NCBI GenBank assembly: GCA_016125215.1
Contig: WGMF01000034.1
Span: forward strand, 1-64,000
Direction of reading: 5' to 3'
Length of the DNA stretch: 64,000 bases
Source: Phycisphaera sp.
Lineage (GTDB): Bacteria; Planctomycetota; Phycisphaerae; Phycisphaerales; Phycisphaeraceae
Position numbers and translations under genes: made by a program. Positions within the stretch are counted from its first letter, which is position 1. Every line of letters begins with the position of its first letter. The notes beneath the pieces are model-generated. The model was not told the origin of the DNA, made no database searches, and worked only from the letters and a program-made list of their open reading frames with translations. This document shows, one piece after another, positions 1 through 64,000 of this stretch.

Positions 1-266
1 ACTCGGCCACACCCTAACCCCGGCCCACGCTACTCGCTTTTACCGGGGGTGTGGTGACTTGCTGGTGGTGACCATCCACCATGATGGACATTCAACCACA
101 CCGGGGCGCGACCGGACAAGCGCCGAACCTCAGAGGTTTTCTACAGAGCATGTCAGGATGATTATTGACGCCGATGTATCGGGTTGGTCGTCTTGTGACA
201 CCTTGTTCTCATCGATCGTGTTGATCCATCCGATCCTATGCTCCCGTCAAAAATCGGCTGTGCCAC
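1..266. other. Gene-free left end
   Basis: I see no convincing gene, RNA or terminator in this stretch. The one open frame here (59-301, plus) has no recognisable motif and overlaps the end of the Trm112-like gene on the other strand. Confidence 0.5.
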
Positions 267-494
267 TCACGCGGGGATGTGCTGGGCGAATTTTTTCTTG
301 AACTCGTCGAGGCTCGCGACGCCTTGGGGGAGCTTGGCTTCTTCGATGAGCATGACCGGGATGTTGTTGCGGATGGGGTAGCGCAGGCCTTGGCCCTCGG
401 GCTTTGTGGCAACGAGTTCGTTGCCCTCTTCGCGCAGAGGCGAGCGGGTCAGCGGGCAGACGAGGATGCTCAGGAGTTTGGGGTCGATGGGCAT
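267..494 (-). CDS. Trm112 family small protein
   Basis: A 75-residue protein starting MPIDPKLLSILVCP and carrying the typical Trm112/YcaR pattern: a hydrophobic start, a single Cys-Pro (LVCPLTRSPL), then a basic linker and YPIRNNIPVMLIEEA near residues 39-53. Bacterial members are small zinc-ribbon-like proteins of unclear role; eukaryotic Trm112 activates methyltransferases. Only one cysteine is present, so a classical zinc site is unlikely, as in many bacterial members. The ATG at 494 was chosen because the longer open frame upstream has no family similarity and runs antiparallel through the neighbouring regulator gene. It lies 37 bp downstream of the GntR-type regulator on the same strand and may be co-transcribed. 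Confidence 0.85.
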   Translation of the reverse strand: MPIDPKLLSILVCPLTRSPLREEGNELVATKPEGQGLRYPIRNNIPVMLIEEAKLPQGVASLDEFKKKFAQHIPA

Positions 495-531
495 GGCAGA
501 GGGGCTGGAGGGGAGGTGGGGGGGGGTCGTC

Positions 532-1647
532 TTACGCCAGGTAGCCGGCAGAGCGGATGAACTTGGCACCGAAGGCTTCGTGTGTGGCAGGGGGCAGTTC
601 ATCGGACGAGAGGCGTTGCTCCTGGAGCAGGTCGAGGCAGCGGCTGAGGATGGCGTGGGTGTCAAAGCCCAGGCGGTCCATCGGGATGGTCGACGCGCTG
701 GAGCTGGGGAGGTTGGCGTGGGCGACGACGTACAGCCGCTGAGGGTCGGCAAAGCCGAGCTTCTCCAGGGCCTTGCCCAGCTCGGGCACGAGGTTGTCAT
801 CGGTGACGATCAGGGAGTCCGGCCGACTGCTCGGGTCGCACAGGAGCAGGCGGACGACGCCCTCGATCGCATCGGCCACGTAGGGCGAGGTGTGTTGTAT
901 CCAGTGCTCTCTCGTGTTGATGCCGTGCTGCTGCATTTTTTCGACCGCGGTCTGCCAGACGGTTTCGGGGTATCGGCCGGTGCCCAGGAACGCCACGTGT
1001 CGCTTGCCGCGCTCGGCGACGCGCTCGACGCCTTGACGCAGCAGGTCGGTGAAGTCGGGGTAGACCGTCGGCACGTCGGGGATGGCGGGGTCGGGCGGCA
1101 TGATCCCCACACGCGGGATGTCTGTGCGGTTGAGGATCGGCGTCCCCCGGAAGGCAAAGGGTGGTGTGACAAAAACCAGCCCAGCTAGACGGTGATACTC
1201 CAGGTCGGTCAGCAGTTTGGCGTAATCCGTCGATCCCGCGCCGCGGCCGGCCCCGTAGTAACGCTTGAGTTGTCGCTCAGGTGTCGCGGTGTATTTCGAG
1301 AGTTGCCTGTCGATCACCGCCCAGAAATGGGACCAGCTGCTCGAACCCATCGACCGTTCATCGGGCAGCAGCAGCGCGTAGTGTGCCACGTGCGGCGGGT
1401 GGTCGGTGACGAACGTGCCGCGTGGCCCGTCCGCCCGGACAAAGCCCTCGTCTTCGAGCGTCCGCAGGGCGCGTTGCACCGTGCCCGTGCCCGTTTCGTA
1501 CATCGATTGCAATTCGATCTGGCTGGGCAGTCGGCTGCCGGGTTGCAGTTGGCCCGTGACGATCTGCTCACGCAGCTCCATTAGGATGCGTCGGCGTTTG
1601 ACGGGCCGTCTGCCGATCTGGGTTTGCAGTGGCTGGGTCAGGTCCAT
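532..1647 (-). CDS. GntR-type regulator with LacI-like sensor domain
   Basis: A 371-residue transcription regulator. The N-terminal third (about residues 15-90) is a winged helix of the GntR type: LREQIVTGQLQPGSRLPSQ, then TGTGTVQRALRTLEDEGFV and a wing ending GPRGTFVTD. The rest resembles the periplasmic-binding-like sensor of LacI/GalR proteins (GLVFVTPPF, RVGIMPPDP, RHVAFLGTGRYPE, DSLIVTDDNLVPELG), an architecture common in planctomycetes for sugar-responsive repressors. The ligand cannot be told from sequence. The ATG at 1647 is preferred over an upstream in-frame start at 1794, because the extra 49 residues overlap the neighbouring gene and have no domain. A TATAAT-like box lies about 40 bp upstream. 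No transport or catabolic target lies next to it. Confidence 0.85.
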   Translation of the reverse strand: MDLTQPLQTQIGRRPVKRRRILMELREQIVTGQLQPGSRLPSQIELQSMYETGTGTVQRALRTLEDEGFVRADGPRGTFVTDHPPHVAHYALLLPDERSMGSSSWSHFWAVIDRQLSKYTATPERQLKRYYGAGRGAGSTDYAKLLTDLEYHRLAGLVFVTPPFAFRGTPILNRTDIPRVGIMPPDPAIPDVPTVYPDFTDLLRQGVERVAERGKRHVAFLGTGRYPETVWQTAVEKMQQHGINTREHWIQHTSPYVADAIEGVVRLLLCDPSSRPDSLIVTDDNLVPELGKALEKLGFADPQRLYVVAHANLPSSSASTIPMDRLGFDTHAILSRCLDLLQEQRLSSDELPPATHEAFGAKFIRSAGYLA

Positions 1648-1687
1648 AATTCCGCCTGGGTCTGGGGTGCGTTCGAGTGCAGGCGGT

Positions 1688-1716
1688 ATTATAACGACTT
1701 GCAACCATAAAGAAAG
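1688..1716 (-). promoter_or_regulatory. Putative promoter of the GntR-type gene
   Basis: On the minus strand a perfect TATAAT occupies 1693-1688. The -35 region about 17 bp further upstream (CTTTCT) is poor. The box would place the transcript start about 34 nt before the ATG at 1647, giving the regulator its own promoter apart from the upstream gene. Confidence 0.35.
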
Positions 1717-1717
1717 G

Positions 1718-2584
1718 TTAATTCCAGTCCCGGATGGCCGCCTCCACGATGCTCGGCGGGGGGGGTGGCAGGCTCGAACCCCGGCGTTCGACACGGATGA
1801 GCATTTCCAGCCCGTCTTTGGTGATTCTGTGGCTCAATACCCGGATTTTCCGTTGGTCATCGACCCGGACCATCGGCGTGAACTCCACCCGGTCCATCTT
1901 CTCAAGCCATTGCCCCACGCGATCGGCTTTGCTGTCCGTCGGGGCGGCGGTCTGCAGGGACGAGCCGATCGCGCGGGTGGGGATCGGCAGCGAGCCGGCC
2001 CGGACCTCGCTCAGACGCAGGCTGCACTTGCCGTCGGAGCTGTAGCCCAGGTCGAACTTCGTCGTGAAGACCTGCGAGACATAATCCGTCTGCACCGAGA
2101 ACCCCAGGAGCATCTTCCCATCGTCAACCGTGAGGATCGGCTTCGTGACTTCCCGGGGCAGTTGGAAACCCTGGTCCGACATCCATCGGCGGTAGTTCAC
2201 GCTCAACCACGCGTTGACCTCGTCGTAGCTCATGCTCAGCGTGACGATCCTGGGTTGGTCGGGCAAACCATTCTGTCCGACGGTGGCACCCACATGCTTG
2301 CGATCCCCGGTTTTGAGGCTGTCTTGTGGGGTGTTGACTTCCGCCTCGTCCAGTTCACGACGCAACCTCTCATCGAGCCGCAGCGCCATGGCGACGCGCT
2401 CCTGGGCGGTGAGCGTGTCGAGTGTTTTGAGCCGTTGCGTGTAGGCCTGGGGTGCCGTGCGCATCAGAGCCACCGCAACACCCAACGCCACCGCCACGAC
2501 CAGCGCCACGCGCAGCGCGATCTTTCGCCAGCTTCTTCGCCGGGGTGTTTGCGGGGGCTGGGTCTTGCGGGGTGGGGTGCTCAT
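1718..2584 (-). CDS. Membrane-anchored protein of unknown function
   Basis: A 288-residue protein I do not recognise. It starts with a proline- and arginine-rich cytoplasmic tail, then one hydrophobic segment at about residues 22-42 (IALRVALVVAVALGVAVAL), then a soluble, presumably periplasmic region. That region begins with a probable helical stretch (LTAQERVAMALRLDERLRRE, about 56-75) and contains YDEVNAWLSVNYRRWM near the middle. The pattern fits a type II membrane anchor. It ends 70 bp before the GntR-type gene on the same strand. The C-terminus is proline-rich (SLPPPPPSIVEAAIRDWN). No catalytic motif is visible. Confidence 0.7.
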   Translation of the reverse strand: MSTPPRKTQPPQTPRRRSWRKIALRVALVVAVALGVAVALMRTAPQAYTQRLKTLDTLTAQERVAMALRLDERLRRELDEAEVNTPQDSLKTGDRKHVGATVGQNGLPDQPRIVTLSMSYDEVNAWLSVNYRRWMSDQGFQLPREVTKPILTVDDGKMLLGFSVQTDYVSQVFTTKFDLGYSSDGKCSLRLSEVRAGSLPIPTRAIGSSLQTAAPTDSKADRVGQWLEKMDRVEFTPMVRVDDQRKIRVLSHRITKDGLEMLIRVERRGSSLPPPPPSIVEAAIRDWN

Positions 2585-2777
2585 GGCCGGGCTCCACAGG
2601 GTCTGACCGGGGGTCTAATCAAGCGCTGCACGCGCACCGCACAAGGGCGCACGCCACCCATTCTCATTGGCGAGATAACCCCGCGGACCCGCGCCGCCCA
2701 TCGAGTAAAAACAACCTTTTGAGAAAGATTGTCCGTCTGTAACGGTTGTGATTTCTGGAGGGGCAAAACGGCGGGGA

Positions 2778-3305
2778 TCAGACCGCCTGCGAGCCGCATT
2801 CGGGGCACTGGCCGCAGCCCGCCGCGACGCTGCCGCGCAGGTCGTAGCCGCATTCGCAGCACGCCATCTGGCGCAGCCGTCGGCCACGGGCCAACGCCGG
2901 GGGCAGCATCATCACCAGCAGCGCCACCACGACCGCCCAGTGCGGGACTTTCACAAACAACTGCGTGTGGCCGTAGGTCGCCACGAAACCCCCGGCGGTG
3001 TAAACCCGGTCGCCCAGGAGTTCCGCGACGTCGAGCGTGGCGCGGTCGAATTCCTCGACCAGATCATAGCCCGTTTTCTCACGCGATCGGTCGACGTACC
3101 GCATCCGCCAGCCCTCGGGCAATTTCAGCGACCACGCGCCCGACAGCCGCAGCGAACCCCGGATCGAGGAGACCGTCCACGATGCCGAGCCGACCTCGAG
3201 CGTCAACTCGGGACCCGTCTGGTAGCTCAGCGGCCAGAGCATCCCGAACACCACGAGCCCGGTCACACACAGGCCCAGCCACACCAGTCTCACGCGAGAT
3301 TTCAT
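2778..3305 (-). CDS. Two-helix membrane protein with C-terminal zinc ribbon
   Basis: A 175-residue protein with an N-terminal transmembrane segment (about 8-26, VWLGLCVTGLVVFGMLWPL), an extracytoplasmic domain of about 90 residues, a second membrane segment (WAVVVALLVMMLPPALA), and a cytoplasmic C-terminal zinc ribbon of the form CCECGYDLRG...CGQCPECG. The CGYDLRG ribbon at the end of small membrane proteins is a recurring signature in Phycisphaerae and related planctomycetes; its function is unknown. ATG start at 3305. The gene is divergent from the NYN-domain gene 82 bp away, so the two probably share an intergenic promoter region. Confidence 0.75.
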   Translation of the reverse strand: MKSRVRLVWLGLCVTGLVVFGMLWPLSYQTGPELTLEVGSASWTVSSIRGSLRLSGAWSLKLPEGWRMRYVDRSREKTGYDLVEEFDRATLDVAELLGDRVYTAGGFVATYGHTQLFVKVPHWAVVVALLVMMLPPALARGRRLRQMACCECGYDLRGSVAAGCGQCPECGSQAV

Positions 3306-3387
3306 AACGCATCAGTATAGCCGCCATACCCTTGACCCCAAACCCCCAAGGCCACCGTCGCCCGCTCCCCTGATACGCTATGCCGAC

Positions 3388-3888
3388 GTGCTGCTGATCG
3401 ATACTTACAACCTGCTGCACCACACGATGCCGCCGTCCCTGGCCGGCCTCGATGAGAACCGCCTCTGCCAGTTGCTCGCCCGCTCACGTTTCACACAGGA
3501 CAGAATCCTCCTGGTCTGCGACGGTCAACCCAAGCCCCACGCGCTCGTCTCACCCGTCGAGACCGTTGAAATCCTCTACGCCGGCCCCGGCCGATCCGCG
3601 GACGACCTGATTATTCAACTCGCCGACCAGCACACCGCGCCGAGGAAAGTCACCGTCGTCACCTCCGACCGTGAAATCCACAAAGCCGTCCGTCGCAGAC
3701 GCTGCCACGTTGTGCCCTGTGACCGCTTCATCCACTACCTCACCGAGCTGGCCGGCCTCCCCCCGCCCGGTGGCCGCGAAACCCACGCCACGCTCACCGA
3801 GCGCGACACCGACGCCTGGCTCAAAGCGTTCGGCGTAGACGAAGACGCCCTCGACTTCGACGACGACCCGTATGGCTTCGGGATTTGA
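3388..3888 (+). CDS. YacP-like NYN-domain protein (putative RNA nuclease)
   Basis: A 166-residue NYN/PIN-like protein. It opens MLLIDTYNLLHH, the first acidic motif of the YacP family, continues with ILLVCDGQPKP, then SADDLIIQLADQ and VTVVTSDREIHKAVRRR, which together supply the conserved Asp residues of the metal site. Family members such as Bacillus Rae1/YacP are ribosome-associated mRNA endonucleases; activity here is inferred only. The start is GTG at 3388, chosen because the conserved motif begins directly after it. A TACGCT hexamer ends 9 nt upstream, hinting at a leaderless message. The C-terminus is very acidic (DEDALDFDDDPYGFGI). Confidence 0.8.
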   Translation: MLLIDTYNLLHHTMPPSLAGLDENRLCQLLARSRFTQDRILLVCDGQPKPHALVSPVETVEILYAGPGRSADDLIIQLADQHTAPRKVTVVTSDREIHKAVRRRRCHVVPCDRFIHYLTELAGLPPPGGRETHATLTERDTDAWLKAFGVDEDALDFDDDPYGFGI

Positions 3889-3910
3889 CGGGATCACCCG
3901 ATTCAGGATT

Positions 3911-4140
3911 CAACACAGAGGGCACAGAGGACACAGAGAATGCGGGGGGAGACGAGAAAATAAACCCTCGATTTGTGTGATACGTAAACCCGATCTCAAA
4001 CAACCCTGAATACGCACAACAACCCGATTCATAAACAGATTCCAACACATCTGGCTCGACCTCTGTGCTCTCTGTGTCCTCTGTGTTGAAATCTCTTGAT
4101 CGCCCCTGTCAATCGCGCTGATCCTGTTATCCTGTCTACG
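3911..4140. repeat. Inverted CACAGAG-type intergenic repeat
   Basis: Fills most of the 301-bp gap before pyrH. The left end (3911-3938) carries iterated CACAGAG units; the right end (4062-4090) carries the complementary CTCTGTG units, making a long imperfect inverted repeat around an AT-richer centre. It is followed by CTGATCCTGTTATCCTGTC (about 4120-4138), whose reverse complement recurs near 46850. The same style of repeat occurs at 5603, 13931, 46799 and 63288. Confidence 0.75.
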
Positions 4141-4189
4141 TTTTCCAGACTGATCCCACAAGGAATCCAATCTCGCCAGGACCCACCCT

Positions 4190-4927
4190 ATGACCACCGC
4201 CTCCGACCCGCCCAAGTACAAACGCGCCCTGCTCAAAGTCAGCGGCGAGGCATTCTGCAAGGCCGGCTCGTTCGGGATCGATGGCGATGAGTTGCAGATC
4301 ATTGCCCGTGAGATCGCTTTGGCCAACCAGGCTGACACCCAACTGGCTGTGGTCGTGGGCGGGGGTAACATCATCCGTGGCGCTGCCCTGGCCGGCGAGG
4401 GGCACATCGCCCAAGCGACCGCCGACTACATGGGGATGCTCGGCACGGTCATCAACGGCCTGGCCTTGAAGGAGATGCTCGAAAAGATCGGTACGCCCGC
4501 GCGGGTCCTCTCGGCCATCAACCTCTCCGCTGTGGCTGAGACATTTATCCGCGGCCGGGCCATCCGGCATCTTGAGAAAGGCCGGGTCGTCATTTTCGTC
4601 GCCGGCACGGGCAACCCGTTCTTCACCACCGACACCGCCGCTGCGCTGCGTGCCACCGAGATCGGCGCAGACGTGCTGCTCAAAGCCACCAAGGTGGACG
4701 GCATCTACGACAAAGACCCCAAGAAGCACAAGGACGCCGTGCGCTTCGACACGATCACGTTCGACGAAGCGATGCACCGCAAGCTGGCGATCATGGACAT
4801 CACCGCGTTCTCGATGTGCCGTGAGCGCAATATCCCGATCGTGGTCTTCAACATGAAGAAAAAAGGCCACATCGCCGAGGTCGTCGCGGGGGCCAGCCAC
4901 CACGGCACACGTGTGACGAACGAGTAA
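4190..4927 (+). CDS. pyrH: UMP kinase
   Basis: A 245-residue bacterial-type UMP kinase (amino acid kinase fold) converting UMP to UDP with ATP in pyrimidine nucleotide synthesis. Clear motifs are KRALLKVSGEAF at the N-terminus, the glycine-rich VVVGGGNIIRGA near residues 55-66, ADYMGMLGTVINGLAL, and GTGNPFFTTDTAAALRA, which holds the UMP-binding region. Length and motif order match the family (about 235-245 residues). ATG at 4190. It precedes frr by 63 bp, the usual pyrH-frr pairing, but rpsB and tsf, often just upstream, are absent here. A GC-rich palindrome sits in the gap to frr. Confidence 0.97.
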   Translation: MTTASDPPKYKRALLKVSGEAFCKAGSFGIDGDELQIIAREIALANQADTQLAVVVGGGNIIRGAALAGEGHIAQATADYMGMLGTVINGLALKEMLEKIGTPARVLSAINLSAVAETFIRGRAIRHLEKGRVVIFVAGTGNPFFTTDTAAALRATEIGADVLLKATKVDGIYDKDPKKHKDAVRFDTITFDEAMHRKLAIMDITAFSMCRERNIPIVVFNMKKKGHIAEVVAGASHHGTRVTNE

Positions 4928-4939
4928 CCCTCTCCCCAT

Positions 4940-4961
4940 AGCGCGACCGTCGCGGTCGCGC
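4940..4961. repeat. Palindrome in pyrH-frr gap
   Basis: The arms GCGCGACC and GGTCGCGC flank a short loop. The sequence resembles the CCGGTCGC/GCGACCGG palindromes at 27378 and 50955. It has no T-run after it, so it is more like a REP palindrome or an mRNA hairpin than a terminator. Confidence 0.55.
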
Positions 4962-4990
4962 CTCGAATCATCCGCCATAAGGACCCCACC

Positions 4991-5557
4991 ATGGACATCG
5001 ACGAAATCCTGCTTACCGCTGAGGAACAGATGGAAAAGGCCACCAATTACCTCAAGGGGGAGTTGCGTGGCGTGCGGACCGGGCGGGCCTCCACCGCGCT
5101 GGTCGAGTTCATCAAGGTCGACTACTACGGCTCGATGACCGACCTTCGGCAACTGGCGCTCATCAGCATCCCCGAGCCGACGCAGATCCTCATCAAGCCC
5201 TTCGACGCCTCGTCGCTGCAGTCGATCATCAAGGCGATCCAGGGCTCGGGCCTGGGCCTCAACCCGATCGGCGAAGCCAAACAGATCCGCCTCGCGCTGC
5301 CCGCGCTCTCGGGCGACCGTCGGCAGCAACTCATCGGCTCGGTCAAGCAGATGGGCGAGCAGGCCAAGGTCACCATCCGCAACGCGCGGCGCGACGGCAA
5401 CAAGCACCTCGAACAGGCGGGCAAGGATAAATCACTGGGCATCAGCGAGGACCAGCTCGAAAAAGCCAAGAGCGACATGCAGGACCTGCTCAAGAAATAC
5501 GAGGCCCAGGTCGACGAACTCATCGCCGCCAAGGGCAAAGAGATCAGCGAGATTTAG
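4991..5557 (+). CDS. frr: Ribosome recycling factor
   Basis: A 188-residue RRF, which with EF-G splits the post-termination ribosome. Family landmarks are LKGELRGVRTGRAST (residues 23-37), IKVDYYGSMTDLRQLA, LIKPFDASSLQSIIKAIQ, the LNPIGEAKQIRLALP segment and the conserved ARRDGNKHLEQAGKDKSLG region, ending in a coiled-coil helix to residue 188. Length matches the family (about 185). ATG at 4991 with ATAAGGA upstream as a ribosome binding site. It follows pyrH on the same strand; both are likely on one transcript. A long repeat follows instead of a simple terminator. Confidence 0.97.
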   Translation: MDIDEILLTAEEQMEKATNYLKGELRGVRTGRASTALVEFIKVDYYGSMTDLRQLALISIPEPTQILIKPFDASSLQSIIKAIQGSGLGLNPIGEAKQIRLALPALSGDRRQQLIGSVKQMGEQAKVTIRNARRDGNKHLEQAGKDKSLGISEDQLEKAKSDMQDLLKKYEAQVDELIAAKGKEISEI

Positions 5558-5602
5558 CGGGCAAAATCCCATGAACCCTCACGTGCCGACCAGGCGGAAG
5601 GT

Positions 5603-5808
5603 CGAGACAGAAACCGCAGATTTCGCAGATGACACAGATTTTGATTGCAGGATGGGAGAGAGAAATTAACCACCGAGGCACCGAGATCACCGAGAAATCC
5701 AGATACAGAGTTATCCCGTTCCTTGGGTATTCTCGGTGTCCTCGGTGTCTCGGTGGTTAGATCGGTTCAGGTCTGATCTGTGAAATCTGCGCAATCAGCG
5801 GTTACTTC
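5603..5808. repeat. Long imperfect palindromic repeat, copy 1
   Basis: About 200 bp. From the left it has ATCTGCG-like units, then ACCACCGAGGCACCGAG-type units, a unique centre, then complementary CTCGGTGTC units and complementary ATCTGCG-like units. Its reverse complement matches 13931-14150 over nearly the whole length with scattered substitutions, so both are copies of one element in opposite orientation. It occupies most of the 341-bp gap between frr and the esterase gene. I see no open frame or terminal direct repeat. Confidence 0.85.
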
Positions 5809-5898
5809 CCCGCTCTCGTTATTTTCTGTGTGCTCATACCGGGCCGATTTGATAGGGGTTCTTGATGTGACGCCGATCCATACCAAGGAGAACGCGGC

Positions 5899-7539
5899 AT
5901 GATACGACCGAAGGACTTTGCTGTAGGGTTAGTGTTGGCGCTCTGTTTTGTCTTTGTTTCATCATTGCGTGCGGATGAACCCACGGCCGGCGACAAGGTG
6001 GCCGAAGCGCCCAAAGACCTGCAGATCTACCTGCTCATCGGTCAATCGAACATGGCCGGCCGTGCCCCGATCCCGGAAGAGTACGCCGGCGTGATCGACC
6101 GCTGTTACCTGCTCAACGACAAGAACGAGTGGGAGCCGGCCAAGAACCCGCTCAACCGGTACTCGACGATCCGCAAGGGTCTGATCATGCAGAAGCTCTG
6201 CCCGGGCTACGGCTTTGCCCTCAAGATGCTCAAGGAGAACAAGGACCTCAAGATCGGCCTGGTGGTCAACGCGCGCGGCGGGTCGAAGATCGAAGAGTGG
6301 CTCGGCAAGAGCAAGTATTACTGGGGCATCCGAAGCCGGGCCAAGGTCGCGCGGCAATCGGGCAAGATCATGGGCGTGCTCTGGCACCAGGGCGAGGGCA
6401 ACAGTGGCGAACCCGAGAAGTATTTAGATCAACTCAAGACCCTGATTGCCAACCTCCGCACCGACTTGGACGACATGGACCTGCCGTTTGTCGCCGGCCA
6501 GATCACAGACAACCCGCACATGGCCATCAACGATGAGATTGCCAAGCTGCCCGATTCGGTCCAGGCCACCGCCGTCGCCGGTTCGCAAGGGCTGACCACG
6601 ATCGACCGCTGGCACTTCGACACAAAGAGCCAGTTGTTGCTGGGCGAGCGGTATGCGGACGAGATGCTCAAGCTGCAGAGGGCAGCGGCTAACAAATCCG
6701 AGCCGACGCCGCCGAAGGACATCATGTTCATCGACACCCACGTCCATGCTTTCCCCTGTACGCCCAACGGTTTGGACACCGTGGCGGATTGGATGGCACG
6801 GAACCAGATCGACCGCTGCATCGTCAGCCCGCTCGACCACAAAGGCTCACGCGACTACACCGAGGAAGACCGCCGGGTCATGCTCGAAAACTTCCAGAAG
6901 TACAAGGGCAAGATCGACCGCATGTGCATCATCAATCCCGAAGAGGTGCAGAGCGTCGAGCAGGCGGTCGAGATATTAAAGAAAGAAAAAGCCGACGGCG
7001 CGATCGCGTTCGGCGAGCACTACGGCGTGGGTTTGAATTTCGACGACCCGGCAAACCTGCGCCTCTACGAGGCCTGCGAGAAGGTCGGCCTGCCGGTGAT
7101 GTTCCACATCGACCAGAACAAGAACATGGTCGAGCCGGGCATGCGGCGCGTGGACAACGTGCTGGACAAATACCCCCAATGCAAACTGATCGCGCACGCC
7201 TATTGGTGGCGGCAACTCAAGGACGCCGACCGCCAGTTGCAGGAACACCCCAACCTCTACGCGGACACCTCGGGCGATGTGGTGCCCAACGTGCTAAACC
7301 GCGACCGCGCGTTCGCCCGAGAGTTCATCATCCGAAATCAGGACAAGCTCCTCTTCGGCACCGACGAGGGCTGGTGGTCGTTCGGCAAAAACCCCTCACC
7401 GTGCAAGCAATACACCTTCTTCGAGGGCTTGGACCTGCCCGATGACGTGCGATACAAGCTCTACCGTGGCAACGCGGAAAAACTCTTTGGCTTCAAAAAA
7501 GACAATGCCAACGCGCAGCCCGTCACGGCAGCACCTTGA
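5899..7539 (+). CDS. Secreted esterase (SASA/CE6-like) fused to amidohydrolase
   Basis: A 546-residue two-domain protein. An N-terminal signal peptide (residues 1-25, FAVGLVLALCFVFVSSLRA) precedes a sialate O-acetylesterase-like domain (about 38-255) with the GQSNMAG block around residues 48-54, RGGSKIEEW and WHQGEGN. The second half (about 275-530) is a TIM-barrel amidohydrolase-2 domain starting MFIDTHVHAF, with HIDQN, AHAYWW and LLFGTDEGWW in the expected order of metal-binding segments. The likely role is periplasmic deacetylation plus a hydrolase or decarboxylase-type step on a carbohydrate or acid; the substrate is unknown. ATG 5899 follows a strong AAGGAGA ribosome site. Each half has close stand-alone families; the fusion is unusual. 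Confidence 0.8.
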   Translation: MIRPKDFAVGLVLALCFVFVSSLRADEPTAGDKVAEAPKDLQIYLLIGQSNMAGRAPIPEEYAGVIDRCYLLNDKNEWEPAKNPLNRYSTIRKGLIMQKLCPGYGFALKMLKENKDLKIGLVVNARGGSKIEEWLGKSKYYWGIRSRAKVARQSGKIMGVLWHQGEGNSGEPEKYLDQLKTLIANLRTDLDDMDLPFVAGQITDNPHMAINDEIAKLPDSVQATAVAGSQGLTTIDRWHFDTKSQLLLGERYADEMLKLQRAAANKSEPTPPKDIMFIDTHVHAFPCTPNGLDTVADWMARNQIDRCIVSPLDHKGSRDYTEEDRRVMLENFQKYKGKIDRMCIINPEEVQSVEQAVEILKKEKADGAIAFGEHYGVGLNFDDPANLRLYEACEKVGLPVMFHIDQNKNMVEPGMRRVDNVLDKYPQCKLIAHAYWWRQLKDADRQLQEHPNLYADTSGDVVPNVLNRDRAFAREFIIRNQDKLLFGTDEGWWSFGKNPSPCKQYTFFEGLDLPDDVRYKLYRGNAEKLFGFKKDNANAQPVTAAP

Positions 7540-7614
7540 CCGACGGGGAATGCGGTGATATGGATTCGTCAAACTTGGGTGCGATTGCGCCCCTTTTGAT
7601 GCGGAGAAACCTCG

Positions 7615-8463
7615 ATGTCACCCACCACGGGCACCTTTCTGCCACCCCTCAAGACCAGCGATGTCGACGGCATAGTCCGCGCACTTCAGGACGACGGGGC
7701 TGCCTTCATGCCCGGCGCGATCAGCCCCGAGCTGGCCGCCCGGGCCTGTAAAAAGATCGATGAACTCGAGCACCAGGAGGGCGACGACCACGGCGCGAGG
7801 GGCCTGCTCGACCACTACAAGTGCGTCTTCAACCGTGACCCCTTCTGGCTGCAGTTCATCGACCCGCCGGGCCTGATCGATGCGGTGGAAAAGCTCATGG
7901 GCAGTCAGTGCCACATCATCGGCATGAGCGCGTGGCGGTGCTTCCCCGGATTCAACGGCGACAAGACCGGGCCGATCGGGATGCACATCGACCAGATTTT
8001 TGTCCCGATGGACGAAGAGCTGCTCGTGACCGGTCGCGTGCATCTGCCCGTGTTCATCGCGACGATGCACTACTACCTTGTGGACATTACTGAGGACCTG
8101 TGCCCGACGTGGATGATCCCCGGCTCGCACAAGTCCGGGCGTGGGCCGGGCAAGAAAGCGGCCCCCACGGGCCACGGGGGAACGCTCGGGGGCGAAGAGA
8201 CCGCATGGAACGGCGTCGAGGCTCAGCCGGTGCTGTGCAAGGCCGGCGACGGCATGCTCTTCCGCAGCGAGGTCTGGCACGCGGGCTCGGCCAACCGCAC
8301 CGACCGTGTGCGCTACCTGCTCCAGGTCCACTACGCGCAGCGCGGCGTCGCGCAGCGCTTCCCCCCGTACATCAAGTTCCGCCACAACCCCGTCGTGATG
8401 GAGGCGGCTAGCGAACGCCAGCAACGCATGATGGGCAAGCACCGCATCAGCGCGTACGGTTGA
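7615..8463 (+). CDS. Phytanoyl-CoA dioxygenase family protein
   Basis: A 282-residue Fe(II)/2-oxoglutarate-dependent oxygenase of the PhyH family. The iron site is visible as His-x-Asp in GMHIDQIF (about residues 123-125) and a distal His in EVWHAGSANRTDRVRYLLQ (about 222), where the following Arg residues fit the 2-oxoglutarate site. ISPELAARACKKI and the DDHGARGLLDHY region fit the N-terminal half. Planctomycetes hold many PhyH paralogues with unknown small-molecule substrates. ATG 7615 follows GCGGAGAAACC. It lies just downstream of the esterase fusion and just upstream of an SDR, a possible oxidation cassette. Confidence 0.85.
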   Translation: MSPTTGTFLPPLKTSDVDGIVRALQDDGAAFMPGAISPELAARACKKIDELEHQEGDDHGARGLLDHYKCVFNRDPFWLQFIDPPGLIDAVEKLMGSQCHIIGMSAWRCFPGFNGDKTGPIGMHIDQIFVPMDEELLVTGRVHLPVFIATMHYYLVDITEDLCPTWMIPGSHKSGRGPGKKAAPTGHGGTLGGEETAWNGVEAQPVLCKAGDGMLFRSEVWHAGSANRTDRVRYLLQVHYAQRGVAQRFPPYIKFRHNPVVMEAASERQQRMMGKHRISAYG

Positions 8464-8494
8464 TTCGCGCTTGGCTTCATCGGGTACCGGACAG

Positions 8495-9250
8495 ATGATC
8501 GACCTCACGGGCAAACACGTCTTCGTCGCCGGCGGCTCGCGCGGGATCGGCCGGGCGGTCTGTGTCATGGCGGCCAAGGCCGGGGCGGATGTCACGGTCA
8601 ATTATGTGCGCAACCGTGCCGCCGCGGACGACGTGGTGAATCAGGTGACATCACTTGGTCGCATGGCGTTTGCGGTTCAGGCGGACATCAGTCAAAACGG
8701 GGCTGCCCGGGACGCGGTGGACAAAGCCGTCCAAGCCCTCGGTCAACTCGACGGGCTTGTGGTCACTGCGGGGGTCTTTGAGCCGGCGCCCATCGACGAG
8801 ATGACGCCCGAGTTCTGGGACCGCACGATGAGGGTCAACGTCAAGGGCACCTACCTCGCGGTGCAGTCCGCGATCCCGTCGATGCGCAAGCGGGGCGGCG
8901 GGTCGATTGTGATCTTCACCTCCACCGCCGGCCAGCGCGGGTCGGATATCTACTCGGCCTACGCCACGAGCAAGGGGGCCCAGATTCTCTTCATGCGTTC
9001 GATGGCCAAGGAGCTGGCCCCGGACCGCATCCGTGTGAACTGCGTCGCCCCGGGCTGGACCGAGACGGACATGGCCACCGATACGATCAACGCTCTGGGC
9101 AGAGAGGACATCGTTAAAAGCATCCCGCTCGGTCGCATCGGCCTGCCCGAAGACACCGCGGCCGCGACCTGCTACCTCTTGAGTGACCTGGCCAACTTCA
9201 TGACCGGCAGCACCATGACCGTCGACGGCGGCTTCGACATGCGCGGGTGA
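8495..9250 (+). CDS. Short-chain dehydrogenase/reductase
   Basis: A 251-residue classical SDR. It has the cofactor motif GGSRGIG (residues 13-19), VTAGVFEPAP in place of the usual NNAG (Val-Thr-Ala-Gly), a Ser in FTSTAGQRGS (about 143), the catalytic YATSK (Tyr about 156, Lys about 160), and a FabG-like end (TGSTMTVDGGFDM). It likely reduces or oxidises a 3-hydroxy/keto group with NAD(P)H; the substrate is unknown. The ATG at 8495 is preferred over a TTG at 8471, since the Rossmann strand begins right after it. It is 31 bp after the PhyH gene on the same strand. Confidence 0.88.
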   Translation: MIDLTGKHVFVAGGSRGIGRAVCVMAAKAGADVTVNYVRNRAAADDVVNQVTSLGRMAFAVQADISQNGAARDAVDKAVQALGQLDGLVVTAGVFEPAPIDEMTPEFWDRTMRVNVKGTYLAVQSAIPSMRKRGGGSIVIFTSTAGQRGSDIYSAYATSKGAQILFMRSMAKELAPDRIRVNCVAPGWTETDMATDTINALGREDIVKSIPLGRIGLPEDTAAATCYLLSDLANFMTGSTMTVDGGFDMRG

Positions 9251-9302
9251 ACCGGGCTGGGCAGGAAGGGCTTGGCCGGTCAACGGGCTATGATGTGGCC
9301 TG

Positions 9303-10424
9303 ATGTCATCGGCCAGAAAGAAAAAAGTCGTGGTGGCAATGAGCGGCGGCGTCGATTCGAGCGTGGCTGCGGCGCTCCTGTTGCGCGAGGGGTATGACGT
9401 GCTCGGGTGCTTCATGCGCCTGGGCAGCGCGGAGGAAGAGGCCCATGAACCGGTGGCCTGCGACACCAGCAGACCACACCACCAGGGCTGTTGCTCGGTC
9501 AACGACGCCCACGACGCACGCCACGTCGCCTCGATGCTCGGCATCCCGCTCTACGTGCTGAACTTCCGCAGGGAGTTCGGCAGGGTGATGGATTACTTTG
9601 CAAGCGAGTACCACGCCGGCCGCACGCCCAACCCGTGCGTGCGCTGCAACGACTGGCTCAAGTTCGGCAAGCTCGCCGAGTACGCCCGTTCGATGGACGC
9701 TGACTACGTGGCCACCGGTCACTACGCCCGCATCGTGGGCACGGGCCACGGCGCCCGCCTCGCACGCGGCGTCGATACGAACAAGGACCAGAGCTACGTG
9801 CTCTTTGGCGTGAAGCGCGGGGAGCTGACTCATATGGTGTTACCCATCGGCGGGTACGACAAGCCGACGATCCGAAGCATCGCCAAGGAGGTCGGCCTGC
9901 CCGTGTTCGACAAGCCCGACAGCCAGGAGGTCTGCTTCGTCCCGGACAATGATTACGCGGCCTTCGTCAGGCGACACACCGGCGAGTCGCGGGCGTTTCG
10001 TGAGGGCGACATCCTCGACACCTCGGGCCACGCCATCGGCAGGCACGGCGGACACCAGAACTTCACCATCGGCCAGCGGCGCGGCGTCGGCGTCGCGCTG
10101 GGGTACCCGATCTATGTCATCGACCGCGACCCCGTGAACAACACCGTCACCGTCGGCGGCCGTGAGGACCTCATGAGCACCGGGCTCGAGGCTGACCAGT
10201 GCAACTGGCACATCGAACCCCCGACCCAGTGGACCGCGTGTGGCGTCAAGGTGCGCTACAACTCGCGTCCCACGCCGGCCAAGGTCCGTTGCGTTGAAGG
10301 GGATCGCATGGAGGTCCGCTTCGACGAACCGATCAGTGCCGTGACACCGGGGCAGGCGGTGGTCTGTTACGAAGGCGAAACGGTCATGGGCGGCGGCTGG
10401 ATCAACCGGGCCACGCGGGATTGA
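9303..10424 (+). CDS. mnmA: tRNA-specific 2-thiouridylase
   Basis: A 373-residue MnmA, which thiolates U34 of tRNA-Lys, -Glu and -Gln using ATP and relayed sulfur. The PP-loop motif VVVAMSGGVDSSVAA is at the N-terminus. The first catalytic Cys is in PNPCVRCND and the second in SQEVCFVPDND. The C-terminal FTIGQRRGVGVALG and VTVGGREDLMSTGL segments fit the central and beta-barrel domains. Length matches the family (about 360-380). ATG 9303. A TATGAT hexamer ends 8 nt before it, consistent with a leaderless message. It is followed by murB after 79 bp. Confidence 0.96.
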   Translation: MSSARKKKVVVAMSGGVDSSVAAALLLREGYDVLGCFMRLGSAEEEAHEPVACDTSRPHHQGCCSVNDAHDARHVASMLGIPLYVLNFRREFGRVMDYFASEYHAGRTPNPCVRCNDWLKFGKLAEYARSMDADYVATGHYARIVGTGHGARLARGVDTNKDQSYVLFGVKRGELTHMVLPIGGYDKPTIRSIAKEVGLPVFDKPDSQEVCFVPDNDYAAFVRRHTGESRAFREGDILDTSGHAIGRHGGHQNFTIGQRRGVGVALGYPIYVIDRDPVNNTVTVGGREDLMSTGLEADQCNWHIEPPTQWTACGVKVRYNSRPTPAKVRCVEGDRMEVRFDEPISAVTPGQAVVCYEGETVMGGGWINRATRD

Positions 10425-10503
10425 ATTTGTCGGTCAACCCCGTCCCCACACACGTCGGCCTTGCCTTATCATGTCGCCTCGCAACAGGCGGGCAAGGTAG
10501 ACC

Positions 10504-11421
10504 ATGGATCAACTGCTCAAGAACCTGAACATCCCCCACGAGCGCGACGTGCCGCTGGGCCCGCTCACGTGGTATGGCGTGGGTGGCAATGCCAGGCTCC
10601 TGGCCCGACCGTCGAGCGTGCAACAGCTTTCGAGCCTCGTCGCACGGGCCCATGAACTGGGGATCAGGGTCTACGTCCTGGGTTCGGGTGCGAACCTGCT
10701 CGTCCGTGACGAGGGCGTCGACGGGCTGGTGATCCAACTCAGCGACCCGCACTTCAAACAGATGAAAATCGAGGGCACGAAGGTCACGGTCGGCGCGGGG
10801 TACGATCTGGCCAAGCTCGTGCTCGACACAGCCCGTGCGGGGCTGGCGGGTCTGGAATGTCTGGCCGGCGTGCCCGCGTCGGTCGGCGGGGCGATCCGTA
10901 TGAACGCCGGCGGCGCTTACGGCGAGATCGGACCGACCGTGCGCAGGCTGCAGGTCATGGACGCCAGCGGCCACGTCTATTACCGCGACAGCGACGACCT
11001 GGTTTTCAGTTACCGTAAGACCAACATCGTTGCCCGCCTGATCCTCGAAGCCCAACTCGAACTCGAACAGGACGACCCCGAAGAACTGGTCCGGCGCGTC
11101 AAAGAAATTTTCCTGGTTAAAAAGAACAGTCAACCGCTTGCGGACCGATCCGCGGGCTGCGCTTTCAAGAATCCGCCAGCCGAATCCTTCCCCGAAGATT
11201 CGCCCCACGCCGGCTGGTCGGCGGGCAAGTTGATCGACACGGTCGGCCTAAAGGGGTTCCGCATCGGCGGCGCGGAGGTCTCCAATCGGCACGCCAACTT
11301 CGTCACGGTGGACAAGACCGCGTGTGCCTCGGACGTGCTCGATGTCATCGATCACGTGCGGACGGTCGTGAAAGACCGCTTCGGCGTCGAGCTGGAGCGG
11401 GAAGTGGTTGTCTGGCCTTAA
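10504..11421 (+). CDS. murB: UDP-N-acetylenolpyruvoylglucosamine reductase
   Basis: A 305-residue MurB, the FAD-dependent reductase that makes UDP-MurNAc for peptidoglycan, supporting a walled planctomycete. FAD-binding motifs are PLTWYGVGGNARLLARP, YVLGSGANLLVRDEGVDGLV and LECLAGVPASVGGAIRMNAG; SYRKTNIV and NRHANFV follow. The position usually given as the catalytic Ser near the C-terminal third reads Cys here (SAGCAFKNPP), a variant I believe occurs in other phyla. It is the short type II form without the E. coli-type insertion. ATG 10504, with GGCGGGCAAGG upstream as a plausible ribosome site. Confidence 0.95.
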   Translation: MDQLLKNLNIPHERDVPLGPLTWYGVGGNARLLARPSSVQQLSSLVARAHELGIRVYVLGSGANLLVRDEGVDGLVIQLSDPHFKQMKIEGTKVTVGAGYDLAKLVLDTARAGLAGLECLAGVPASVGGAIRMNAGGAYGEIGPTVRRLQVMDASGHVYYRDSDDLVFSYRKTNIVARLILEAQLELEQDDPEELVRRVKEIFLVKKNSQPLADRSAGCAFKNPPAESFPEDSPHAGWSAGKLIDTVGLKGFRIGGAEVSNRHANFVTVDKTACASDVLDVIDHVRTVVKDRFGVELEREVVVWP

Positions 11422-11439
11422 GCAGCCGTTTTGCCTATG

Positions 11440-11462
11440 AAAAAGGCCCGCAATCGCGGGCC
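11440..11462 (-). terminator. Minus-strand Rho-independent terminator
   Basis: Read on the minus strand, a 7-bp GC stem (GGCCCGC with GCGGGCC, loop of four) is followed by five U. It lies just after murB, but the U-run is on the murB side, so it ends a transcript arriving from the right. No minus-strand gene is evident between here and 12051. Confidence 0.7.
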
Positions 11463-12051
11463 CGCAGCGGGGCCCGGAAGCGAGTCCCCGGGGTCGTGCT
11501 CACACTCGGTTAGGGGGGGTCCGAGGGGGTGTGACACGTTCCGGAAAGCCGTCCGGCTGATGCAACAAGCCGTGGTCGCACAAGCCCCTGACCCATTCAC
11601 CATCGACACTTCTTACAATATTCAACAGGCCCGCAACGGGGCGAAAAAACAAACACGCCGACCCGCTCTCGAAACATCGAACACACTTTCTTCACGACCG
11701 AGTGACACATGCCTGTCACCATTTGTGAATTAATTGAATATTTTTCATCTAACACCCGATTAGACCACTGGAAAGTGTCCCCGTGACGTTAGAATGGTGA
11801 TGTCTTCACGTCGCGCCTTTGCTGCCCGATCCCCTCGTGTGATTTTGTTCATCGACCGGGTGTTCGGATCAAGCCGCGACCTTGGAAGACCATCGGTCAG
11901 GGAACTCGACAACACCATCCGGGGATGCATATCGGGGGATGCATATCGGGGGATGGATATCCGGGGATGGATCGAATCGGATTGACGGCTGGCCCTCAAC
12001 GTTGCGGGCATCGAGCCGGGAGCACCACGAACGTGTATCCGAGGTTACATC
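11463..12051. other. Gene-free region with possible structured minus-strand RNA
   Basis: About 590 bp without a convincing gene. Hairpin-forming segments precede the minus-strand terminator: CACACTCGG at 11501-11509 pairs with the CCGAG...TGTG segment at 11521-11532, and a CCCCGGGG palindrome lies near 11490. An AT-rich patch at about 11733-11760 could hold a minus-strand promoter. Together these suggest a small non-coding RNA of roughly 250-300 nt on the minus strand, but I recognise no known RNA family. A 4 x 14 bp array lies at 11917-11972. Confidence 0.4.
11917..11972. repeat. Four tandem 14-bp repeats
   Basis: Exact 14-bp units start at 11917, 11931, 11945 and 11959, of the form ATC(C/G)GGGGATG(C/G)AT. 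They end 79 bp before the start of the LuxR-type regulator. Each unit is nearly a full helical turn and a half, so four sites would wind around the DNA. They may be operators, iterons or a simple minisatellite. Confidence 0.9.
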
Positions 12052-12969
12052 ATGTCGCAGGCAAAATGGGCGGACCCCCCGGAATCCCCGGAACCCCCGG
12101 AAATTTCTAAACTCCCGCCGCGCTCGGTCCCTCCAGTCCGCTCGCGTGGGAAGGGTCTGGGGTCGCTGGACGTTCAATTTCTCGCCAGGATGGTCAACGA
12201 GATTGCGTCGGCGCAGCGTCAACCCGCTGACCTGGCACGCGAGGTTTTACTCCGGTTGAACCGGGCCATCGGTGCACGTCACAGCCTGTTACTGTTGTTG
12301 AGTGATGCCTACCCGCACGGCCGATGCGCCGTGGAATCAGCCTGGGAGGAATCCGACAACAGCCGGGGGCAGACCTTGGCTCTGGCGCGGGCCATGCGCA
12401 CGATCGACCTGACGCGCCACCCTGTGTTTGCCGGCATGTTGAGTCTCGACGGGTTGCTTGTCACGCACAGACGCGGACATTTTTTGCAGAACGAACAATG
12501 GTACGACGACCCCCTGGCGAGGGCTTTGGATCTGGGCGTGGGCCTGGACAACCCCATCTTCTCCTGGCAGCGGTTGCCCAGGACGGGGTACGTCATGGCC
12601 ATGCACGCCTACCGGGCCCGCAACCAGCCGGCCTTTTCCAATAAAGATCGGTTATGGGTTCGGCTGTACCACCTGGCTATGGGCTGCTGCCTGATGCACT
12701 GCCTTTCACCCGAGCTGTTCCTGGCCGGCGACGCAACGCAATCTCTCTCGCCCCGACACCAGACGGTGCTCAACTGTCTCATCGCCGGGGACAGTGAAAA
12801 ACAAGTCGCCTACCGCCTGGGCATCAGCCAGCACACCGTCCACAACTACGTCAAAGCCATCTACAAACACTTCGAGGTGTCCAGCCGGGCTGAACTCCTG
12901 GCTCGTTTCATCCGTCAGCCCGTCGGCGAAACGCCTGCGCCGATCAAGTTCACACCGACAACGGTCTGA
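12052..12969 (+). CDS. LuxR-type transcription regulator
   Basis: A 305-residue regulator with a C-terminal LuxR/GerE helix-turn-helix at about residues 225-290: LSPRHQTVLNCLIAGDSEKQ, VAYRLGISQHTVHNYVKAIY, KHFEVSSRAELLARF. The N-terminal 200 residues look like a GAF- or autoinducer-type sensor without a receiver domain; no phosphorylation Asp pattern is seen. The first 35 residues are proline- and glutamate-rich (PPESPEPPEISK), encoded by CCGGAA repeats, so the true start could be later, for example the Met near residue 47. ATG 12052 is used. The 4 x 14 bp array upstream could be its operator. Confidence 0.8.
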   Translation: MSQAKWADPPESPEPPEISKLPPRSVPPVRSRGKGLGSLDVQFLARMVNEIASAQRQPADLAREVLLRLNRAIGARHSLLLLLSDAYPHGRCAVESAWEESDNSRGQTLALARAMRTIDLTRHPVFAGMLSLDGLLVTHRRGHFLQNEQWYDDPLARALDLGVGLDNPIFSWQRLPRTGYVMAMHAYRARNQPAFSNKDRLWVRLYHLAMGCCLMHCLSPELFLAGDATQSLSPRHQTVLNCLIAGDSEKQVAYRLGISQHTVHNYVKAIYKHFEVSSRAELLARFIRQPVGETPAPIKFTPTTV

Positions 12970-13041
12970 AGTTTTTCTAATCAACTGTAGTCAGTACGCC
13001 CCGGCTTGAGTTGTGGTGGGCGGCGATCATCGTGGCCGTCG

Positions 13042-13818
13042 TCAGCGAGTCACCGCGACGACCACCGCGTCGGGGGTTCCCAGTGATGGCATCATCCGGC
13101 CGGCGCTGGCGTAGTCTCCGAACCTCCCGACGTGCACGAGCGTGAGCGGTTTGCCGTTCGCGTCCGTGGAACGCATCAGGCGTGGCAGGCCCAGTCCGAG
13201 GGACAGGGTTTTCGATGCGATCGCCTGTGCGGCGCGACGGGCGTTTTCGACCTCCGCGAATGCACCGGTCTGGATCGCAAAGGCGCGGGCACGCATTTGC
13301 TCGGCGAGGGTTTGTCTCATCGCCGGGTCGGTGGTCTGCCGCCAGGCCTGTTGCAGGTCGGAGTAGCCCTGCGTCCACTGCCCGAGCTTCTGGCGTGCGA
13401 TGCCTGCGTAGTACCAGGCGTTGACGCGGTTGCGCCCGTCGAGTTTGCCCGCGGCCTGTTCCAGGCTCTGCGCCGCCTCGTCGTATCGGCTCTGTTCCGA
13501 CAGAACCATGCCCAGCGTCGCCATCGAGTCGCCTGCCGTGCGCGGGTCGGTGCTCTGACGCGAGAGGGAGAGGTAACGCTCGGCGTTGCCCAGGTCACGC
13601 AACTGATAAGCGGCAAGCCCCGCGAGGTAAGCCGCCTCGTGTCGCTGGGGCGACGAAGAATCCACCGCCACGGGCACCGCCCACCGATACGCCGCGGCGT
13701 AGTCCCCTTTCACATAAGCCGACCCCGCCCGGTCGACCTCCACACGCCGCTGCGTCGCACAGCCGAGGGCCAGCGATAAACCACACACCAACAGGATGGC
13801 TCGTGACCAGAAGCTCAT
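13042..13818 (-). CDS. TPR lipoprotein with SPOR domain
   Basis: A 258-residue predicted lipoprotein. The signal peptide ends in the lipobox LALGC (Cys about residue 20). TPR-like helical repeats follow (AYVKGDYAAAYRWAVPVA, AAYLAGLAAYQLRDLGNAE, NAWYYAGIARQKLGQWTQG). The C-terminal 75 residues form a SPOR-like domain: FAIQTGAFAEVENARRAAQA and TLVHVGRFGDYASAGRMM. SPOR domains bind denuded glycan strands, so a septal or cell-wall role is plausible. ATG 13818. It converges on the LuxR-type gene, 72 bp apart, without an obvious terminator. Confidence 0.8.
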   Translation of the reverse strand: MSFWSRAILLVCGLSLALGCATQRRVEVDRAGSAYVKGDYAAAYRWAVPVAVDSSSPQRHEAAYLAGLAAYQLRDLGNAERYLSLSRQSTDPRTAGDSMATLGMVLSEQSRYDEAAQSLEQAAGKLDGRNRVNAWYYAGIARQKLGQWTQGYSDLQQAWRQTTDPAMRQTLAEQMRARAFAIQTGAFAEVENARRAAQAIASKTLSLGLGLPRLMRSTDANGKPLTLVHVGRFGDYASAGRMMPSLGTPDAVVVAVTR

Positions 13819-13930
13819 TTACGCAGTGTAACACCCCCTCAACACCCACGGGATACAGATATCAGTCCGCCGTGACAGGTTTTCAGCCACGATCAGATTG
13901 ACTTAACACCACTGACACAAAACGGGTGCG

Positions 13931-14150
13931 GGGAAGCAAACGCAGATTGCGCGGATTTCACAGATCAGACCTGAACCGCTCTAACCGCCGAGACACCGAG
14001 GACACCGAGGAGACCGAGAATACCCAAGGAACGGTATGACTTTGTATTTGGATTTCTCGGTGATCTCTGTGTCTCGGTGGTCAATTTCCCTCTCCCATCC
14101 CGCAATCAAAATCTGCGTCATCTGCGAAATCTGCGGTTTCTGTTTCGACG
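13931..14150. repeat. Long imperfect palindromic repeat, copy 2 (inverted)
   Basis: About 220 bp, matching the reverse complement of 5603-5808: ATCTGCG-like units, CACCGAGGACACCGAG units, then complementary CTCGGTG and CTGCGTCATCTGCG units. It lies between a convergent lipoprotein gene and pdxJ and takes up half of the 426-bp gap; the rest holds the pdxJ promoter and nothing else I recognise. Confidence 0.85.
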
Positions 14151-14207
14151 CTCACGATGTGCTCTATGCATTCTTAACTCGGGGTTCAGTCGTGATGCCG
14201 GGCGGGT

Positions 14208-14235
14208 TTGAACGAAACTCCCGGGGGTGTGATAT
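14208..14235 (+). promoter_or_regulatory. Putative pdxJ promoter
   Basis: TTGAAC at 14208-14213 and TGATAT at 14230-14235 with a 16-bp spacer. The -10 box ends 9 nt before the pdxJ ATG, so transcription would start almost at the start codon. Confidence 0.45.
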
Positions 14236-14244
14236 CGTGGTGTC

Positions 14245-14979
14245 ATGCCGACGCTGGGTTTGAACATCGACCACGTGGCCACGCTGCGCCAGGCGCGTCG
14301 TGAGACCGAGCCGGACCCCGTCTGGGCGGCGGTCGAGGGGCAGCTTGCGGGGGCGTCGTGCATCACCGTCCACCTGCGTGAGGACCGCAGGCACATCCAG
14401 GACCACGACGTGCTTCGCATCAAAGAGGTCTGCCGGGTCAAGCTCAACCTCGAGATGGCGGCGACCCCCGGGATGGTGAAGATCGCTGGGAAGATCAAGC
14501 CGCACATGGCAACGCTCGTGCCCGAAGGCCGGATGGAGGTGACGACCGAGGGCGGGCTTGACGTGGCGGGCCAGCTTGCGAAGTGTAAGCGTGTGGTGAA
14601 GTCACTGCGTGACGCCGGCGTGTCGGTCAGTGCGTTCATCGATGCGGACCAGAGACAGGTCGAGTCGGCTGCGAAGGCGGGCTTTGAGTGGTGCGAGATT
14701 CACACCGGGCCCTACGCACGGGCTTTTGCCGGGGCTGTGGGGAACATGGACGACGCAAAACTTGCCCGTGAATTGGCGAAAGTCACCGACGCCGGCCGAT
14801 GGATTGAGGCGTGCGGTATGCGCTTCAACGCCGGCCACGCATTGAATTACCTGAACGTCAAACCCATTGCCCACCTTCCGGGGGTCCGCGAGTTGCACAT
14901 CGGCCATTCGATCATCAGCCGATCGGTCTTCGTGGGGTTGCGTGAGGCGGTACGCGAGATGGTCTGGCTCATCGGATAG
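14245..14979 (+). CDS. pdxJ: Pyridoxine 5'-phosphate synthase
   Basis: A 244-residue PdxJ, the TIM-barrel enzyme that closes the pyridoxine ring from 1-deoxyxylulose 5-phosphate and aminoacetone phosphate in the DXP-dependent vitamin B6 route. Motifs include LGLNIDHVATLRQAR (residues 4-18), ITVHLREDRRHIQ, KLNLEMAAT, ATLVPEGRMEVTTEGGLD, SAFIDADQRQVESA, EIHTGPYA and HIGHSIISRSVFVGL at the C-terminus. Length fits the family. The GTGTGATATC stretch upstream lacks a ribosome site, consistent with leaderless translation from ATG 14245. An SGNH-like gene follows 9 bp downstream. Confidence 0.96.
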   Translation: MPTLGLNIDHVATLRQARRETEPDPVWAAVEGQLAGASCITVHLREDRRHIQDHDVLRIKEVCRVKLNLEMAATPGMVKIAGKIKPHMATLVPEGRMEVTTEGGLDVAGQLAKCKRVVKSLRDAGVSVSAFIDADQRQVESAAKAGFEWCEIHTGPYARAFAGAVGNMDDAKLARELAKVTDAGRWIEACGMRFNAGHALNYLNVKPIAHLPGVRELHIGHSIISRSVFVGLREAVREMVWLIG

Positions 14980-14988
14980 GACCTCCAT

Positions 14989-16101
14989 ATGAAAGACCGC
15001 GAGACTGGGAAACCGGTGTGCCACTGGCGGCTTGCCCGCCAGTGCTCCAGACTCACGTTCATGCACTGGCGGGCAAGCCGCCAGTGGCACCCGAACCGGT
15101 TTCTGTTGCTTATTCTCATGACCGTGATGATGTTGTGTCCTAACATTCTGTTAGCCGACGACGCCCCCGCTGAAAAAGTGCCCTGGGTCATCCAGCCCAA
15201 CGACCGTGTCCTCTTCGTCGGCGACGACATGACGCAGCAGATGTTCTACACCCGCGCGGTGGCGACCGGCTACCTTGCCATGAGGCCCGACGACAACCTG
15301 CGGTTCTACAACGGCGGCAAAGACGGCTCGACCGTCGGTGATGCTCTCAAGTGGATCGACGACCTGCTCGCGCTGACCAAGCCGACCGTGGTGACGGTTT
15401 GCTTTGGCTTGAACGATGTCACCGCCGACCCCGATGCGGACAAGGTTGTGACACGCTACACACAGGACCTGCAATCGCTGATCCAGCGCATCAAGGCCAG
15501 CCCCGGCGTGCGCAGGGTTGCGGTGATTTCGCCGCCGCCGATCCAGACGGGCATCGGTCCGGAGGGTCGGTTGCTCGGTGTGAATCTGACCATGCAGCGC
15601 CTCGCGCAGGCTTGTCGGGACGTGGCGGTGGGGGAGGGCCAGGTTTTTATTGACCTCTTTGAGCACATGTGCAAGGTCTATGACGCGGCGAACACCTCGG
15701 GGGGTGAGCCGCTGACGTATGCGGGCAAACTCCCGACCGAGGCCGGCGCGGTGGTGGTGGCCAGCATGGTGATGTGGGGACTCGGCGTCGAGTCTGCGCA
15801 GATCGAGCCTGTGGGTTGGTCGCCGGTCAAGCCCGAGTCGATGCACAAGGTTCGGCAGGTTCTGGCGTGGCGGATCGAGCCGGTCTCGCTGGAACAATCG
15901 CAGAAAAGCCGGGCGGTTTACGGGTCTTTCCGCAGGTTTGACGAGTTGGTCTTCCGGGCCTGGCGTTTAGCGCCGCGTAAGCCCAGCGGCCCGACCCGCG
16001 CGGAGTTGATGGGCGATGCCGAGATGGTCTGGACTGAGATCACCCGGTTGAATCTCGAGCTTTACGGTCGAACCGGCGTGGTGGAGGCCTCGGACCGGTG
16101 A
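14989..16101 (+). CDS. Secreted SGNH/GDSL-like protein, catalytic residues altered
   Basis: A 370-residue protein with an SGNH hydrolase fold: block I (VLFVGDDMTQQ), a Gly region (YNGGKDGSTVGD), block III (CFGLNDVT) and block V position (LPTEAGAVVVASM). The usual GDS nucleophile reads GDD and the usual His of block V is absent, so ordinary esterase activity is doubtful. A signal peptide core (FLLLILMTVMMLC) lies near residues 39-51. Ahead of it, codons about 11-34 are made by a palindromic repeat (15018-15090). ATG 14989 has AGGACCTCC upstream; an ATG at 15061 inside the repeat would give a normal-length signal peptide. Follows pdxJ by 9 bp. Confidence 0.75.
   Translation: MKDRETGKPVCHWRLARQCSRLTFMHWRASRQWHPNRFLLLILMTVMMLCPNILLADDAPAEKVPWVIQPNDRVLFVGDDMTQQMFYTRAVATGYLAMRPDDNLRFYNGGKDGSTVGDALKWIDDLLALTKPTVVTVCFGLNDVTADPDADKVVTRYTQDLQSLIQRIKASPGVRRVAVISPPPIQTGIGPEGRLLGVNLTMQRLAQACRDVAVGEGQVFIDLFEHMCKVYDAANTSGGEPLTYAGKLPTEAGAVVVASMVMWGLGVESAQIEPVGWSPVKPESMHKVRQVLAWRIEPVSLEQSQKSRAVYGSFRRFDELVFRAWRLAPRKPSGPTRAELMGDAEMVWTEITRLNLELYGRTGVVEASDR
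15018..15090. repeat. REP pair (family A) inside a coding start
   Basis: Two 28-bp arms, 15018-15045 and 15063-15090, are perfect inverted copies separated by 17 bp. Each arm is itself a hairpin (CACTGGCGG with CCGCCAGTG). A second copy of the pair lies at 23198-23271 with the same arms but a different spacer. The element lies in frame inside the N-terminal region of the SGNH-like gene. Confidence 0.92.
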
Positions 16102-16425
16102 GCGCGATTCTCCCCACGACCCCCGGCCGGCGTACGGAAGGACTCCCCATCGGACTGGATGGGCTCAACAGAAGGGGTTTTGACTTTTTGAACAGGGCAC
16201 TTGCGGTTGATGGGACAAGTATTTAGACTCTTTTGACCCGGCGCAGCGGGCGTCCTGACGACGTGGTTTGGACGCGGTTGCGTGGTGGACGGGCAATACG
16301 GTTTGGTTTGGAATTGGTGGGACACAGCCGACCCAACTCGCTGAACGTCGAGCACGCCCAAGCGTGTGGGTGGCCAACCCCTCTGCCCCAGCCCCGAAGA
16401 ACCCCATTAGCGATGGAGGTCTCCC
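16102..16425. other. Leader region of the secretin gene
   Basis: A 324-bp gap. The only clear signal is a ribosome binding site GGAGGT at 16415-16420, five bases before a TTG start, which fixes that unusual start. An AT-richer patch with TATTTAGACT near 16216-16225 might contain a -10 box. No gene or stable terminator is seen. Confidence 0.5.
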
Positions 16426-19400
16426 TTGGCTAAGCGTTTGATCCCTTTGTGCCGTGTGTCGTGGATCATCGTGGTGGTTGTGTTCATCACAGCCGCGCAA
16501 GCATCGGCCCAGAGCCACCCGACCGCGGAGCAGTTGCTCCAGCAAGGCGTCAAGCAGGTCGAGGCCGGCGACGTGGAAGCCGGTCGCACAACGCTGATGC
16601 GTGTCGACGCATTGCAGCTCGACAAGGACCAGCGCGTCGCGCTCTACGAGGCGCTGCGCAAGGCTGACGAACAGATCAAGGCCAAGACCGATCCCGCCAA
16701 GCTCCTTGCCCAGGCCGACGCCGACCTCAAAGCCGGCCAGCTCAACAACGCCCTGAAGACCTACGAATCGGTCGCGGCCCACCCCGGTGCCACCGCCGAC
16801 CAACGCAAGCAAGCCGACGATGGCAAGGCCCAGGCACAGACCCAGCTCGACGCACTCAAGACCAAGACACAGGCCACCATCGACGCCGCCTCCGCCGACA
16901 TGCAGGCCGGCCGACTCGATGCCGCTCAGGCCAAACTCCAGAGCGTCAAGGCCTCCAGTCAGAACCTTGGCTGGTTCGACAACGAGCGCGTCGACCGCAT
17001 GCTCGCCCTGATCGCCGAGCAACGCCAACTGACCCCCGGTTCAGCCGGCAGTTCGACAACCCCTGCCGTTGCGACCACAGCCCCCGCAACACCCGAACCT
17101 GAAAAGACCGTACCCGATGACCTGGCCACCGCGTTGGACGCGCCCACAGCCTCAACGGAGCCAACCCCTGAAGCGCCGTCTGCCCCCGAACCGGCCACCC
17201 CCGAAGTCCAGCCGATCCAGGTGGCGCAGGCCGAACCGGTTGCGCCTGTTGCTCCCGCTCAACCCGAGCCCGCACCCACACCGACCACCACCGAGCCCGA
17301 ACCCGAACCTGCCGCACCGGTAGCTGAGACACCCAAGACCACAAAGACCGCCAAGACAGACAAGGCTGACAAAGGCGGTGACGACCTGATGAACCGCCTG
17401 CGTCTGCTCGAAGCCCAGCGTCATATCGCCCAGGCACAGCAGGCTGAGGACCAGGGCCAGTGGCGACTGGCCGTCGAGCTTTACCAGCAGGCCCTCGCGC
17501 TCGACCCTGAAAACGCCGCGGCCAAGAACGGCCTGGCCACCGCGCAGATGCAGGTCGAGGCCCGCAACGCCCCGCTCGACGTCCTCCAGCAGAACCGTGA
17601 AAACATCACCATCCAGCGACAGGCGGTGCTCGCACAATACGACGAACTGATCGGCCGCGCCGGCCAGCAGAAGGCCGAGGGCAACTACGAAGCCGCGGTC
17701 GAATCCGTCCAACAGGCGCGACTGCTGCTCGACCGGAACCAGAACCTGTTGCCCGTGAGTGAATACGAAACCAAGCGTCAGTCCGCTACGGACCTGGCCG
17801 CGTCCATCGCCGACGCCCGACGCAAGGACGATGAAGCCCGCAAGGTTGCCGCCGAGGCGCAGCTCCTCGAAGACGCCGCCCGCCGCCGACAGGATGCCAG
17901 CCGTGCCCGTGAGCAGGAAGTGCAGAACCTGCTCGTCCGTGCGTCGGCCCTGCAACGCGAACAGAAATACACCGAGGCCCTCGACGTGATCGAGCAGGCC
18001 CTGTTCATCGACCCGGGCAACATCGCCGCGCAGACCATCAAGCGCATCCTCGAAGACAACAGCCGATACATCCGCCAACGCGAGCTGGTCCGTAACCAGC
18101 AACTCAAGGCCGCGGACCTCTCGCTCGACAACCTCGAAGCCGCCACGCCTTACGTCGAATTGATGACCTACCCCTCCGACTGGCCCCAGATCACCGAGCG
18201 ACGCCTGGGCAGCACCGACGACACCGGCGGCGAGAGCGAGATCAACCGCCGCGTCGCCCTCAAGCTCCGCGACCCGATCCAGATCGACTTCAAGGAAACC
18301 TCACTCGTCGCGGTCTTCGAGTTCCTGCGGAACTTCACGGGCGTCAACATCTTCGTCAACTGGCCCGCGCTGCAGGCCATCGGCGTCGAGCAGGACACCC
18401 GTATCTCCCTTAAACTTAACAACGTCCCCACCGAGCAGGCCCTCCGCCTGATCCTCACTCAGGCCGCCGCCGCCGGGGGCCTGGGCGAACGCGTGGCCTT
18501 CTCCATCATCGACGGCATCGTCACCATCTCGACGCAGACCGACCTGACCAAGACCACCGAGACCCGGCCCTACGACATCCGCGACCTGCTCGTCCAGGTC
18601 CCCAGCTTCACCGAGGCACCCGCCTTCGACCTTAACTCCGCCCTCTCTAACACCAGCTCCGGCGGCAGCAACACCGGCGGCGGCGGCGGCGGCGGCGGTA
18701 ACACAACCAGCCTCTTCGGCGATCAGGATCAGGAGCAGACCGAAAAGGGCCCGACCCGCGCCGAACTCGTCCAGCAGATCACCGACCTGATCCAGGAAAC
18801 CATCGGCGAACAGACCGAGTGGGCGGCCTTCGGTGGGACCGTCAGCTCGCTGCGCGAACTCAACGGCAACCTTATCGTCAAGTCCACCCCCGAGAACCAC
18901 AGGGCCATCCTCAAGCTGCTGGCGCAACTGCGTGAAACCCGTGCCATGCAGATCGCGGTCGAAGCCCGATTCCTCCTCGTCGAACAGAACTTCCTCGACG
19001 AACTGGGCGTCGACCTCGACGTGCAGTTCAACAATCTCGGCTCGTCCTTCGGCCCGCTCAAGATCGCGCAGGACTCGATCGGCCTTGCCCAAGCCCGCGG
19101 CTCGTCGGTGCCGGGGTCCTTCAACTCCACCTCCACGATCGGCCCCATCGGCAACTTCGTCGGCGGCGCGGGCATCGCCGGCACGAACCGCTCATTCGAC
19201 GTGGGATTCAGCTACCTCGACGACGTGCAGGTCAACCTCCTCATCAACGCCACGCAGGCCAAACGGCGGTCCATCTCCGTCACCGCGCCACGCATCACGT
19301 TCTTCAACGGGCAACGCGCCTACGTCATCGTCGCACGACAGATCGCCTTCATCAGCGACCTCGAACCCGTCCCCAACTCGCTGGGCTTCAACCCCACGCT

Positions 19401-19920
19401 CTCCATCACGCAGTCCGGCGTCACGCTCGACGTCGAGGGCACCATCAGCTCCGACCGCCGATACGTGACCCTCACCGTCCGGCCGAGCCTTGCGACGCTC
19501 GCCTCCAACCCGCCCCGACGCATCGAGCAGTCCGCCACGGTCAACGCCAACGTCCTGGGCAACAATAACAACAACAACAACAGCAACAACGGCGCGATCT
19601 CCTTCTCTGCCTACATCGAGGCCCCCGAGCTCGAACTCACCAGCCTCCGCGCCACCGTCAGCGTCCCCGACAAGGGCACGCTCCTCATGGGCGGACAACG
19701 CATCACCGCCGACGTCGAGGTCGAGGCCGGCGTCCCCGTCCTCTCAAAAATCCCGATCATCAACCGCTTCTTCACCAACTCGACCAAGGTCAAGGACGAA
19801 CGCTCCGTGCTGATCCTCGTCAAACCGACGATCATCATCCAGAGCGAACTGGAAGAGGAAAACTTCCCGGGCCTCAACGACAACCCCACCGCCTACAACG
19901 CGGGCCTCAACTCAAAATAA
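16426..19920 (+). CDS. TPR-containing secretin (GspD/PilQ-like)
   Basis: A 1164-residue outer-membrane secretin. Order: signal peptide (1-29), TPR-like helices (about 30-200), a Pro/Ala/Glu-rich linker (about 205-310), further TPR and coiled-coil helices (about 320-590), a secretin N/STN-like domain (about 613-700, LRDPIQIDFKETSLVAVFEF), a Gly-run loop (about 745-757), NolW-like VKSTPENHRAILKLLAQLRE, and the secretin core (about 840-1145) with VEARFLLVEQNF, LLMGGQRITADVEVEAGVPV and ILVKPTIII. A poly-Asn run (about 1044-1053) lies in the barrel. It should form the gate of a type II/type IV pilus-like export machine. It is far longer than usual secretins (600-750). No other secretion gene is adjacent. 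TTG start with GGAGGT ahead. Confidence 0.92.
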   Translation: MAKRLIPLCRVSWIIVVVVFITAAQASAQSHPTAEQLLQQGVKQVEAGDVEAGRTTLMRVDALQLDKDQRVALYEALRKADEQIKAKTDPAKLLAQADADLKAGQLNNALKTYESVAAHPGATADQRKQADDGKAQAQTQLDALKTKTQATIDAASADMQAGRLDAAQAKLQSVKASSQNLGWFDNERVDRMLALIAEQRQLTPGSAGSSTTPAVATTAPATPEPEKTVPDDLATALDAPTASTEPTPEAPSAPEPATPEVQPIQVAQAEPVAPVAPAQPEPAPTPTTTEPEPEPAAPVAETPKTTKTAKTDKADKGGDDLMNRLRLLEAQRHIAQAQQAEDQGQWRLAVELYQQALALDPENAAAKNGLATAQMQVEARNAPLDVLQQNRENITIQRQAVLAQYDELIGRAGQQKAEGNYEAAVESVQQARLLLDRNQNLLPVSEYETKRQSATDLAASIADARRKDDEARKVAAEAQLLEDAARRRQDASRAREQEVQNLLVRASALQREQKYTEALDVIEQALFIDPGNIAAQTIKRILEDNSRYIRQRELVRNQQLKAADLSLDNLEAATPYVELMTYPSDWPQITERRLGSTDDTGGESEINRRVALKLRDPIQIDFKETSLVAVFEFLRNFTGVNIFVNWPALQAIGVEQDTRISLKLNNVPTEQALRLILTQAAAAGGLGERVAFSIIDGIVTISTQTDLTKTTETRPYDIRDLLVQVPSFTEAPAFDLNSALSNTSSGGSNTGGGGGGGGNTTSLFGDQDQEQTEKGPTRAELVQQITDLIQETIGEQTEWAAFGGTVSSLRELNGNLIVKSTPENHRAILKLLAQLRETRAMQIAVEARFLLVEQNFLDELGVDLDVQFNNLGSSFGPLKIAQDSIGLAQARGSSVPGSFNSTSTIGPIGNFVGGAGIAGTNRSFDVGFSYLDDVQVNLLINATQAKRRSISVTAPRITFFNGQRAYVIVARQIAFISDLEPVPNSLGFNPTLSITQSGVTLDVEGTISSDRRYVTLTVRPSLATLASNPPRRIEQSATVNANVLGNNNNNNNSNNGAISFSAYIEAPELELTSLRATVSVPDKGTLLMGGQRITADVEVEAGVPVLSKIPIINRFFTNSTKVKDERSVLILVKPTIIIQSELEEENFPGLNDNPTAYNAGLNSK

Positions 19921-19948
19921 GATTCTTCACCCCCGACCCCCTGCAAAG

Positions 19949-19978
19949 CCGGCGGCATCCAGCCGCCGGTTTTCTTTT
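19949..19978 (+). terminator. Terminator of the secretin gene
   Basis: Stem CCGGCGGC (19949-19956) with GCCGCCGG (19962-19969), five-base loop, then a T-rich run TTTTCTTTT. It lies 29 bp after the stop codon. Confidence 0.9.
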
Positions 19979-20024
19979 ATGCCGACGCATAACAATTTAT
20001 CTGTAATTTGACTGTCCGTTTGCG

Positions 20025-21131
20025 CTACTTCCCGCGTTCGAGCATCGCCAGCACCCCAATCACCGCGATCACCTGTGCCACCGCGACCCACGAGAGCCAG
20101 CCTCTTGTCACGGTCAGCTCAACCCCGCCCAGCGCGGTCGCCAGCGTACACCCCCAGATGACGAGCACCGCCGACCGCCTGCTCAAACCCCGGCGAACCA
20201 GGCGGTGCGAGAGGTGGTTGTTGTCCCCGACGAACGGGCTTTTGCCCGCTTGGGTACGGATGAGCGTGACGCTGACAAAATCATAGAGCGGGATCGCCAT
20301 GACCAAGAGCGGCATGATGACCGCCTGCGCGTGTTCGGGTTGCTGGTCGGGGGACCACTGCGTGTAGGTGGTTCGGACACTCACGACCGCCAGGAGCAGT
20401 CCGACGACCTGCGACCCGCCGTCGCCCATGAAGAGTTTGGCCGGCGGGAAGTTGAAGACCAGAAAACCCACGAGCGCCCCGAGCACCAGCGCACACAGCG
20501 CCGCGACGAACCACTGGCCCTGCGCCAGCGCGACCACGGTGTAGACCGCCGCGATGATCGCCCCCACGCCGCCCGCAAGGCCGTCCATGTTGTCGAGCAT
20601 GTTCATCGCGTTGATGACCACGCCGACCCACAGCACACTCACGAGGAGGCACAGCGCGTACCCCGCCGGCCCCAGGTTGGACAGCGCTTCGAGCACACGC
20701 ATGTCGCACAGCACGACCAGCCCGACCGCCACGAGCAACTGCACCGCGAGCTTGGGTGTGGCCGAGAGTTTGCGTCGGTCGTCGACCAGGCCCATGACGT
20801 GCAGCACCACCGCTGAGATCAGGATGCCCACCGCCATCGGCGTTTGCTCTTTGAGTCCCGCGAGGTGTCGTGCCACCGGGGCAAGCTGGCCGGTCCACAC
20901 CGAGGCGGGCAGCAGCCACACCGCACCGAGCGCCATCGCCATCGGCAGGACCACCGACCAGGTGATGGCGACGCCGCCGAGGTTGGGCACCGCGCGGTCG
21001 TGGGCCTTGTGCGATTCACTGCCGGGGGTGTCGAGGTTGCCCCACTTGTGCCCGAGGCGGACCATCCATCGGCAGAGCGCGGCGCTGGAGCACAACGAGA
21101 CCACACCCACGAGCAGGCAGAGCTTGACCAT
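20025..21131 (-). CDS. Undecaprenyl-phosphate sugar-1-phosphate transferase (WecA/TagO type)
   Basis: A 368-residue polytopic protein of the MraY/WecA/TagO family, which links a sugar-1-phosphate (often GlcNAc-1-P) to undecaprenyl phosphate and starts surface polysaccharide synthesis at the inner membrane. Family motifs are HDRAVPNLGGVAI, GLVDDRRKLS (DDR), INAMNMLDNMDGLAGG, NFPPAKLFMGDGGSQVVG, and SPFVGDNNHLSHRLVRRGLS with the His loop. About ten membrane helices are visible. WecA/TagO is favoured over MraY by the GDNNHLSHRL loop, and by murein genes being absent around it. It follows the radical SAM gene by 19 bp on the same strand. The shared operon is unexplained. Confidence 0.92.
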   Translation of the reverse strand: MVKLCLLVGVVSLCSSAALCRWMVRLGHKWGNLDTPGSESHKAHDRAVPNLGGVAITWSVVLPMAMALGAVWLLPASVWTGQLAPVARHLAGLKEQTPMAVGILISAVVLHVMGLVDDRRKLSATPKLAVQLLVAVGLVVLCDMRVLEALSNLGPAGYALCLLVSVLWVGVVINAMNMLDNMDGLAGGVGAIIAAVYTVVALAQGQWFVAALCALVLGALVGFLVFNFPPAKLFMGDGGSQVVGLLLAVVSVRTTYTQWSPDQQPEHAQAVIMPLLVMAIPLYDFVSVTLIRTQAGKSPFVGDNNHLSHRLVRRGLSRRSAVLVIWGCTLATALGGVELTVTRGWLSWVAVAQVIAVIGVLAMLERGK

Positions 21132-21150
21132 GCGGACATTGGACGGTGAA

Positions 21151-22044
21151 TCATGTGTTCCCGCAAGGGGCGGGGTAGGTTTTCACGTCCAGATCGGGTA
21201 AGGCCCGTCGCAACTGGATGGCTCGGGCTTGCAGGTACCCGTCGTCCACGGGGGTGAGGTGGTGGCCCGTGTCCGCCGGCACCGGGCGCGCGAGCGTGTA
21301 CAACTGGACCCTTTTGATCCGGCAGTCCCCCGGGAAGTTGCGCAGGCGTTGGACGTAGCGTTCAAACTCCTCATCGCTCATGGGTTGGCCATCGATGTTA
21401 AGCAACATCGTTTGAATCACCATGCCGCGCCTCAGCCCGCAGGCGTGGATGTTCATCAGCACCGTCTCCAGCGGCACGCCCGAGCGGTTGATGAGCTTGT
21501 AATACGCTTGACTCCCCGCGTCGAGTTTGGCCCAGACCTCGCCGCCGTTCTGATCCAGCACAGCCAGGCCGTGCTCGACATTGTCGTGCGTCAGGCGTGT
21601 GGCGTTGGTGATGACGACAAGCCTTACATTCTGTAAGTTACGCGTCTGGCGCACCCGTGCAAGCAACTGGCAGGCCCGGACGAAACCGGGGTGGGCGGTC
21701 GGCTCACCATCACCGGAAAAAGCGATGTCGCGCAGCCCCCGGAAGTTGGGCGGGGTCTTGTCGAAGGGTCGGTGTTGCCAGATCGTGCCACTGTCCACGA
21801 TGTCGAGCATCTGGTTGAGTTCGTCTTCGATGACCCCCAAATCAGCCCGTTTGTTTTTGACGGCGGCGGACGGCGGTCGGTCGACGCAGCAGTAGACGCA
21901 GTCGAAGTTGCAGGCCGTGTCGGGGTTGAGGTTGACGCCGATGGAAAGGCCCCCGCTCCTCCGACTGACCACGGGGTAGACGAGCGTGAAGCGTTCCCAG
22001 AGGCGTGGGTGGTGGGCAAAGGGGTGGGCGTCGGACGGTTCCAT
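21151..22044 (-). CDS. Radical SAM protein
   Basis: A 297-residue radical SAM enzyme. The cluster motif is CNFDCVYCCVDR (Cys-x3-Cys-x2-Cys), followed by FSGDGEPTAHPGFVRACQLL, the glycine-rich SAM-binding strand, and LVVITNATRL and VWAKLDAGSQAYYKLINRS strands of the partial TIM barrel. The layout is like the COG0731-type Fe-S oxidoreductases (wyosine-like or MoaA-like). The target is unknown; there is no C-terminal SPASM cluster. ATG 22044 is used, with a TTG three codons upstream as an alternative. It is divergent from the isomerase gene and heads a two-gene unit with the WecA-type gene. Confidence 0.85.
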   Translation of the reverse strand: MEPSDAHPFAHHPRLWERFTLVYPVVSRRSGGLSIGVNLNPDTACNFDCVYCCVDRPPSAAVKNKRADLGVIEDELNQMLDIVDSGTIWQHRPFDKTPPNFRGLRDIAFSGDGEPTAHPGFVRACQLLARVRQTRNLQNVRLVVITNATRLTHDNVEHGLAVLDQNGGEVWAKLDAGSQAYYKLINRSGVPLETVLMNIHACGLRRGMVIQTMLLNIDGQPMSDEEFERYVQRLRNFPGDCRIKRVQLYTLARPVPADTGHHLTPVDDGYLQARAIQLRRALPDLDVKTYPAPCGNT

Positions 22045-22196
22045 GTGTGACAAGCCGTGAAGATGCGTGGTCTGTAACGTTTATCCGCTTGCCATTGTAA
22101 GCCGATCTACGTGTGGCGTCGGGTTGTGAACTCAAAAGCCGACCGCGTCGATTAGACTGCCAGCCCGATCAATAACTCCTTGTCACGGAACACCCC

Positions 22197-23174
22197 ATGC
22201 CTATAGGCCACAACAAAGTCCTCGGCGAGATGTCCAAACAACCCCAGGCCCGCGCGCACCGTGTCGCCATCGGCGAGTGGCCCACGATGGTCAAGGAAGC
22301 GCGCACCGCGTCGTTCGACACGCTGGTCGGCCACCTCGCTTCGGCGGGGTACGAGGGCGTCGAGTTCAACCCCGGCGGGTTCAACAAATACTTCCCCGGT
22401 GACAGCTCCGCCGTCGCCGGTCGCAAGGCTCGACGCGCCCTGGAAAAAGCCGGCCTGGCCTACTTCGGCGGCACACTCTACATCGGCGACGAGGCCTGGC
22501 GCAAGCTCGGGTGGATCGACCGCATCGTCGAACAACTCAAGCTCGTGACCGACCTCGGCGGCGGCTTTGCCAGTTACCAGATCAACCTCCACCCCGACTA
22601 CCTCAACACCGGCGGGGCCTACCGCTCCGACGAACGCTACCTCGCTGAGATCGCACGCAACATCACCGACCTGCGCCAGGCCAACTGGGACCACGGATTG
22701 AACTTTTACATCGAAGCCCACATCGACCGCATCACCGAAGACCCCGCCGCGACCTGTCGCATCCTCGACATGGCCGCCTGCGAGATCACGGGCGACCTGT
22801 CGCACTACCTCTTCCGCGGCATGACCAAGGGCGCCCACGTCGAACGCATCCTCGACCACATGGGCCACACGCACGTCCGCATGGCACGCAAGTACGGCGA
22901 CCTCTCCGCCGTCGTCACCGACCCCAAAGCCGACTGGGAACAAAAGGGCGTGACGTGGCAATTGTTCCAGTTCATGAAGCGCGGTCTTGCGGGTGGGCTT
23001 TCGTCGCGCACCATCGTCGGGGAGACCGGCCCGATGCACCTCGTGACAGACACGCTCACACAGGACGCGGCGCTCGTCCCGCTCTACCGCGCGATGGCGC
23101 GCTACGCCGACGCCTCGGCCCAGGGCATCACGATGAAAGTCGAAGACCCCGGCGACCTCAGGCCGTGGGGGTGA
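22197..23174 (+). CDS. Sugar phosphate isomerase/epimerase-like TIM barrel
   Basis: A 325-residue protein of the xylose isomerase-like / AP endonuclease 2 superfamily, cytoplasmic (no signal peptide). Segments that fit the barrel are LASAGYEGVEFNPGGFN, FASYQINLHPDYLNTGGAYR, GLNFYIEAHIDRITEDPAA, ITGDLSHYLFRGM and HTHVRMARKYGDLS; Glu, Asp and His residues there are the usual metal ligands. Substrate unknown. ATG 22197. Planctomycetes hold many such genes near sugar-oxidising enzymes, but none is adjacent here. A REP pair follows 23 bp after the stop codon. Confidence 0.8.
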   Translation: MPIGHNKVLGEMSKQPQARAHRVAIGEWPTMVKEARTASFDTLVGHLASAGYEGVEFNPGGFNKYFPGDSSAVAGRKARRALEKAGLAYFGGTLYIGDEAWRKLGWIDRIVEQLKLVTDLGGGFASYQINLHPDYLNTGGAYRSDERYLAEIARNITDLRQANWDHGLNFYIEAHIDRITEDPAATCRILDMAACEITGDLSHYLFRGMTKGAHVERILDHMGHTHVRMARKYGDLSAVVTDPKADWEQKGVTWQLFQFMKRGLAGGLSSRTIVGETGPMHLVTDTLTQDAALVPLYRAMARYADASAQGITMKVEDPGDLRPWG

Positions 23175-23197
23175 TGTGTTATTCAATGACTTCGCGT

Positions 23198-23271
23198 GTG
23201 CCACTGGCGGCTTGCCCGCCAGTGCTTCAAACGTATGGCTTTTACACTGGCGGGCAAGCCGCCAGTGGCAC
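23198..23271. repeat. REP pair (family A), intergenic copy
   Basis: Arms at 23198-23225 and 23245-23271 are inverted copies with the same core as the element at 15018-15090; the 19-bp spacer is different. It lies between convergent genes and could also act as a two-way transcript end, though no T-run follows. Confidence 0.92.
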
Positions 23272-23286
23272 ACATCAATTTCGACA

Positions 23287-23916
23287 CTAACCCACGATCA
23301 GCCGTTGCAACCGCGTGGCCCACTCGGGGGTGGTTTCGAGGTGTTCGCGCATCGGCTTGATGCGTGCGAAGTAGTACCACGCGCAGCCGCCCTGGAAGAC
23401 GAGGGTGAGTGGGATGAGGGTGAGGTAGACGAGGTAGCCAACGAGTTTGTACATCGCGTCGATGCTCTCGGGGCTGATGAGCTGCGAGGCGGCGGGGTCC
23501 TGCGCCAGTTGCTGCGAGAGTTCGCTGCGGGTGAACGTGACCTGGTACAACTGCCAGAGGCAGTAAACAATGATGAGGCCCATGAAGACGAGCTGGTTGT
23601 AACCGAGTTGACGCAGGCCCTCGGGGTCGAGGGCGAGGATTTTCTTTCGGCCCTGGAACTCGGTCCAGGCGATGTAGGTCAGCCCGAGGCCCACGAGGAG
23701 GTTGGTGGCCCAACTGCTCGCGTCGGAGCCGAGCAGGAGCGAGAGCACCCCCCACGGCAGGGCGATGCCGGCAAAGATGGCGGTGGACCATGCGTTGAAG
23801 GAGGCGACCCCCGCGGCCTTGGCAACCTTTCGGCTGCGTACGACCGCCTCGCGCAGGGCCTGGAGCTGCGGCTGGGTGAGTGTGGGCGGATCGACCGGGG
23901 CGGTGGGTGTGGGCAT
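23287..23916 (-). CDS. Multi-pass membrane protein of unknown function
   Basis: A 209-residue protein I do not recognise. It has a short N-terminal Pro/Thr-rich stretch and a helix (LQALREAVVRSRKVAKAAG), two membrane helices close together (AIFAGIALPWGVLSLLLG and ATNLLVGLGLTYIAWTEF), a third (LVFMGLIIVYCLWQLYQV) and a fourth (KLVGYLVYLTLIPLTLVFQG). EFQGRKKILALDPEGLRQLG between helices two and three is cytoplasmic by charge. ATG 23916. It is divergent from the ArnT-like gene 140 bp away and ends next to the REP pair. Confidence 0.7.
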   Translation of the reverse strand: MPTPTAPVDPPTLTQPQLQALREAVVRSRKVAKAAGVASFNAWSTAIFAGIALPWGVLSLLLGSDASSWATNLLVGLGLTYIAWTEFQGRKKILALDPEGLRQLGYNQLVFMGLIIVYCLWQLYQVTFTRSELSQQLAQDPAASQLISPESIDAMYKLVGYLVYLTLIPLTLVFQGGCAWYYFARIKPMREHLETTPEWATRLQRLIVG

Positions 23917-24056
23917 CCCTGACGATTATCGGGCAATCGCGTGTGTCGGGTTGATCGAGGTCAAGGGTTATCCCGAAAATGGCGGGTTTTCGGGTCGCGT
24001 CTGCGGGCAAGCGGGGTTAGACTGACTTCCCATCGGGGCAAACGGAGCCTGCGCGA

Positions 24057-25928
24057 TTGACGTATGACGCCCTGCCCAATGCGACGCCGACTGCGAAGCC
24101 CCAGGCTCCCGTTCAACCCGCGGTTCGCCCGGCGGCCTCTGCGACGCAGGCTCCCAAGTCACCTCGTCTTCCCTCGGCCCCGCCCCGGAAAAACGACCTG
24201 CCCCTGGCGTGGTTGCTTTTGCTTGCCTGCCTGGCGGTGGTCACGCCGACGATGATTTTTGAACTGGGCAAGCCCGACATCACCGACCCGCTCGAGGCCG
24301 AGGCGATGTCGGTGGCCATCCAGACCTATCAACACAAGACCCTCTCGCCCGACGGCGGGGGTGTGCCGTTGCTCTTCGAGGGCATCGTGCCGGTGGTCAA
24401 CTCGAAGCGCATGATCGACCAGCCGCCGGGCATCGTGTGGTCGCACATGACGATGTTCAACGTCGCGTCGTGGTTCGGCAGCCCGCTCGTGCTCAAGGAC
24501 ATGGTCTTGTGGGCGAGGCTGGCGTCGGTGGTGATGGCGCTGGTGGCGATCGCCGCGGTCTTCTGGGCGGGGTACTCGATGGGCGGGCTGGCCACGGCGG
24601 TGTTTGCCGCGATGGTCTGCGCCGCCAACCCGGTCTTTTTCTACCACGCCCGTGTTGCGGCCCCGCCGATCCACCAGACCGCGTGGACGCTGCTCTCGAT
24701 TGCGTCGGCGTTGTGGGCGATCCGCCCGTTGCGTGCCGCGCCGAGTGTGGCCCGACAGTTCATCGGGTGGACGCTCTGTGGGATTGCGATGGGGGCGGCG
24801 ATCTTCATGCACGGGCCGGCGGCGCTGCTCTCGATTGTCGGGCCGACGCTCGTGGTGCTGCTGCTCTGTCCCGACCGCATCGGGCACCTGATGGGCCTGG
24901 TCGCGGCGACGTTGATCGGCGTGCTGATCGTCATGCCGTGGGCGGTCCACGTGCAGGAGCACGACCCGCGCGCGTGGGGCGAGGTGCTCGTGTCGTTGTT
25001 GCCCGGCGCCTGGCCGAGCTGGCCGACGTATCTCCGTCAGGCCGGCTCGTGGGGGTTGATTCTTTTGCTTGCGATTTTGCCTTGGACGGTCTGGCTCATC
25101 GGCGCGGTGACGCAGCCGTTCTCCGCCTCGTCGAGCGGTTCACGCCTGCGGATGTTCCTGGGCTGGGCGTGGTTCGGGCCGTTGGCTTTGCTGTTGCCTC
25201 TGGTGCCCTCGGACGACAGGAGGGCGCAGCTCGTGCCCGTGTTGCCTGCGCTGGCGCTGCTCATTGCGACGCTGTTTCGGCAGGTGAGCGAACTTGCCGC
25301 CGAGGGAAGATACGTGCGGTTCTGGCGTGTGCTGCGCTGGCCGCAGCTTGTGGCCATGACGCTGCTTTCGCTCGCGGTGCCCTGGGCTGTCGAGAGTGGT
25401 CAGCAACTGATCGAGTGGGGCTGGACCGATCGCTATTGGGCGAGGGGCATGGGCTGGTTTTACTCTGGCGGCATGGCGGTGACGCTCGTCGGGGTCATGG
25501 TGCTGGCGTGGCGGTGGGCGATCAAGCAATACCCCGGCAAGACGTTGGCGGCCTGGTCGGTGTGGACGGTGTTGCTCCTGGCGCTGCTCGTGCTGCCGGT
25601 CGTCCGGTCGGATGTCGCGCAGAACCCCATGCGTGAGGAGGCACAGAGGCTCGGTGCGCAGGCCATCGTGGGCAAGACCTATCTCCTGGAATCCGCCGAC
25701 GCCACGCACACCGCCGAGCAAACCCGAGTCGATCCCTCCGTGCTGGTATACAGCAACCTCTCCTTGCCCCTGCTGCCCGCCAGACAACTCGACGAGATGG
25801 CCTCGCAGCTCGGCCGATTGTTTATCGTGACCCCTGCCCATGCGCAGCCCGTGAACGACCGCATGACTTTGCTTGACACCTACCCCGTCTCGGGCCTCAA
25901 GCTCTGGCGGTACGACCGTCAACCCTGA
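24057..25928 (+). CDS. ArnT-like membrane glycosyltransferase
   Basis: A 623-residue polytopic protein with the PMT/ArnT (GT39/GT83) layout: a cytoplasmic Pro-rich tail, a first membrane helix (LAWLLLLACLAVVTPTMIF), then the acidic first loop ITDPLEAEAMSVAIQTY typical of lipid-phosphate sugar transferases, about a dozen helices, and a soluble C-terminal domain. It should move a sugar from a polyprenyl phosphate to an envelope acceptor on the periplasmic side. Start TTG 24057 with AACGGAG upstream. It is followed by a GT2 gene (40 bp) and a LAB_N gene, which together look like a lipid-linked sugar donor pathway. Confidence 0.85.
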   Translation: MTYDALPNATPTAKPQAPVQPAVRPAASATQAPKSPRLPSAPPRKNDLPLAWLLLLACLAVVTPTMIFELGKPDITDPLEAEAMSVAIQTYQHKTLSPDGGGVPLLFEGIVPVVNSKRMIDQPPGIVWSHMTMFNVASWFGSPLVLKDMVLWARLASVVMALVAIAAVFWAGYSMGGLATAVFAAMVCAANPVFFYHARVAAPPIHQTAWTLLSIASALWAIRPLRAAPSVARQFIGWTLCGIAMGAAIFMHGPAALLSIVGPTLVVLLLCPDRIGHLMGLVAATLIGVLIVMPWAVHVQEHDPRAWGEVLVSLLPGAWPSWPTYLRQAGSWGLILLLAILPWTVWLIGAVTQPFSASSSGSRLRMFLGWAWFGPLALLLPLVPSDDRRAQLVPVLPALALLIATLFRQVSELAAEGRYVRFWRVLRWPQLVAMTLLSLAVPWAVESGQQLIEWGWTDRYWARGMGWFYSGGMAVTLVGVMVLAWRWAIKQYPGKTLAAWSVWTVLLLALLVLPVVRSDVAQNPMREEAQRLGAQAIVGKTYLLESADATHTAEQTRVDPSVLVYSNLSLPLLPARQLDEMASQLGRLFIVTPAHAQPVNDRMTLLDTYPVSGLKLWRYDRQP

Positions 25929-25968
25929 CAACGGGTGCGTGTTCCAATCTCAAGTAAAATGGCGGACC

Positions 25969-26748
25969 ATGCCCGAACACGAACCGCTTGCCCATCCCGC
26001 CTTCACGCTCTCCATCGTCGCGCCGGCCCTCAACGAAGAGGACAACGTCGCGCCGCTGGTCGAGCAGGTGCGCCGCGGCGTGATTGATGCGGGTGTCACT
26101 ACCGAGCTGATCGTGGTGGACGACGGATCGAATGATGCGACGTGGCCACGATTGATGGAGCTTCATGCGAAATATCCCTGGTTACTTCCGCTTCACCGCG
26201 ACAGGCCCCGGGGCCAATCGTCCGCGATGTTTGCGGGGATCGCCGCGGCAAGGGGTGAACTGGTCGCCACACTCGACGCCGACTTGCAGAACGACCCGGC
26301 GGACCTCGTCAAGATGATTCACCTGCTGCGCGAGCAAGGGGCGGACCTCGTGCAGGGCGACCGCTCCCGCAACCGGCGCGACACGTTCATGCGCAAGGTT
26401 TCGAGCGTCATCGGACGAACCGCAAGGAAGATGCTGCTTGGCGATACCGTCCGTGACACGGGTTGCTCGGCCCGCGTGATGAGGGCGGTCTATGCCAAGC
26501 GTCTGCCCCTGCAGTTCAAGGGCATGCACCGCTTCGTGCCGTTCTGCACGCGCATGATGGGCGGCAAGGTGATCGAGATGCCCGTCCACCACCGGCCACG
26601 CGAGGCCGGCCAGACCAAGTATGGCGTCGGCGTCCTGACGCGCGGCTTGGCGGGTCTGTTCGACTGCTTTGCCGTGCGATGGATGGCCAAACGCTGGCGC
26701 GACACCTCCGTATCCCCACGAACCGACCACGCGGACCCATCGGCTTGA
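25969..26748 (+). CDS. Family 2 glycosyltransferase (DPM1/ArnC-like)
   Basis: A 259-residue GT2 enzyme without membrane helices. Motifs: FTLSIVAPALNEEDNVAPLV, TELIVVDDGSNDATW (nucleotide Asp), ATLDADLQNDPADL (DXD-like metal site) and the C-terminal TKYGVGVLTRGLAGLFDCFA. It likely loads a sugar on a polyprenyl phosphate that the upstream ArnT-like enzyme then uses. ATG 25969 was chosen over an in-frame ATG at 25873, because the extra 32 residues overlap the upstream gene's C-terminal codons. Its stop overlaps the TTG start of the LAB_N gene (TTGA). Confidence 0.9.
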   Translation: MPEHEPLAHPAFTLSIVAPALNEEDNVAPLVEQVRRGVIDAGVTTELIVVDDGSNDATWPRLMELHAKYPWLLPLHRDRPRGQSSAMFAGIAAARGELVATLDADLQNDPADLVKMIHLLREQGADLVQGDRSRNRRDTFMRKVSSVIGRTARKMLLGDTVRDTGCSARVMRAVYAKRLPLQFKGMHRFVPFCTRMMGGKVIEMPVHHRPREAGQTKYGVGVLTRGLAGLFDCFAVRWMAKRWRDTSVSPRTDHADPSA

Positions 26749-27362
26749 AGAAACGCTACATCATCCTCACCTTCGCGGTCACACTCGCCGCTTTTTCGGT
26801 CTGGCTCGCGCTCACTTTTGCGCACCCTTCTGACGAACCTGCGCGCAGCGTCAGCTTCAAGGTCCCCCTGCGAAACGCACGCGACCGCGCCCTGCTCATC
26901 GAAAACCCCGACGGCGGGTACCACTACATCGTCACCTCGCTCGACGGCGGCAAGACCACGCTCACCCCCGACGAGTTTGCCAAACGCCTGCTCGAAGACC
27001 AGCGGTCGCACACCCGGGCCGAGACGATCCTCAACGTCACCTCACCCATCGGTTTTGCCTGGGTCGCGCTGGGGTTGCTCGGCCAGTTGCTCTTCACCGG
27101 GCGCATGGTCGTCCAGTGGATCGTCAGCGAAAAACACAAGGCGTCCGTCGTTCCGCCGGCCTTCTGGTGGATGAGCCTCGTCGGGTCCACGATGCTGCTG
27201 GTCTACTTCATGTGGCGCGTCGACCCGATCGGGCTGCTCGGCCAGGCGATGGGCTGGTTCATCTACGTCCGCAACCTTGTGCTGATCTACGCCAAGCCAG
27301 GCGAAGAACAGGCTGTCACCCCCGGCGACGACGCCGCCCCCGAACCGGGACTGAGCGAGTAG
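26745..27362 (+). CDS. LAB_N domain membrane protein
   Basis: A 205-residue protein with an N-terminal membrane helix (YIILTFAVTLAAFSVWLAL), a periplasmic stretch with GGYHYIVTSLDGGKTTLTPD, and a C-terminal lipid-A-disaccharide-synthase N-terminal (LAB_N) domain of three helices: GLLGQLLFTGRMVVQWIVSE, PPAFWWMSLVGSTMLLVYFM, QAMGWFIYVRNLVLIYAK. LAB_N proteins accompany GT2 and ArnT genes in lipid A or lipid-linked sugar modules and are thought to aid flipping or export. The TTG at 26745 overlaps the GT2 stop codon, an arrangement for translational coupling. No separate LpxB catalytic domain is present. Confidence 0.85.
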   Translation: MKKRYIILTFAVTLAAFSVWLALTFAHPSDEPARSVSFKVPLRNARDRALLIENPDGGYHYIVTSLDGGKTTLTPDEFAKRLLEDQRSHTRAETILNVTSPIGFAWVALGLLGQLLFTGRMVVQWIVSEKHKASVVPPAFWWMSLVGSTMLLVYFMWRVDPIGLLGQAMGWFIYVRNLVLIYAKPGEEQAVTPGDDAAPEPGLSE

Positions 27363-27373
27363 CACACCCCATT

Positions 27374-27395
27374 TAGCCCGGTCGCTTGCGACCGG
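27374..27395. repeat. TAGCCCGGTCGC palindrome (family C), copy 1
   Basis: CCGGTCGC and GCGACCGG separated by TT at 27378-27395, preceded by TTTAGC. The same TTTAGCCCGGTCGCTTGC start is seen at 50949-50966. Confidence 0.75.
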
Positions 27396-27407
27396 CGTGC
27401 CCCCAAT

Positions 27408-28463
27408 GTGAGCAAGTTTTTGCCCAGCGTGATGCGCATCCTCGACGCCAACTTCAACCGGGCACGCGAAGCCTTGCGTGTCATGGAAGAGGCTGCGCGC
27501 TTCCTGCTCGACGATGAAACGATCACACGTGACATCAAACAACTCCGCCACGACCTGTCGAGCGTTCTCTCACAACGGCCCAACCTCACGGAAAACCGCG
27601 ACACGCCCGGCGACGTGGGCACGACGATCCAAACCGAGTCCGAAAGCCAGAGAGCCGATGTCGTGGCCGTCGTCACCGCCGCGTGCAAACGCCTGAGCGA
27701 AGCCCTGCGTGCGATGGAGGAATACGGAAAGCTGCTCCCGAAGACGGGTGGGAACGGACCGGGCCTGGCCACACGCATCGAAGCCCTGCGCTACCGGGGG
27801 TATGACACCGAGAAGCGATTGCTTGCAAAACTCTCCCCGATGGGCGTGCGCCAGTGGCGGCTGTGCGTGCTGCTCACACAGAGCCTCTGCAGAGACGGAG
27901 ACTGGCTGCGTGTGGCACAAGAGGCCATCGAGGGCGGCGCGGACTGCCTGCAACTGCGCGAGAAATCCCTCGACGCAAGTGAACTCATCGCCCGCGCACA
28001 ACAACTTGTCAAACTGGCCCGGCCGCGCGGCGTGAGCGTCATCGTCAACGACCGCCCCGACATCGCCTTGGCTTCCGGGGCCGACGGCGTCCACCTCGGC
28101 CAGCACGATCTGTCCTGCAGCGAAGTCCGTGGGATGGTCGGCAGGCAACTTATCGTCGGCGTGAGCACGTCCAACCTCGACCAGGCCCGGCGAGCGAAAG
28201 AACAGGGCGCGGACTACTGCGGCGTCGGCCCGATGTTCCCCACGAGCACCAAACACAAAGACGTGATCGTCGGCCCGGACTACCTGCGTGCCTTCCTGGC
28301 GTGGGGCCAACTTCCGGGGGTAGCGATCGGCGGGATCACACCGGGCAATGTCCAACAACTTGTGAGTGTCGGTTGCCGGGGCGTGGCGGTGTCGAGCGCG
28401 GTCTGCGCGGCGGACGATCCGTGCGCGTTGTGCGTTACTCTTTGCGGGACATTCGACACATAA
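27408..28463 (+). CDS. thiE: Thiamine phosphate synthase with N-terminal ThiD2-type domain
   Basis: A 351-residue fusion. The N-terminal 130 residues form the ThiD2-like helical domain (RILDANFNRAREALRVMEEA, FLLDDETITRDIKQLRHDL), linked in other organisms to HMP kinase function. The C-terminal part is ThiE, which joins HMP-PP and THZ-P: VIVNDRPDIALASGADGVHL, GVSTSNLDQARRAKEQGADY, CGVGPMFPTSTK, AIGGITPGNVQQL and GVAVSSAVC. Start is GTG 27408 or the ATG at 27432 eight codons on; neither has a clear ribosome site. No TPP riboswitch is recognisable in the 45-bp gap, so it may be constitutive or read from upstream. Confidence 0.92.
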   Translation: MSKFLPSVMRILDANFNRAREALRVMEEAARFLLDDETITRDIKQLRHDLSSVLSQRPNLTENRDTPGDVGTTIQTESESQRADVVAVVTAACKRLSEALRAMEEYGKLLPKTGGNGPGLATRIEALRYRGYDTEKRLLAKLSPMGVRQWRLCVLLTQSLCRDGDWLRVAQEAIEGGADCLQLREKSLDASELIARAQQLVKLARPRGVSVIVNDRPDIALASGADGVHLGQHDLSCSEVRGMVGRQLIVGVSTSNLDQARRAKEQGADYCGVGPMFPTSTKHKDVIVGPDYLRAFLAWGQLPGVAIGGITPGNVQQLVSVGCRGVAVSSAVCAADDPCALCVTLCGTFDT

Positions 28464-28527
28464 ATTGATTTGATGTTCTCTTTACTCAATACGGATCTGT
28501 GAGGATTGCTCGAAATGGTGGTGTGCC

Positions 28528-29223
28528 TTGCCTGATAAACCCTATGACCCCAACAAGACGCCCTGGGACATTTTTATTGATGAACGAAAAGTCAAAGGCG
28601 ATATGGCTTTGGGCTTCTTAACGGTCCCCAACACCGCATCATTTCTTCATAAATTGCACCGATGCAGGAACATCGATGGTAAATTCCGGCCCCATGAAGT
28701 CCACTGGTCGAACATCCGAGGAGATGTTCGTGCAATTGCCGAACGTTGGATTTACCGCGTGTATCAGCACCACGGCGCTCGATTCTAATTGCAGCCATGG
28801 CTGCCGGGAACCACGAAGGAGTCTGAGATCGTGAGGTTTATCCGGCGCTTTGCCCGTACCAAGAGACTCTATCCACCATTCAATGTTGTTGCTTTTCTCG
28901 ATTTCGATGATGGCCACGCGCGATCCGACATCCAAAACGCTATCCAACGGGCATCGGGTATCGCTCGCTGCTATCACCTTGATAGCCGGAACAACGACTG
29001 TCTGCAGTGCTGTGATTTGATGATGAACGCGGCAATGAAACTCAGGCGAGACCCGCTCGTGCGTGTCACTTACAGCGATCTGTTGGCAAAAGTGCAGGAT
29101 AAAAAGAGGATTACCTGTGAACAAACCAAGCGGTATCTTGCGGGTGTTTTGGCCAAATACTTTGACCAAGACGGGTCATTCCTCTATGATTTAGGTGATT
29201 CGGCAAGGAAAAAAGCCGATTAA
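28528..29223 (+). pseudogene. DUF3800-like gene interrupted by an in-frame stop
   Basis: Two open segments in the same frame, 28528-28788 (86 codons) and 28789-29223 (144 codons), are separated only by one TAA at 28786-28788. The first has WDIFIDER, the DUF3800 N-terminal acidic motif, and HEVHWSNIRGD; the second has VVAFLDFDDGHARSD and NNDCLQCCDLMMNAAMKLRR, the C-terminal pattern near the family's second acidic site. Together they make about 230 residues, a normal size. DUF3800 proteins are RNase H-like and are often carried on mobile or defence loci. GC content is clearly lower than in neighbours. TTG start. It could still make two pieces, but a broken gene is more likely. Confidence 0.65.
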
Positions 29224-29261
29224 TCCAAACAGATAACGCCTCCCAAGGCGTGAGTCTTTGC

Positions 29262-29297
29262 AGGCGACCACGAGAAATCGGGTCGCCTACTTTTTTT
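29262..29297 (+). terminator. Rho-independent terminator after the DUF3800 remnant
   Basis: Stem AGGCGACC (29262-29269) with GGTCGCCT (29281-29288), 11-base loop, then AC and seven T to 29297. The T-run ends inside the stop codon of the convergent rho gene. Confidence 0.85.
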
Positions 29298-30541
29298 CAC
29301 GCCCTGACCGCGGCCTCGGGGTTGCCGGGGCTTTGGGGGTTGCCGACGAGGTCGGCGTTGGTCTTGAAGCGTTCCAGTGCGCGGAGCAGTTGTTCAACCT
29401 GCATCGGCGGTTGCATGTTGAGCAGTCGGCGACGCAGCGCAGCCATGGTCTGCAGCTCGGGTTCACTCAGAAGCAGGTGCTCCTTGCGTGTGCCGGAGGC
29501 GGCAAGGTCGATGGCGGGGAAGAGTCGGCGTTCGGCGATCTTGCGGTCGAGGATGAGTTCCATGTTGCCGGTGCCCTTGAACTCCTCGAAGATGACCTGG
29601 TCGCCGCGCGACCCGGTGTCGACCAGCGCGGTGGCAATGATCGAGAGCGAGCCGCCCTCCTCGAAGCGTCGCGCCGCACCAAACAGTTGCTTGGGGATGG
29701 ACAGCGCCGAGGCGTCCAGGCCGCCGGAGAGTGTTCTGCCGGTGTTCACCACGCCGGGCGCGGTGTTGAAGGCCCGACCGACACGGGTGAGCGAGTCGAG
29801 CAGCACGACGACATCCTTGCCCCGCTCAGCCAGTCGTTTGGCACGTTCGATGGCAAGCACCGCGAGCTTGACGTGGCGTTCTGGGGTGTGGTCGTTGCTC
29901 GACGCCAGCACGGTGCAGGGGACGTTGCGTTTGAAGTCGGTGACTTCCTCCGGGCGTTCGTCGACGAGCAGGGCAATGACATCGACTTCGGGGTGGTTTT
30001 TCTGGATGGCAAAAGCGATGTTCTGCAGAAGCGTCGTCTTGCCGGCCTTGGGCGGGCTGACGATCATGCCGCGCTGCCCGTAGCCGATGGGGCAGAAGAG
30101 GTCGATGAGTCGGCAGGACGGCGGGCAACCGGGGTATTCGAGCGTGAGGCGCGGCTGCGGGTCGATGGTGGTGAGGTCTTCAAATCGGCGTGTGACGATG
30201 TGGTTTTTGTAGGCCTCGGGCTCCATGCCATCGATCAACGTGACCTCGGCCACACGACGGGCGTGGGGCGCGATGGCGTCGGTCTGGCTTTTCTTTTTGC
30301 GCTTGCGACGGTTGCGTCCGCCGCCGCCGCCCTGGTGCTGCGGGTGTTGTTGCTGACCGTTGCCGTTGGGCTTGCCCAGCACCACTTCGAGTTCCAGTCC
30401 CGGTCGCAGGTGGAGTTGTTCGATGATGTGCGCGGGGACGACGGGGTCGGCCGGCGTGGCGGTGAAGGTGGTCTGGAGGAGGCGTAACCGGCCATCGGCG
30501 CGGTTGCTCAGTTCGAGGATACCGGTGTATTGATCGCTCAT
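29297..30541 (-). CDS. rho: Transcription termination factor Rho
   Basis: A 414-residue Rho hexamer subunit. The cold-shock-like RNA-binding domain (YTGILELSNRADGRLRLLQ to about residue 60) is split by a Gln/Gly/Lys/Arg-rich insertion of about 30 residues (GRNRRKRKKK). The helicase core has PIGYGQRGMIVSPPKAGKTT (Walker A region), VIALLVDERPEEVTDF, VVVLLDSLTRVGRAFN (Walker B) and GASGTR-like LAASGTRKEHLLL. The ATG at 30541 is used; an upstream in-frame ATG at 30700 would add 53 residues without domain similarity. The N-terminal NHB domain of E. coli Rho appears absent. A leader of several hundred bases precedes it. Confidence 0.96.
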   Translation of the reverse strand: MSDQYTGILELSNRADGRLRLLQTTFTATPADPVVPAHIIEQLHLRPGLELEVVLGKPNGNGQQQHPQHQGGGGGRNRRKRKKKSQTDAIAPHARRVAEVTLIDGMEPEAYKNHIVTRRFEDLTTIDPQPRLTLEYPGCPPSCRLIDLFCPIGYGQRGMIVSPPKAGKTTLLQNIAFAIQKNHPEVDVIALLVDERPEEVTDFKRNVPCTVLASSNDHTPERHVKLAVLAIERAKRLAERGKDVVVLLDSLTRVGRAFNTAPGVVNTGRTLSGGLDASALSIPKQLFGAARRFEEGGSLSIIATALVDTGSRGDQVIFEEFKGTGNMELILDRKIAERRLFPAIDLAASGTRKEHLLLSEPELQTMAALRRRLLNMQPPMQVEQLLRALERFKTNADLVGNPQSPGNPEAAVRA

Positions 30542-31120
30542 TTTTTTAGCCGACTGACGGTCACGGGGTGTGTGGACCGTCCAACTGTGGTGGGCCTCAG
30601 CCGCGCGGCTGACAGCCTTGAGGGTACGGGCTACCTGTTTCAAACGGGCGTTGTCCCTGTGTGCCGACGTGGGCCGACTCCCGGGCCGACCTGTCCGCAA
30701 TCACATGGACCATTCAACGCACTGGCCGGCCAAAATGTTTAGCCGCGGCCGTTCAAGAATCCCCAATTCCAAGGCGGATCGCCGACCGAATTCGACACGG
30801 AATACTGGGAACCTGACTCGAGACACTCTACTTGAGGCTCAGTCGGCGATCCAGATCATTATAGGCTCATTCCCGGAAACTTTCTCAACGCGTCACCCCC
30901 GGAAGACCGACCCCGGAAGTCCTATCCCGGAAGACCGACCCCGCAAGTCCGATCCCCGGAAGTAGAAAGTCATGAAACCTTGCCTGCCCGGCTTGCATCA
31001 TAACAGACGGATGCACGCCACGCGATTGTTTTACATCCATCGGCTGGATAAGGCAAGCGGTGTGGTGCGATCGGCTGTCGGGGTCTTTGCGACCGGGTTA
31101 ATATCACCAACAGGGTTCTT
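30542..31120. other. Divergent intergenic region between rho and the Rieske operon
   Basis: A 579-bp gap without a convincing gene. It should hold the rho leader and promoter (minus) and the promoter of the 31121 operon (plus). The main visible feature is the GGAAG array at 30901-30963. I see no clear riboswitch or tRNA. Confidence 0.5.
30896..30965. repeat. GGAAG minisatellite with 28/29-bp period
   Basis: Two long units (from 30901 and from 30929) share GGAAGACCGACCCCG and CAAGTCC/GAAGTCC segments, then a third GGAAG begins. Inside each unit the CCCCGGAAG motif recurs every 13-15 bp. Confidence 0.8.
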
Positions 31121-31351
31121 ATGGGTACCGCGGACTTCATCGTGCTTATCATCACGCTCTACGCGGTCGCGGGCGTGATCGTGGCGTTGCCTTTGGTCTT
31201 GAAAGGGATCACAAAGATCGACCCGACGGCGGAGGGATCGACGTGGGGCTTTCGGGTGGTGATCTTCCCCGCCTGTGTGGCGCTGTGGCCGATGATGTTG
31301 ACCAGGTGGGCCAGGGCCAGGCCGGGCTCTGTGGAGTCGCACCATGCTTGA
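31121..31351 (+). CDS. Small two-helix membrane protein of the Rieske operon
   Basis: A 76-residue protein with one long N-terminal hydrophobic segment (FIVLIITLYAVAGVIVALPL) and a second (WGFRVVIFPACVALWPMML), joined by a short loop KGITKIDPTAEGST and ending in a basic tail RWARARPG. The FRVVIFPACVALWP pattern is one I associate with small proteins next to Rieske/ferric-reductase-like genes, function unknown. ATG 31121. Its last 8 bases (ATGCTTGA) contain the start codon of the next gene, so translation is coupled. A role as a small subunit or assembly factor of the membrane redox protein at 31448 is inferred from position. Confidence 0.75.
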   Translation: MGTADFIVLIITLYAVAGVIVALPLVLKGITKIDPTAEGSTWGFRVVIFPACVALWPMMLTRWARARPGSVESHHA

Positions 31352-31451
31352 AGTCCACCGCAAGTGGCACCGACGGGCGTGGTGGGTCCTCGGGCCGACG
31401 CTGTTGCTGTTGTTGACGCTGGCGGTCCTGTGGAGGGCGCACGCGCCATGA
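31344..31451 (+). CDS. 35-residue single-helix microprotein
   Basis: An open frame of 35 codons, MLEVHRKWHRRAWWVLGP then a Leu-rich helix LLLLTLAVLWRAHAP. It has a strongly basic, Trp-rich N-terminus and one membrane helix. The start overlaps the stop of the 31121 gene by eight bases, and its stop TGA overlaps the ATG of the 31448 gene (ATGA). Such double overlap is hard to explain unless the frame is translated. No family is recognised. It is probably a small subunit or stabiliser of the membrane redox protein encoded next. Too short for routine gene calling. Confidence 0.7.
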   Translation: MLEVHRKWHRRAWWVLGPTLLLLLTLAVLWRAHAP

Positions 31452-32512
31452 GTGTTTCCTACAAAAGCGTCCAGTGGAACACACACAAGCGGGTGTACGA
31501 CACTTTGTTAGTCGGCGCAGTGGTGGCTTACGTCGTGGGCTTCGTCGCGATGACCAGTGTGGTGTGGTCGGGCAACGAGGCGCTCAGCCCGCCCGTGCTG
31601 GTCATGCGTGCCACCGGGTCGTGCGCCGCGATCATGCTGACGGTGATCCTGTGCATCGGCCCGCTTGCGAGGTTGGACCGTCGGTTTGCCCCGCTGCTCT
31701 ACAACCGAAGGCACTTCGGCGTGACGATGTTTTTTATCGCGCTGCTACACGGCACCGCGGCGCTGGGCTTTTACCACGGATTTGGCAACGTCAACCCGCT
31801 CGTCTCCCTCCTGACCCACGGCGGGGACTATGGCTCGTTCATGCGCTTCCCGTTCCAGGTGCTCGGGGCGATGGCCCTGGTGATTCTCTTTTTCATGGCG
31901 GCCACGAGCCACGACTTCTGGCTCAAAAATCTCTCACCGCCGGTCTGGAAGGCGCTGCACATGCTGGTCTATCTTGCGTTCGCGCTGGTCGTGATGCACG
32001 TGGCGCTGGGTGTGCTCCAGAAAGAGAAAAGCCCGGTCTACATCGTGATTGTTTTTACGGCGGTCGTGCTCGTCACCACGTTGCACGTCGTTGCGGGAGC
32101 GCGGGAAATCAAGCCGAGCTTGTCACGAGGCTCGACGGAAACTTCCGGGGGCTTGATCGACGCGGGGCCGGCGAGCGACATCCCCGACGGACGCGCGATG
32201 GTGGTGTGTGTGAAAGACGGCCAGCGCGTGGCCATCTACCGTCACGGCGACAAGATCAGCGCGCTCTCCAACGTCTGTGCCCACCAGAACGGCCCGCTGG
32301 GCGAGGGCAAGATCGTCGACGGCTGCGTCACCTGCCCGTGGCACGGCTACCAATACCTCCCGCACAACGGATGCTCGCCGCCGCCGTTCACAGAAAAAGT
32401 ACCGACCTACAACGTGCGCGTCGTCAAGGGCCACGTCATGCTCGACCCGACACCGCTACCCCCCGGCACACCCGTTGACCCCGCCCGCATTACGGAGAGC
32501 GACCATGCCTGA
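31448..32512 (+). CDS. Ferric-reductase-like membrane protein with C-terminal Rieske domain
   Basis: A 354-residue fusion. Residues about 15-220 hold six membrane helices of the ferric reductase-like family with His pairs suited to b-heme: LLHGTAALGFYHG and LHMLVYLAFALVVMHVALG (12 residues between the last two His). Residues about 235-335 are a Rieske [2Fe-2S] domain with Cys-x-His (CAHQNGPLGEG, Cys about 277) and Cys-x2-His (CPWHGYQY, Cys about 296). The protein likely passes electrons between a quinol or heme pool and an unknown partner. ATG 31448 is set by the overlap with the microprotein. It overlaps the next gene by eight bases. Confidence 0.88.
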   Translation: MSVSYKSVQWNTHKRVYDTLLVGAVVAYVVGFVAMTSVVWSGNEALSPPVLVMRATGSCAAIMLTVILCIGPLARLDRRFAPLLYNRRHFGVTMFFIALLHGTAALGFYHGFGNVNPLVSLLTHGGDYGSFMRFPFQVLGAMALVILFFMAATSHDFWLKNLSPPVWKALHMLVYLAFALVVMHVALGVLQKEKSPVYIVIVFTAVVLVTTLHVVAGAREIKPSLSRGSTETSGGLIDAGPASDIPDGRAMVVCVKDGQRVAIYRHGDKISALSNVCAHQNGPLGEGKIVDGCVTCPWHGYQYLPHNGCSPPPFTEKVPTYNVRVVKGHVMLDPTPLPPGTPVDPARITESDHA

Positions 32513-33278
32513 CGCACCACGCGATGAGTTCTACGTCGGCTACCTGCCCGTGCCGACGGGGTACAAGCGGTTCCTGTGGGTGTTGCTGCCTGTGATGCTG
32601 CTTGTTGTTGTGATTGGCGCCGTGGTCATCGCGTCACAGCAATCCAACCCCGGCGACGCGGTCTGGCACGACGACGGCTCTCAAAGATTCATTGGGGGCC
32701 TGATTGTCGATCCCTATCCGATGCTCGTCGAAAACTTCGACGACGTGGCGGATCAGTCACCACCGGACACCACGCCCCATGTCTATCTCATTGTAAGTGA
32801 AGGCAAGCTCGGCTCGCGCGACCGTCTGGCCGGCCTGCATGGGCAACGCGTACGATTGGCGGGCACACTGCTCAAGCGGGACGGAAGGGCGATGATCGAA
32901 TTGACCTCCACCGACAATGCGATCAAAGCCTTCGGATCATCCGGCAAACCTTTGTCGAGCATGCAAGCGATCACTCCTGTCACGCTCACCGGCGAGGTCA
33001 TCGACCCCAAGTGTTACCTCGGCGCGATGAAGCCCGGCGGCGGTGTCACACACAAGGCCTGTGCGGAACTCTGCCTGCGTGGCGGCATCCCACCGATGCT
33101 CGTGGCCCGCAACGACACCGGCGGCGAGGATTATTTCCTGCTCACCGATGAGAACGGCGGCCCGGTGCTCGACTCGGTGCTGCCTTACCTCGGGGAACCC
33201 GTGACGATCAAGGGACGCGTCAGCGCTATCGGCGACCTGAACATCCTGCGGATCGATAAGATCGAACGGGTGCCATAA
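32505..33278 (+). CDS. Membrane-anchored partner of the Rieske protein
   Basis: A 257-residue protein: short cytoplasmic start (DEFYVGYLPVPTGYKRFL), one membrane helix (VLLPVMLLVVVIGAVVIAS), then an extracytoplasmic region with two OB-like strands sets, for example VRLAGTLLKRDGRAMIEL and PVTIKGRVSAIGDLNILRID. Three Cys are in the middle (DPKCYLGAMKPGGG, HKACAELCLRGG), resembling the metal- or heme-proximal CYLG...KACAELCL motif of proteins associated with dehydrogenases. It might be a cofactor carrier or assembly subunit. The ATG at 32505 overlaps the Rieske gene's end (ATGCCTGA), so all four genes are translationally chained. Confidence 0.8.
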   Translation: MPDAPRDEFYVGYLPVPTGYKRFLWVLLPVMLLVVVIGAVVIASQQSNPGDAVWHDDGSQRFIGGLIVDPYPMLVENFDDVADQSPPDTTPHVYLIVSEGKLGSRDRLAGLHGQRVRLAGTLLKRDGRAMIELTSTDNAIKAFGSSGKPLSSMQAITPVTLTGEVIDPKCYLGAMKPGGGVTHKACAELCLRGGIPPMLVARNDTGGEDYFLLTDENGGPVLDSVLPYLGEPVTIKGRVSAIGDLNILRIDKIERVP

Positions 33279-33399
33279 ACCGTCCTGCGCGAGCCGGGCC
33301 GTGTCGGGCCGGTGCCTTAACGGTCAAACCCCCTTACCGCAAACCATCGGCGTGACACACGCCGGCTCGCTTTCGCTATGTCACCTACAATCACACGTC

Positions 33400-34326
33400 A
33401 TGAAACCGCGGCTGATCCTGCTGCTGCTTGTTCTGATCCCGACCATCACGGGTTGTCAGAGTTTCTACATCCAACAGGCCATCGAGACCCCCAATCACGG
33501 TGAGCCCGAGATCGCGAACACACGACCCCTCGACATCGAGATGAAACTCTGGGGCGCGTCGCGGTTCCTTCGTGTGCCCGTCGGTCCGCCGAATGCATCG
33601 CTTGCCGCGTGGATCATCGATCCTCCCCGCAACCAAACCCCGCGCGGCACCGTCCTGGTCATCCACGGCTACGGCGACAGGCCTTTCTTCATGCTCGGCA
33701 AGGCGCACGACCTGGCAGACCACGGCTACCGTGCGGTGCTCGTCGCCCTGCGCGGTTACTCGTATTCCACCGGCGACTACCGCACCTTCGGCGTCGTCGA
33801 ACGCAACGACCTGAGGCAACTCGTCGATGAACTGGACAATCAACACCTGCTCGTCGGGAAGCTCGGCGTGTGGGGCATGTCGTATGGCTCGTCGATGGCA
33901 ATGGAATTGGCAGGCGTCGATGACCGCGTCGAGGCGGTGGTCGCGGTGGCGGGCTTTGCGTCGATGCGCACGATCGTGCCCGAGTTCATCCGCACCTTTT
34001 CGGGGCCGGCCACGGCGGGGATGAGTGAAAACGATTTTCAGGACCTCATCGACAAAGCCGGCCAGACCGCGCAGTTCGACCCCGACCGGGCCAGCGCCCT
34101 TAACGCCCTTAAACACACGCACGCCGCGGTGCTGATCTGCCACGGCAAGGACGACCGCATTGTCCCGTTCCATCACGCCGAGCAATTGGTCGGCGTCGCA
34201 AACGAACACAGCGAACTCTTTGCCCTCCCCGGTTACGGGCACTTGCTGATCTGGCTCGACCCCGACGGCCGCGTTCGGCAAAAGGGCCTGGCATGGCTGG
34301 ACGATCATCTGGCCGCCGACCGGTGA
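33400..34326 (+). CDS. Lipoprotein alpha/beta hydrolase
   Basis: A 308-residue serine hydrolase with a lipoprotein signal (LLLLVLIPTITGC, Cys about 19). Fold landmarks: VLVIHGYGDRPFF (oxyanion strand), the nucleophile elbow GMSYGSS (Gly-x-Ser-x-Gly), CHGKDDRIVPFHHAEQL (acid Asp) and GYGHLLIWLDP (His). It is likely an envelope-bound esterase, lipase or peptidase with unknown substrate. The ATG at 33400 starts the signal peptide; an earlier in-frame start at 33301 adds residues without meaning. TACAAT ends 9 nt before the ATG, again fitting a leaderless message. Confidence 0.85.
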   Translation: MKPRLILLLLVLIPTITGCQSFYIQQAIETPNHGEPEIANTRPLDIEMKLWGASRFLRVPVGPPNASLAAWIIDPPRNQTPRGTVLVIHGYGDRPFFMLGKAHDLADHGYRAVLVALRGYSYSTGDYRTFGVVERNDLRQLVDELDNQHLLVGKLGVWGMSYGSSMAMELAGVDDRVEAVVAVAGFASMRTIVPEFIRTFSGPATAGMSENDFQDLIDKAGQTAQFDPDRASALNALKHTHAAVLICHGKDDRIVPFHHAEQLVGVANEHSELFALPGYGHLLIWLDPDGRVRQKGLAWLDDHLAADR

Positions 34327-34352
34327 CAAGGCCGCGGCCCATCGCGTATCAT
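34323..34352 (+). promoter_or_regulatory. Putative promoter of the APH-type kinase gene
   Basis: GTGACA (34323-34328) and TATCAT (34347-34352) with an 18-bp spacer; the -35 box overlaps the stop codon of the preceding lipoprotein gene. Confidence 0.35.
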
Positions 34353-34387
34353 GCTCTGGTCGAGTCCGCCGGGTTCAAGCGCCGCTT

Positions 34388-35566
34388 ATGGCTGAGCAAT
34401 CTCCCAACCCCACAGGCCTGCCCCACGTCCCCTCCGCGCCCGCTGCGCCCAGCGCGCCGCAGGCCCCGTCCCACCCATCCAGCTCCCAGCCCAGCCGAAA
34501 GCCCCAGCGGATGCACGAAGACCGTGACACCTTCGAGGCCGATGAACTGGCCATCGTGCTCTCCCATTACGACATCGGCGTCCTCGAAGCGATCCAGCCT
34601 TTCCCGCGCGGCTCACGCAAGGCCCCCAAGCTCATCATCCGCTCGGACCAGGGCATGTACCTGCTCAAACGCCGGGCACGCGGCAAGGACGACCCGTTCC
34701 GCGTCGCGTTCTGTCATGCGCTGCAGCTCTACCTTGCCGCCAAGCAATTCCCGTTGCCGCACCTGATCGGCACGAAGAAGACCAACAACTCGATGCTGCA
34801 TTGGAAGGGCGCGATCTACGAGCTTTTCGAGTACATCAAGGGCACGAGCTACGACAACTCGCTCGAAGCCACCGCCGACGCGGGCAAGACACTGGCGCTC
34901 TTCCACAAACTGCTCGTCGATTATCAGCCGGAGTACGAACCGCCGACGGGCTCGTACCACGCCGCTCGATTTGTTGCTCAAGCGATGGAGCAGGTCCCCG
35001 CCACGCTGGCCCGGTTCGACCCCAAGCGCACCGCCGAGCAGGCGCAGCGCGTGGAGCAGGTCGTGCAGTTCCTCCACACGAGTTACAACGAAGCGGCGAT
35101 GCGCGTCAACGAGATCGGCCTGGCCGACTGGCCGATGCAGATCATCCACTCCGACTGGCACGCGGGGAACATGCTCTTCCGCGGGCCGCGCGTCGTGGCG
35201 GTGATCGATTACGACGCCGCCCGCATCCAGCAGCGCATCATCGACACCGCCAACGGGGCCTTGCAATTCTCCATCATCGGCGGGGGCGACGACCCGGCGA
35301 CCTGGCCCGATTACATCGACGAATCGCGGTACAAACGCTTCCTGCGGGCTTACGACGCCGTGCCGAATTGCGTGCTCTCCCGGGCCGAGCTGCGCTGCGT
35401 GCCGTGGCTGATGATCGAGGCGTTTATTGCCGAGATCTGTATCCCGATCGCCGCGACGGGTTCGTTCGCACGCATGGAGGGCGTGGGCTTTTTGCTCATG
35501 GCCGAACGCAAGGTGCGCTGGATCCAGGAACACGCCGAGGCCTTAGCGAACGTGCTGGAGAGTTGA
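34388..35566 (+). CDS. APH-type phosphotransferase
   Basis: A 392-residue kinase-like protein of the aminoglycoside phosphotransferase/choline kinase/CotS superfamily. The N-terminal 40 residues are a disordered Pro/Ser-rich tail. The kinase core has YLLKRRARG (ATP-binding Lys), IIHSDWHAGNMLFRG (catalytic loop, with Asp and Asn) and VVAVIDYDAARIQ (metal-binding Asp). It probably phosphorylates a small molecule such as a sugar or spore-coat-like precursor, not an antibiotic; the substrate is unknown. ATG 34388. It stands between two lipoprotein genes that give no clue. Confidence 0.8.
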   Translation: MAEQSPNPTGLPHVPSAPAAPSAPQAPSHPSSSQPSRKPQRMHEDRDTFEADELAIVLSHYDIGVLEAIQPFPRGSRKAPKLIIRSDQGMYLLKRRARGKDDPFRVAFCHALQLYLAAKQFPLPHLIGTKKTNNSMLHWKGAIYELFEYIKGTSYDNSLEATADAGKTLALFHKLLVDYQPEYEPPTGSYHAARFVAQAMEQVPATLARFDPKRTAEQAQRVEQVVQFLHTSYNEAAMRVNEIGLADWPMQIIHSDWHAGNMLFRGPRVVAVIDYDAARIQQRIIDTANGALQFSIIGGGDDPATWPDYIDESRYKRFLRAYDAVPNCVLSRAELRCVPWLMIEAFIAEICIPIAATGSFARMEGVGFLLMAERKVRWIQEHAEALANVLES

Positions 35567-35582
35567 GCGGGGCGGATTTAGC

Positions 35583-35612
35583 CGCAGATGAACGCAGATG
35601 AACGCAGATAAA
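35583..35612. repeat. Three CGCAGATGAA units at a gene start
   Basis: Tandem 10-bp units at 35583, 35593 and 35603 (third ends ATAAA), resembling the ATCTGCG core of the long repeats elsewhere. They lie just before, and partly within, the possible start of the next lipoprotein gene and supply alternative ATG codons. Confidence 0.8.
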
Positions 35613-35621
35613 ACCCAGATG

Positions 35622-36230
35622 ATGAAAGCCAGGCACCCATTCCGGCAGAGCGGGGTGATTATTCTGGTATTGCTGGTGGGTATGGCCCTGAGTGTTGTGG
35701 GTTGTGTGGGGCAGGGCAAGGCACCGGTGGATGTGAGTGTCGAGTCGCAGCGGTTTATTGAGGGGTACAGTCTGTTGCATGGCGTCTTGAGTGACGAGGC
35801 CGGCGTGGGGGGGCTGACATTGATTAAGAAATATGACCCTGCGACGGAGAAGTTGCTCAAAGACATCGCGGCCGCGGCGGGGGGGGCTAAAAAATATCTC
35901 GAAGTGAACCGTGACAAGCTCGGCGAGGTGGGCGTGCGTTTCGACAGGCCGGGCTTGCCCGAGGTGGAGGTCCGGTCGCGCGACTGGATCGCCGGCCGCT
36001 CACGCAACGCCATCCTGTTCGGCGGTCAGAGCGAACTCCACGCCATCCTATCGCAGCGTGACGCCACGCAATACCTCGCCTCCCTCGCCGACACCTTGGC
36101 GGACCTCGAACCCGCCGGCCCTCACCGTGATTGGCTCGAGCAACAGGCCAAGGTGTTCCTGTCGTTCTACGACCGCGCACTGTCCCTGCTCGCGGCGCGG
36201 GCGGCGGGAGAAGGCCAATCCGGGGATTGA
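35622..36230 (+). CDS. Predicted lipoprotein of unknown function
   Basis: A 202-residue lipoprotein: basic start (MKARHPFRQSG), hydrophobic core (VIILVLLVGMALSVVGC) with lipobox VVGC, then a mainly helical domain (SQRFIEGYSLLHGVLSDEAG, LLKDIAAAAGGAKKYLEVNR, AILSQRDATQYLASLADTLA). No catalytic motif. The ATG at 35622 is preferred to one at 35598, which lies inside the CGCAGATGAA repeat and would add a hydrophilic tail before the signal peptide. Same strand as the kinase gene, 55 bp downstream. Confidence 0.7.
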   Translation: MKARHPFRQSGVIILVLLVGMALSVVGCVGQGKAPVDVSVESQRFIEGYSLLHGVLSDEAGVGGLTLIKKYDPATEKLLKDIAAAAGGAKKYLEVNRDKLGEVGVRFDRPGLPEVEVRSRDWIAGRSRNAILFGGQSELHAILSQRDATQYLASLADTLADLEPAGPHRDWLEQQAKVFLSFYDRALSLLAARAAGEGQSGD

Positions 36231-36666
36231 GTTCCCACGCATGGCGTGCATCCGTCTATTGAAAAACGGTTCATCCGTTAACCGTATTTGGCAGGCCCCG
36301 TGATCGAGCCATCGCTTTTGGCATGGGACTTCTTCCGTTCACGGCAGGGGCACAATATTTGGCCCGTAGATTGCACAGGGTGTTGGTGAGGATGCAGCCG
36401 CACAATGTTTGTGCGACCGATAGCTGCGAGGTGAGATGGCCGCGGCCAAGAGGCAAGCCGAAGGGTCCATTAAGCCGATAGGGGGTTGGTTAAGGCCTGA
36501 ATTTTCGGGCCCGCGTGGGGCGGAAGTTGATCCCGTGTGGATGGAACATAGAATCGAGTTGCACAGGGGACAGTTAAGCCCGCCACCTATGGCGCTACAA
36601 TTTGATCAGACGACAAGATGAGGCGACGAAACAGGTCTTTACCGTCCGAGAAATGAGAGGTCTACG
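36231..36666. other. Leader region of clpC
   Basis: A 436-bp gap. It has a small perfect palindrome CGCACAA/TTGTGCG at 36399-36415 and a TACAAT at 36596-36601 about 65 bp before clpC, but no clear -35 box. No CIRCE-type heat-shock operator is seen. I find no gene here. Confidence 0.5.
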
Positions 36667-39186
<2,520 letters not shown>

Positions 39187-39226
39187 CCCCCGGAAGATTT
39201 TCACGGACGTGTTGAGGTTTTTAATT

Positions 39227-39274
39227 CGCCTGCAAGGCCGCGGCCCATGGTCGTGCCCCGTGCAGGCGTTTTTT
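39227..39274 (+). terminator. clpC terminator
   Basis: Stem CGCCTGCA (39227-39234) with TGCAGGCG (39261-39268), a 26-base loop that can fold further (GGCCGCGGCC), then six T. Confidence 0.9.
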
Positions 39275-39328
39275 CAATGCGCATGCACCGGATTATCGGT
39301 ACAGGCCGACCTCTCACGCGGGCGTCAT

Positions 39329-39355
39329 TAAGTCCATCCGGCTGAGCGCCGATAG
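39329..39355 (+). promoter_or_regulatory. FliA (sigma-28)-like promoter
   Basis: TAAG at 39329-39332, exactly 15 bp, then GCCGATAG at 39348-39355. The flagellar sigma factor consensus is TAAA-N15-GCCGATAA, so 10 of 12 positions match. It lies about 104 bp before the HDOD-GGDEF start. Confidence 0.5.
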
Positions 39356-39458
39356 CTGTCCTAGATGAAGCTGCATCCACGGCTTGATGCATCTCGTTGC
39401 TGTGCATGGGACTTCTCCGCGGCCGATCGGCTGGGTCACTTGAATTTGTGGGTGGGTG

Positions 39459-40946
39459 ATGAATAAAGCCATTCTCGACCGTGTGCTCCAGTCCCCCAGG
39501 CTCCCCAGCCTCCCGACGATTGCCATCGAGGTGATCGAACTCGTCCAGCAAAAAGACGTCAACATCAAGCAGATCGCCCACACGATCAGCCACGACCCGG
39601 CCCTGTCTTCAAAAATCCTCAAGACCGTCAACAGCAGCTTCTACGGACAGGCGCACTCGATCTCGACGATCAGCCACGCCCTGGTCATCCTCGGGCTCAA
39701 CAGCGTCAAGACGCTCGCGCTGGGATTCAGCCTCGTGGGCAACCTCAAGGAGACCGGCGGCGACGGGCTCGACCACGTCGCGTTCTGGAAGCGCAGCCTC
39801 TTCACCGCCACGGCCGCGCGCACGCTTGCACAGAACTTCGGCCTGCCCCAGCAGGAAGAGGTCTTCCTCGGCGGCCTGCTCCAGGACCTGGGGTTGCTCG
39901 CTTTGAGTCAGACCCTCAACCGGGAATACTGGCCGATCATCTCCTCGGTGGGTGAAGACCACCGCTCGCTGCTGGCGATGGAGCGTGAAGCGCTCGACAC
40001 CGACCACGCGGAGGTCGGCGGCAAACTCGCGGAACACTGGAACCTCCCGCCCCTGCTCGTGGCCCCCGTGCGCTGGCACGAGACCCCCGACGAGGGCCCC
40101 GAAGACCTTCAGCCCCTGGTCCGCTGCGTCGCGCTGGGCAACCGAGTCGCGGATGTCTTCATGGACATCAACGCCGGTGAATCGCTCAACGAATACTACA
40201 CGCTCGCCAAAGAGTGGTTCGGGATTGACAAGGACAAAGCCGAGCCCCTGCTCTCGACGATCCACAAGAGCACGGTCGAGATGCGAAAGCTCTTCGACCT
40301 GCCGACCGGCCCGCTCGAAAACCCCGACGAGATCCTCGCCCGTGCCAACGAGGCCCTGCTCAACCTCTCGCTCCAGACCGCGCAGCAGACCACCCAACTC
40401 GAACAGCAGAACAAGCAGCTCACCGCGCAGGCGTTGACCGACTCGCTCACCGGCACCGCCAACCGCCGGCACTTCAACGAGTTCGTCAGCGAACAGTTCG
40501 ACGCCGCCCCGCAAGTCGGCCCGCTCTCGATCCTCTTCCTCGACACGGACCACTTCAAGAAATTCAACGACACGTACGGCCACCAGGTCGGCGACCGTGT
40601 GCTGGTCGAGCTGGGCACACTGCTGCTCAACACCATGCCCGAGGGTTCGCTCGTGGCGCGATATGGCGGCGAGGAGTTCGCCGTCGTGCTGCCCAAGACC
40701 GACCGCATCACCGCGGCACGCATGGCGGAAAAACTCCGTCAGGACATCCAGGCCGCCACCGTCGAATCCGATGAGGGCCAGACCCTGCACATCACCGCCA
40801 GTATCGGCGTCTCGACGTACGAGGGCAGTTTCTACCCCAAGGTGGATCATCTGATCAAGGCCGCGGATCAGGCGGTGTACGCCGCCAAGAAGGCCGGCCG
40901 CAACTGCGTCCGCATCTTCACGCCCCGGCCCAAAGCCGTCGCCTGA
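39459..40946 (+). CDS. HDOD-GGDEF signalling protein
   Basis: A 495-residue cytoplasmic protein. The N-terminal HDOD domain (residues about 10-210) has SPRLPSLPTIAIEVIEL, HTISHDPALSSKILKTVNSS, YWPIISSVGEDHRSLL and EREALDTDHAEVGGKLAEHW. A coiled coil (QTAQQTTQLEQQNKQL) leads into a GGDEF domain with DSLTGTANRRHF and the active site RYGGEEF (about 400), so diguanylate cyclase activity is likely. The RxxD inhibitory site usually found just before is absent. ATG 39459 follows GGTGGGTG; a GTG one codon upstream is possible. The sigma-28-like promoter suggests tie to motility. Confidence 0.92.
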   Translation: MNKAILDRVLQSPRLPSLPTIAIEVIELVQQKDVNIKQIAHTISHDPALSSKILKTVNSSFYGQAHSISTISHALVILGLNSVKTLALGFSLVGNLKETGGDGLDHVAFWKRSLFTATAARTLAQNFGLPQQEEVFLGGLLQDLGLLALSQTLNREYWPIISSVGEDHRSLLAMEREALDTDHAEVGGKLAEHWNLPPLLVAPVRWHETPDEGPEDLQPLVRCVALGNRVADVFMDINAGESLNEYYTLAKEWFGIDKDKAEPLLSTIHKSTVEMRKLFDLPTGPLENPDEILARANEALLNLSLQTAQQTTQLEQQNKQLTAQALTDSLTGTANRRHFNEFVSEQFDAAPQVGPLSILFLDTDHFKKFNDTYGHQVGDRVLVELGTLLLNTMPEGSLVARYGGEEFAVVLPKTDRITAARMAEKLRQDIQAATVESDEGQTLHITASIGVSTYEGSFYPKVDHLIKAADQAVYAAKKAGRNCVRIFTPRPKAVA

Positions 40947-41032
40947 CCCCTGCCGACGGAAGTGATCCCGAGCCATCATCGAACGCCCACGGTGGCATGC
41001 ATAGCCGCGCCGTCTGCTCGGTTTAGATTATT

Positions 41033-41956
41033 TTATGGTTCGCTCAGCAAGCTATCGGGCTGGAACGAGTTCTCATACTGTCCATTGGTCAGGGAAAATC
41101 CCTGCATACCCAATACACCGTAAACCGGGTCCCAGATCGGCTCACCGCCGTGGAGAGTGACGCTACCGTCGTCGATCAAGTAGTTCGCGCTGGCGTAGGT
41201 CCCGCCCACCCAGGCGAGTTGAGCGTTATCGCTGGACACGCCCTGCCATGTCGTGGCTCCGGGCTTGAAGTGGTTTGCCGTCAATCGCCTGTTACCCGGC
41301 GAGGTGGGTAAGAAAGCAGGGTTTAAGATCTGACGGGTCATGTCGTGGGCGACGATGCGGCTGAGGCGGTATTTTTTGGGTTCCCAGCTCCTGGCAAAGA
41401 TGTCGAGCAGGTAGTTGTCGCCAAGTCGCATCATCATGTTCTTCCTGAAATACCCTGGATCAATGACGATGGCACCCCGGCCATTGCAGTCGGGCCAGTA
41501 AGAGTAATTGGATAACACGTTGTTATAGCCGGCAGGCGTAAGAGGACACGTGAACACATCCTTGACCGGACGGGAGAATACCGACTGCAGCAGCGGCTCA
41601 ATACTGGGGTTGGCGTGATACACCATGCCGTAGCTGTTGTTTCTTCCGATTTGGTTATAAAGATTTCCACCGTTTGCGTAGTAAGTCAGATCACCCAGCG
41701 AGGGATAGCATTGCTTGTTTTCGATGGCGTAAATGTTGGTCCCCATACCGATCTGTCGCAGGTTGCTGGCACATACCACCACCCGTGCCGCGTAACGCGC
41801 ATCGGCCAACACCGGCAATAACAACGCGATGAGCAGCACGACGATCGTGATCACCACCAGCAATTCGACAAGCGTAAATCCTCTGGATTTTCTCTTGCTC
41901 ATCGCAAGCAGTTCCACAAGGGTGAAGGCCCTCGATGTGGCTTTATTCATGGACAT
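41033..41956 (-). CDS. Prepilin-type protein with duplicated N-terminal motif
   Basis: A 307-residue type II pseudopilin-like protein. Unusually, two prepilin peptidase motifs follow each other: RAFTLVELL (about residues 9-17) and [12 protein letters not shown] (about 27-38), the second followed by the normal hydrophobic helix [12 protein letters not shown]. The C-terminal part has [13 protein letters not shown], similar to the His/Asp-Gly motif of planctomycete prepilin-like proteins. The upstream ATG at 41956 has AGGAG 8 nt ahead, so the long form is probably made; the ATG at 41902 begins the usual short form but has no ribosome site. It follows the PEP-CTERM gene on the same strand after a terminator. 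Confidence 0.85.
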
Positions 41957-42005
41957 GGCGGCGACTCCTGTCCTCTTGCCCCAGCGGTTGATCTGCCGAC
42001 TCGAA

Positions 42006-42046
42006 ACTCAAAACGGCTGCACGGTACTCTCGCCCGTACAGCCGTT
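42006..42046 (-). terminator. Terminator of the PEP-CTERM gene
   Basis: On the minus strand a 13-bp stem (AACGGCTGTACGG with CCGTGCAGCCGTT, one wobble) is followed by TTTTGAGTTT. It lies about 30 bp after the stop at 42075. Confidence 0.85.
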
Positions 42047-42074
42047 GGAGGAGGATCGGTGTGGGTCGGGTCAC

Positions 42075-42842
42075 TCACGCACGCTGACGGCTACGCCCAG
42101 CGATCAGCAAAGTACCCAGGCCAAGCAGTGCCAGCGACGCGGGTTCGGGGATGGCTTCGTAGAACTCGATCTGAGAGAGACTGGCATTCATACCGCCAAG
42201 CGCGGTGTTTGCCCCGAGATTGATGCCTTCCGAAGCAAAGGTGGTATCCACTTCGAAACGTACATAACGAATGTCGGAATTCGGTAAGGATGAGCCTACG
42301 ACGGTTTCAAGGTCGAAGCCCGTGTATGTAACCAAGCCCGGGGCATTGGGGAAGATGGCATTCGCTGCCCAGAGCGTCCAGTTCGCGGCACCAGCGCCTT
42401 CCGGGTCTCCGGGTGACGTTACGTTCGAGACATAAATATCAACCTGGCGGATGCCGGCTGCATACCGGGAACTATCGTTGTAGTTCCACACTCGGATTAC
42501 ATCCAGTTTGTAGGACGCACCCAGGTCCCACTGGATCCACTCTTCAGCTACAGTTGCGGCAGTGGTGCCCGTCCCTCTCCATGCCGCCTGGGTGCCGGTG
42601 GTCTCAGTGCCATCAGTCGGGTCATCAAGCACACCAGGGTTAAAATCAACCGCCCCCCCGTTATTGTTGGTTGTCAGTGTCAACTTGGCCGCATTGTTGG
42701 CATTGATTTCCGAAGAAGCCGTGGCGACGATATTCGAGGTGCTCCCGGTCGGATAGGTATTGATCAGGCCCGCGTGGGCAAGACCGGTCATACCTAGCGT
42801 CAGTCCCGCCGCGAGTAGGGTTTTCATTCGAGTCGCTTTCAT
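42075..42842 (-). CDS. PEP-CTERM sorted extracellular protein
   Basis: A 255-residue secreted protein: signal peptide (MKTLLAAGLTLGMTGLAHA), a beta-rich discoidin-like central domain (WIQWDLGASYKLDVIRVWNY, DIYVSNVTSPGDPEG, DIRYVRFEVDTTF), and a C-terminal PEP-CTERM tail (IPEPASLALLGLGTLLIAGR then SRQRA), a substrate for exosortase. It is probably a carbohydrate-binding surface protein. ATG 42842 follows GGAGG; a longer frame to 42905 is discounted. It has its own terminator, promoter (42904-42931) and operator-like repeats. The XylR-like regulator gene lies next upstream. Confidence 0.88.
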   Translation of the reverse strand: MKATRMKTLLAAGLTLGMTGLAHAGLINTYPTGSTSNIVATASSEINANNAAKLTLTTNNNGGAVDFNPGVLDDPTDGTETTGTQAAWRGTGTTAATVAEEWIQWDLGASYKLDVIRVWNYNDSSRYAAGIRQVDIYVSNVTSPGDPEGAGAANWTLWAANAIFPNAPGLVTYTGFDLETVVGSSLPNSDIRYVRFEVDTTFASEGINLGANTALGGMNASLSQIEFYEAIPEPASLALLGLGTLLIAGRSRQRA

Positions 42843-42903
42843 GGGAAACCTCCATAAGGGTTTTAAAGGACGATGGACGCACAGAACAGTCTGACTACGA
42901 AGC

Positions 42904-42931
42904 ATTATGCCCTCACATTGAATTACGTCAA
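42904..42931 (-). promoter_or_regulatory. Promoter of the PEP-CTERM gene
   Basis: On the minus strand, TTGACG (42931-42926) and CATAAT (42909-42904) with a 16-bp spacer, each one base off the sigma-70 consensus. The start would be about 55 nt before the ATG at 42842. Confidence 0.7.
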
Positions 42932-42938
42932 GAGACAG

Positions 42939-43078
42939 TTTGCGTAAAAATTACTAACATATAGCGTCAACGCGGGAGCACTTTCTGACACAGGCCATGG
43001 ATGGCGACAGTCATGAACGTGGTATATTTTGAACCCAGAAATCGGCACCGTCAAGGGTTTATTTGCGTAAAAAATACT
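42939..43078. promoter_or_regulatory. Two direct 17-bp operator-like repeats
   Basis: Sites 42939-42955 and 43062-43078 read TTTGCGTAAAAATTACT and TTTGCGTAAAAAATACT, one mismatch in 17 bp, 123 bp apart. The first ends 7 bp upstream of the -35 box of the PEP-CTERM promoter, a typical position for an activator such as the AraC/XylR-type protein encoded at 43146-44351. The rest of this 303-bp gap holds nothing else I recognise. Confidence 0.65.
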
Positions 43079-43145
43079 TGCAATATGCGGCAAAATGGGT
43101 GTGGTTCCCACGAGGTGTCCCGATCGCAATCCGATTGCATTCAGC

Positions 43146-44351
43146 TTATGACAGGCTTCTGGTGCGTTGTTTACGGTATTTTGCGGGGGTCGTACCGAAG
43201 GTCTCGCGGAAGACCCGGAAGAACTGGTGGTCGGAGTGAAAACTCAGGGCCTCGGCGATCTGGGCGATCTTCAAGTCGGTCTCGGCCAGCATCTTGCAGG
43301 CTTCTTCCATGCGTCGCCTGCGGTACTCTTCCGCAATGCCTCGACCGAGGTCCCGCTTGAAGGCCCGTTCGAGCTTTCGACGTGAGACCAACATCTTCTC
43401 GACGATCTGGTCCACAGAAAGATTGTCCGCCACATGGTCCCACATGTATCGCAGGGCCTTGACCACGTCGGGGTCCGTCGCCGCGAGCACGTCGGTGCTT
43501 CGACGGGTGACCACACCCTTGGGCGGGATCATCAGGGTCGTCTTGTCCAGCGTCTGGCCGGCGATCAGTCGGCTAAGCAGGTTGATAGCCGCATCGACCA
43601 GTGCGATCTCACCGACATCGATGGAGGAGATCGGCACGACCGCGCCCTCGCAAGTGAACACTTGATTCCTCACCCCCAGGATCGCGATGTCCTCGGGCAC
43701 GCTCAAGCCCACCTCGATGGCCCATTCACAATACCGGTGCGCCGCGTGGTCGTTGGTTGCCAACATGCCCAGGGGCCTGGGGACCGTCTGCAGCCACCGT
43801 TGGAAAAGCGATTTTTGCACGTCCATCGAGCCGGGGCCGGATTGTCGGCGGTGTTGATCTGTGGGGTCGTTCATTAAAAGCAGGTGGCACTCAGTGCCCA
43901 CCTGCGCGGCACGCTCATTCATCCCCTCGTAGAGTGGGCGAAAGTCGCGCCAGGGGTCGCGGCCCATAAACCCCAGGTGCTTAAAGCCTCGCTGGGCGAA
44001 GTGGTCAGCCGCCAGTTGTCCCAATGCAAACCAATCATGGACCACGGCCGGCATCCGGGGGTCGTCGGGGTGCGGGAAGTTGCCCAGCCGAACCATGGGC
44101 ACGTTTTGTTCAAGCAGGCGCTGGGCGATGGGTTCTGTGGCAAGGCAGTTCAACAGTGCGCCATCCAGCCTTACCGAGTCCGGCAGCTTTTGAGCGTAGG
44201 CATTGAGGTCCACCAGGCGCCAACGCAACTCCGCGAAGCGGTTCAAGATGTAATGCGCCAGGCTGACGTCCGGCCTGACCACCACACCGATCACCGCGGT
44301 GTATTGCTCGCGCGGGTTCGTGCGACCCGTGTACATCAGTTCGCTGGGCAT
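43146..44351 (-). CDS. XylR-like AraC-family regulator with LacI-type sensor
   Basis: A 401-residue regulator. The N-terminal 280 residues are a LacI-like periplasmic-binding sensor without its own HTH (RLDGALLNCLATEPIAQRLL, FKHLGFMGRDPWRDFRPLYE, LGMLATNDHAAHRYCEWAIE, DIAILGVRNQVF), as in xylose-responsive XylR. The C-terminal 100 residues are an AraC double HTH (LSVDQIVEKMLVSRRKLERA, DLKIAQIAEALSFHSDHQFF, FRETFGTTPAKYRK). It should bind direct repeats upstream of a promoter and recruit polymerase on sensing a sugar. ATG 44351. It is divergent from the sulfatase gene and directly upstream of the PEP-CTERM gene. Confidence 0.92.
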   Translation of the reverse strand: MPSELMYTGRTNPREQYTAVIGVVVRPDVSLAHYILNRFAELRWRLVDLNAYAQKLPDSVRLDGALLNCLATEPIAQRLLEQNVPMVRLGNFPHPDDPRMPAVVHDWFALGQLAADHFAQRGFKHLGFMGRDPWRDFRPLYEGMNERAAQVGTECHLLLMNDPTDQHRRQSGPGSMDVQKSLFQRWLQTVPRPLGMLATNDHAAHRYCEWAIEVGLSVPEDIAILGVRNQVFTCEGAVVPISSIDVGEIALVDAAINLLSRLIAGQTLDKTTLMIPPKGVVTRRSTDVLAATDPDVVKALRYMWDHVADNLSVDQIVEKMLVSRRKLERAFKRDLGRGIAEEYRRRRMEEACKMLAETDLKIAQIAEALSFHSDHQFFRVFRETFGTTPAKYRKQRTRSLS

Positions 44352-44417
44352 GGTCAGAGCGTAACCCTCTCACGGTGATGCGACAAATGATTCCCACACG
44401 GCTACCCCCGGTCCACG

Positions 44418-44446
44418 GTGATACCCGGTCGATCGTTCGTTAAACT
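44418..44446 (+). promoter_or_regulatory. Putative sulfatase promoter
   Basis: GTGATA (44418-44423) and TAAACT (44441-44446) with a 17-bp spacer. The -10 box ends 5 nt before the ATG, so a leaderless transcript is expected. Confidence 0.4.
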
Positions 44447-44451
44447 GTCAC

Positions 44452-45849
44452 ATGATGTCACGCAAGCCCAACATCCTCTTTATGATCGCTGACGACCACC
44501 GGGCCCAGTCGATCGCCTCACAGGGCAACGAGATCGTCAAAACACCTCACCTCGACTCGCTTGCGGCGCGCGGCTGTGCCTTCGTCCGCAATCACCACAT
44601 GGGCGGCCAGAACGGCGCGGTCTGTGTGCCGACACGCGCCTGCGTCAACTCGGGCGTGACCGTCTTCAGGGCCAGGGGTGCCCACACGGGGCCACACGGC
44701 AACACGGGCAACCACGTCATCGGTGCCGAGTTCCCCACGCTCGGCCAGACCTTCCGGGGGGCGGGGTACGACACCTTCATGACCGGCAAGTGGCACAACG
44801 ACCACGAGAGTTTCCAGCGCTCCTTCGCCGATGGCGAGGCGATCTTCTTCGGCGGCATGGGCAACCACTTCAACCTTGCCCTGCGGCACTACCACCCCGA
44901 CGGCCATTACCCCAAGCAGCCCGACTACCGTGGTGACAAGCACGCCTCCGAACTCTTTGCCGACACGGTGAATGCCTTCATCGCATCGGACCACGGCGAT
45001 AAACCTTTCTTTGCCTACGTCGGGTTCACCGCGCCGCACGACCCGCGCATCTCGCCAGAGCCTTGGTCTTCGATGTACGACCCCGCGTCGATCCCGCTGC
45101 CGGAAAACTTCCTGCCCCAGCACCCCTTCGACCAGGGCGACTACCACCTGCGCGACGAAGAGCTTGCCCACTTCCCCCGCACGCCTGAAGAAATCAAAAA
45201 ACACATCGCCGACTACTTCGGCATCATCTCCCACCTCGACGCCCAGATCGGCCGCATCTTCGACACGCTCAAGAAGACCGGTCAATACGACAACACGATC
45301 ATCGTCTACACCGGCGACCACGGCCTTGCGGTCGGGCAGCACGGCTTGATGGGCAAGCAGAACATGTACGACGCCTCGGCGCGGGTGCCGTTGATCGTGG
45401 CTGGGCCGGGCGTTCCCTCCGGGGCCTCCGGGGCTTCCGGGGCTTCCGGGGCGTCCGGGGCTTCCGGGGGGCGGCAGATTCATAGCCTGACGTATACATT
45501 CGACATCTTCCCGACGCTGTGTGAATTAGCCGGCGTGCCCATCCCCGACACCGTCGAGGCCCGCAGCCTCAAGCCGTTGTTCGATGATTGTTCGCAGGTC
45601 CATCGCTCCTACGTCGGCTGTGCCTACAGAGACCTGCAGCGCATGATCAGTGACGGGCGGTGGAAGCTCATCCGCTACCGCCACAACGGCCACGAGGGCA
45701 CCGACCGCACGCAACTCTTCGACCTACAGACCGACCCGTGGGAGATGCACGACCTGATCGACGCCCCCGAACACCGCCAGACCGTGCAGCGCCTGACCGC
45801 CGCCCTTGCCGATTGGCAGCGTGAAGTCGCCGACCCGATCGTGTTTTGA
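44452..45849 (+). CDS. Sulfatase (Cys-type)
   Basis: A 465-residue type I sulfatase without signal peptide, so apparently cytoplasmic. The N-terminal metal site is FMIADDHRAQS; the formylglycine motif is CVPTRA (Cys-x-Pro-x-Arg); TGKWHNDHESF carries Lys/His; FTAPHDPR and VYTGDHGLAVGQHGLMGKQ hold the distal Asp/His. It should cleave a sulfate ester, possibly from a polysaccharide fragment taken into the cell. Five in-frame Gly-Ala-Ser units (codons from about 45418 to 45462) lie in the loop after VPLIVAGPGVP, encoded by a 9-bp repeat. ATG 44452. It is divergent from the XylR-like gene, which may control it. Confidence 0.9.
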   Translation: MMSRKPNILFMIADDHRAQSIASQGNEIVKTPHLDSLAARGCAFVRNHHMGGQNGAVCVPTRACVNSGVTVFRARGAHTGPHGNTGNHVIGAEFPTLGQTFRGAGYDTFMTGKWHNDHESFQRSFADGEAIFFGGMGNHFNLALRHYHPDGHYPKQPDYRGDKHASELFADTVNAFIASDHGDKPFFAYVGFTAPHDPRISPEPWSSMYDPASIPLPENFLPQHPFDQGDYHLRDEELAHFPRTPEEIKKHIADYFGIISHLDAQIGRIFDTLKKTGQYDNTIIVYTGDHGLAVGQHGLMGKQNMYDASARVPLIVAGPGVPSGASGASGASGASGASGGRQIHSLTYTFDIFPTLCELAGVPIPDTVEARSLKPLFDDCSQVHRSYVGCAYRDLQRMISDGRWKLIRYRHNGHEGTDRTQLFDLQTDPWEMHDLIDAPEHRQTVQRLTAALADWQREVADPIVF

Positions 45850-45854
45850 TGCTT

Positions 45855-45980
45855 GAGAGCAACTGGCTTCAATAAACTCCCCTCCCCTTTCAAGGGGAGG
45901 GGCTGGGGGAGGGGATGTCTTCTGCAAAAACAAGAGAAACACCCTCCCCCTGCCCCTCCCTCTGAAGAGGGAGGGGAGAT
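45855..45980. repeat. CT-rich palindromic repeat (family E), copy 1
   Basis: About 125 bp: CCCCTCCCC with GGGGAGGGG, a centre GGATGTCTTCTGCA and CCCTCCC with GAGGGAGGGG. Its reverse complement matches 59172-59298, including the flank AGAGCAAC-GGCTTCAATAA. Confidence 0.88.
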
Positions 45981-46056
45981 CAACGACGCCACCGGCTCTC
46001 GCCGTGACAGCCCCGCATGATCATGCGGGGACGTGACGCCAAATTTCTCACAACCC

Positions 46057-46764
46057 TCACACCCCCGCGTGCGTGGTCATCACGTCGCTCTCGATGGCCC
46101 CGTCACGCAGGCGAACGACCCGCTGGCACCGTGTGGCCACCTCATCGTCGTGCGTGACCATCACGATGGTCAGGCCCTGCGCGTGAAGTTCGTCGAACAG
46201 GTCGAGCACCGCGGTGCCGGTCGCCGAGTCGAGGTTGCCCGTGGGTTCGTCGGCCAGCAGCAGGCTCGGTTCATTCACAAGCGCCCGTGCGATGGCGACG
46301 CGCTGCTGTTGGCCCCCCGAGAGCTGCGCGGGGCGGTGGTGCAACCGTTCAGACAGGCCCACTCTTTCGATGGCTTTCACCGCGCGCCCGTGGCGTTCGT
46401 GCGCGGGGACCGACTGGTAAAACAGGGGCACCTCGACGTTCTGCGCCACCGTGAGCTGCGGGATCAGGTTGAACGCCTGGAAGACAAACCCGACGCCCCG
46501 CCCGCGGATTTGGCTGATCTGTGAATCGGTCATCTGTGACACGTCGTGCCCGTCGAGCAGGTAACGCCCGGTGCTGGGCCTGTCGAGGCAGCCGACGATG
46601 TTCATCATCGTGCTCTTGCCGCTGCCCGAGGGCCCCATGATCGCCAGGTACTGCCCGCGCGGCACGGTCATGCTCACCTCGCGCAACGCATGCACCGGCG
46701 GCGCACCACGCATCTTCACGTAGACCTTCGAGACCCTGTCAAACTCGGCGACGGCTTGGGGCAT
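46057..46764 (-). CDS. ABC transporter ATPase (LolD/MacB type)
   Basis: A 235-residue ATPase. Walker [11 protein letters not shown]-loop [10 protein letters not shown], signature LSGGQQQR, Walker [13 protein letters not shown] and H-loop MVTHDDE are all present, and the N-terminal [20 protein letters not shown] fits the LolD/MacB/FtsE branch that drives lipoprotein release or export. No permease gene is adjacent; the partner must be elsewhere. The ATG at 46764 is preferred over a GTG at 46815, which lies inside an intergenic repeat and adds 17 residues. Convergent with the family E repeat and the sulfatase gene. Confidence 0.9.
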
Positions 46765-46798
46765 AACCAGGCTTGGGATGATCGAAGGCTCCGATACA

Positions 46799-47005
46799 GA
46801 AACCGCAGATTTCACAGATGACGCAGATTCAAAACCAAGAGGAGACAGGATAACAGGATCAGCGGGATCAACAGGACAAGATGCTTTGTGGTCGATTCAC
46901 CCGGTTGATCCTGAAAATCCCGTTGTCCCCGTCTAGTCTTATCAAAGCACTATCTGCCTTAAAATCTGCGTCATCTGCGGAATCTGCGGTTTCTGTCTTT
47001 TACAC
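46799..47005. repeat. CGCAGATTT/GATCCTG intergenic repeat
   Basis: Left end ACAGAAACCGCAGATTTCACAG, right end CTGCGGAATCTGCGGTTTCTG, inverted to each other, with a centre that includes AGGATAACAGGATCAGC, the reverse complement of a sequence at 4118. It fills the gap between the ABC ATPase and fhcA. Confidence 0.75.
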
Positions 47006-47019
47006 ACCCCTGTTCATGG

Positions 47020-48681
47020 TCAACCTTTCACCGAGACACACGATTTCAGTTCGTGCTCGTGAAGGCCGAACTGCGAGACATCGTAGCTGCCCCCCCGGAA
47101 GTATTCCGTGAAGAGCGCCTCGCCTTTCTCGTCGGGCGTGATCGTCGCGGCGAGGCGTTGGCCTTTGACCGCGTGCCGCAGCTCGCCGTCGTCGACGAGG
47201 ACTTGGCCGGCCTTGATGACGTAGCGGGGCGTGGAGAACATCGCCAGCGGGTCGCTGGGGTTGTCGTGGTAGATCGTGATATCCGCGTCGGCGCCGGGGC
47301 CGAGGTGGCCTTTGTGTCGGAGTCCCAGCACACGGGCGGGGCCGGCGCGGGTGACGATGGCCACGTCGCGGAGCGTGAACTCTCTCGTGTGGTCCTTGAG
47401 GGCGCTGTGTTTTTGAACGCGCGTATGGGCCTTGGCAAGTTGTTCGTCGCGCAGGGTTTTGTTCATGAGCTGCGCGATGATCGTGGGGTAGGCCAGGAAC
47501 GACCCGCCGTTGGGGTGGTCGGTGGAGAGGAGCACGCGCCAGGGGTCGTGGCAGCCGAGCATCAGTTCCATGCCCACGGACCACTGCAGGCTGTGGAGGA
47601 AAGACTTGTCGGTGTAGGTGATGGGCATGACGCCGCAGCCGGCCTCGAGTTCGCTCTCGACGTTGGCGTAGCGCCTGCCGGTGAGCTTCCACAGGAGGTG
47701 TTCGAGCGGCGTGTCACCCGTGAGCGTGAAGGCGTCGCCGAAGACGACCTGCCCGACGTCGCAACTGACATGGTGTTGGGCGTTGAGTGTGTCGCACAGT
47801 TGCGCGGTGCCGCTGGTGAAATCCCCTTTGTTGTTTTGGCCATAGGCGTGGAACTGGATGTGCGTCAGGTGCATGCGCCGGCCTTCGAGGGCCTTGATCG
47901 TCTCGAGCGTGGTGGCGACGTTGCCGGGCAGGCCGAGGCGGTTGCAGTGGACGTGCGGCGGGTGGGGGAGGTTGAGCGACTCACACACGCGGGCCATGAG
48001 TTGGAGCAGCTTGCGGGGGGTGACGCTTGACGAGGCCACTTGGTCGTCGAGGGTCTGGAGGGTGTGGTGTGTCGCGTCGCGTCGCCACGACGCCACGCCG
48101 CCGGGGTTGACGACCTTCACGCCCAGCGCCCCGGTTTTGCGGAGCATGTGAGAGATGAACGCGACCGCGCCCTCTTGATCGCCTTTGTCGAGTCGCTCGA
48201 TCACGTGCTGGTGGTTGGCACACAGCAGGAGGAAGCCCGCGTCGAGGTTGGGCGTGTCGTCGAGTTCGAGGTGGGTCTGTCTTGCACCCGAGGGGGAGAC
48301 GGCCGCTTCGAGCGCGGTGGTGTAGCCCAGCGCCGCGTAGCGGTAGCCGGTGACGAAGGTCGAGGGCGTGAGCATGCCCGACCCCGATCGCAGGTTGTGC
48401 TCCAACTTCCGGGGGTGGATATGCGAGGCGTGTTCTTCGCCCTGCATGGCGCGGGCGCGGTTGACGGTGGACGAGGCGATGTGGCAGTGGACATCGACCC
48501 CGCCGGGCATGACGACGCAGGCTGTCGCGTCGAGTGTGCGTGTGGGGCGGGCTCCCTCGGGGAGCTTGCCGACGATCTTGCCATCGACCGCATACACGTC
48601 GCGACGCACCCCGTCTGCTTCAGGGGGAGTATTGGCCGGGTCGAACACGCGGCCGTTCTTGATGTGCAGCACGTCGGTCAT
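47020..48681 (-). CDS. fhcA: Formyltransferase/hydrolase complex subunit A (FhcA/FmdA)
   Basis: A 553-residue amidohydrolase-fold protein related to formylmethanofuran dehydrogenase subunit A. Metal ligands seen: HCH (residues 65-67 in VDVHCHIASS), a Lys in GALGVKVVNPGG, His in HVHCNRLGLPG and THIQFHAYG, and Asp in LLSTDHPNGGSF. In methylotrophs and many planctomycetes FhcA, with FhcB-D, forms formate from formyl-methanofuran analogues in the H4MPT C1 pathway. ATG 48681, nine bases after the fhcB stop. fhcC, fhcD, mch and mtdB are not in the window. Confidence 0.92.
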   Translation of the reverse strand: MTDVLHIKNGRVFDPANTPPEADGVRRDVYAVDGKIVGKLPEGARPTRTLDATACVVMPGGVDVHCHIASSTVNRARAMQGEEHASHIHPRKLEHNLRSGSGMLTPSTFVTGYRYAALGYTTALEAAVSPSGARQTHLELDDTPNLDAGFLLLCANHQHVIERLDKGDQEGAVAFISHMLRKTGALGVKVVNPGGVASWRRDATHHTLQTLDDQVASSSVTPRKLLQLMARVCESLNLPHPPHVHCNRLGLPGNVATTLETIKALEGRRMHLTHIQFHAYGQNNKGDFTSGTAQLCDTLNAQHHVSCDVGQVVFGDAFTLTGDTPLEHLLWKLTGRRYANVESELEAGCGVMPITYTDKSFLHSLQWSVGMELMLGCHDPWRVLLSTDHPNGGSFLAYPTIIAQLMNKTLRDEQLAKAHTRVQKHSALKDHTREFTLRDVAIVTRAGPARVLGLRHKGHLGPGADADITIYHDNPSDPLAMFSTPRYVIKAGQVLVDDGELRHAVKGQRLAATITPDEKGEALFTEYFRGGSYDVSQFGLHEHELKSCVSVKG

Positions 48682-48690
48682 GGTGTGTGT

Positions 48691-49767
48691 TCAAGTGGTA
48701 GCGGTCTGGTCGCAGAGGTATCGGAGCAACTCAGCCAGGGGGTCGGGCGGCGCGGTGGCGGGGTCGTCGCACAGCCAGAGGACCACGCCGTCGCACCGCA
48801 TCATGCGCGCCGCGACGGGGAACAACCCGGGGAGTGTGATCGAAAGCGCAGCGTCCAGGTCGTCTTTCCCGTCGTGGGCGGGTGTGTGCCCGATCGTGAC
48901 CCGTGCCCCCGGAAGTGGACCAGCCCATGACCGGTGGCCTTGCTCCGTCGGCTTGCCAACCTCGATGAGCAGGTCGATGGCGTGAAGGTCAAGAAGAGTC
49001 TGCGCATCGCTGCACGCCCTCGGCGCGCCGCCCGAAAAATCGATCCCCGTGGCGGGGTACACCCCCGTCTGCCAGGTGAGGACCTCCGCCACGCCGCGTG
49101 CGTTCATTGCGTTGATGCCTGGAATTTGAAAGACGCAGACCCTTACAAATTGTTGGAGTCTGGCGGCCAGTGCGTGCCACTGCGACGCCACGGTTTCCTC
49201 GCACCCCGGCGGGAGGACGACCGCGACGCGCCTGTGCCGACCGACGGGTTCTGCGGTCGGGTCGTTCTCGAAGGTCGCCCTGCATCCCAATACGGTTTGG
49301 GCGTCACACCCCACAAAGGCCGCCAGCAATTGCTTTTCAGCGATCGCGCGGGCGACAGGGTGGTCTTCCTCGTAACCCTCGCGTCCGACCCAGATCACCA
49401 GGTCACTAGCAAAAACCTCACCGAGCGTCGCGGTCATCGTCACCGGCCGGCGCTGGGCCAGGGGTGATGCGATCACGGGCCAGGGCTGCAGTCGGCCAGA
49501 CACCGACTCGGCCCAGCGCACCGTCTCGCGCAAGGCCTCGATGGACAACATGTGCAAACCCACCATGGCCGGCGCACGGCTATGCTTGAGCAGGTCTTTC
49601 AACTTTTCAACCGCGCGTTCCAGCTCAACAGACTTGCCCCCCACCCGCGCGCTGACGCGCTCCCGCCACGTGGCCCCCGTCGCGCGACAGGGCACATAAT
49701 CACCGACCAGCGACAGGTCGCGCATCAGGGCGTCGCTGGGGTGGGTCGCGTTAACGAACGTGTTCAT
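48691..49767 (-). CDS. fhcB: Formyltransferase/hydrolase complex subunit B (FhcB)
   Basis: A 358-residue protein related to formylmethanofuran dehydrogenase subunit B. Segments such as GDYVPCRATGATWRERVS, VGLHMLSIEALRETVRWAES, GINAMNARGVAEVLTWQTGV and the C-terminal MMRCDGVVLWLCDDP fit the family. It lacks the N-terminal [4Fe-4S] cysteines and the Cys/Sec molybdenum ligand of archaeal FwdB, as expected for bacterial Fhc, where the subunit has no redox role. ATG 49767. It sits between the ATP-grasp gene (3 bp gap) and fhcA (9 bp gap) as one operon. Confidence 0.88.
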   Translation of the reverse strand: MNTFVNATHPSDALMRDLSLVGDYVPCRATGATWRERVSARVGGKSVELERAVEKLKDLLKHSRAPAMVGLHMLSIEALRETVRWAESVSGRLQPWPVIASPLAQRRPVTMTATLGEVFASDLVIWVGREGYEEDHPVARAIAEKQLLAAFVGCDAQTVLGCRATFENDPTAEPVGRHRRVAVVLPPGCEETVASQWHALAARLQQFVRVCVFQIPGINAMNARGVAEVLTWQTGVYPATGIDFSGGAPRACSDAQTLLDLHAIDLLIEVGKPTEQGHRSWAGPLPGARVTIGHTPAHDGKDDLDAALSITLPGLFPVAARMMRCDGVVLWLCDDPATAPPDPLAELLRYLCDQTATT

Positions 49768-49770
49768 GGA

Positions 49771-50913
49771 TTAACACTCACTCGTGCAGCGAGTGTAGAC
49801 CCGTTTTGCAAGGTCGTGCAACTGCGCAAGCGTGTTACGGTCGTCGCCCCTTGCCACGACCGTGCAGACCGGGTGGCCCGCCTCGACCCGCACGCCGGCG
49901 TCGGGCACGTCCGACACTTCCCCGGTTGTGAACTCGTCATACAGGTCACCGACCACGCAATCGCACCGGGCAAAGACAATCGCCTTGCCCATCGGGTGTA
50001 CGCTTGCGTGTTCTTCCTCGGCAATCGGCTGGTCGGTGAGCGCTTGGGGCTGCTGCGACAAAACACAGACGCCCAGCGCTTCTTCGATCACCTCGACGCT
50101 TGCGGTGTAACGCGGGTTGACCTCGACGGGGTGCGGGTGGTCGTGGCGGTCGAGGATGAAGTCCACGCCGAACAGACCCGAGAGCGCAAAGTATTCCGAC
50201 AGCGCCTCCCCGATCGCGCGGACACGGTTGTGTGTCGTCTCCGGCAATAGAATCGGCCCGAGGGTCCCGCAATACCCAAAGGGCGGCGCACCGAAATGAG
50301 GGTCGCCGATGACCTGCTGGGTGACCCCCAGCGTGACACAACGTCCCGTGTCAGCCAGGTACACCGCGGACATCGGCGTGCCCTCGAGGTAGCTCTGGAG
50401 GTACTCGTGCTCGTCGAGCGCCTCGTTGTAGACCCACGGCCGAACACCCCGCCCACCCGCGCCGAGCCTGCGCTTCACGAGGTAACGCTCGTTCTTGTTC
50501 ATCAGCACCGGCGTCTCTTCGAGCACACGCAGCGCATGGAAATACGACGGCCGCGGCGGGACCGTGCGCCACACGAGCGGGTGCCGAAGCTCCTCGATCA
50601 TCCGCCCACTCAGCCCCCAGAGCTTTCGCGTCTTCTCGATCTCACGCAGGACGGTCGGGTAATTCTCCATCGCACCGGTGATGAGCACACGGGCATCCCC
50701 GGGCACGGCCGGTCCGTTGAGCAACGCGACAAACCCATGCGGGTACTGCCCCGACGGACACCGCACCGCAGGCGCCATCGCCCGCAGGTCGCGGTCGGTA
50801 AAGAGGTCCATGCAGTACGGCGCATACCCCGCCCGCACCGCGGAGGCCGCCGCCGCCCGCGCCGAAGCGCCGAGGATCACAAGCGGCGGGCGTGGTGAAA
50901 AAGTGTCGGGCAT
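49771..50913 (-). CDS. ATP-grasp protein of the H4MPT C1 cluster
   Basis: A 380-residue ATP-grasp ligase. Recognisable parts are the Rossmann-like start PPLVILGASARAAAASAVRA, the ATP-binding LVKRRLGAGGRGVRPWVY, the lid EHEYLQSYLEGTPMSAVYL, and the metal-binding VDFILDRHDHPHPVEVNPRY. It matches the ATP-grasp proteins linked to H4MPT-dependent C1 genes in methylotrophs (often called orf17), possibly acting in H4MPT or methanofuran synthesis; the reaction is not settled. ATG 50913 is used; an ATG at 50949 adds 12 residues and abuts a palindromic repeat. First gene of the fhcB-fhcA operon. Confidence 0.82.
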   Translation of the reverse strand: MPDTFSPRPPLVILGASARAAAASAVRAGYAPYCMDLFTDRDLRAMAPAVRCPSGQYPHGFVALLNGPAVPGDARVLITGAMENYPTVLREIEKTRKLWGLSGRMIEELRHPLVWRTVPPRPSYFHALRVLEETPVLMNKNERYLVKRRLGAGGRGVRPWVYNEALDEHEYLQSYLEGTPMSAVYLADTGRCVTLGVTQQVIGDPHFGAPPFGYCGTLGPILLPETTHNRVRAIGEALSEYFALSGLFGVDFILDRHDHPHPVEVNPRYTASVEVIEEALGVCVLSQQPQALTDQPIAEEEHASVHPMGKAIVFARCDCVVGDLYDEFTTGEVSDVPDAGVRVEAGHPVCTVVARGDDRNTLAQLHDLAKRVYTRCTSEC

Positions 50914-50948
50914 GGCGGAGCCAGGCAGACGCAGGGGATTGAAATACA

Positions 50949-50973
50949 TTTAGCCCGGTCGCTTGCAACCGGG
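50949..50973. repeat. TAGCCCGGTCGC palindrome (family C), copy 2
   Basis: TTTAGCCCGGTCGCTTGC then AACCGG; CCGGTCGC pairs with GCAACCGG around TT with one mismatch. Same family as 27374-27395. Lies at the head of the Fhc operon. Confidence 0.75.
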
Positions 50974-51031
50974 GGACGGACCCATGAGTTCAATATGGTT
51001 CATTTCAGGATGTTCTCATAGACTGTGAGGC

Positions 51032-52810
51032 TTGAACCCCCCAGACGCTATTGTCCCTCAAAGTCTCTCGCCGCGCAACACGAAGTGGTGCGTGCTGGCC
51101 ATCGTGCTGGGGATGTTGGTCCTCGAACTGGTTTTAGCCTGTTCGACGACACTCTGGGACCGTGACGAGCCACGCTTCGCTCGGGCCGCGGTCGAGATGG
51201 TCCAGACCGGCGACTACCTCGTGCCGCACTTCAACGGCGATCTGCGCCCCGACAAGCCGATCCTCATCTACTGGCTCATGAGCGTTCCGATCCGCTTGAT
51301 TGGGCCCACGACACTGGCGGTGCGTTTGCCCTCGGTCATCGCGATGGCGCTGTGCGCCGGGATGGTTTATCTCCTGGGTCGCAGGCTTTTCGGTGAACGG
51401 GTGAGCCTGCGTGCCGCCGCTTATTTTGCCACCATGGCCATGCCGTGGTACATCGGCGCCTCGGCCACGACCGATGCGGTGCTGTTGCTCACGATCCTGC
51501 TGACGATGTGGCTCTTTGTCGAGGCGATGCAGCGCCAGCGCGGGCCGGGGTGGTGGGACTTTATCGGGATGGGGGTCACGCTTGGACTGGCACTACTCAC
51601 CAAGGGGCCGGTGGGGGTGGCGGTGCCGGTGCTGGCAATGGGGGGCTGCGCGGCGTGGGGCCTGCGTGAAAGAAAAAGAGGCGCCACGGAGGCCTGGCGG
51701 TTCCCCGCACGGATCTGGCTGGGGCTCGGACTATCACTATTGATTAGTGTGGCCATCTTCCTGGCGTGGGCGGTCCCCGCGAACAACGCCACCGGCGGGC
51801 GGTTTGCCGAGGCGGGCCTGGGCAAACACGTGGTCGGCCGCATGACCGACGCGCAGGAGGGCCACGGCGGGGCGGGATTGCCCGGCTATTTCCTCATGGT
51901 GTTCTATTACATCCCGATCCTGATCGCGTTCACCTTCCCGTGGGTAATCCACCTGCCCGCCGGCGTGTGGTCCACGTTCGGCGGACGGACCGGTGATGCC
52001 AGGCAGCGCGCGTTTCTCATCGGCTGGTTCCTTCCGACGTTCGTGCTCATGTCGCTGGTCGCCACGAAACTGCCCCACTACATCCTGCCCGTGATCCCGC
52101 CGATCTGTCTGATGATGGCGTCGATGGTCGAATCGAACGACGAGAAGAGGCTGGCCCGCTGGGACCCCAACTGGCTGCGCGGCGGCATCTGGTTCATCCT
52201 GCCCGTGGCAACGTTGCTGCTCGTCGCGGTGGGCGTGATGGCTTGGTGGACGCTCGATCGGCCGTATGTGTGGGTGGAACTCGGAGGGGTTGTCGTCATC
52301 ATCGTCATGCTCGTGATGGCGCTGCCTGCGCAGCTCAAGGAAGACACGCACCGGACGAACCGGGTGTTGTGGTGGACGATGCCGACCGCGATGGTGCTGC
52401 TGTGCGTGGGGACGCTGCGCGGCGTGGAAGAGAGGCTCAAGTATTCCCCGGAGATCGTGGCGGCGGTCAACGCGCGGGTCGCTCACGACGTGCCGGTGCT
52501 CACGTGTGGCTACGTCGAGCCGAGCCTGATCTTTTATTTGAACCGACCCGCCAGCGAACCGATCCAATGGGTCGCGGAGGCCCCCGAACAGCTTTCGCAG
52601 TGGGCGTCGGAAGAAGGCCCCGCGGTTCTGATCGCGCTGGGCAGCAACATCGAAAAAGCCGGTCAACTCACCGGCAAGCCCCTGCTCGGGATGGAGCTGG
52701 TCAAACGCATCACCCTGGTCAACTACGCCAGGCGATCACAGGTGGAAGAGGTCCTCGTCCTGGGTCGCCACCTGCCCCGCGTAAGTCAGAACCACGGGAA
52801 CCCGGAGTAG
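51032..52810 (+). CDS. ArnT-like glycosyltransferase 2
   Basis: A 592-residue polytopic PMT/ArnT-type transferase. First helix CVLAIVLGMLVLELVLA, then the acidic loop TTLWDRDEPRFARAAVEM with the key Asp-Glu, then PHFNGDLRPDKPILIYWLMS, which is close to ArnT proper. About twelve helices and a C-terminal soluble part follow. It likely adds a sugar, perhaps an aminopentose or uronic acid, to lipid A or another envelope lipid. Start TTG 51032; no ATG is close upstream. It is separated from the first ArnT-like operon by 25 kb and has no GT2 partner here. Confidence 0.88.
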   Translation: MNPPDAIVPQSLSPRNTKWCVLAIVLGMLVLELVLACSTTLWDRDEPRFARAAVEMVQTGDYLVPHFNGDLRPDKPILIYWLMSVPIRLIGPTTLAVRLPSVIAMALCAGMVYLLGRRLFGERVSLRAAAYFATMAMPWYIGASATTDAVLLLTILLTMWLFVEAMQRQRGPGWWDFIGMGVTLGLALLTKGPVGVAVPVLAMGGCAAWGLRERKRGATEAWRFPARIWLGLGLSLLISVAIFLAWAVPANNATGGRFAEAGLGKHVVGRMTDAQEGHGGAGLPGYFLMVFYYIPILIAFTFPWVIHLPAGVWSTFGGRTGDARQRAFLIGWFLPTFVLMSLVATKLPHYILPVIPPICLMMASMVESNDEKRLARWDPNWLRGGIWFILPVATLLLVAVGVMAWWTLDRPYVWVELGGVVVIIVMLVMALPAQLKEDTHRTNRVLWWTMPTAMVLLCVGTLRGVEERLKYSPEIVAAVNARVAHDVPVLTCGYVEPSLIFYLNRPASEPIQWVAEAPEQLSQWASEEGPAVLIALGSNIEKAGQLTGKPLLGMELVKRITLVNYARRSQVEEVLVLGRHLPRVSQNHGNPE

Positions 52811-52888
52811 CCCCTTGGCTTGATCGATGGTAAGCGCCTGCGTAGACTCGCCGGTGACGGAGTCCAAGCGATATCGAAGGGCGGCGGT

Positions 52889-53797
52889 ATGCACATCAAC
52901 GACATCTTTGCCAGTCACGCGACGACCTTTTCGTTCGAGTTTTTCCCGCCCAAATCCGCCCAGGCTGCCGAGGCGCTGTTTCAGAACATCCGTGAGCTTG
53001 AACCGCTCAAGCCCAGCTTTGTCGACGTGACCTACGGCGCGGGCGGATCGACTCGCGAGCTGACCCACGAACTGGTCCTGCGCATCTCGCGTCAGACGAA
53101 ACTCACCACCATCCCGCACCTGACCTGTGTCTGCCACAGCGAAGCGGAAATCCGCCAGATCCTCGAGTCCTACGCCGCGGCGGACATCGGCAACATCCTC
53201 GCGCTCGGCGGCGACCCGCCACGAGACAAACCCGACCACGACCGCTCCCGGGACGCCTTCCGATACGCGGCCGACCTGGTGCGATACGTCCGACAATTCA
53301 AGGGCTCAGTGCCGGGCTTCCGGGGGTTCGGTGTCGGGGTCGCGGGCTTCCCCGAGGGCCACCCGGCCACGCCTAACAGGTTGTTGGAGATGGACCATCT
53401 CAAGGCCAAGGTTGACGCCGGCGCCGATTACATCTGCACGCAGTTGTTCTTTGACAACCACGACTTCTACGACTTCCGCGAGCGTTGCGACCTCGCGGGG
53501 ATCAAGGTCCCGATCCTCGCGGGGATCATGCCCGTGACCAGCACGAGCGGCATGAAGCGCATGGCCGAGCTGTCCGCCGGCTCCCATTTCCCCGCCGGCC
53601 TGCTCAAGGCGCTGGCACGCTGCGGGGACGACGAGGAGGCGGTCGGGCGCGTGGGCATCCACTGGGCGACCGAACAGTGCCGGGACCTGCTCGACCATCA
53701 GGTGCGCGGCATCCACTTCTACACGCTTAACAAGTCCGACGCGACGCGCCGCATCTACCAGAGTTTGGGCCTGCGCGACAGCACCGCCGCACGATAA
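52889..53797 (+). CDS. metF: 5,10-methylenetetrahydrofolate reductase
   Basis: A 302-residue MetF, the FAD TIM-barrel enzyme reducing methylene-THF to methyl-THF for methionine. FSFEFFPPKSAQAAEALF gives the catalytic Glu region, followed by VDVTYGAGGSTRE, ALGGDPPRDKP, GVAGFPEGHPAT, YICTQLFFDNHDFYDFRERC and ILAGIMPVTSTSGMKRM. Length matches E. coli MetF (296). The ATG at 52889 is used; an in-frame start at 52820 adds a tail with no similarity. No SAM riboswitch is recognisable in the 78-bp gap upstream. Confidence 0.96.
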   Translation: MHINDIFASHATTFSFEFFPPKSAQAAEALFQNIRELEPLKPSFVDVTYGAGGSTRELTHELVLRISRQTKLTTIPHLTCVCHSEAEIRQILESYAAADIGNILALGGDPPRDKPDHDRSRDAFRYAADLVRYVRQFKGSVPGFRGFGVGVAGFPEGHPATPNRLLEMDHLKAKVDAGADYICTQLFFDNHDFYDFRERCDLAGIKVPILAGIMPVTSTSGMKRMAELSAGSHFPAGLLKALARCGDDEEAVGRVGIHWATEQCRDLLDHQVRGIHFYTLNKSDATRRIYQSLGLRDSTAAR

Positions 53798-53810
53798 ACA
53801 CAGAGCCGAC

Positions 53811-55400
53811 ATGAGCCGTAGCAATTCGCTGGCAACGGTGGGTCAACCCGGGTCATTGGGAACGGCGGCTAGGTGGGTGCTGGCCGCCGTCGCGGTCAAT
53901 GCGTTGTGGCGCTGTGTGCGTTACGGGGTGAACTTTCCCCTCTGGGGCGACGAGGCCTTTGTCGCCATGTCGCTGCTCACGCACGACGTGCGCTCGATGT
54001 TCGGGGCGCTCGACCACGCCCAGGTCGTGCCCGTGGGGTTCATGCTCGCGGAGTTGGCGGTCACGAAGTGGCTTGGGCTAAGCGAGTACGTGCTGCGGTT
54101 GATCCCCTTCATCGCGGGCTTGCTCTCGCTGGTGCTCTATTGGCGGTTGGCGGTGAAGATGCTGCCTCGCTACGGGGCGCTGCTTGCGGTGGCCGTCTTT
54201 GCCGCGTCGTATTACCCGGTGCGCCACGCCGCCGAGGTCAAGCCTTACAGCGTGGACATGCTCGCTGCGCTGGTGATGACGCATATCGCGTGGGGCTTGT
54301 GGAGGCGCCCCGATCGATGGGGGCTGTGGGGTTTATTGGCACCGGTCCTGGGCGCAAGCGTGTGGGTTTCCTACCCCGCCGCATTCGTCGGGGGCGGGCT
54401 GGTCGTGGCGCTGGGGATGCGTGCGATGAGGGTGCAGCGCCGCGCTGCATGGACGGCTCTGGCGTGCGCGCTCGTGCTGGGTTTGAGCTTTATTGCCATG
54501 TGGAAGATTTCCGGGGCTGACCAGTCCCAGTCCGCAAAAGGGGTCAGCCAACTCCCGCAGTGGGTGCGCGCCTTCCCCGGTATCGAAAAGCCCTGGGGCC
54601 TCCCCCTGCGCTGGTTCATCGACACGCACACAGGCAACTTCATGGCCTACCCGTTCGGCGGGAAGAACTTCGGCAGCACCGGCACGTTTATCCTCGTCAT
54701 CGTCGGTATCCTCCGCATGTGGAGGCACCGGCGCGGTGTGCTGGCGGTCCTGCTCTGCCCGTTGCCTGTGATGTTCGTTGCCGCTGCGCTTCACAAATAC
54801 CCCTACGGCGACAGCGCCCGCATCGGCCAGCACGTTGCGCCTGCCATCTGTCTGCTCGCGGGAGTGGGTTTGCTGGTGCTGTTGCAGTATCTCCTCGGCA
54901 AGCCGCGTAAGGTTGCGACAGCGGCGCGCGTCACCGTGGCGCTGCTGTTGATACTGGCTCTGGCCCAGATGGCGCGGGACCTCTCGGTGCCTTACAAATT
55001 CTCCGCCGACGTGGGCGCGCGCAGGGTGATCGGCGAACTGGCCCGACGCGCTTCGCATGATGACCTGTTGGTCTTGTATGCCAACGCCGGGACCGAGGGG
55101 AGTGACCTGTTCTTGCACTACGGCTCGGGGTCGGGGGTGCGCAACCGGTTTTATGTCCGACGCAACGCGCCGTGCCCGGTGATCGACGCTGTGCTCCCGA
55201 CCAACCTGCCCGCTGTGGCCGGTGGGGTCTGGGTCATCTCCTGGCAGGGGGGCGACGCGGCACCCCGCACCGAAGACGTGCTGGAGGCGTATGTCCGAAC
55301 CCTCGTGCCGACGCTCGGTGAACCGACGGTCGAGCACCACGACCTCGGCGGGCGGGGCGAAATCCTGACCGTTCACCGCTTCGGGCAACGTACTGAGTGA
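53811..55400 (+). CDS. Polytopic membrane glycosyltransferase (GT39-like)
   Basis: A 529-residue membrane protein with the GT-C layout: first helix WVLAAVAVNALWRCV, then the acidic loop FPLWGDEAFVAMSLLT (Asp-Glu), LSEYVLRLIPFIAGLLSLVL, HAAEVKPYSVDMLAALVM with the charged loop typical of PMT_2 proteins, about ten helices, and a soluble C-terminus. It should use a polyprenyl-linked sugar on the outer face of the inner membrane. ATG 53811, 13 bp after metF, so the two genes share a transcript; no functional link is evident. Confidence 0.82.
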   Translation: MSRSNSLATVGQPGSLGTAARWVLAAVAVNALWRCVRYGVNFPLWGDEAFVAMSLLTHDVRSMFGALDHAQVVPVGFMLAELAVTKWLGLSEYVLRLIPFIAGLLSLVLYWRLAVKMLPRYGALLAVAVFAASYYPVRHAAEVKPYSVDMLAALVMTHIAWGLWRRPDRWGLWGLLAPVLGASVWVSYPAAFVGGGLVVALGMRAMRVQRRAAWTALACALVLGLSFIAMWKISGADQSQSAKGVSQLPQWVRAFPGIEKPWGLPLRWFIDTHTGNFMAYPFGGKNFGSTGTFILVIVGILRMWRHRRGVLAVLLCPLPVMFVAAALHKYPYGDSARIGQHVAPAICLLAGVGLLVLLQYLLGKPRKVATAARVTVALLLILALAQMARDLSVPYKFSADVGARRVIGELARRASHDDLLVLYANAGTEGSDLFLHYGSGSGVRNRFYVRRNAPCPVIDAVLPTNLPAVAGGVWVISWQGGDAAPRTEDVLEAYVRTLVPTLGEPTVEHHDLGGRGEILTVHRFGQRTE

Positions 55401-55491
55401 TCGAACCGCGCCCAGGTGACAACCGTGTTGAATCCACTAAACTGCTAGGCTTGGTTTTGAACTTTTCACATCCACACCAAGAGGTTTTGAC

Positions 55492-57495
55492 ATGTCATTG
55501 CAATGGGGCATCATCGGCGCGGGCAGCATCGCCGGGGCTTTTGCCGACGGCTTGAAAACATCGACCACGGGCAAACTCGTGGCGGTGGGCAGCCGGGACG
55601 AGGCCAAGGCTCAGAAGTTCGCATCGAGATACGAGGGCGTCACCGCGCACGGTTCTTACGAAGCGCTGCTTGCGGACAACAACGTGCAGGCGGTTTACAT
55701 CGCCACGCCCCATCCCCAGCACGGCGAGTGGGTCATCAAGTCCGCCGAGGCCGGCAAACACATCCTCTGCGAAAAGCCGCTGGGCGTGAACTTCGCGCAG
55801 GCGATGACGATGGTCCAGGCTGCGAAGGACCACGGCGTGTTTTTCATGGAAGCGTTCATGTACCGCTGCCACCCGCAGACCGCCAGGCTCGTGGAGCTCA
55901 TCAAGAGCAAGGCCATCGGCGAGGTGCGCATCATCCAGGCCAGCTTTGCCTTCAACGCCGGCTTCAACCCCAACTCACGCCTTTTCAACAACGACCTGGC
56001 CGGCGGGGGCATCCTCGACGTCGGTACGTACTGCACGTCGATGTCGATCCTCATCGCCGGTGCCGCGCAAGGCCAGGATTTTCTTGAGCCGACCGAGGTC
56101 AAGGCGGTGGGGCACCCGTGCGAGACGGGCGTGGACGGCTACACCGTCGCGGTCGCCAAGTTCCCCGGCAACATCGTCGCGCAGCTTGCGACCGGCGTGC
56201 AGGTCGGCATGGACAACGCCCTGCGCATCTTCGGCAGCGAGGGGTGGATCGTCGTCGATCAGCCCTGGCTCGCTACGGGTCGGCAGGGGGGCAAGTGCAA
56301 GATCGTCGTGAAACGCAAGGGCCAGAAGGACGCGGAGGAAATCTGGATCGAAGAACCCAAGAGCATCTACGGCGTCGAGGCGGACACCGTGGCCGCGCAC
56401 ATCGAGAACAAACAAGCCCCGTCCCCCGCGATGACGTGGGAAGACACGCTGGCAAACATGCGCTTCCTCGATTCGTGGCGAAGCGCGATCGGCCTGACCT
56501 ACGAGCAGGAGAGGGTCGCCCGCCTCATGCCCCTGGCCAACCGCCCGCTTCACTTCAACAAGAAACCCCGCATCCCGCACGGCAAGATCGCGGGCATCGA
56601 CAAACCCGTTGCACGCCTGGCGGTCGGCGCGGACTACGCCGGCGGTAACCCGCGCGATGCGTATGCGGTCTACGACGAGTACTTCGAGTTCGGTGGCAAC
56701 GTCTTTGACACCTCGTTCCCCTACGGCGGGGGCGCCAGCGATCTTGCGCTGGGCCAGTGGGTCCACAGCCGGGGCGCGGTGAAAGAGGCGGTCATCATCT
56801 GCAAGGGCGCCCACACGCCGCACTGCAACCCCGTCGCGTTCAAGTCCCAGTTCGATCAGTCGATGGAACGCTTCCGTTTGGACCAGGTCGACACGTACAT
56901 CTGGCACCGGGACAACCTCGACATCCCCGTGGGCGAACTCGTCGACGCAACCAACCGCGAGATTGCCAAGGGACGCATCCGGGTCTGGGGCGGGTCGAAC
57001 TGGACGCTGGCACGCTTCGACGAAGCGATCGCCTACGCCAAGAAGAACAACCTCCAACCCCCGACGCTCCTGAGCAACAACTTCAGCCTCGCCCGCATGG
57101 TCGACCCGGTGTGGGGCGGGTGCATCGCGGCGTCCGATCCCGAGTCCCGCGCGTGGCTCACGAAGACGCAGGTCAACCTCATCCCGTGGTCGAGCCAGGC
57201 ACGAGGCTTCTTCACGCCCCGGGCCGACCCCTCGCCGCAGGAGCAGACCGACAAGGAACTGCTGCGCTGCTGGTACAGCGACGACAACTTTGAGCGCCGC
57301 AAGCGCGCCTACGAAATGGCAGCCAAACGCAAGTGCGACCCGATCTGCATCGCCCTGGCCTACGTGCTCACCCAACCCTTCCCGACCTTCCCGCTCATCG
57401 GCCCCCGCCGAATCAGCGAGCTGCGGTCGTCCATGGGGGCCTTGGATGTCACCCTCACACCCGACGAGGTCAAGTGGCTGAACCTGGAGACGTAA
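55492..57495 (+). CDS. Gfo/Idh/MocA oxidoreductase fused to aldo-keto reductase
   Basis: A 667-residue fusion. Residues about 1-345 are a Gfo/Idh/MocA dehydrogenase: GIIGAGSIAGAF (NAD-binding), YIATPHPQHGEW, CEKPLGVN (catalytic Lys), FMEAFMYRCHPQ. Residues about 370-667 are an aldo-keto reductase with the whole tetrad: Asp in GGNVFDTSFPYGGGASD, Tyr in PYGGG, Lys in EAVIICKGAHTP, His in TYIWHRDN; PLIGPRRISELRSSMGAL ends the barrel. A two-step sugar oxidation/reduction in one chain, perhaps an epimerisation through a keto intermediate, is plausible. ATG 55492 with CCAAGAGG upstream. Confidence 0.9.
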   Translation: MSLQWGIIGAGSIAGAFADGLKTSTTGKLVAVGSRDEAKAQKFASRYEGVTAHGSYEALLADNNVQAVYIATPHPQHGEWVIKSAEAGKHILCEKPLGVNFAQAMTMVQAAKDHGVFFMEAFMYRCHPQTARLVELIKSKAIGEVRIIQASFAFNAGFNPNSRLFNNDLAGGGILDVGTYCTSMSILIAGAAQGQDFLEPTEVKAVGHPCETGVDGYTVAVAKFPGNIVAQLATGVQVGMDNALRIFGSEGWIVVDQPWLATGRQGGKCKIVVKRKGQKDAEEIWIEEPKSIYGVEADTVAAHIENKQAPSPAMTWEDTLANMRFLDSWRSAIGLTYEQERVARLMPLANRPLHFNKKPRIPHGKIAGIDKPVARLAVGADYAGGNPRDAYAVYDEYFEFGGNVFDTSFPYGGGASDLALGQWVHSRGAVKEAVIICKGAHTPHCNPVAFKSQFDQSMERFRLDQVDTYIWHRDNLDIPVGELVDATNREIAKGRIRVWGGSNWTLARFDEAIAYAKKNNLQPPTLLSNNFSLARMVDPVWGGCIAASDPESRAWLTKTQVNLIPWSSQARGFFTPRADPSPQEQTDKELLRCWYSDDNFERRKRAYEMAAKRKCDPICIALAYVLTQPFPTFPLIGPRRISELRSSMGALDVTLTPDEVKWLNLET

Positions 57496-57705
57496 GTTTG
57501 TTATCCTCATATCGAGCCTTGTCGCATTCCGGGTGTGCGACGGGCGAACGTGGGGCAAGCCCCACGGCTGAATAAAGCTTCGCGTGGAAACCCCGTTGGC
57601 GAGCCGAACCGCCGACGGGAGCCTGAAACCCTCGTTCGGCGACATCGGCCTGTTGATCGCAATAGGCCAACGTCAAAGCCATCCCTCCACGCGGAGTGCT
57701 TTTCA

Positions 57706-59133
57706 ATGCCCGGTTCTATCGTCCCCCTCCCCGTGATGCTCGAAGACGAGCAGGACCGCAAGGCCTACGAACAGCTCGAAGCCCCCAAGGCCATCGTCGT
57801 GCGCTACGGCTACATGAAGATGATTGCCGAGCTGCCCTACGACGGTGACGCCAAGCCCGGCTGCGGGAGCAAGCTCGTCATCCGCTCGCCGCGCGGCAAC
57901 GAACTGGCCACCATGCTCACCACCACCTGCCCCAACGCCGGCTGCGGCAACGCCGTCTCGCGTAAACAGATGCTCCAGTACGTCGAGAACTCCGGCGGGA
58001 AGGACTACCCCTTCACCACGCAGGGCAAAATCCTCCGTGTCGCCACGGTCGACGACCTCAACGAACAGGCCCGGCTCGACGCCAAAGCGCCCGAAACCCG
58101 CAGGATCGCCCAGCGCATGATCCGCGAGATGGACCTGCCCATGAAGCTCGTCGAGGTCGAGCAACTGCTCGGCGGGGAACGCATCATCTTCCACTACACC
58201 GCGGAACAGTGGGTCGACTTCCGTGAACTGGTCCGCCACCTCGCCGGCGAGTTCCAGACGCGGATCGAGATGCACCAGGTCAACGCGCGCGACGAGGCGC
58301 GCATCGTGGCCGACTACGAAAAATGCGGCCAGCACTGCTGCTGCAAACAATTCCTCAAGGTGCTCAAGCCCGTATCGATGCGCAACGCCAAGATCCAGAA
58401 AGCCACGCTCGACCCGACGAAGATCTCCGGGCGATGCGGCCGACTCATGTGCTGCCTGCGTTACGAAGAAGAATCCTACGACTCGCTGCGCAAGCGCCTG
58501 CCCAACCGCAACAGCCGTGTGATGACGCCCGACGGCCCGGGCACGGTGCTCGACTCGCAAATCCTGACGCAGCTCGTGCTCATCCAGGTCGACACGCAGG
58601 TCAAGCCGGCAGCCTACCCGGTGGAGAACATCACCGTGATGACCAAGCAGGAGCAGGCTGAGCACCCGCGCCCGGAGGCCCGCTTCCCCGACGGCGGCGG
58701 CCGTCCGCAACGCGGTGAGCGTCGGCCAAGGTCGGGCGAGGGTCGGGGTGACGCGCCGCGTGAACCACGCAGGCCCAAGCCCGGTGAGCCGTTGCGTGAT
58801 GAAGAGTCACAAGAGGCCGGCCCCGAGGTTGAGGCAGATCAGGTCTCGTCCGAGCAAGATGACAGTGAGGGTCCGTCTGGCACGGGTGATGATGCGCAAC
58901 CCCCGTTCGGCGACGCAGACGACATCGAGACACAGGGTGACGGGACGGTCGGTGAATCCGAAGCGGTGCAGGGCGAGAGCCGCAGCCGAAAGCGTCGAAG
59001 GCGTCGCAGGCGCAGGCGCGGCGGATCGGGACCGGGGGGGTCGAACCCGGGGGGATCGGATCAGGGAAGCTCAGGCCCGGGTGGGCCGGGTCCGGGCGGA
59101 ACGGGTTCCGGTGGCGGTGAGCCTTCCGAGTGA
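57706..59133 (+). CDS. PSP1 (RicT-like) protein with basic Arg/Gly tail
   Basis: A 475-residue protein. Residues about 25-310 are a PSP1 domain: VVRYGYMKMIAELPYD at the N-terminus, MKLVEVEQLLGGERIIFHY, and two Cys clusters, YEKCGQHCCCKQFLK and SGRCGRLMCCLRYE, which in RicT help hold iron-sulfur clusters in the Y-complex acting with RNase Y. The last 140 residues are acidic (SEQDDSEGPSGTGDDAQ), then a ten-Arg run, then Gly/Ser/Pro repeats. Such a tail suggests RNA binding. ATG 57706 is used; an in-frame ATG at 57535 adds 57 residues with no family match. A GTGGGGCAAGCCCCAC palindrome lies upstream near 57548. Confidence 0.85.
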   Translation: MPGSIVPLPVMLEDEQDRKAYEQLEAPKAIVVRYGYMKMIAELPYDGDAKPGCGSKLVIRSPRGNELATMLTTTCPNAGCGNAVSRKQMLQYVENSGGKDYPFTTQGKILRVATVDDLNEQARLDAKAPETRRIAQRMIREMDLPMKLVEVEQLLGGERIIFHYTAEQWVDFRELVRHLAGEFQTRIEMHQVNARDEARIVADYEKCGQHCCCKQFLKVLKPVSMRNAKIQKATLDPTKISGRCGRLMCCLRYEEESYDSLRKRLPNRNSRVMTPDGPGTVLDSQILTQLVLIQVDTQVKPAAYPVENITVMTKQEQAEHPRPEARFPDGGGRPQRGERRPRSGEGRGDAPREPRRPKPGEPLRDEESQEAGPEVEADQVSSEQDDSEGPSGTGDDAQPPFGDADDIETQGDGTVGESEAVQGESRSRKRRRRRRRRRGGSGPGGSNPGGSDQGSSGPGGPGPGGTGSGGGEPSE

Positions 59134-59171
59134 TCGACCCATACATATGATTAGATCAACCGGCGTCTTGT

Positions 59172-59298
59172 ATTCCCCTCTCCCTCTTCAGAGGGAGGGG
59201 CCGGGGGAGGGTGTTCTCTCTTGTATTTGCAGAAGACATCCCCTCCCCCATCCCCTCGCCTTGAAAGGGGAGGGGGATTATTGAAGCTGGTTGCTCTA
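59172..59298. repeat. CT-rich palindromic repeat (family E), copy 2 (inverted)
   Basis: The reverse complement of the element at 45855-45980 with scattered substitutions. It runs up to the stop codon of the minus-strand lipoprotein gene at 59296. Confidence 0.88.
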
Positions 59299-60303
59299 GG
59301 GTTGGACCTCGATCACAAGCAGCATCTGGATGCGTTTGCCAAAGCGTGATCCGGAGAGCAGCGCCGCGCCGAGAGAATCGGGTTGCGGGGCGCGTGGCTG
59401 GGTGGCCTCCTGCGGGGGGCTATCGTCAGGTGGTGTGGTTCCATCGACCGTCGGTTCAGGCCCCGGGTTTTGAGCTTCCGGGGTTTGAACTTCCGGGGTT
59501 TGAACTTCCGGGGTTTGGACTTCCGGGGGCGGGGGAGCTTCCGGGGGGGTGAGGGCGATGAGCAGCAGGTGGCTTGGGTCGAGTGTGGCGGTGAGACTGA
59601 GTTTTTTGAATTGCACGCCGTCGAGTTCTTTTTCTTTCGGTGTGCGGACGAGGATCGAGGGTTGCGGGAAGTGGTGGTGGGGTGTGAGGGTGAGCAGGAC
59701 GCCGTCGCCGTCGCGCCAGTGGGCACTGACAAGCCACTGAATGCGACCGGGTCGGAAGTCGGTGGGGCAGACCGTGTCGTCATCGTTGACCAGTTTGATG
59801 TTCACCGTTTTGTTGAAGGCGGGAGAGGTGGTCAGGACGATCTTCCCGCCCCCCGGAAGGTTTGTTTCGTTTGAGTCATCGTGGGGTGGGGTGTGGTCGG
59901 GCGTGGGCTGATCGGCTGTGGGATTGTTGGGTGTCACACGGAAGGTCTGCGTCTGCAGGCCCATCACGGACGGGAAGCGGTCGCTGAAGTTTTTCCATTG
60001 GGATTTTTCGACCGTAGCCAGGCGCAAGCCGTTGCGTTGCCAGCGGGCCATCGCCGGCACCGCGGTGTCGATGGATTGCGTCAAGGCCCAGGCTTTTTCC
60101 AGGTCCGAAGCCCACGGCAGGTCGATGCGTGTGACCACGAGCGTGACGCTCCGAGATTTTTTTGCATCGGGGTCGACCGGGTCGGCCGGGGTGTAGGGGC
60201 TGGCCAGGTCGCTGATCCGTGGGTATGTCCGGGTCGGTCGGCCCTTGCCGGCACAGCCCGCGATCAGCACACACCCAAGCGTCACCAAGACCCAACGCTC
60301 CAT
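59296..60303 (-). CDS. Lipoprotein with C-terminal PEVQT repeats
   Basis: A 335-residue predicted lipoprotein: signal MERWVLVTLGCVLIAGC (lipobox IAGC). The body has a beta-rich region (SRSVTLVVTRIDLPWASDLE, GGKIVLTTSPAFNKTVNIKL, GRIQWLVSAHWRDGDGVLLT) of unknown function. Near residues 262-290 there are tandem Pro-Glu-Val-Gln-Thr units from a 15-bp CTTCCGGGG repeat, followed by a Pro-rich stretch and a short ordered end (GKRIQMLLVIEVQP). ATG 60303 is preferred to an ATG at 60339. It follows the aminotransferase gene by 41 bp on the same strand. Confidence 0.75.
   Translation of the reverse strand: MERWVLVTLGCVLIAGCAGKGRPTRTYPRISDLASPYTPADPVDPDAKKSRSVTLVVTRIDLPWASDLEKAWALTQSIDTAVPAMARWQRNGLRLATVEKSQWKNFSDRFPSVMGLQTQTFRVTPNNPTADQPTPDHTPPHDDSNETNLPGGGKIVLTTSPAFNKTVNIKLVNDDDTVCPTDFRPGRIQWLVSAHWRDGDGVLLTLTPHHHFPQPSILVRTPKEKELDGVQFKKLSLTATLDPSHLLLIALTPPEAPPPPEVQTPEVQTPEVQTPEAQNPGPEPTVDGTTPPDDSPPQEATQPRAPQPDSLGAALLSGSRFGKRIQMLLVIEVQP
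59456..59545. repeat. 15-bp CTTCCGGGG coding minisatellite
   Basis: Units CTTCCGGGGTTTGAA repeat three to four times inside the lipoprotein gene and keep its frame (5 codons per unit). Confidence 0.85.
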
Positions 60304-60344
60304 GTCGCCGGCTCCTTCTCTTTGACGATACACCACCATTCGAT

Positions 60345-61601
60345 TCAGACCGCAATCACCCGTTCCAGCACATCCAACCCGCGGTGGACCTCGTCATCGG
60401 TGACGACCAGCGCCGGTGCCAGGCGCAGCACGAGCGACTGCGCCGCGTTGATGAGCAGGCCCTTTTCCAGGCACGTGTCCACGACTTCTTTGGCGGACTT
60501 GAACCACGGTTGGTGTTCGGTTGTCAGTTCGACGCCCACGAACAGGCCCTTGCCTCGAACCTGTTTGATGTGCGGGCAGTTGGCCGCGAAGCGGTTGAGG
60601 CGTTCGATCATCAGTTGGCCCAGTTGCGAGGCGCGGTGGAGCAGGTTGTCGCGTTCGATGATCTCGAAAATCTTAGCGGCCACCGCCATCGAGAGGCAGT
60701 TGCCCCCGAGCGTGGTGGCGTGGCGCACGACGCCCTGTTTGGCAGCGTCGTAATAAGCCGCCATTTTTTCATTGGCGCACATCACGCCGACGGGCAGGCC
60801 GCCGCCCACGCCCTTGGCCAATGTCATGATGTCGGGCGCGACGCTCCAGTGCTGGTGCGCAAACCACCGCCCCGTGCGACCGCAGCCGGTCCACACCTCG
60901 TCGCAGACCCACGCAAGGTCGTGCTCATCGCACAACGCCCGCACCCCGGGAAGGTAATCGTCGCTGGGCATGTTGACCCCGCCCTCGCCCTGGATCGGCT
61001 CGAGCATGACGGCGCAGGTCTCGTGATCGATGGCGTTCTTGAGCGCTGCGAGGTCGTTGAAGGGGACGTGGACGAAGCCCGGCAGGTGGGGCGAAAAACC
61101 GGTGCGGACTTTTTCCTGACCCGTGGCGACCATCCCGCCGAACGAGCGTCCGTGGAAGCTGCCCAGCGCGGTGATGACTTTGTAGCGCCCGTCGGGGCCG
61201 GTGGCCTTGTGCGGTTTGGCTTTGCCGTGCAGGCGTGCGAGTTTGATGGCGGCGTCGTTGGCGTCGGCCCCGCTGTGGCTAAAGAGGCTCCTGCCCGCAA
61301 AGCCGTGGCGGTGGATCGCCCCGGCGATCCGCGTCTGGGGCTCGGTGTGGAAGAGGTTGCCCACGTGCCAGAGGGTCTGCGCCTGTTGGTGGACGGTCTG
61401 GACGAGTTCGGGGTGACAGTGCCCGAGGATCGGCCCGCCGAAGCCGGCAAAGAGGTCGAGGTATTCCTTCCCGTCCGCGTCCCACATCGTCGCGCCTTTG
61501 CCCCGCACCAGGGCGATGGGATAGCGCACGATGTTGTTCACCATGTATTCGTCGTGGGCGCCGATGATCTGTTGCGTGGTCTTTGTCTGAGGCTTAGTCA
61601 T
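60345..61601 (-). CDS. Class III aminotransferase (acetylornithine type)
   Basis: A 418-residue PLP enzyme. Motifs: GKEYLDLFAGFGGPILGHCH, SHSGADANDAAIKLARLHGK, GSFHGRSFGGMVATGQEK, VMLEPIQGEGG, CDEVWTGCGRTG and the PLP Lys in DIMTLAKGVGGGLPVG. It resembles acetylornithine/ornithine or gamma-aminobutyrate aminotransferases; the acceptor is 2-oxoglutarate or pyruvate. ATG 61601 has GAAAGA upstream and begins the fold; ATG 61616 is an alternative. The frame is open further upstream through a REP palindrome into the transposase-like domain (61617-62132), so a 595-residue fusion is possible but unlikely to be the main product. Confidence 0.88.
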   Translation of the reverse strand: MTKPQTKTTQQIIGAHDEYMVNNIVRYPIALVRGKGATMWDADGKEYLDLFAGFGGPILGHCHPELVQTVHQQAQTLWHVGNLFHTEPQTRIAGAIHRHGFAGRSLFSHSGADANDAAIKLARLHGKAKPHKATGPDGRYKVITALGSFHGRSFGGMVATGQEKVRTGFSPHLPGFVHVPFNDLAALKNAIDHETCAVMLEPIQGEGGVNMPSDDYLPGVRALCDEHDLAWVCDEVWTGCGRTGRWFAHQHWSVAPDIMTLAKGVGGGLPVGVMCANEKMAAYYDAAKQGVVRHATTLGGNCLSMAVAAKIFEIIERDNLLHRASQLGQLMIERLNRFAANCPHIKQVRGKGLFVGVELTTEHQPWFKSAKEVVDTCLEKGLLINAAQSLVLRLAPALVVTDDEVHRGLDVLERVIAV

Positions 61602-61616
61602 ATCTGAATCTTTCAT

Positions 61617-62132
61617 AGACGCGGATGAATACCCGCGTTGAGCGTGTGTTTGTTTTTTTGTATCCGTTTCACTCCACCGCACACCGCCGTGCCGTGGCAG
61701 GTATTGCCCCATAAGGTACTCAAAATGTTTCTGATCCGTGACACGCTTTCGGCTCGCCCCGCGCCCGAACCACGGACCTGTTTGATCGAGCGTCTTACTC
61801 AACTCCGCGCCTAGTCGGCGTTTGAGTGTGTTGCTCACCGTTTTCCATTCCAAGAACTCGCACCAGCTCACGAGCAGATGCGCGTGTGTGGTCGAGGTTG
61901 CGATCTGATGCAGACGCCAACCGTTTTCACAGCAAATTGTCTGGGCCTCGCTCACGAGGATCGTTTGTTTGGGTTGATCGAATATCACCGGTGGGTGGCT
62001 GGCGCGATCGTTGTATTCCCTGGCCGCCCCGTGATCTTGGGGAAGAACCCCTTCCCCTTTCCGTACATAACCTTGTGGGCGGTCGGGCATCCATGAGCGG
62101 TAGGCGTGGAAGGTGAACAGGTAGACCGCCAT
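61617..62132 (-). CDS. REP-associated Y1/HUH transposase-like protein, no stop of its own
   Basis: 172 codons from ATG 62132. It opens VYLFTFHAYRSWMPDRPQGY, similar to REP-associated tyrosine transposases (RAYT), and has the HUH-type metal motif in STTHAHLLVSW (His-Ala-His) and an expected catalytic Tyr region QKHFEYLMGQYLPRHGG. The gene is flanked by palindromes with an CCGCGGAT core: a pair at 62151-62217 upstream and a single degenerate copy at 61620-61637 downstream. The frame reads through the downstream palindrome into the aminotransferase without a stop codon. It should cut single-stranded REP hairpins. Intact catalytic residues suggest it may be active, or recently so. Confidence 0.7.
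61620..61637. repeat. Degenerate single REP (family B)
   Basis: CGCGGATGAATACCCGCG: arms CGCGG and CCGCG. It is the downstream partner of the pair at 62151-62217 and lies inside the open frame between transposase and aminotransferase. Confidence 0.75.
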
Positions 62133-62150
62133 GTTGTGAATTGTATCGGG

Positions 62151-62217
62151 GACCGCGGATATTCATCCGCGGCTACAAACAACACAGCTTCACAGCCGCG
62201 GATGAATATCCGCGGTC
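62151..62217. repeat. REP pair (family B) upstream of transposase gene
   Basis: Arms 62151-62173 and 62195-62217 are perfect 23-bp inverted copies. Each arm is itself a hairpin (CCGCGGAT with ATCCGCGG). It lies between the divergent transposase and membrane-protein genes. Confidence 0.92.
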
Positions 62218-62239
62218 TTGGCTCTATCATCCGCACTTT

Positions 62240-63265
62240 GTGACACGCACGCATGTCATCCTCGACGGTCTGCAGGACCCCGCTCTGGCGCAGGCGTTGT
62301 CCGCGGCGTGGGCGCGGGCAGGCTTAAGCAACAGCGTCGACCCGGCGGGGCAGTGTGCCGAGTTGCGGCACGACCACATGACGCAAAGCGAGATCGACCG
62401 GTCGGCGGCGATCGCGCGGGCGTTTGGTATCGAGCTGCGTGACCGAGCGGGTCAGGCTTTTGTTGCGGACAACGATCTTGCGCTCTTGCGTGAACAGACC
62501 GCGAAAGAGTATCGGGCACGTCTGGCGCAGGCACTGGTCTATCTCCTGCCGGCGGTCGTCTTGCACTATGTCGGGCCTTACCTCGCGGAGGGCGGCGGGC
62601 GTGAGCCGTCGGCGATGCTTTACCCGTGGCTGTTCGAGGCGCTGCTGGTGGGGTGGGCGTGCTTTGTGGGGGCCTGGCCGATCCTGTGGCAGGGCGTGGC
62701 CGCGGCGAGACACCTGCGAGCCACGGGCGACTTGTTGGCATCGGTCATCATCCTGTTGAGTTACCTGCCCTCGGTGTGGGGCACGCTGTCGCTGCTCTGG
62801 CAGGACCACGCGTGGTTTGGCACAGCCGGGCCGATGTGTCACGCCACGGCTTACACGGTGTTGATCGCACTCACACAGCGTTACGCACTGCACCGTCATA
62901 CGGACGGGCTTGCGGGCAGGGGGGCGATGCTCTTGCGCGGTCACGCGCGGCTGGTTGGCACGTGGTTGCTCGTGATGGCGCTGCTGTTCATCGGCGTGTC
63001 GATGACCACTTCCATCGCAACGGGATGGTTTGTATCGCTGACGTTTGGGATGCTGCTGCCGCCTTTGGTTTCACTCGGCGCGGTGAACCGAATCACCCCG
63101 GGCTGGTCGAGCGTGCTGCCGATCTTCGCGTTTGCGGTGGTGTTCGTGATGGGCAAGGTCGGGCAGGTAGACATCACCCAAGTCCGCGTGGAGGTCGCCG
63201 CGGGGTTCGGGCTGTTGATGACGGGTGTGATGGTGTGGGGCTGGCGCGGGTGGCGAACGAGTTAA
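62240..63265 (+). CDS. Membrane protein resembling a truncated P1B-type ATPase
   Basis: A 341-residue protein, start GTG 62240 (the longer open frame begins in the REP and is not credible). The N-terminal 70 residues look like a degenerate HMA domain (THVILDGLQDPALAQALSAA), without the CxxC. Residues about 90-170 resemble the first helices of heavy-metal P1B ATPases (YLLPAVVLHYVGPYL, GAWPILWQGVAAARHLRATG, DLLASVIILLSYLPS). After that come four more helices (LVMALLFIGVSMTTSIATGW, GLLMTGVMVWGWRG) but no phosphorylation DKTGT, ATP-binding or CPx metal motif. It may be an unrelated membrane protein; the similarity is weak. Confidence 0.6.
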   Translation: MTRTHVILDGLQDPALAQALSAAWARAGLSNSVDPAGQCAELRHDHMTQSEIDRSAAIARAFGIELRDRAGQAFVADNDLALLREQTAKEYRARLAQALVYLLPAVVLHYVGPYLAEGGGREPSAMLYPWLFEALLVGWACFVGAWPILWQGVAAARHLRATGDLLASVIILLSYLPSVWGTLSLLWQDHAWFGTAGPMCHATAYTVLIALTQRYALHRHTDGLAGRGAMLLRGHARLVGTWLLVMALLFIGVSMTTSIATGWFVSLTFGMLLPPLVSLGAVNRITPGWSSVLPIFAFAVVFVMGKVGQVDITQVRVEVAAGFGLLMTGVMVWGWRGWRTS

Positions 63266-63287
63266 GCACATCTATCAGTATGAACCC

Positions 63288-63543
63288 CAGAGGCACAGGG
63301 GCACAGAGAAAGTCCTTGATCCGCAGATGACACAGATCAAAACCCCTTCGAATCGCTCATCGGCTCATCCCTCGTGGGCTTGATCCAAGTGACCCCGATT
63401 GACCGTGTTGGCGATCCCATCACTAAACCCCTCGGTTTCCGATCTCTCGAAAAGCGATTCGGACTTCTCTTGATGTGCGTTATCTGCGGATGGTTATCTC
63501 CCCGGCTTGCGCTCTGCGCCTCTGTGTCTCTGTGGTTAATCCG
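63288..63543. repeat. CACAGAG/CAGATGA inverted repeat
   Basis: Left end CCAGAGGCACAGGGGCACAG, right end CGCCTCTGTGTCTCTGTGG, with CCGCAGATGACACAGATC and GCGTTATCTGCGGAT inside. Same style as the element at 3911. It fills most of the 374-bp gap before the HU gene terminator; no gene is evident. Confidence 0.75.
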
Positions 63544-63554
63544 GCTGGGGATTT

Positions 63555-63590
63555 AAAAACAACAACCCCCGGCTCGGAGTCGGCCGGGGG
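63555..63590 (-). terminator. Terminator of the HU gene
   Basis: On the minus strand, stem CCCCCGGC with GCCGGGGG (63590-63583 and 63573-63566), then TTGTTGTTTTT. Confidence 0.9.
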
Positions 63591-63639
63591 TCGGTGGTGT
63601 CACGGTCGGAGGAAAACAGAGGAACCGACTAACAGTTGA

Positions 63640-63951
63640 TTAGGCCATCTCTTTGAGGGCGCGCAGCGGGCGGACGCGGACGGTCTTGCTGGCGGGTTTG
63701 GCCTTGATCATGATCTCTTCCCCGGTGAAGGGGTTGCGACCCGGGCGGGCCTTGGTCGCGGGCTTCTTCTTGACGACCATCTTGCACAGGCCGGGCATCG
63801 TGAACATGCCGTTGGCCTTGAGGCTCTTCTTGATCACGTTGCCGAGTTCATCGAACACGGACGCGACCTGCTTCTTGCTCAGGCCGGTCTTCTCGGAAAT
63901 GCTGCCGAAGATTTCGCTCTTCGTGGGGGCTTTTGCTGTGGCTTTGGCCAT
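63640..63951 (-). CDS. HU-family DNA-binding protein
   Basis: A 103-residue histone-like protein. Body motifs SEIFGSISEKTGLSKKQVAS, VFDELGNVIKKSLKANGMFT and the DNA-binding arm KKKPATKARPGRNPFTGEEI are clearly HU/IHF. The protein has an Ala/Lys-rich N-terminal tail (AKATAKAPTK) and a basic end (TVRVRPLRALKEMA). Homodimers bend and compact DNA. ATG 63951 with AAGGAGAG upstream; an in-frame start at 63969 is less likely. Complete, with its own terminator. Promoter region lies mostly beyond the window end. Confidence 0.93.
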   Translation of the reverse strand: MAKATAKAPTKSEIFGSISEKTGLSKKQVASVFDELGNVIKKSLKANGMFTMPGLCKMVVKKKPATKARPGRNPFTGEEIMIKAKPASKTVRVRPLRALKEMA

Positions 63952-64000
63952 GTGTGGCTCTCCTTGCACAAGTGTTATTGGGGGACACGAATCCTCCGTG

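Follow-up and report, generated by a model that had tools for sequence, protein, structure and literature searches.

The closest described counterparts of the locus reported here are the REPtrons of class 2 RAYT/TnpAREP proteins, such as E. coli rayT and 4er8 (PMC2817692; PMC6006769). As described in the consulted parts of these sources, they combine a Y1/HUH fold and one catalytic tyrosine with a low copy number, flanking REPs with GTAG-type feet, extragenic REPs and co-variation of gene and REP, and our locus is like them in each of these traits. TnpAREP binds the hairpin together with its foot in single-stranded form; the foot contributes to the choice of CT through its A and G, and the tyrosine cuts and rejoins the DNA (PMC8266576, in the part consulted). 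The survey by Quentin (2018; PMC6006769) gives, in the sections used here, YxxxNP as the motif of class 2 and YxxxxQ as that of class 3 (TnpAY1, from Planctomycetes, Acidobacteria and Proteobacteria), and drew its candidates with Pfam Y1_Tnp at E 0.01. GTAG REPs have already been published for Planctomycetes (Di Nocera, 2013; PMC3733652), and the consulted text of that study includes R. baltica among the species with several coexisting REP families.

Here we describe a locus in a 64,000-nt stretch of Phycisphaera sp. DNA (contig WGMF01000034.1, assembly GCA_016125215.1; hereafter, the window) that is very probably a REPtron, with a single-copy RAYT-type Y1/HUH single-strand endonuclease gene flanked by its cognate REPs. 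The predicted fold, the TAG-footed hairpins, their co-variation with the protein and the extragenic copies in relatives together argue for a REPtron with GTAG-type REPs.

Organization of the locus

The features of the locus, in window positions, are as follows:

60345..61601, minus strand: argD (acetylornithine/succinylornithine transaminase family), in frame with the RAYT gene
61602..62132, minus strand: RAYT-like Y1/HUH coding part, with HUH residues H83 and H85 and the putative catalytic Y144 in YLPRHGG, without a stop of its own
61616..61638, plus strand: REP 3, degraded, between RAYT and argD inside the open frame; foot ATAG; REP model 31.8 bits
62153..62175, minus strand: REP 1, gene-proximal; foot GTAG; 8-bp stem and 4-nt loop; REP model 37.9 bits
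62193..62215, plus strand: REP 2, inverted partner of REP 1; foot ACAG; REP model 35.0 bits
62240..63265, plus strand: divergent neighbour gene, without a Pfam match

The first-pass annotation had proposed an HUH-motif gene of 172 codons with an inverted pair of palindromes upstream and a single degenerate palindrome downstream. The gene is present, with the metal motif T-H-A-H in a minus-strand open reading frame (ORF) that starts at ATG 62132, and both palindromic elements lie where they had been placed. The gene is not closed, however: no stop codon precedes argD, and the frame runs uninterrupted from ATG 62132 to 60345 (595 aa), its first ~155 residues being the Y1/HUH protein and its last 418 ArgD. 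Lacking a stop, the RAYT frame thus crosses the downstream palindrome and opens into argD, a gene of arginine synthesis. A search of 61550–62300 detected no sigma-70-like promoter.

Upstream of the gene, two 20-nt palindromes (CCGCGGATnnnnATCCGCGG; 62153–62172 and 62196–62215) form a perfect inverted pair, which folded as DNA at −32.2 kcal/mol (z −10.3; 0 of 200 shuffles equal or better). REP 1 and REP 2 are a REPIN-like pair whose feet face each other, and the GTAG foot of REP 1 consists of the TAG of the 23-nt unit and the G at 62176. The degraded downstream palindrome, folded as a 61-nt stretch, reached −8.1 kcal/mol (z −3.2), with 1 of 200 shuffles as good. There is one REP downstream of the window RAYT versus two in some relatives, and the foot of REP 3 overlaps the in-frame argD ATG at 61616–61614. 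By its retained GTAG-type foot (GTAG, ACAG and ATAG), the palindrome falls within the known architecture. An Rfam search with the inverted pair returned eukaryotic or viral miRNA and snoRNA look-alikes, all sub-threshold, which we attribute to chance. A weak additional match to the REP model lies elsewhere in the window (46008–46030, 21.4 bits).

Predicted fold and family models

A protein lacking the Y1/HUH fold had been named in advance as evidence against the REPtron reading; the predicted structure of the window protein has this fold, in its IS200/IS605-type form. The AlphaFold2 model (22-row alignment) has a pLDDT of 94.7, and with it Foldseek matched 2f4f (E 2.5e-4) and 4er8 (1.8e-3). 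Among the VIA matches listed, rows 1–15 are IS200/IS605-type transposases (Z 13.1–14.9, with 2ec2 at 14.9) and row 16 is TnpAREP 4er8 (Z 10.8, 122 residues, rmsd 2.9), which stands only about 1 above the unrelated Thg1 enzymes that come next (Z 9.7). The 4er8 alignment extends to model residue 161, beyond the Y144 helix. Furthermore, all 22 aligned sequences share H83, H85, Y144 and H148 without exception. The fold and the HUH site are shared with IS200/IS605 TnpA (2xma, 2f4f, 2a6m and others), yet the clade gene, unlike these, is not multi-copy in the genomes examined and its REPs spread without it.

Pfam Y1_Tnp (PF01797) gave the window protein 13.3 bits (E 0.093), less than the curated cut-off, which is set at 23 bits. 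When its own genome was searched with Pfam at E ≤ 0.1, seven other Y1 places were returned, six of them above the cut-off and none of them the window gene. An E of 0.01 was reached by 8 of 22 clade members with Y1_Tnp and by 6 of 22 with the NCBIfam RAYT model NF047646. The latter (cut-off 80) scores E. coli rayT at 179 bits and clade member L019 at 18.2, L018 and L022 being unlisted among its matches. The best NCBIfam match of the window protein is the IS200 model, a weak one (15.3 bits against a cut-off of 55). PHROGs, plasmids and phages searched with the window protein gave no match.

A clade of planctomycete proteins

Matches to the protein at E ≤ 1e-4 are present in 28 of 51 family genomes and, at 1e-15, in 22 of the 392 genomes of a phylum sample (9 candidates scored per genome). 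Scanning genome contigs with the clade alignment gave 46 loci, 45 titled Planctomycetota (among them Aeoliella, Lacipirellula and Adhaeretor, which we take to belong to this phylum) and one titled uncultured bacterium; because the scan relied on one peptide pattern, relatives without it would be missed. The 51 distinct loci compared below are the window, 42 of these 46 and eight more from family genomes. They leave out L139–L142 (short weak matches), L036–L043 and family-genome matches without a fetched locus; L036 is nonetheless part of alignment A1.

In a tree of 62 proteins, 47 clade members lie on one side of a branch with 99/99 support, and E. coli rayT, four class-2-like genes of the own genome, five class-3-like rows and five others lie on the other. 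Of the comparison with RAYT and IS200 TnpA that had been suggested for this protein, the RAYT part sets the clade apart, and the tree contains no IS200 reference sequence. It also omits L134–L137 (ORFs shorter than 140 codons), and its bootstrap is unsettled, with several long outgroup branches, although the split of the clade was retained. The Y-motif reads YLPxH in 38 of the 47 clade rows, the rest being eight variants and one row missed by the pattern; none has YxxxNP.

By sequence, this is a Planctomycetota clade with the Y-motif YLPxHxG, a motif that differs from every class motif given in the consulted part of the 2018 survey (PMC6006769). We rejected the filing of the window gene in class 2 or class 3 because the Y-motifs differ. 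From class 2 RAYTs, as characterized in the same sections, the clade differs in having YLPxHxG rather than YxxxNP and a foot that is mostly ATAG. With TnpAY1 class 3 it shares the phylum and REPtron-like flanking structures, whereas its YLPxHxG motif and YAG foot contrast with the YV[VI]xEQ and CnGA given for that class in those sections; two genes of the own genome, on C18 and C33, are closer to class 3 in their feet than the window gene is. Among the matches listed in a search of full-text literature on RAYTs and REPs in planctomycetes, from which subscription papers and supplements mostly fell outside, we found no description of a YLPxHxG clade. The analysis brings into view a clade of planctomycete RAYTs that Pfam and NCBIfam models match only weakly, with cognate REP families exceeding 100 matches in two relatives.

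Eight same-genome pairs occur among the named contigs, and the seven computed are 40–57% identical, which indicates that they are not recent copies. Paralogues of the window protein in its own genome are weak (24–34%). Values of dN/dS were 0.12–0.36 in nine pairs, hand-picked and overlapping, two of them with dS above 1.8. DNA matches place a prolyl-tRNA synthetase gene next to the RAYT in L128, L130, L133 and L135. Six loci have the RAYT on the downstream side of an aconitase gene, in one orientation in L109, L110 and L138 and in the opposite one in L115, L117 and L124; Pfam confirmed the neighbour in L109, L115 and L128. That two RAYT sub-clades occupy this position in opposite directions could reflect repeated insertion into a single site or inversion between REPs. 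Judged from these comparisons of sequence, the behaviour of the gene is RAYT-like rather than IS-like.

Flanking hairpins and their co-variation with the protein

Of the near flanks of the clade genes, 57 of 100 contain a strong hairpin, compared with 5 of 95 windows farther away and 21 of 500 shuffled sequences. With a looser hairpin threshold, the proportion of hairpins with a TAG foot is 99 of 151 close to the clade genes, 8 of 60 at a distance and 16 of 154 at 29 argD loci. At least one TAG-footed hairpin is present at 44 of the 51 clade loci and none at the other 7. The feet read ATAG (70), GTAG (11), CTAG (8) and TTAG (7), with the first base unread in 7, and four hairpins are footed on both sides. 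In the group nearest to the window, the REP unit has 23 nt and consists of YAG, an 8-bp stem and a 4-nt loop starting with G. Every row of REP alignment A2 has AG in its foot, for which the rows were chosen; they were also selected as palindromes, so their pairing counts are no independent proof. The orientation of the REPs varies among loci, and the full -+|-+ order is not general.

Protein and REP similarity are correlated (r 0.499 in 40 of the 44 loci with TAG-footed REPs; Mantel test, 0 of 2000 permutations, which ignore relatedness), and the correlation persists in the 765 pairs below 60% protein identity (r 0.405). Mean REP identity is 0.45, 0.50, 0.74 and 0.94 at protein identities of 0.3–0.4, 0.4–0.5, 0.5–0.6 and above, respectively. 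Because the gene, foot, stem and loop change in step, this clade, which differs from the E. coli one, allows comparisons of REP recognition among its members. The GTAG REP super-family, as presented in the consulted text (PMC3733652), has the same short hairpin and unpaired GTAG-like foot and lists Planctomycetes; the REP families described here differ in being tied to one protein clade by co-variation. The earlier proposal of a planctomycete equivalent of the RAYT/REP system with a different palindrome stands in its first part, given the Y1/HUH fold, the TAG-footed loci and the further copies described below; as to the second, the stem differs and the GTAG-type foot is kept.

Dispersed REP copies

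The exact palindrome pattern (CCGCGGAT, 0–12 bases, ATCCGCGG) has three places in the own genome, two at this locus and one at C31:129812, and is present in 14 of the 51 family genomes; the reversed-pattern control gave 0 throughout. This further copy runs counter to the possibility, raised by the first-pass annotation, that the palindrome would have no other copies in the genome. Allowing ≤2 mismatches in the 16-base core raised the count in the own genome to nine places (control 1), and the 23-nt unit with ≤3 mismatches was found in 9 of 51 genomes, including four places in the own genome (control 0).

A REP model, derived partly from REPs of the genomes searched, extended the count to relatives. 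At E ≤ 1 it gave at least 149 matches in G036 and at least 129 in G012 (minimum counts, as scoring covered 150 candidates), 53 in G030, 45 in G023 and 31 in G027; this threshold is loose and gives some match in 44 of 51 genomes, so small counts mean little. The own genome has 14 such matches, at least five of them strong: the three at the window locus and the two units of an inverted pair on C31 (at 129812 and 129857). This pair stands alone, with one ORF ending immediately ahead of it and a convergent SET-domain ORF on its other side.

ORFs of ≥150 codons contain only 5 of the 26 REPs sampled, the other 21 lying outside, whereas they contain a fraction of 0.83 of 1040 random positions. The sample is the top of the REP-model list, with 20 REPs from G036, taken at one score and hence alike by choice, and six from G012, where seven stretches had been retrieved. 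Most dispersed copies examined in G024, G027 and G028 are single and unpaired (30 of the 46 places of the ≤3-mismatch unit were inspected). Some genomes have REP-model matches without a RAYT match, namely G030 (53), G028 (15) and G026 (9), and G024 (16) has only a weak one (4e-5); all four are drafts of 76–95% completeness. In G030, G028 and G026 the RAYT has perhaps been lost or is missing from the drafts.

The join with argD and the probable site of insertion

The ArgD part is a clear aminotransferase (Pfam Aminotran_3, 4.4e-109; TIGR00707, 414.7 bits) and has one match in the own genome at E ≤ 1e-80. Its start is probably ATG 61601–61599, the ATG under the foot of REP 3 being a second in-frame one upstream. 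None of 29 argD stretches, fetched from the 35 relatives with a match, contains a RAYT match. A homologue of the divergent gene adjoins argD with no RAYT between them at 8 of these 29 loci, where the gap is 143–401 bp versus 663 bp here. The RAYT-free loci and their shorter gaps suggest that the unit entered, or largely replaced, the intergenic region in this lineage, whose genus is represented among the 51 family genomes by the own genome only. Viewed by eye, the argD gaps of L069, L084 and L086 hold other inverted or related repeats of the GAGCCGYGACCGT type, and the gap of L084 between argD and the divergent gene holds a lone REP-like palindrome.

An open frame of ≥240 codons from the gene start is found at none of the other 50 clade loci. 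With ~24 codons between the usual RAYT end and argD, an arithmetic estimate puts the chance of an open in-frame join at about one in ten. It is quite improbable that the frame is a real 595-aa fusion or that the RAYT-REP segment now drives argD, with a REP hairpin-binding domain captured as a leader or N-terminal domain of this biosynthetic enzyme and the degraded REP encoding the linker. Were the fusion translated, the locus would exemplify directly the joining of a REP transposase to a host gene.

Alternative explanations and a proposed mechanism

The small number of REPs in its own genome speaks against reading the locus as a REPtron and is what one would also expect of a dead one, in which the stop and the outer REP are gone and the RAYT is undergoing decay within the 5' region of argD. 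The missing stop, the degraded REP 3 and the single REP downstream fit such decay, as do the clade ORFs shorter than 140 codons (4 of 51). However, all invariant residues and the open frame are retained, the upstream pair is perfect, and dN/dS to the G027 copy is 0.13, albeit at a dS of 2.5 and averaged over both lineages. We regard a dead REPtron as possible, though rather unlikely.

An autonomous IS200/IS605-type insertion sequence with the palindromes as its ends would have the same fold, and it could account for the higher Z of IS200/IS605-type TnpAs relative to TnpAREP and for the NCBIfam IS200 model as best weak match. The divergence of the seven computed same-genome pairs led us to reject a multi-copy IS; moreover, own-genome paralogues are weak, neighbourhoods are conserved across some genera, plasmid and phage searches found no copies, and palindromes far outnumber the gene in G036 and G012, making this explanation very unlikely. 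That the hairpins merely serve neighbouring genes as ordinary terminators or regulatory stems, with no relation to the HUH gene, is hardly credible: although 61550–62300 contains three terminator-like calls against a shuffle mean of 1.1, hairpins co-vary with the protein and have dispersed copies in relatives, and their concentration, with TAG feet, at the HUH gene and not at argD loci led us to reject unrelated terminators.

For the REPtron, TnpAREP offers a model by analogy. Most probably, the protein would bind single-stranded DNA in which a REP has folded into a hairpin, with the stem-loop and the xYAG foot as points of contact; the foot's A and G may help to choose the CT for cutting. Y144 would cut, with the metal held by H83 and H85, and the strands would be rejoined. 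REPs or inverted REP pairs could thereby be copied or moved to extragenic places, and the unit here would sit in the gap between argD and the divergent gene with its frame opening into argD. In 114 REPs, CT occurs 52 times at tail offsets 2–6 and 38 times at nine other offsets, a mild enrichment. The window protein probably helps to spread its palindromes. The gene seems to descend mostly by inheritance, and the unit might have some effect on argD.

Other Y1 genes and palindromes

A further suggestion was that the window gene might have given rise to other REP families of its genome. The family of its own REPs there is small, and other Y1 genes carry palindromes of their own, so this role was discarded: the GAG-footed kind, with 21 places within 3 mismatches (reversed control 0), belongs with other Y1 genes. 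We identified these palindromes at a class-3-like Y1 gene (G000:C18:11979-12766; L014, L177) whose REP family is larger in the own genome than that of the window gene. A second class-3-like gene (G000:C33:166515-167152; L013, L179) has its own CGAG-footed palindromes, with three places. Furthermore, a class-2-like Y1 gene with the motif YIHANP (L176, G000:C53) lies between two long inverted palindromes, at 1396–1418 and 2035–2057 of the reversed locus.
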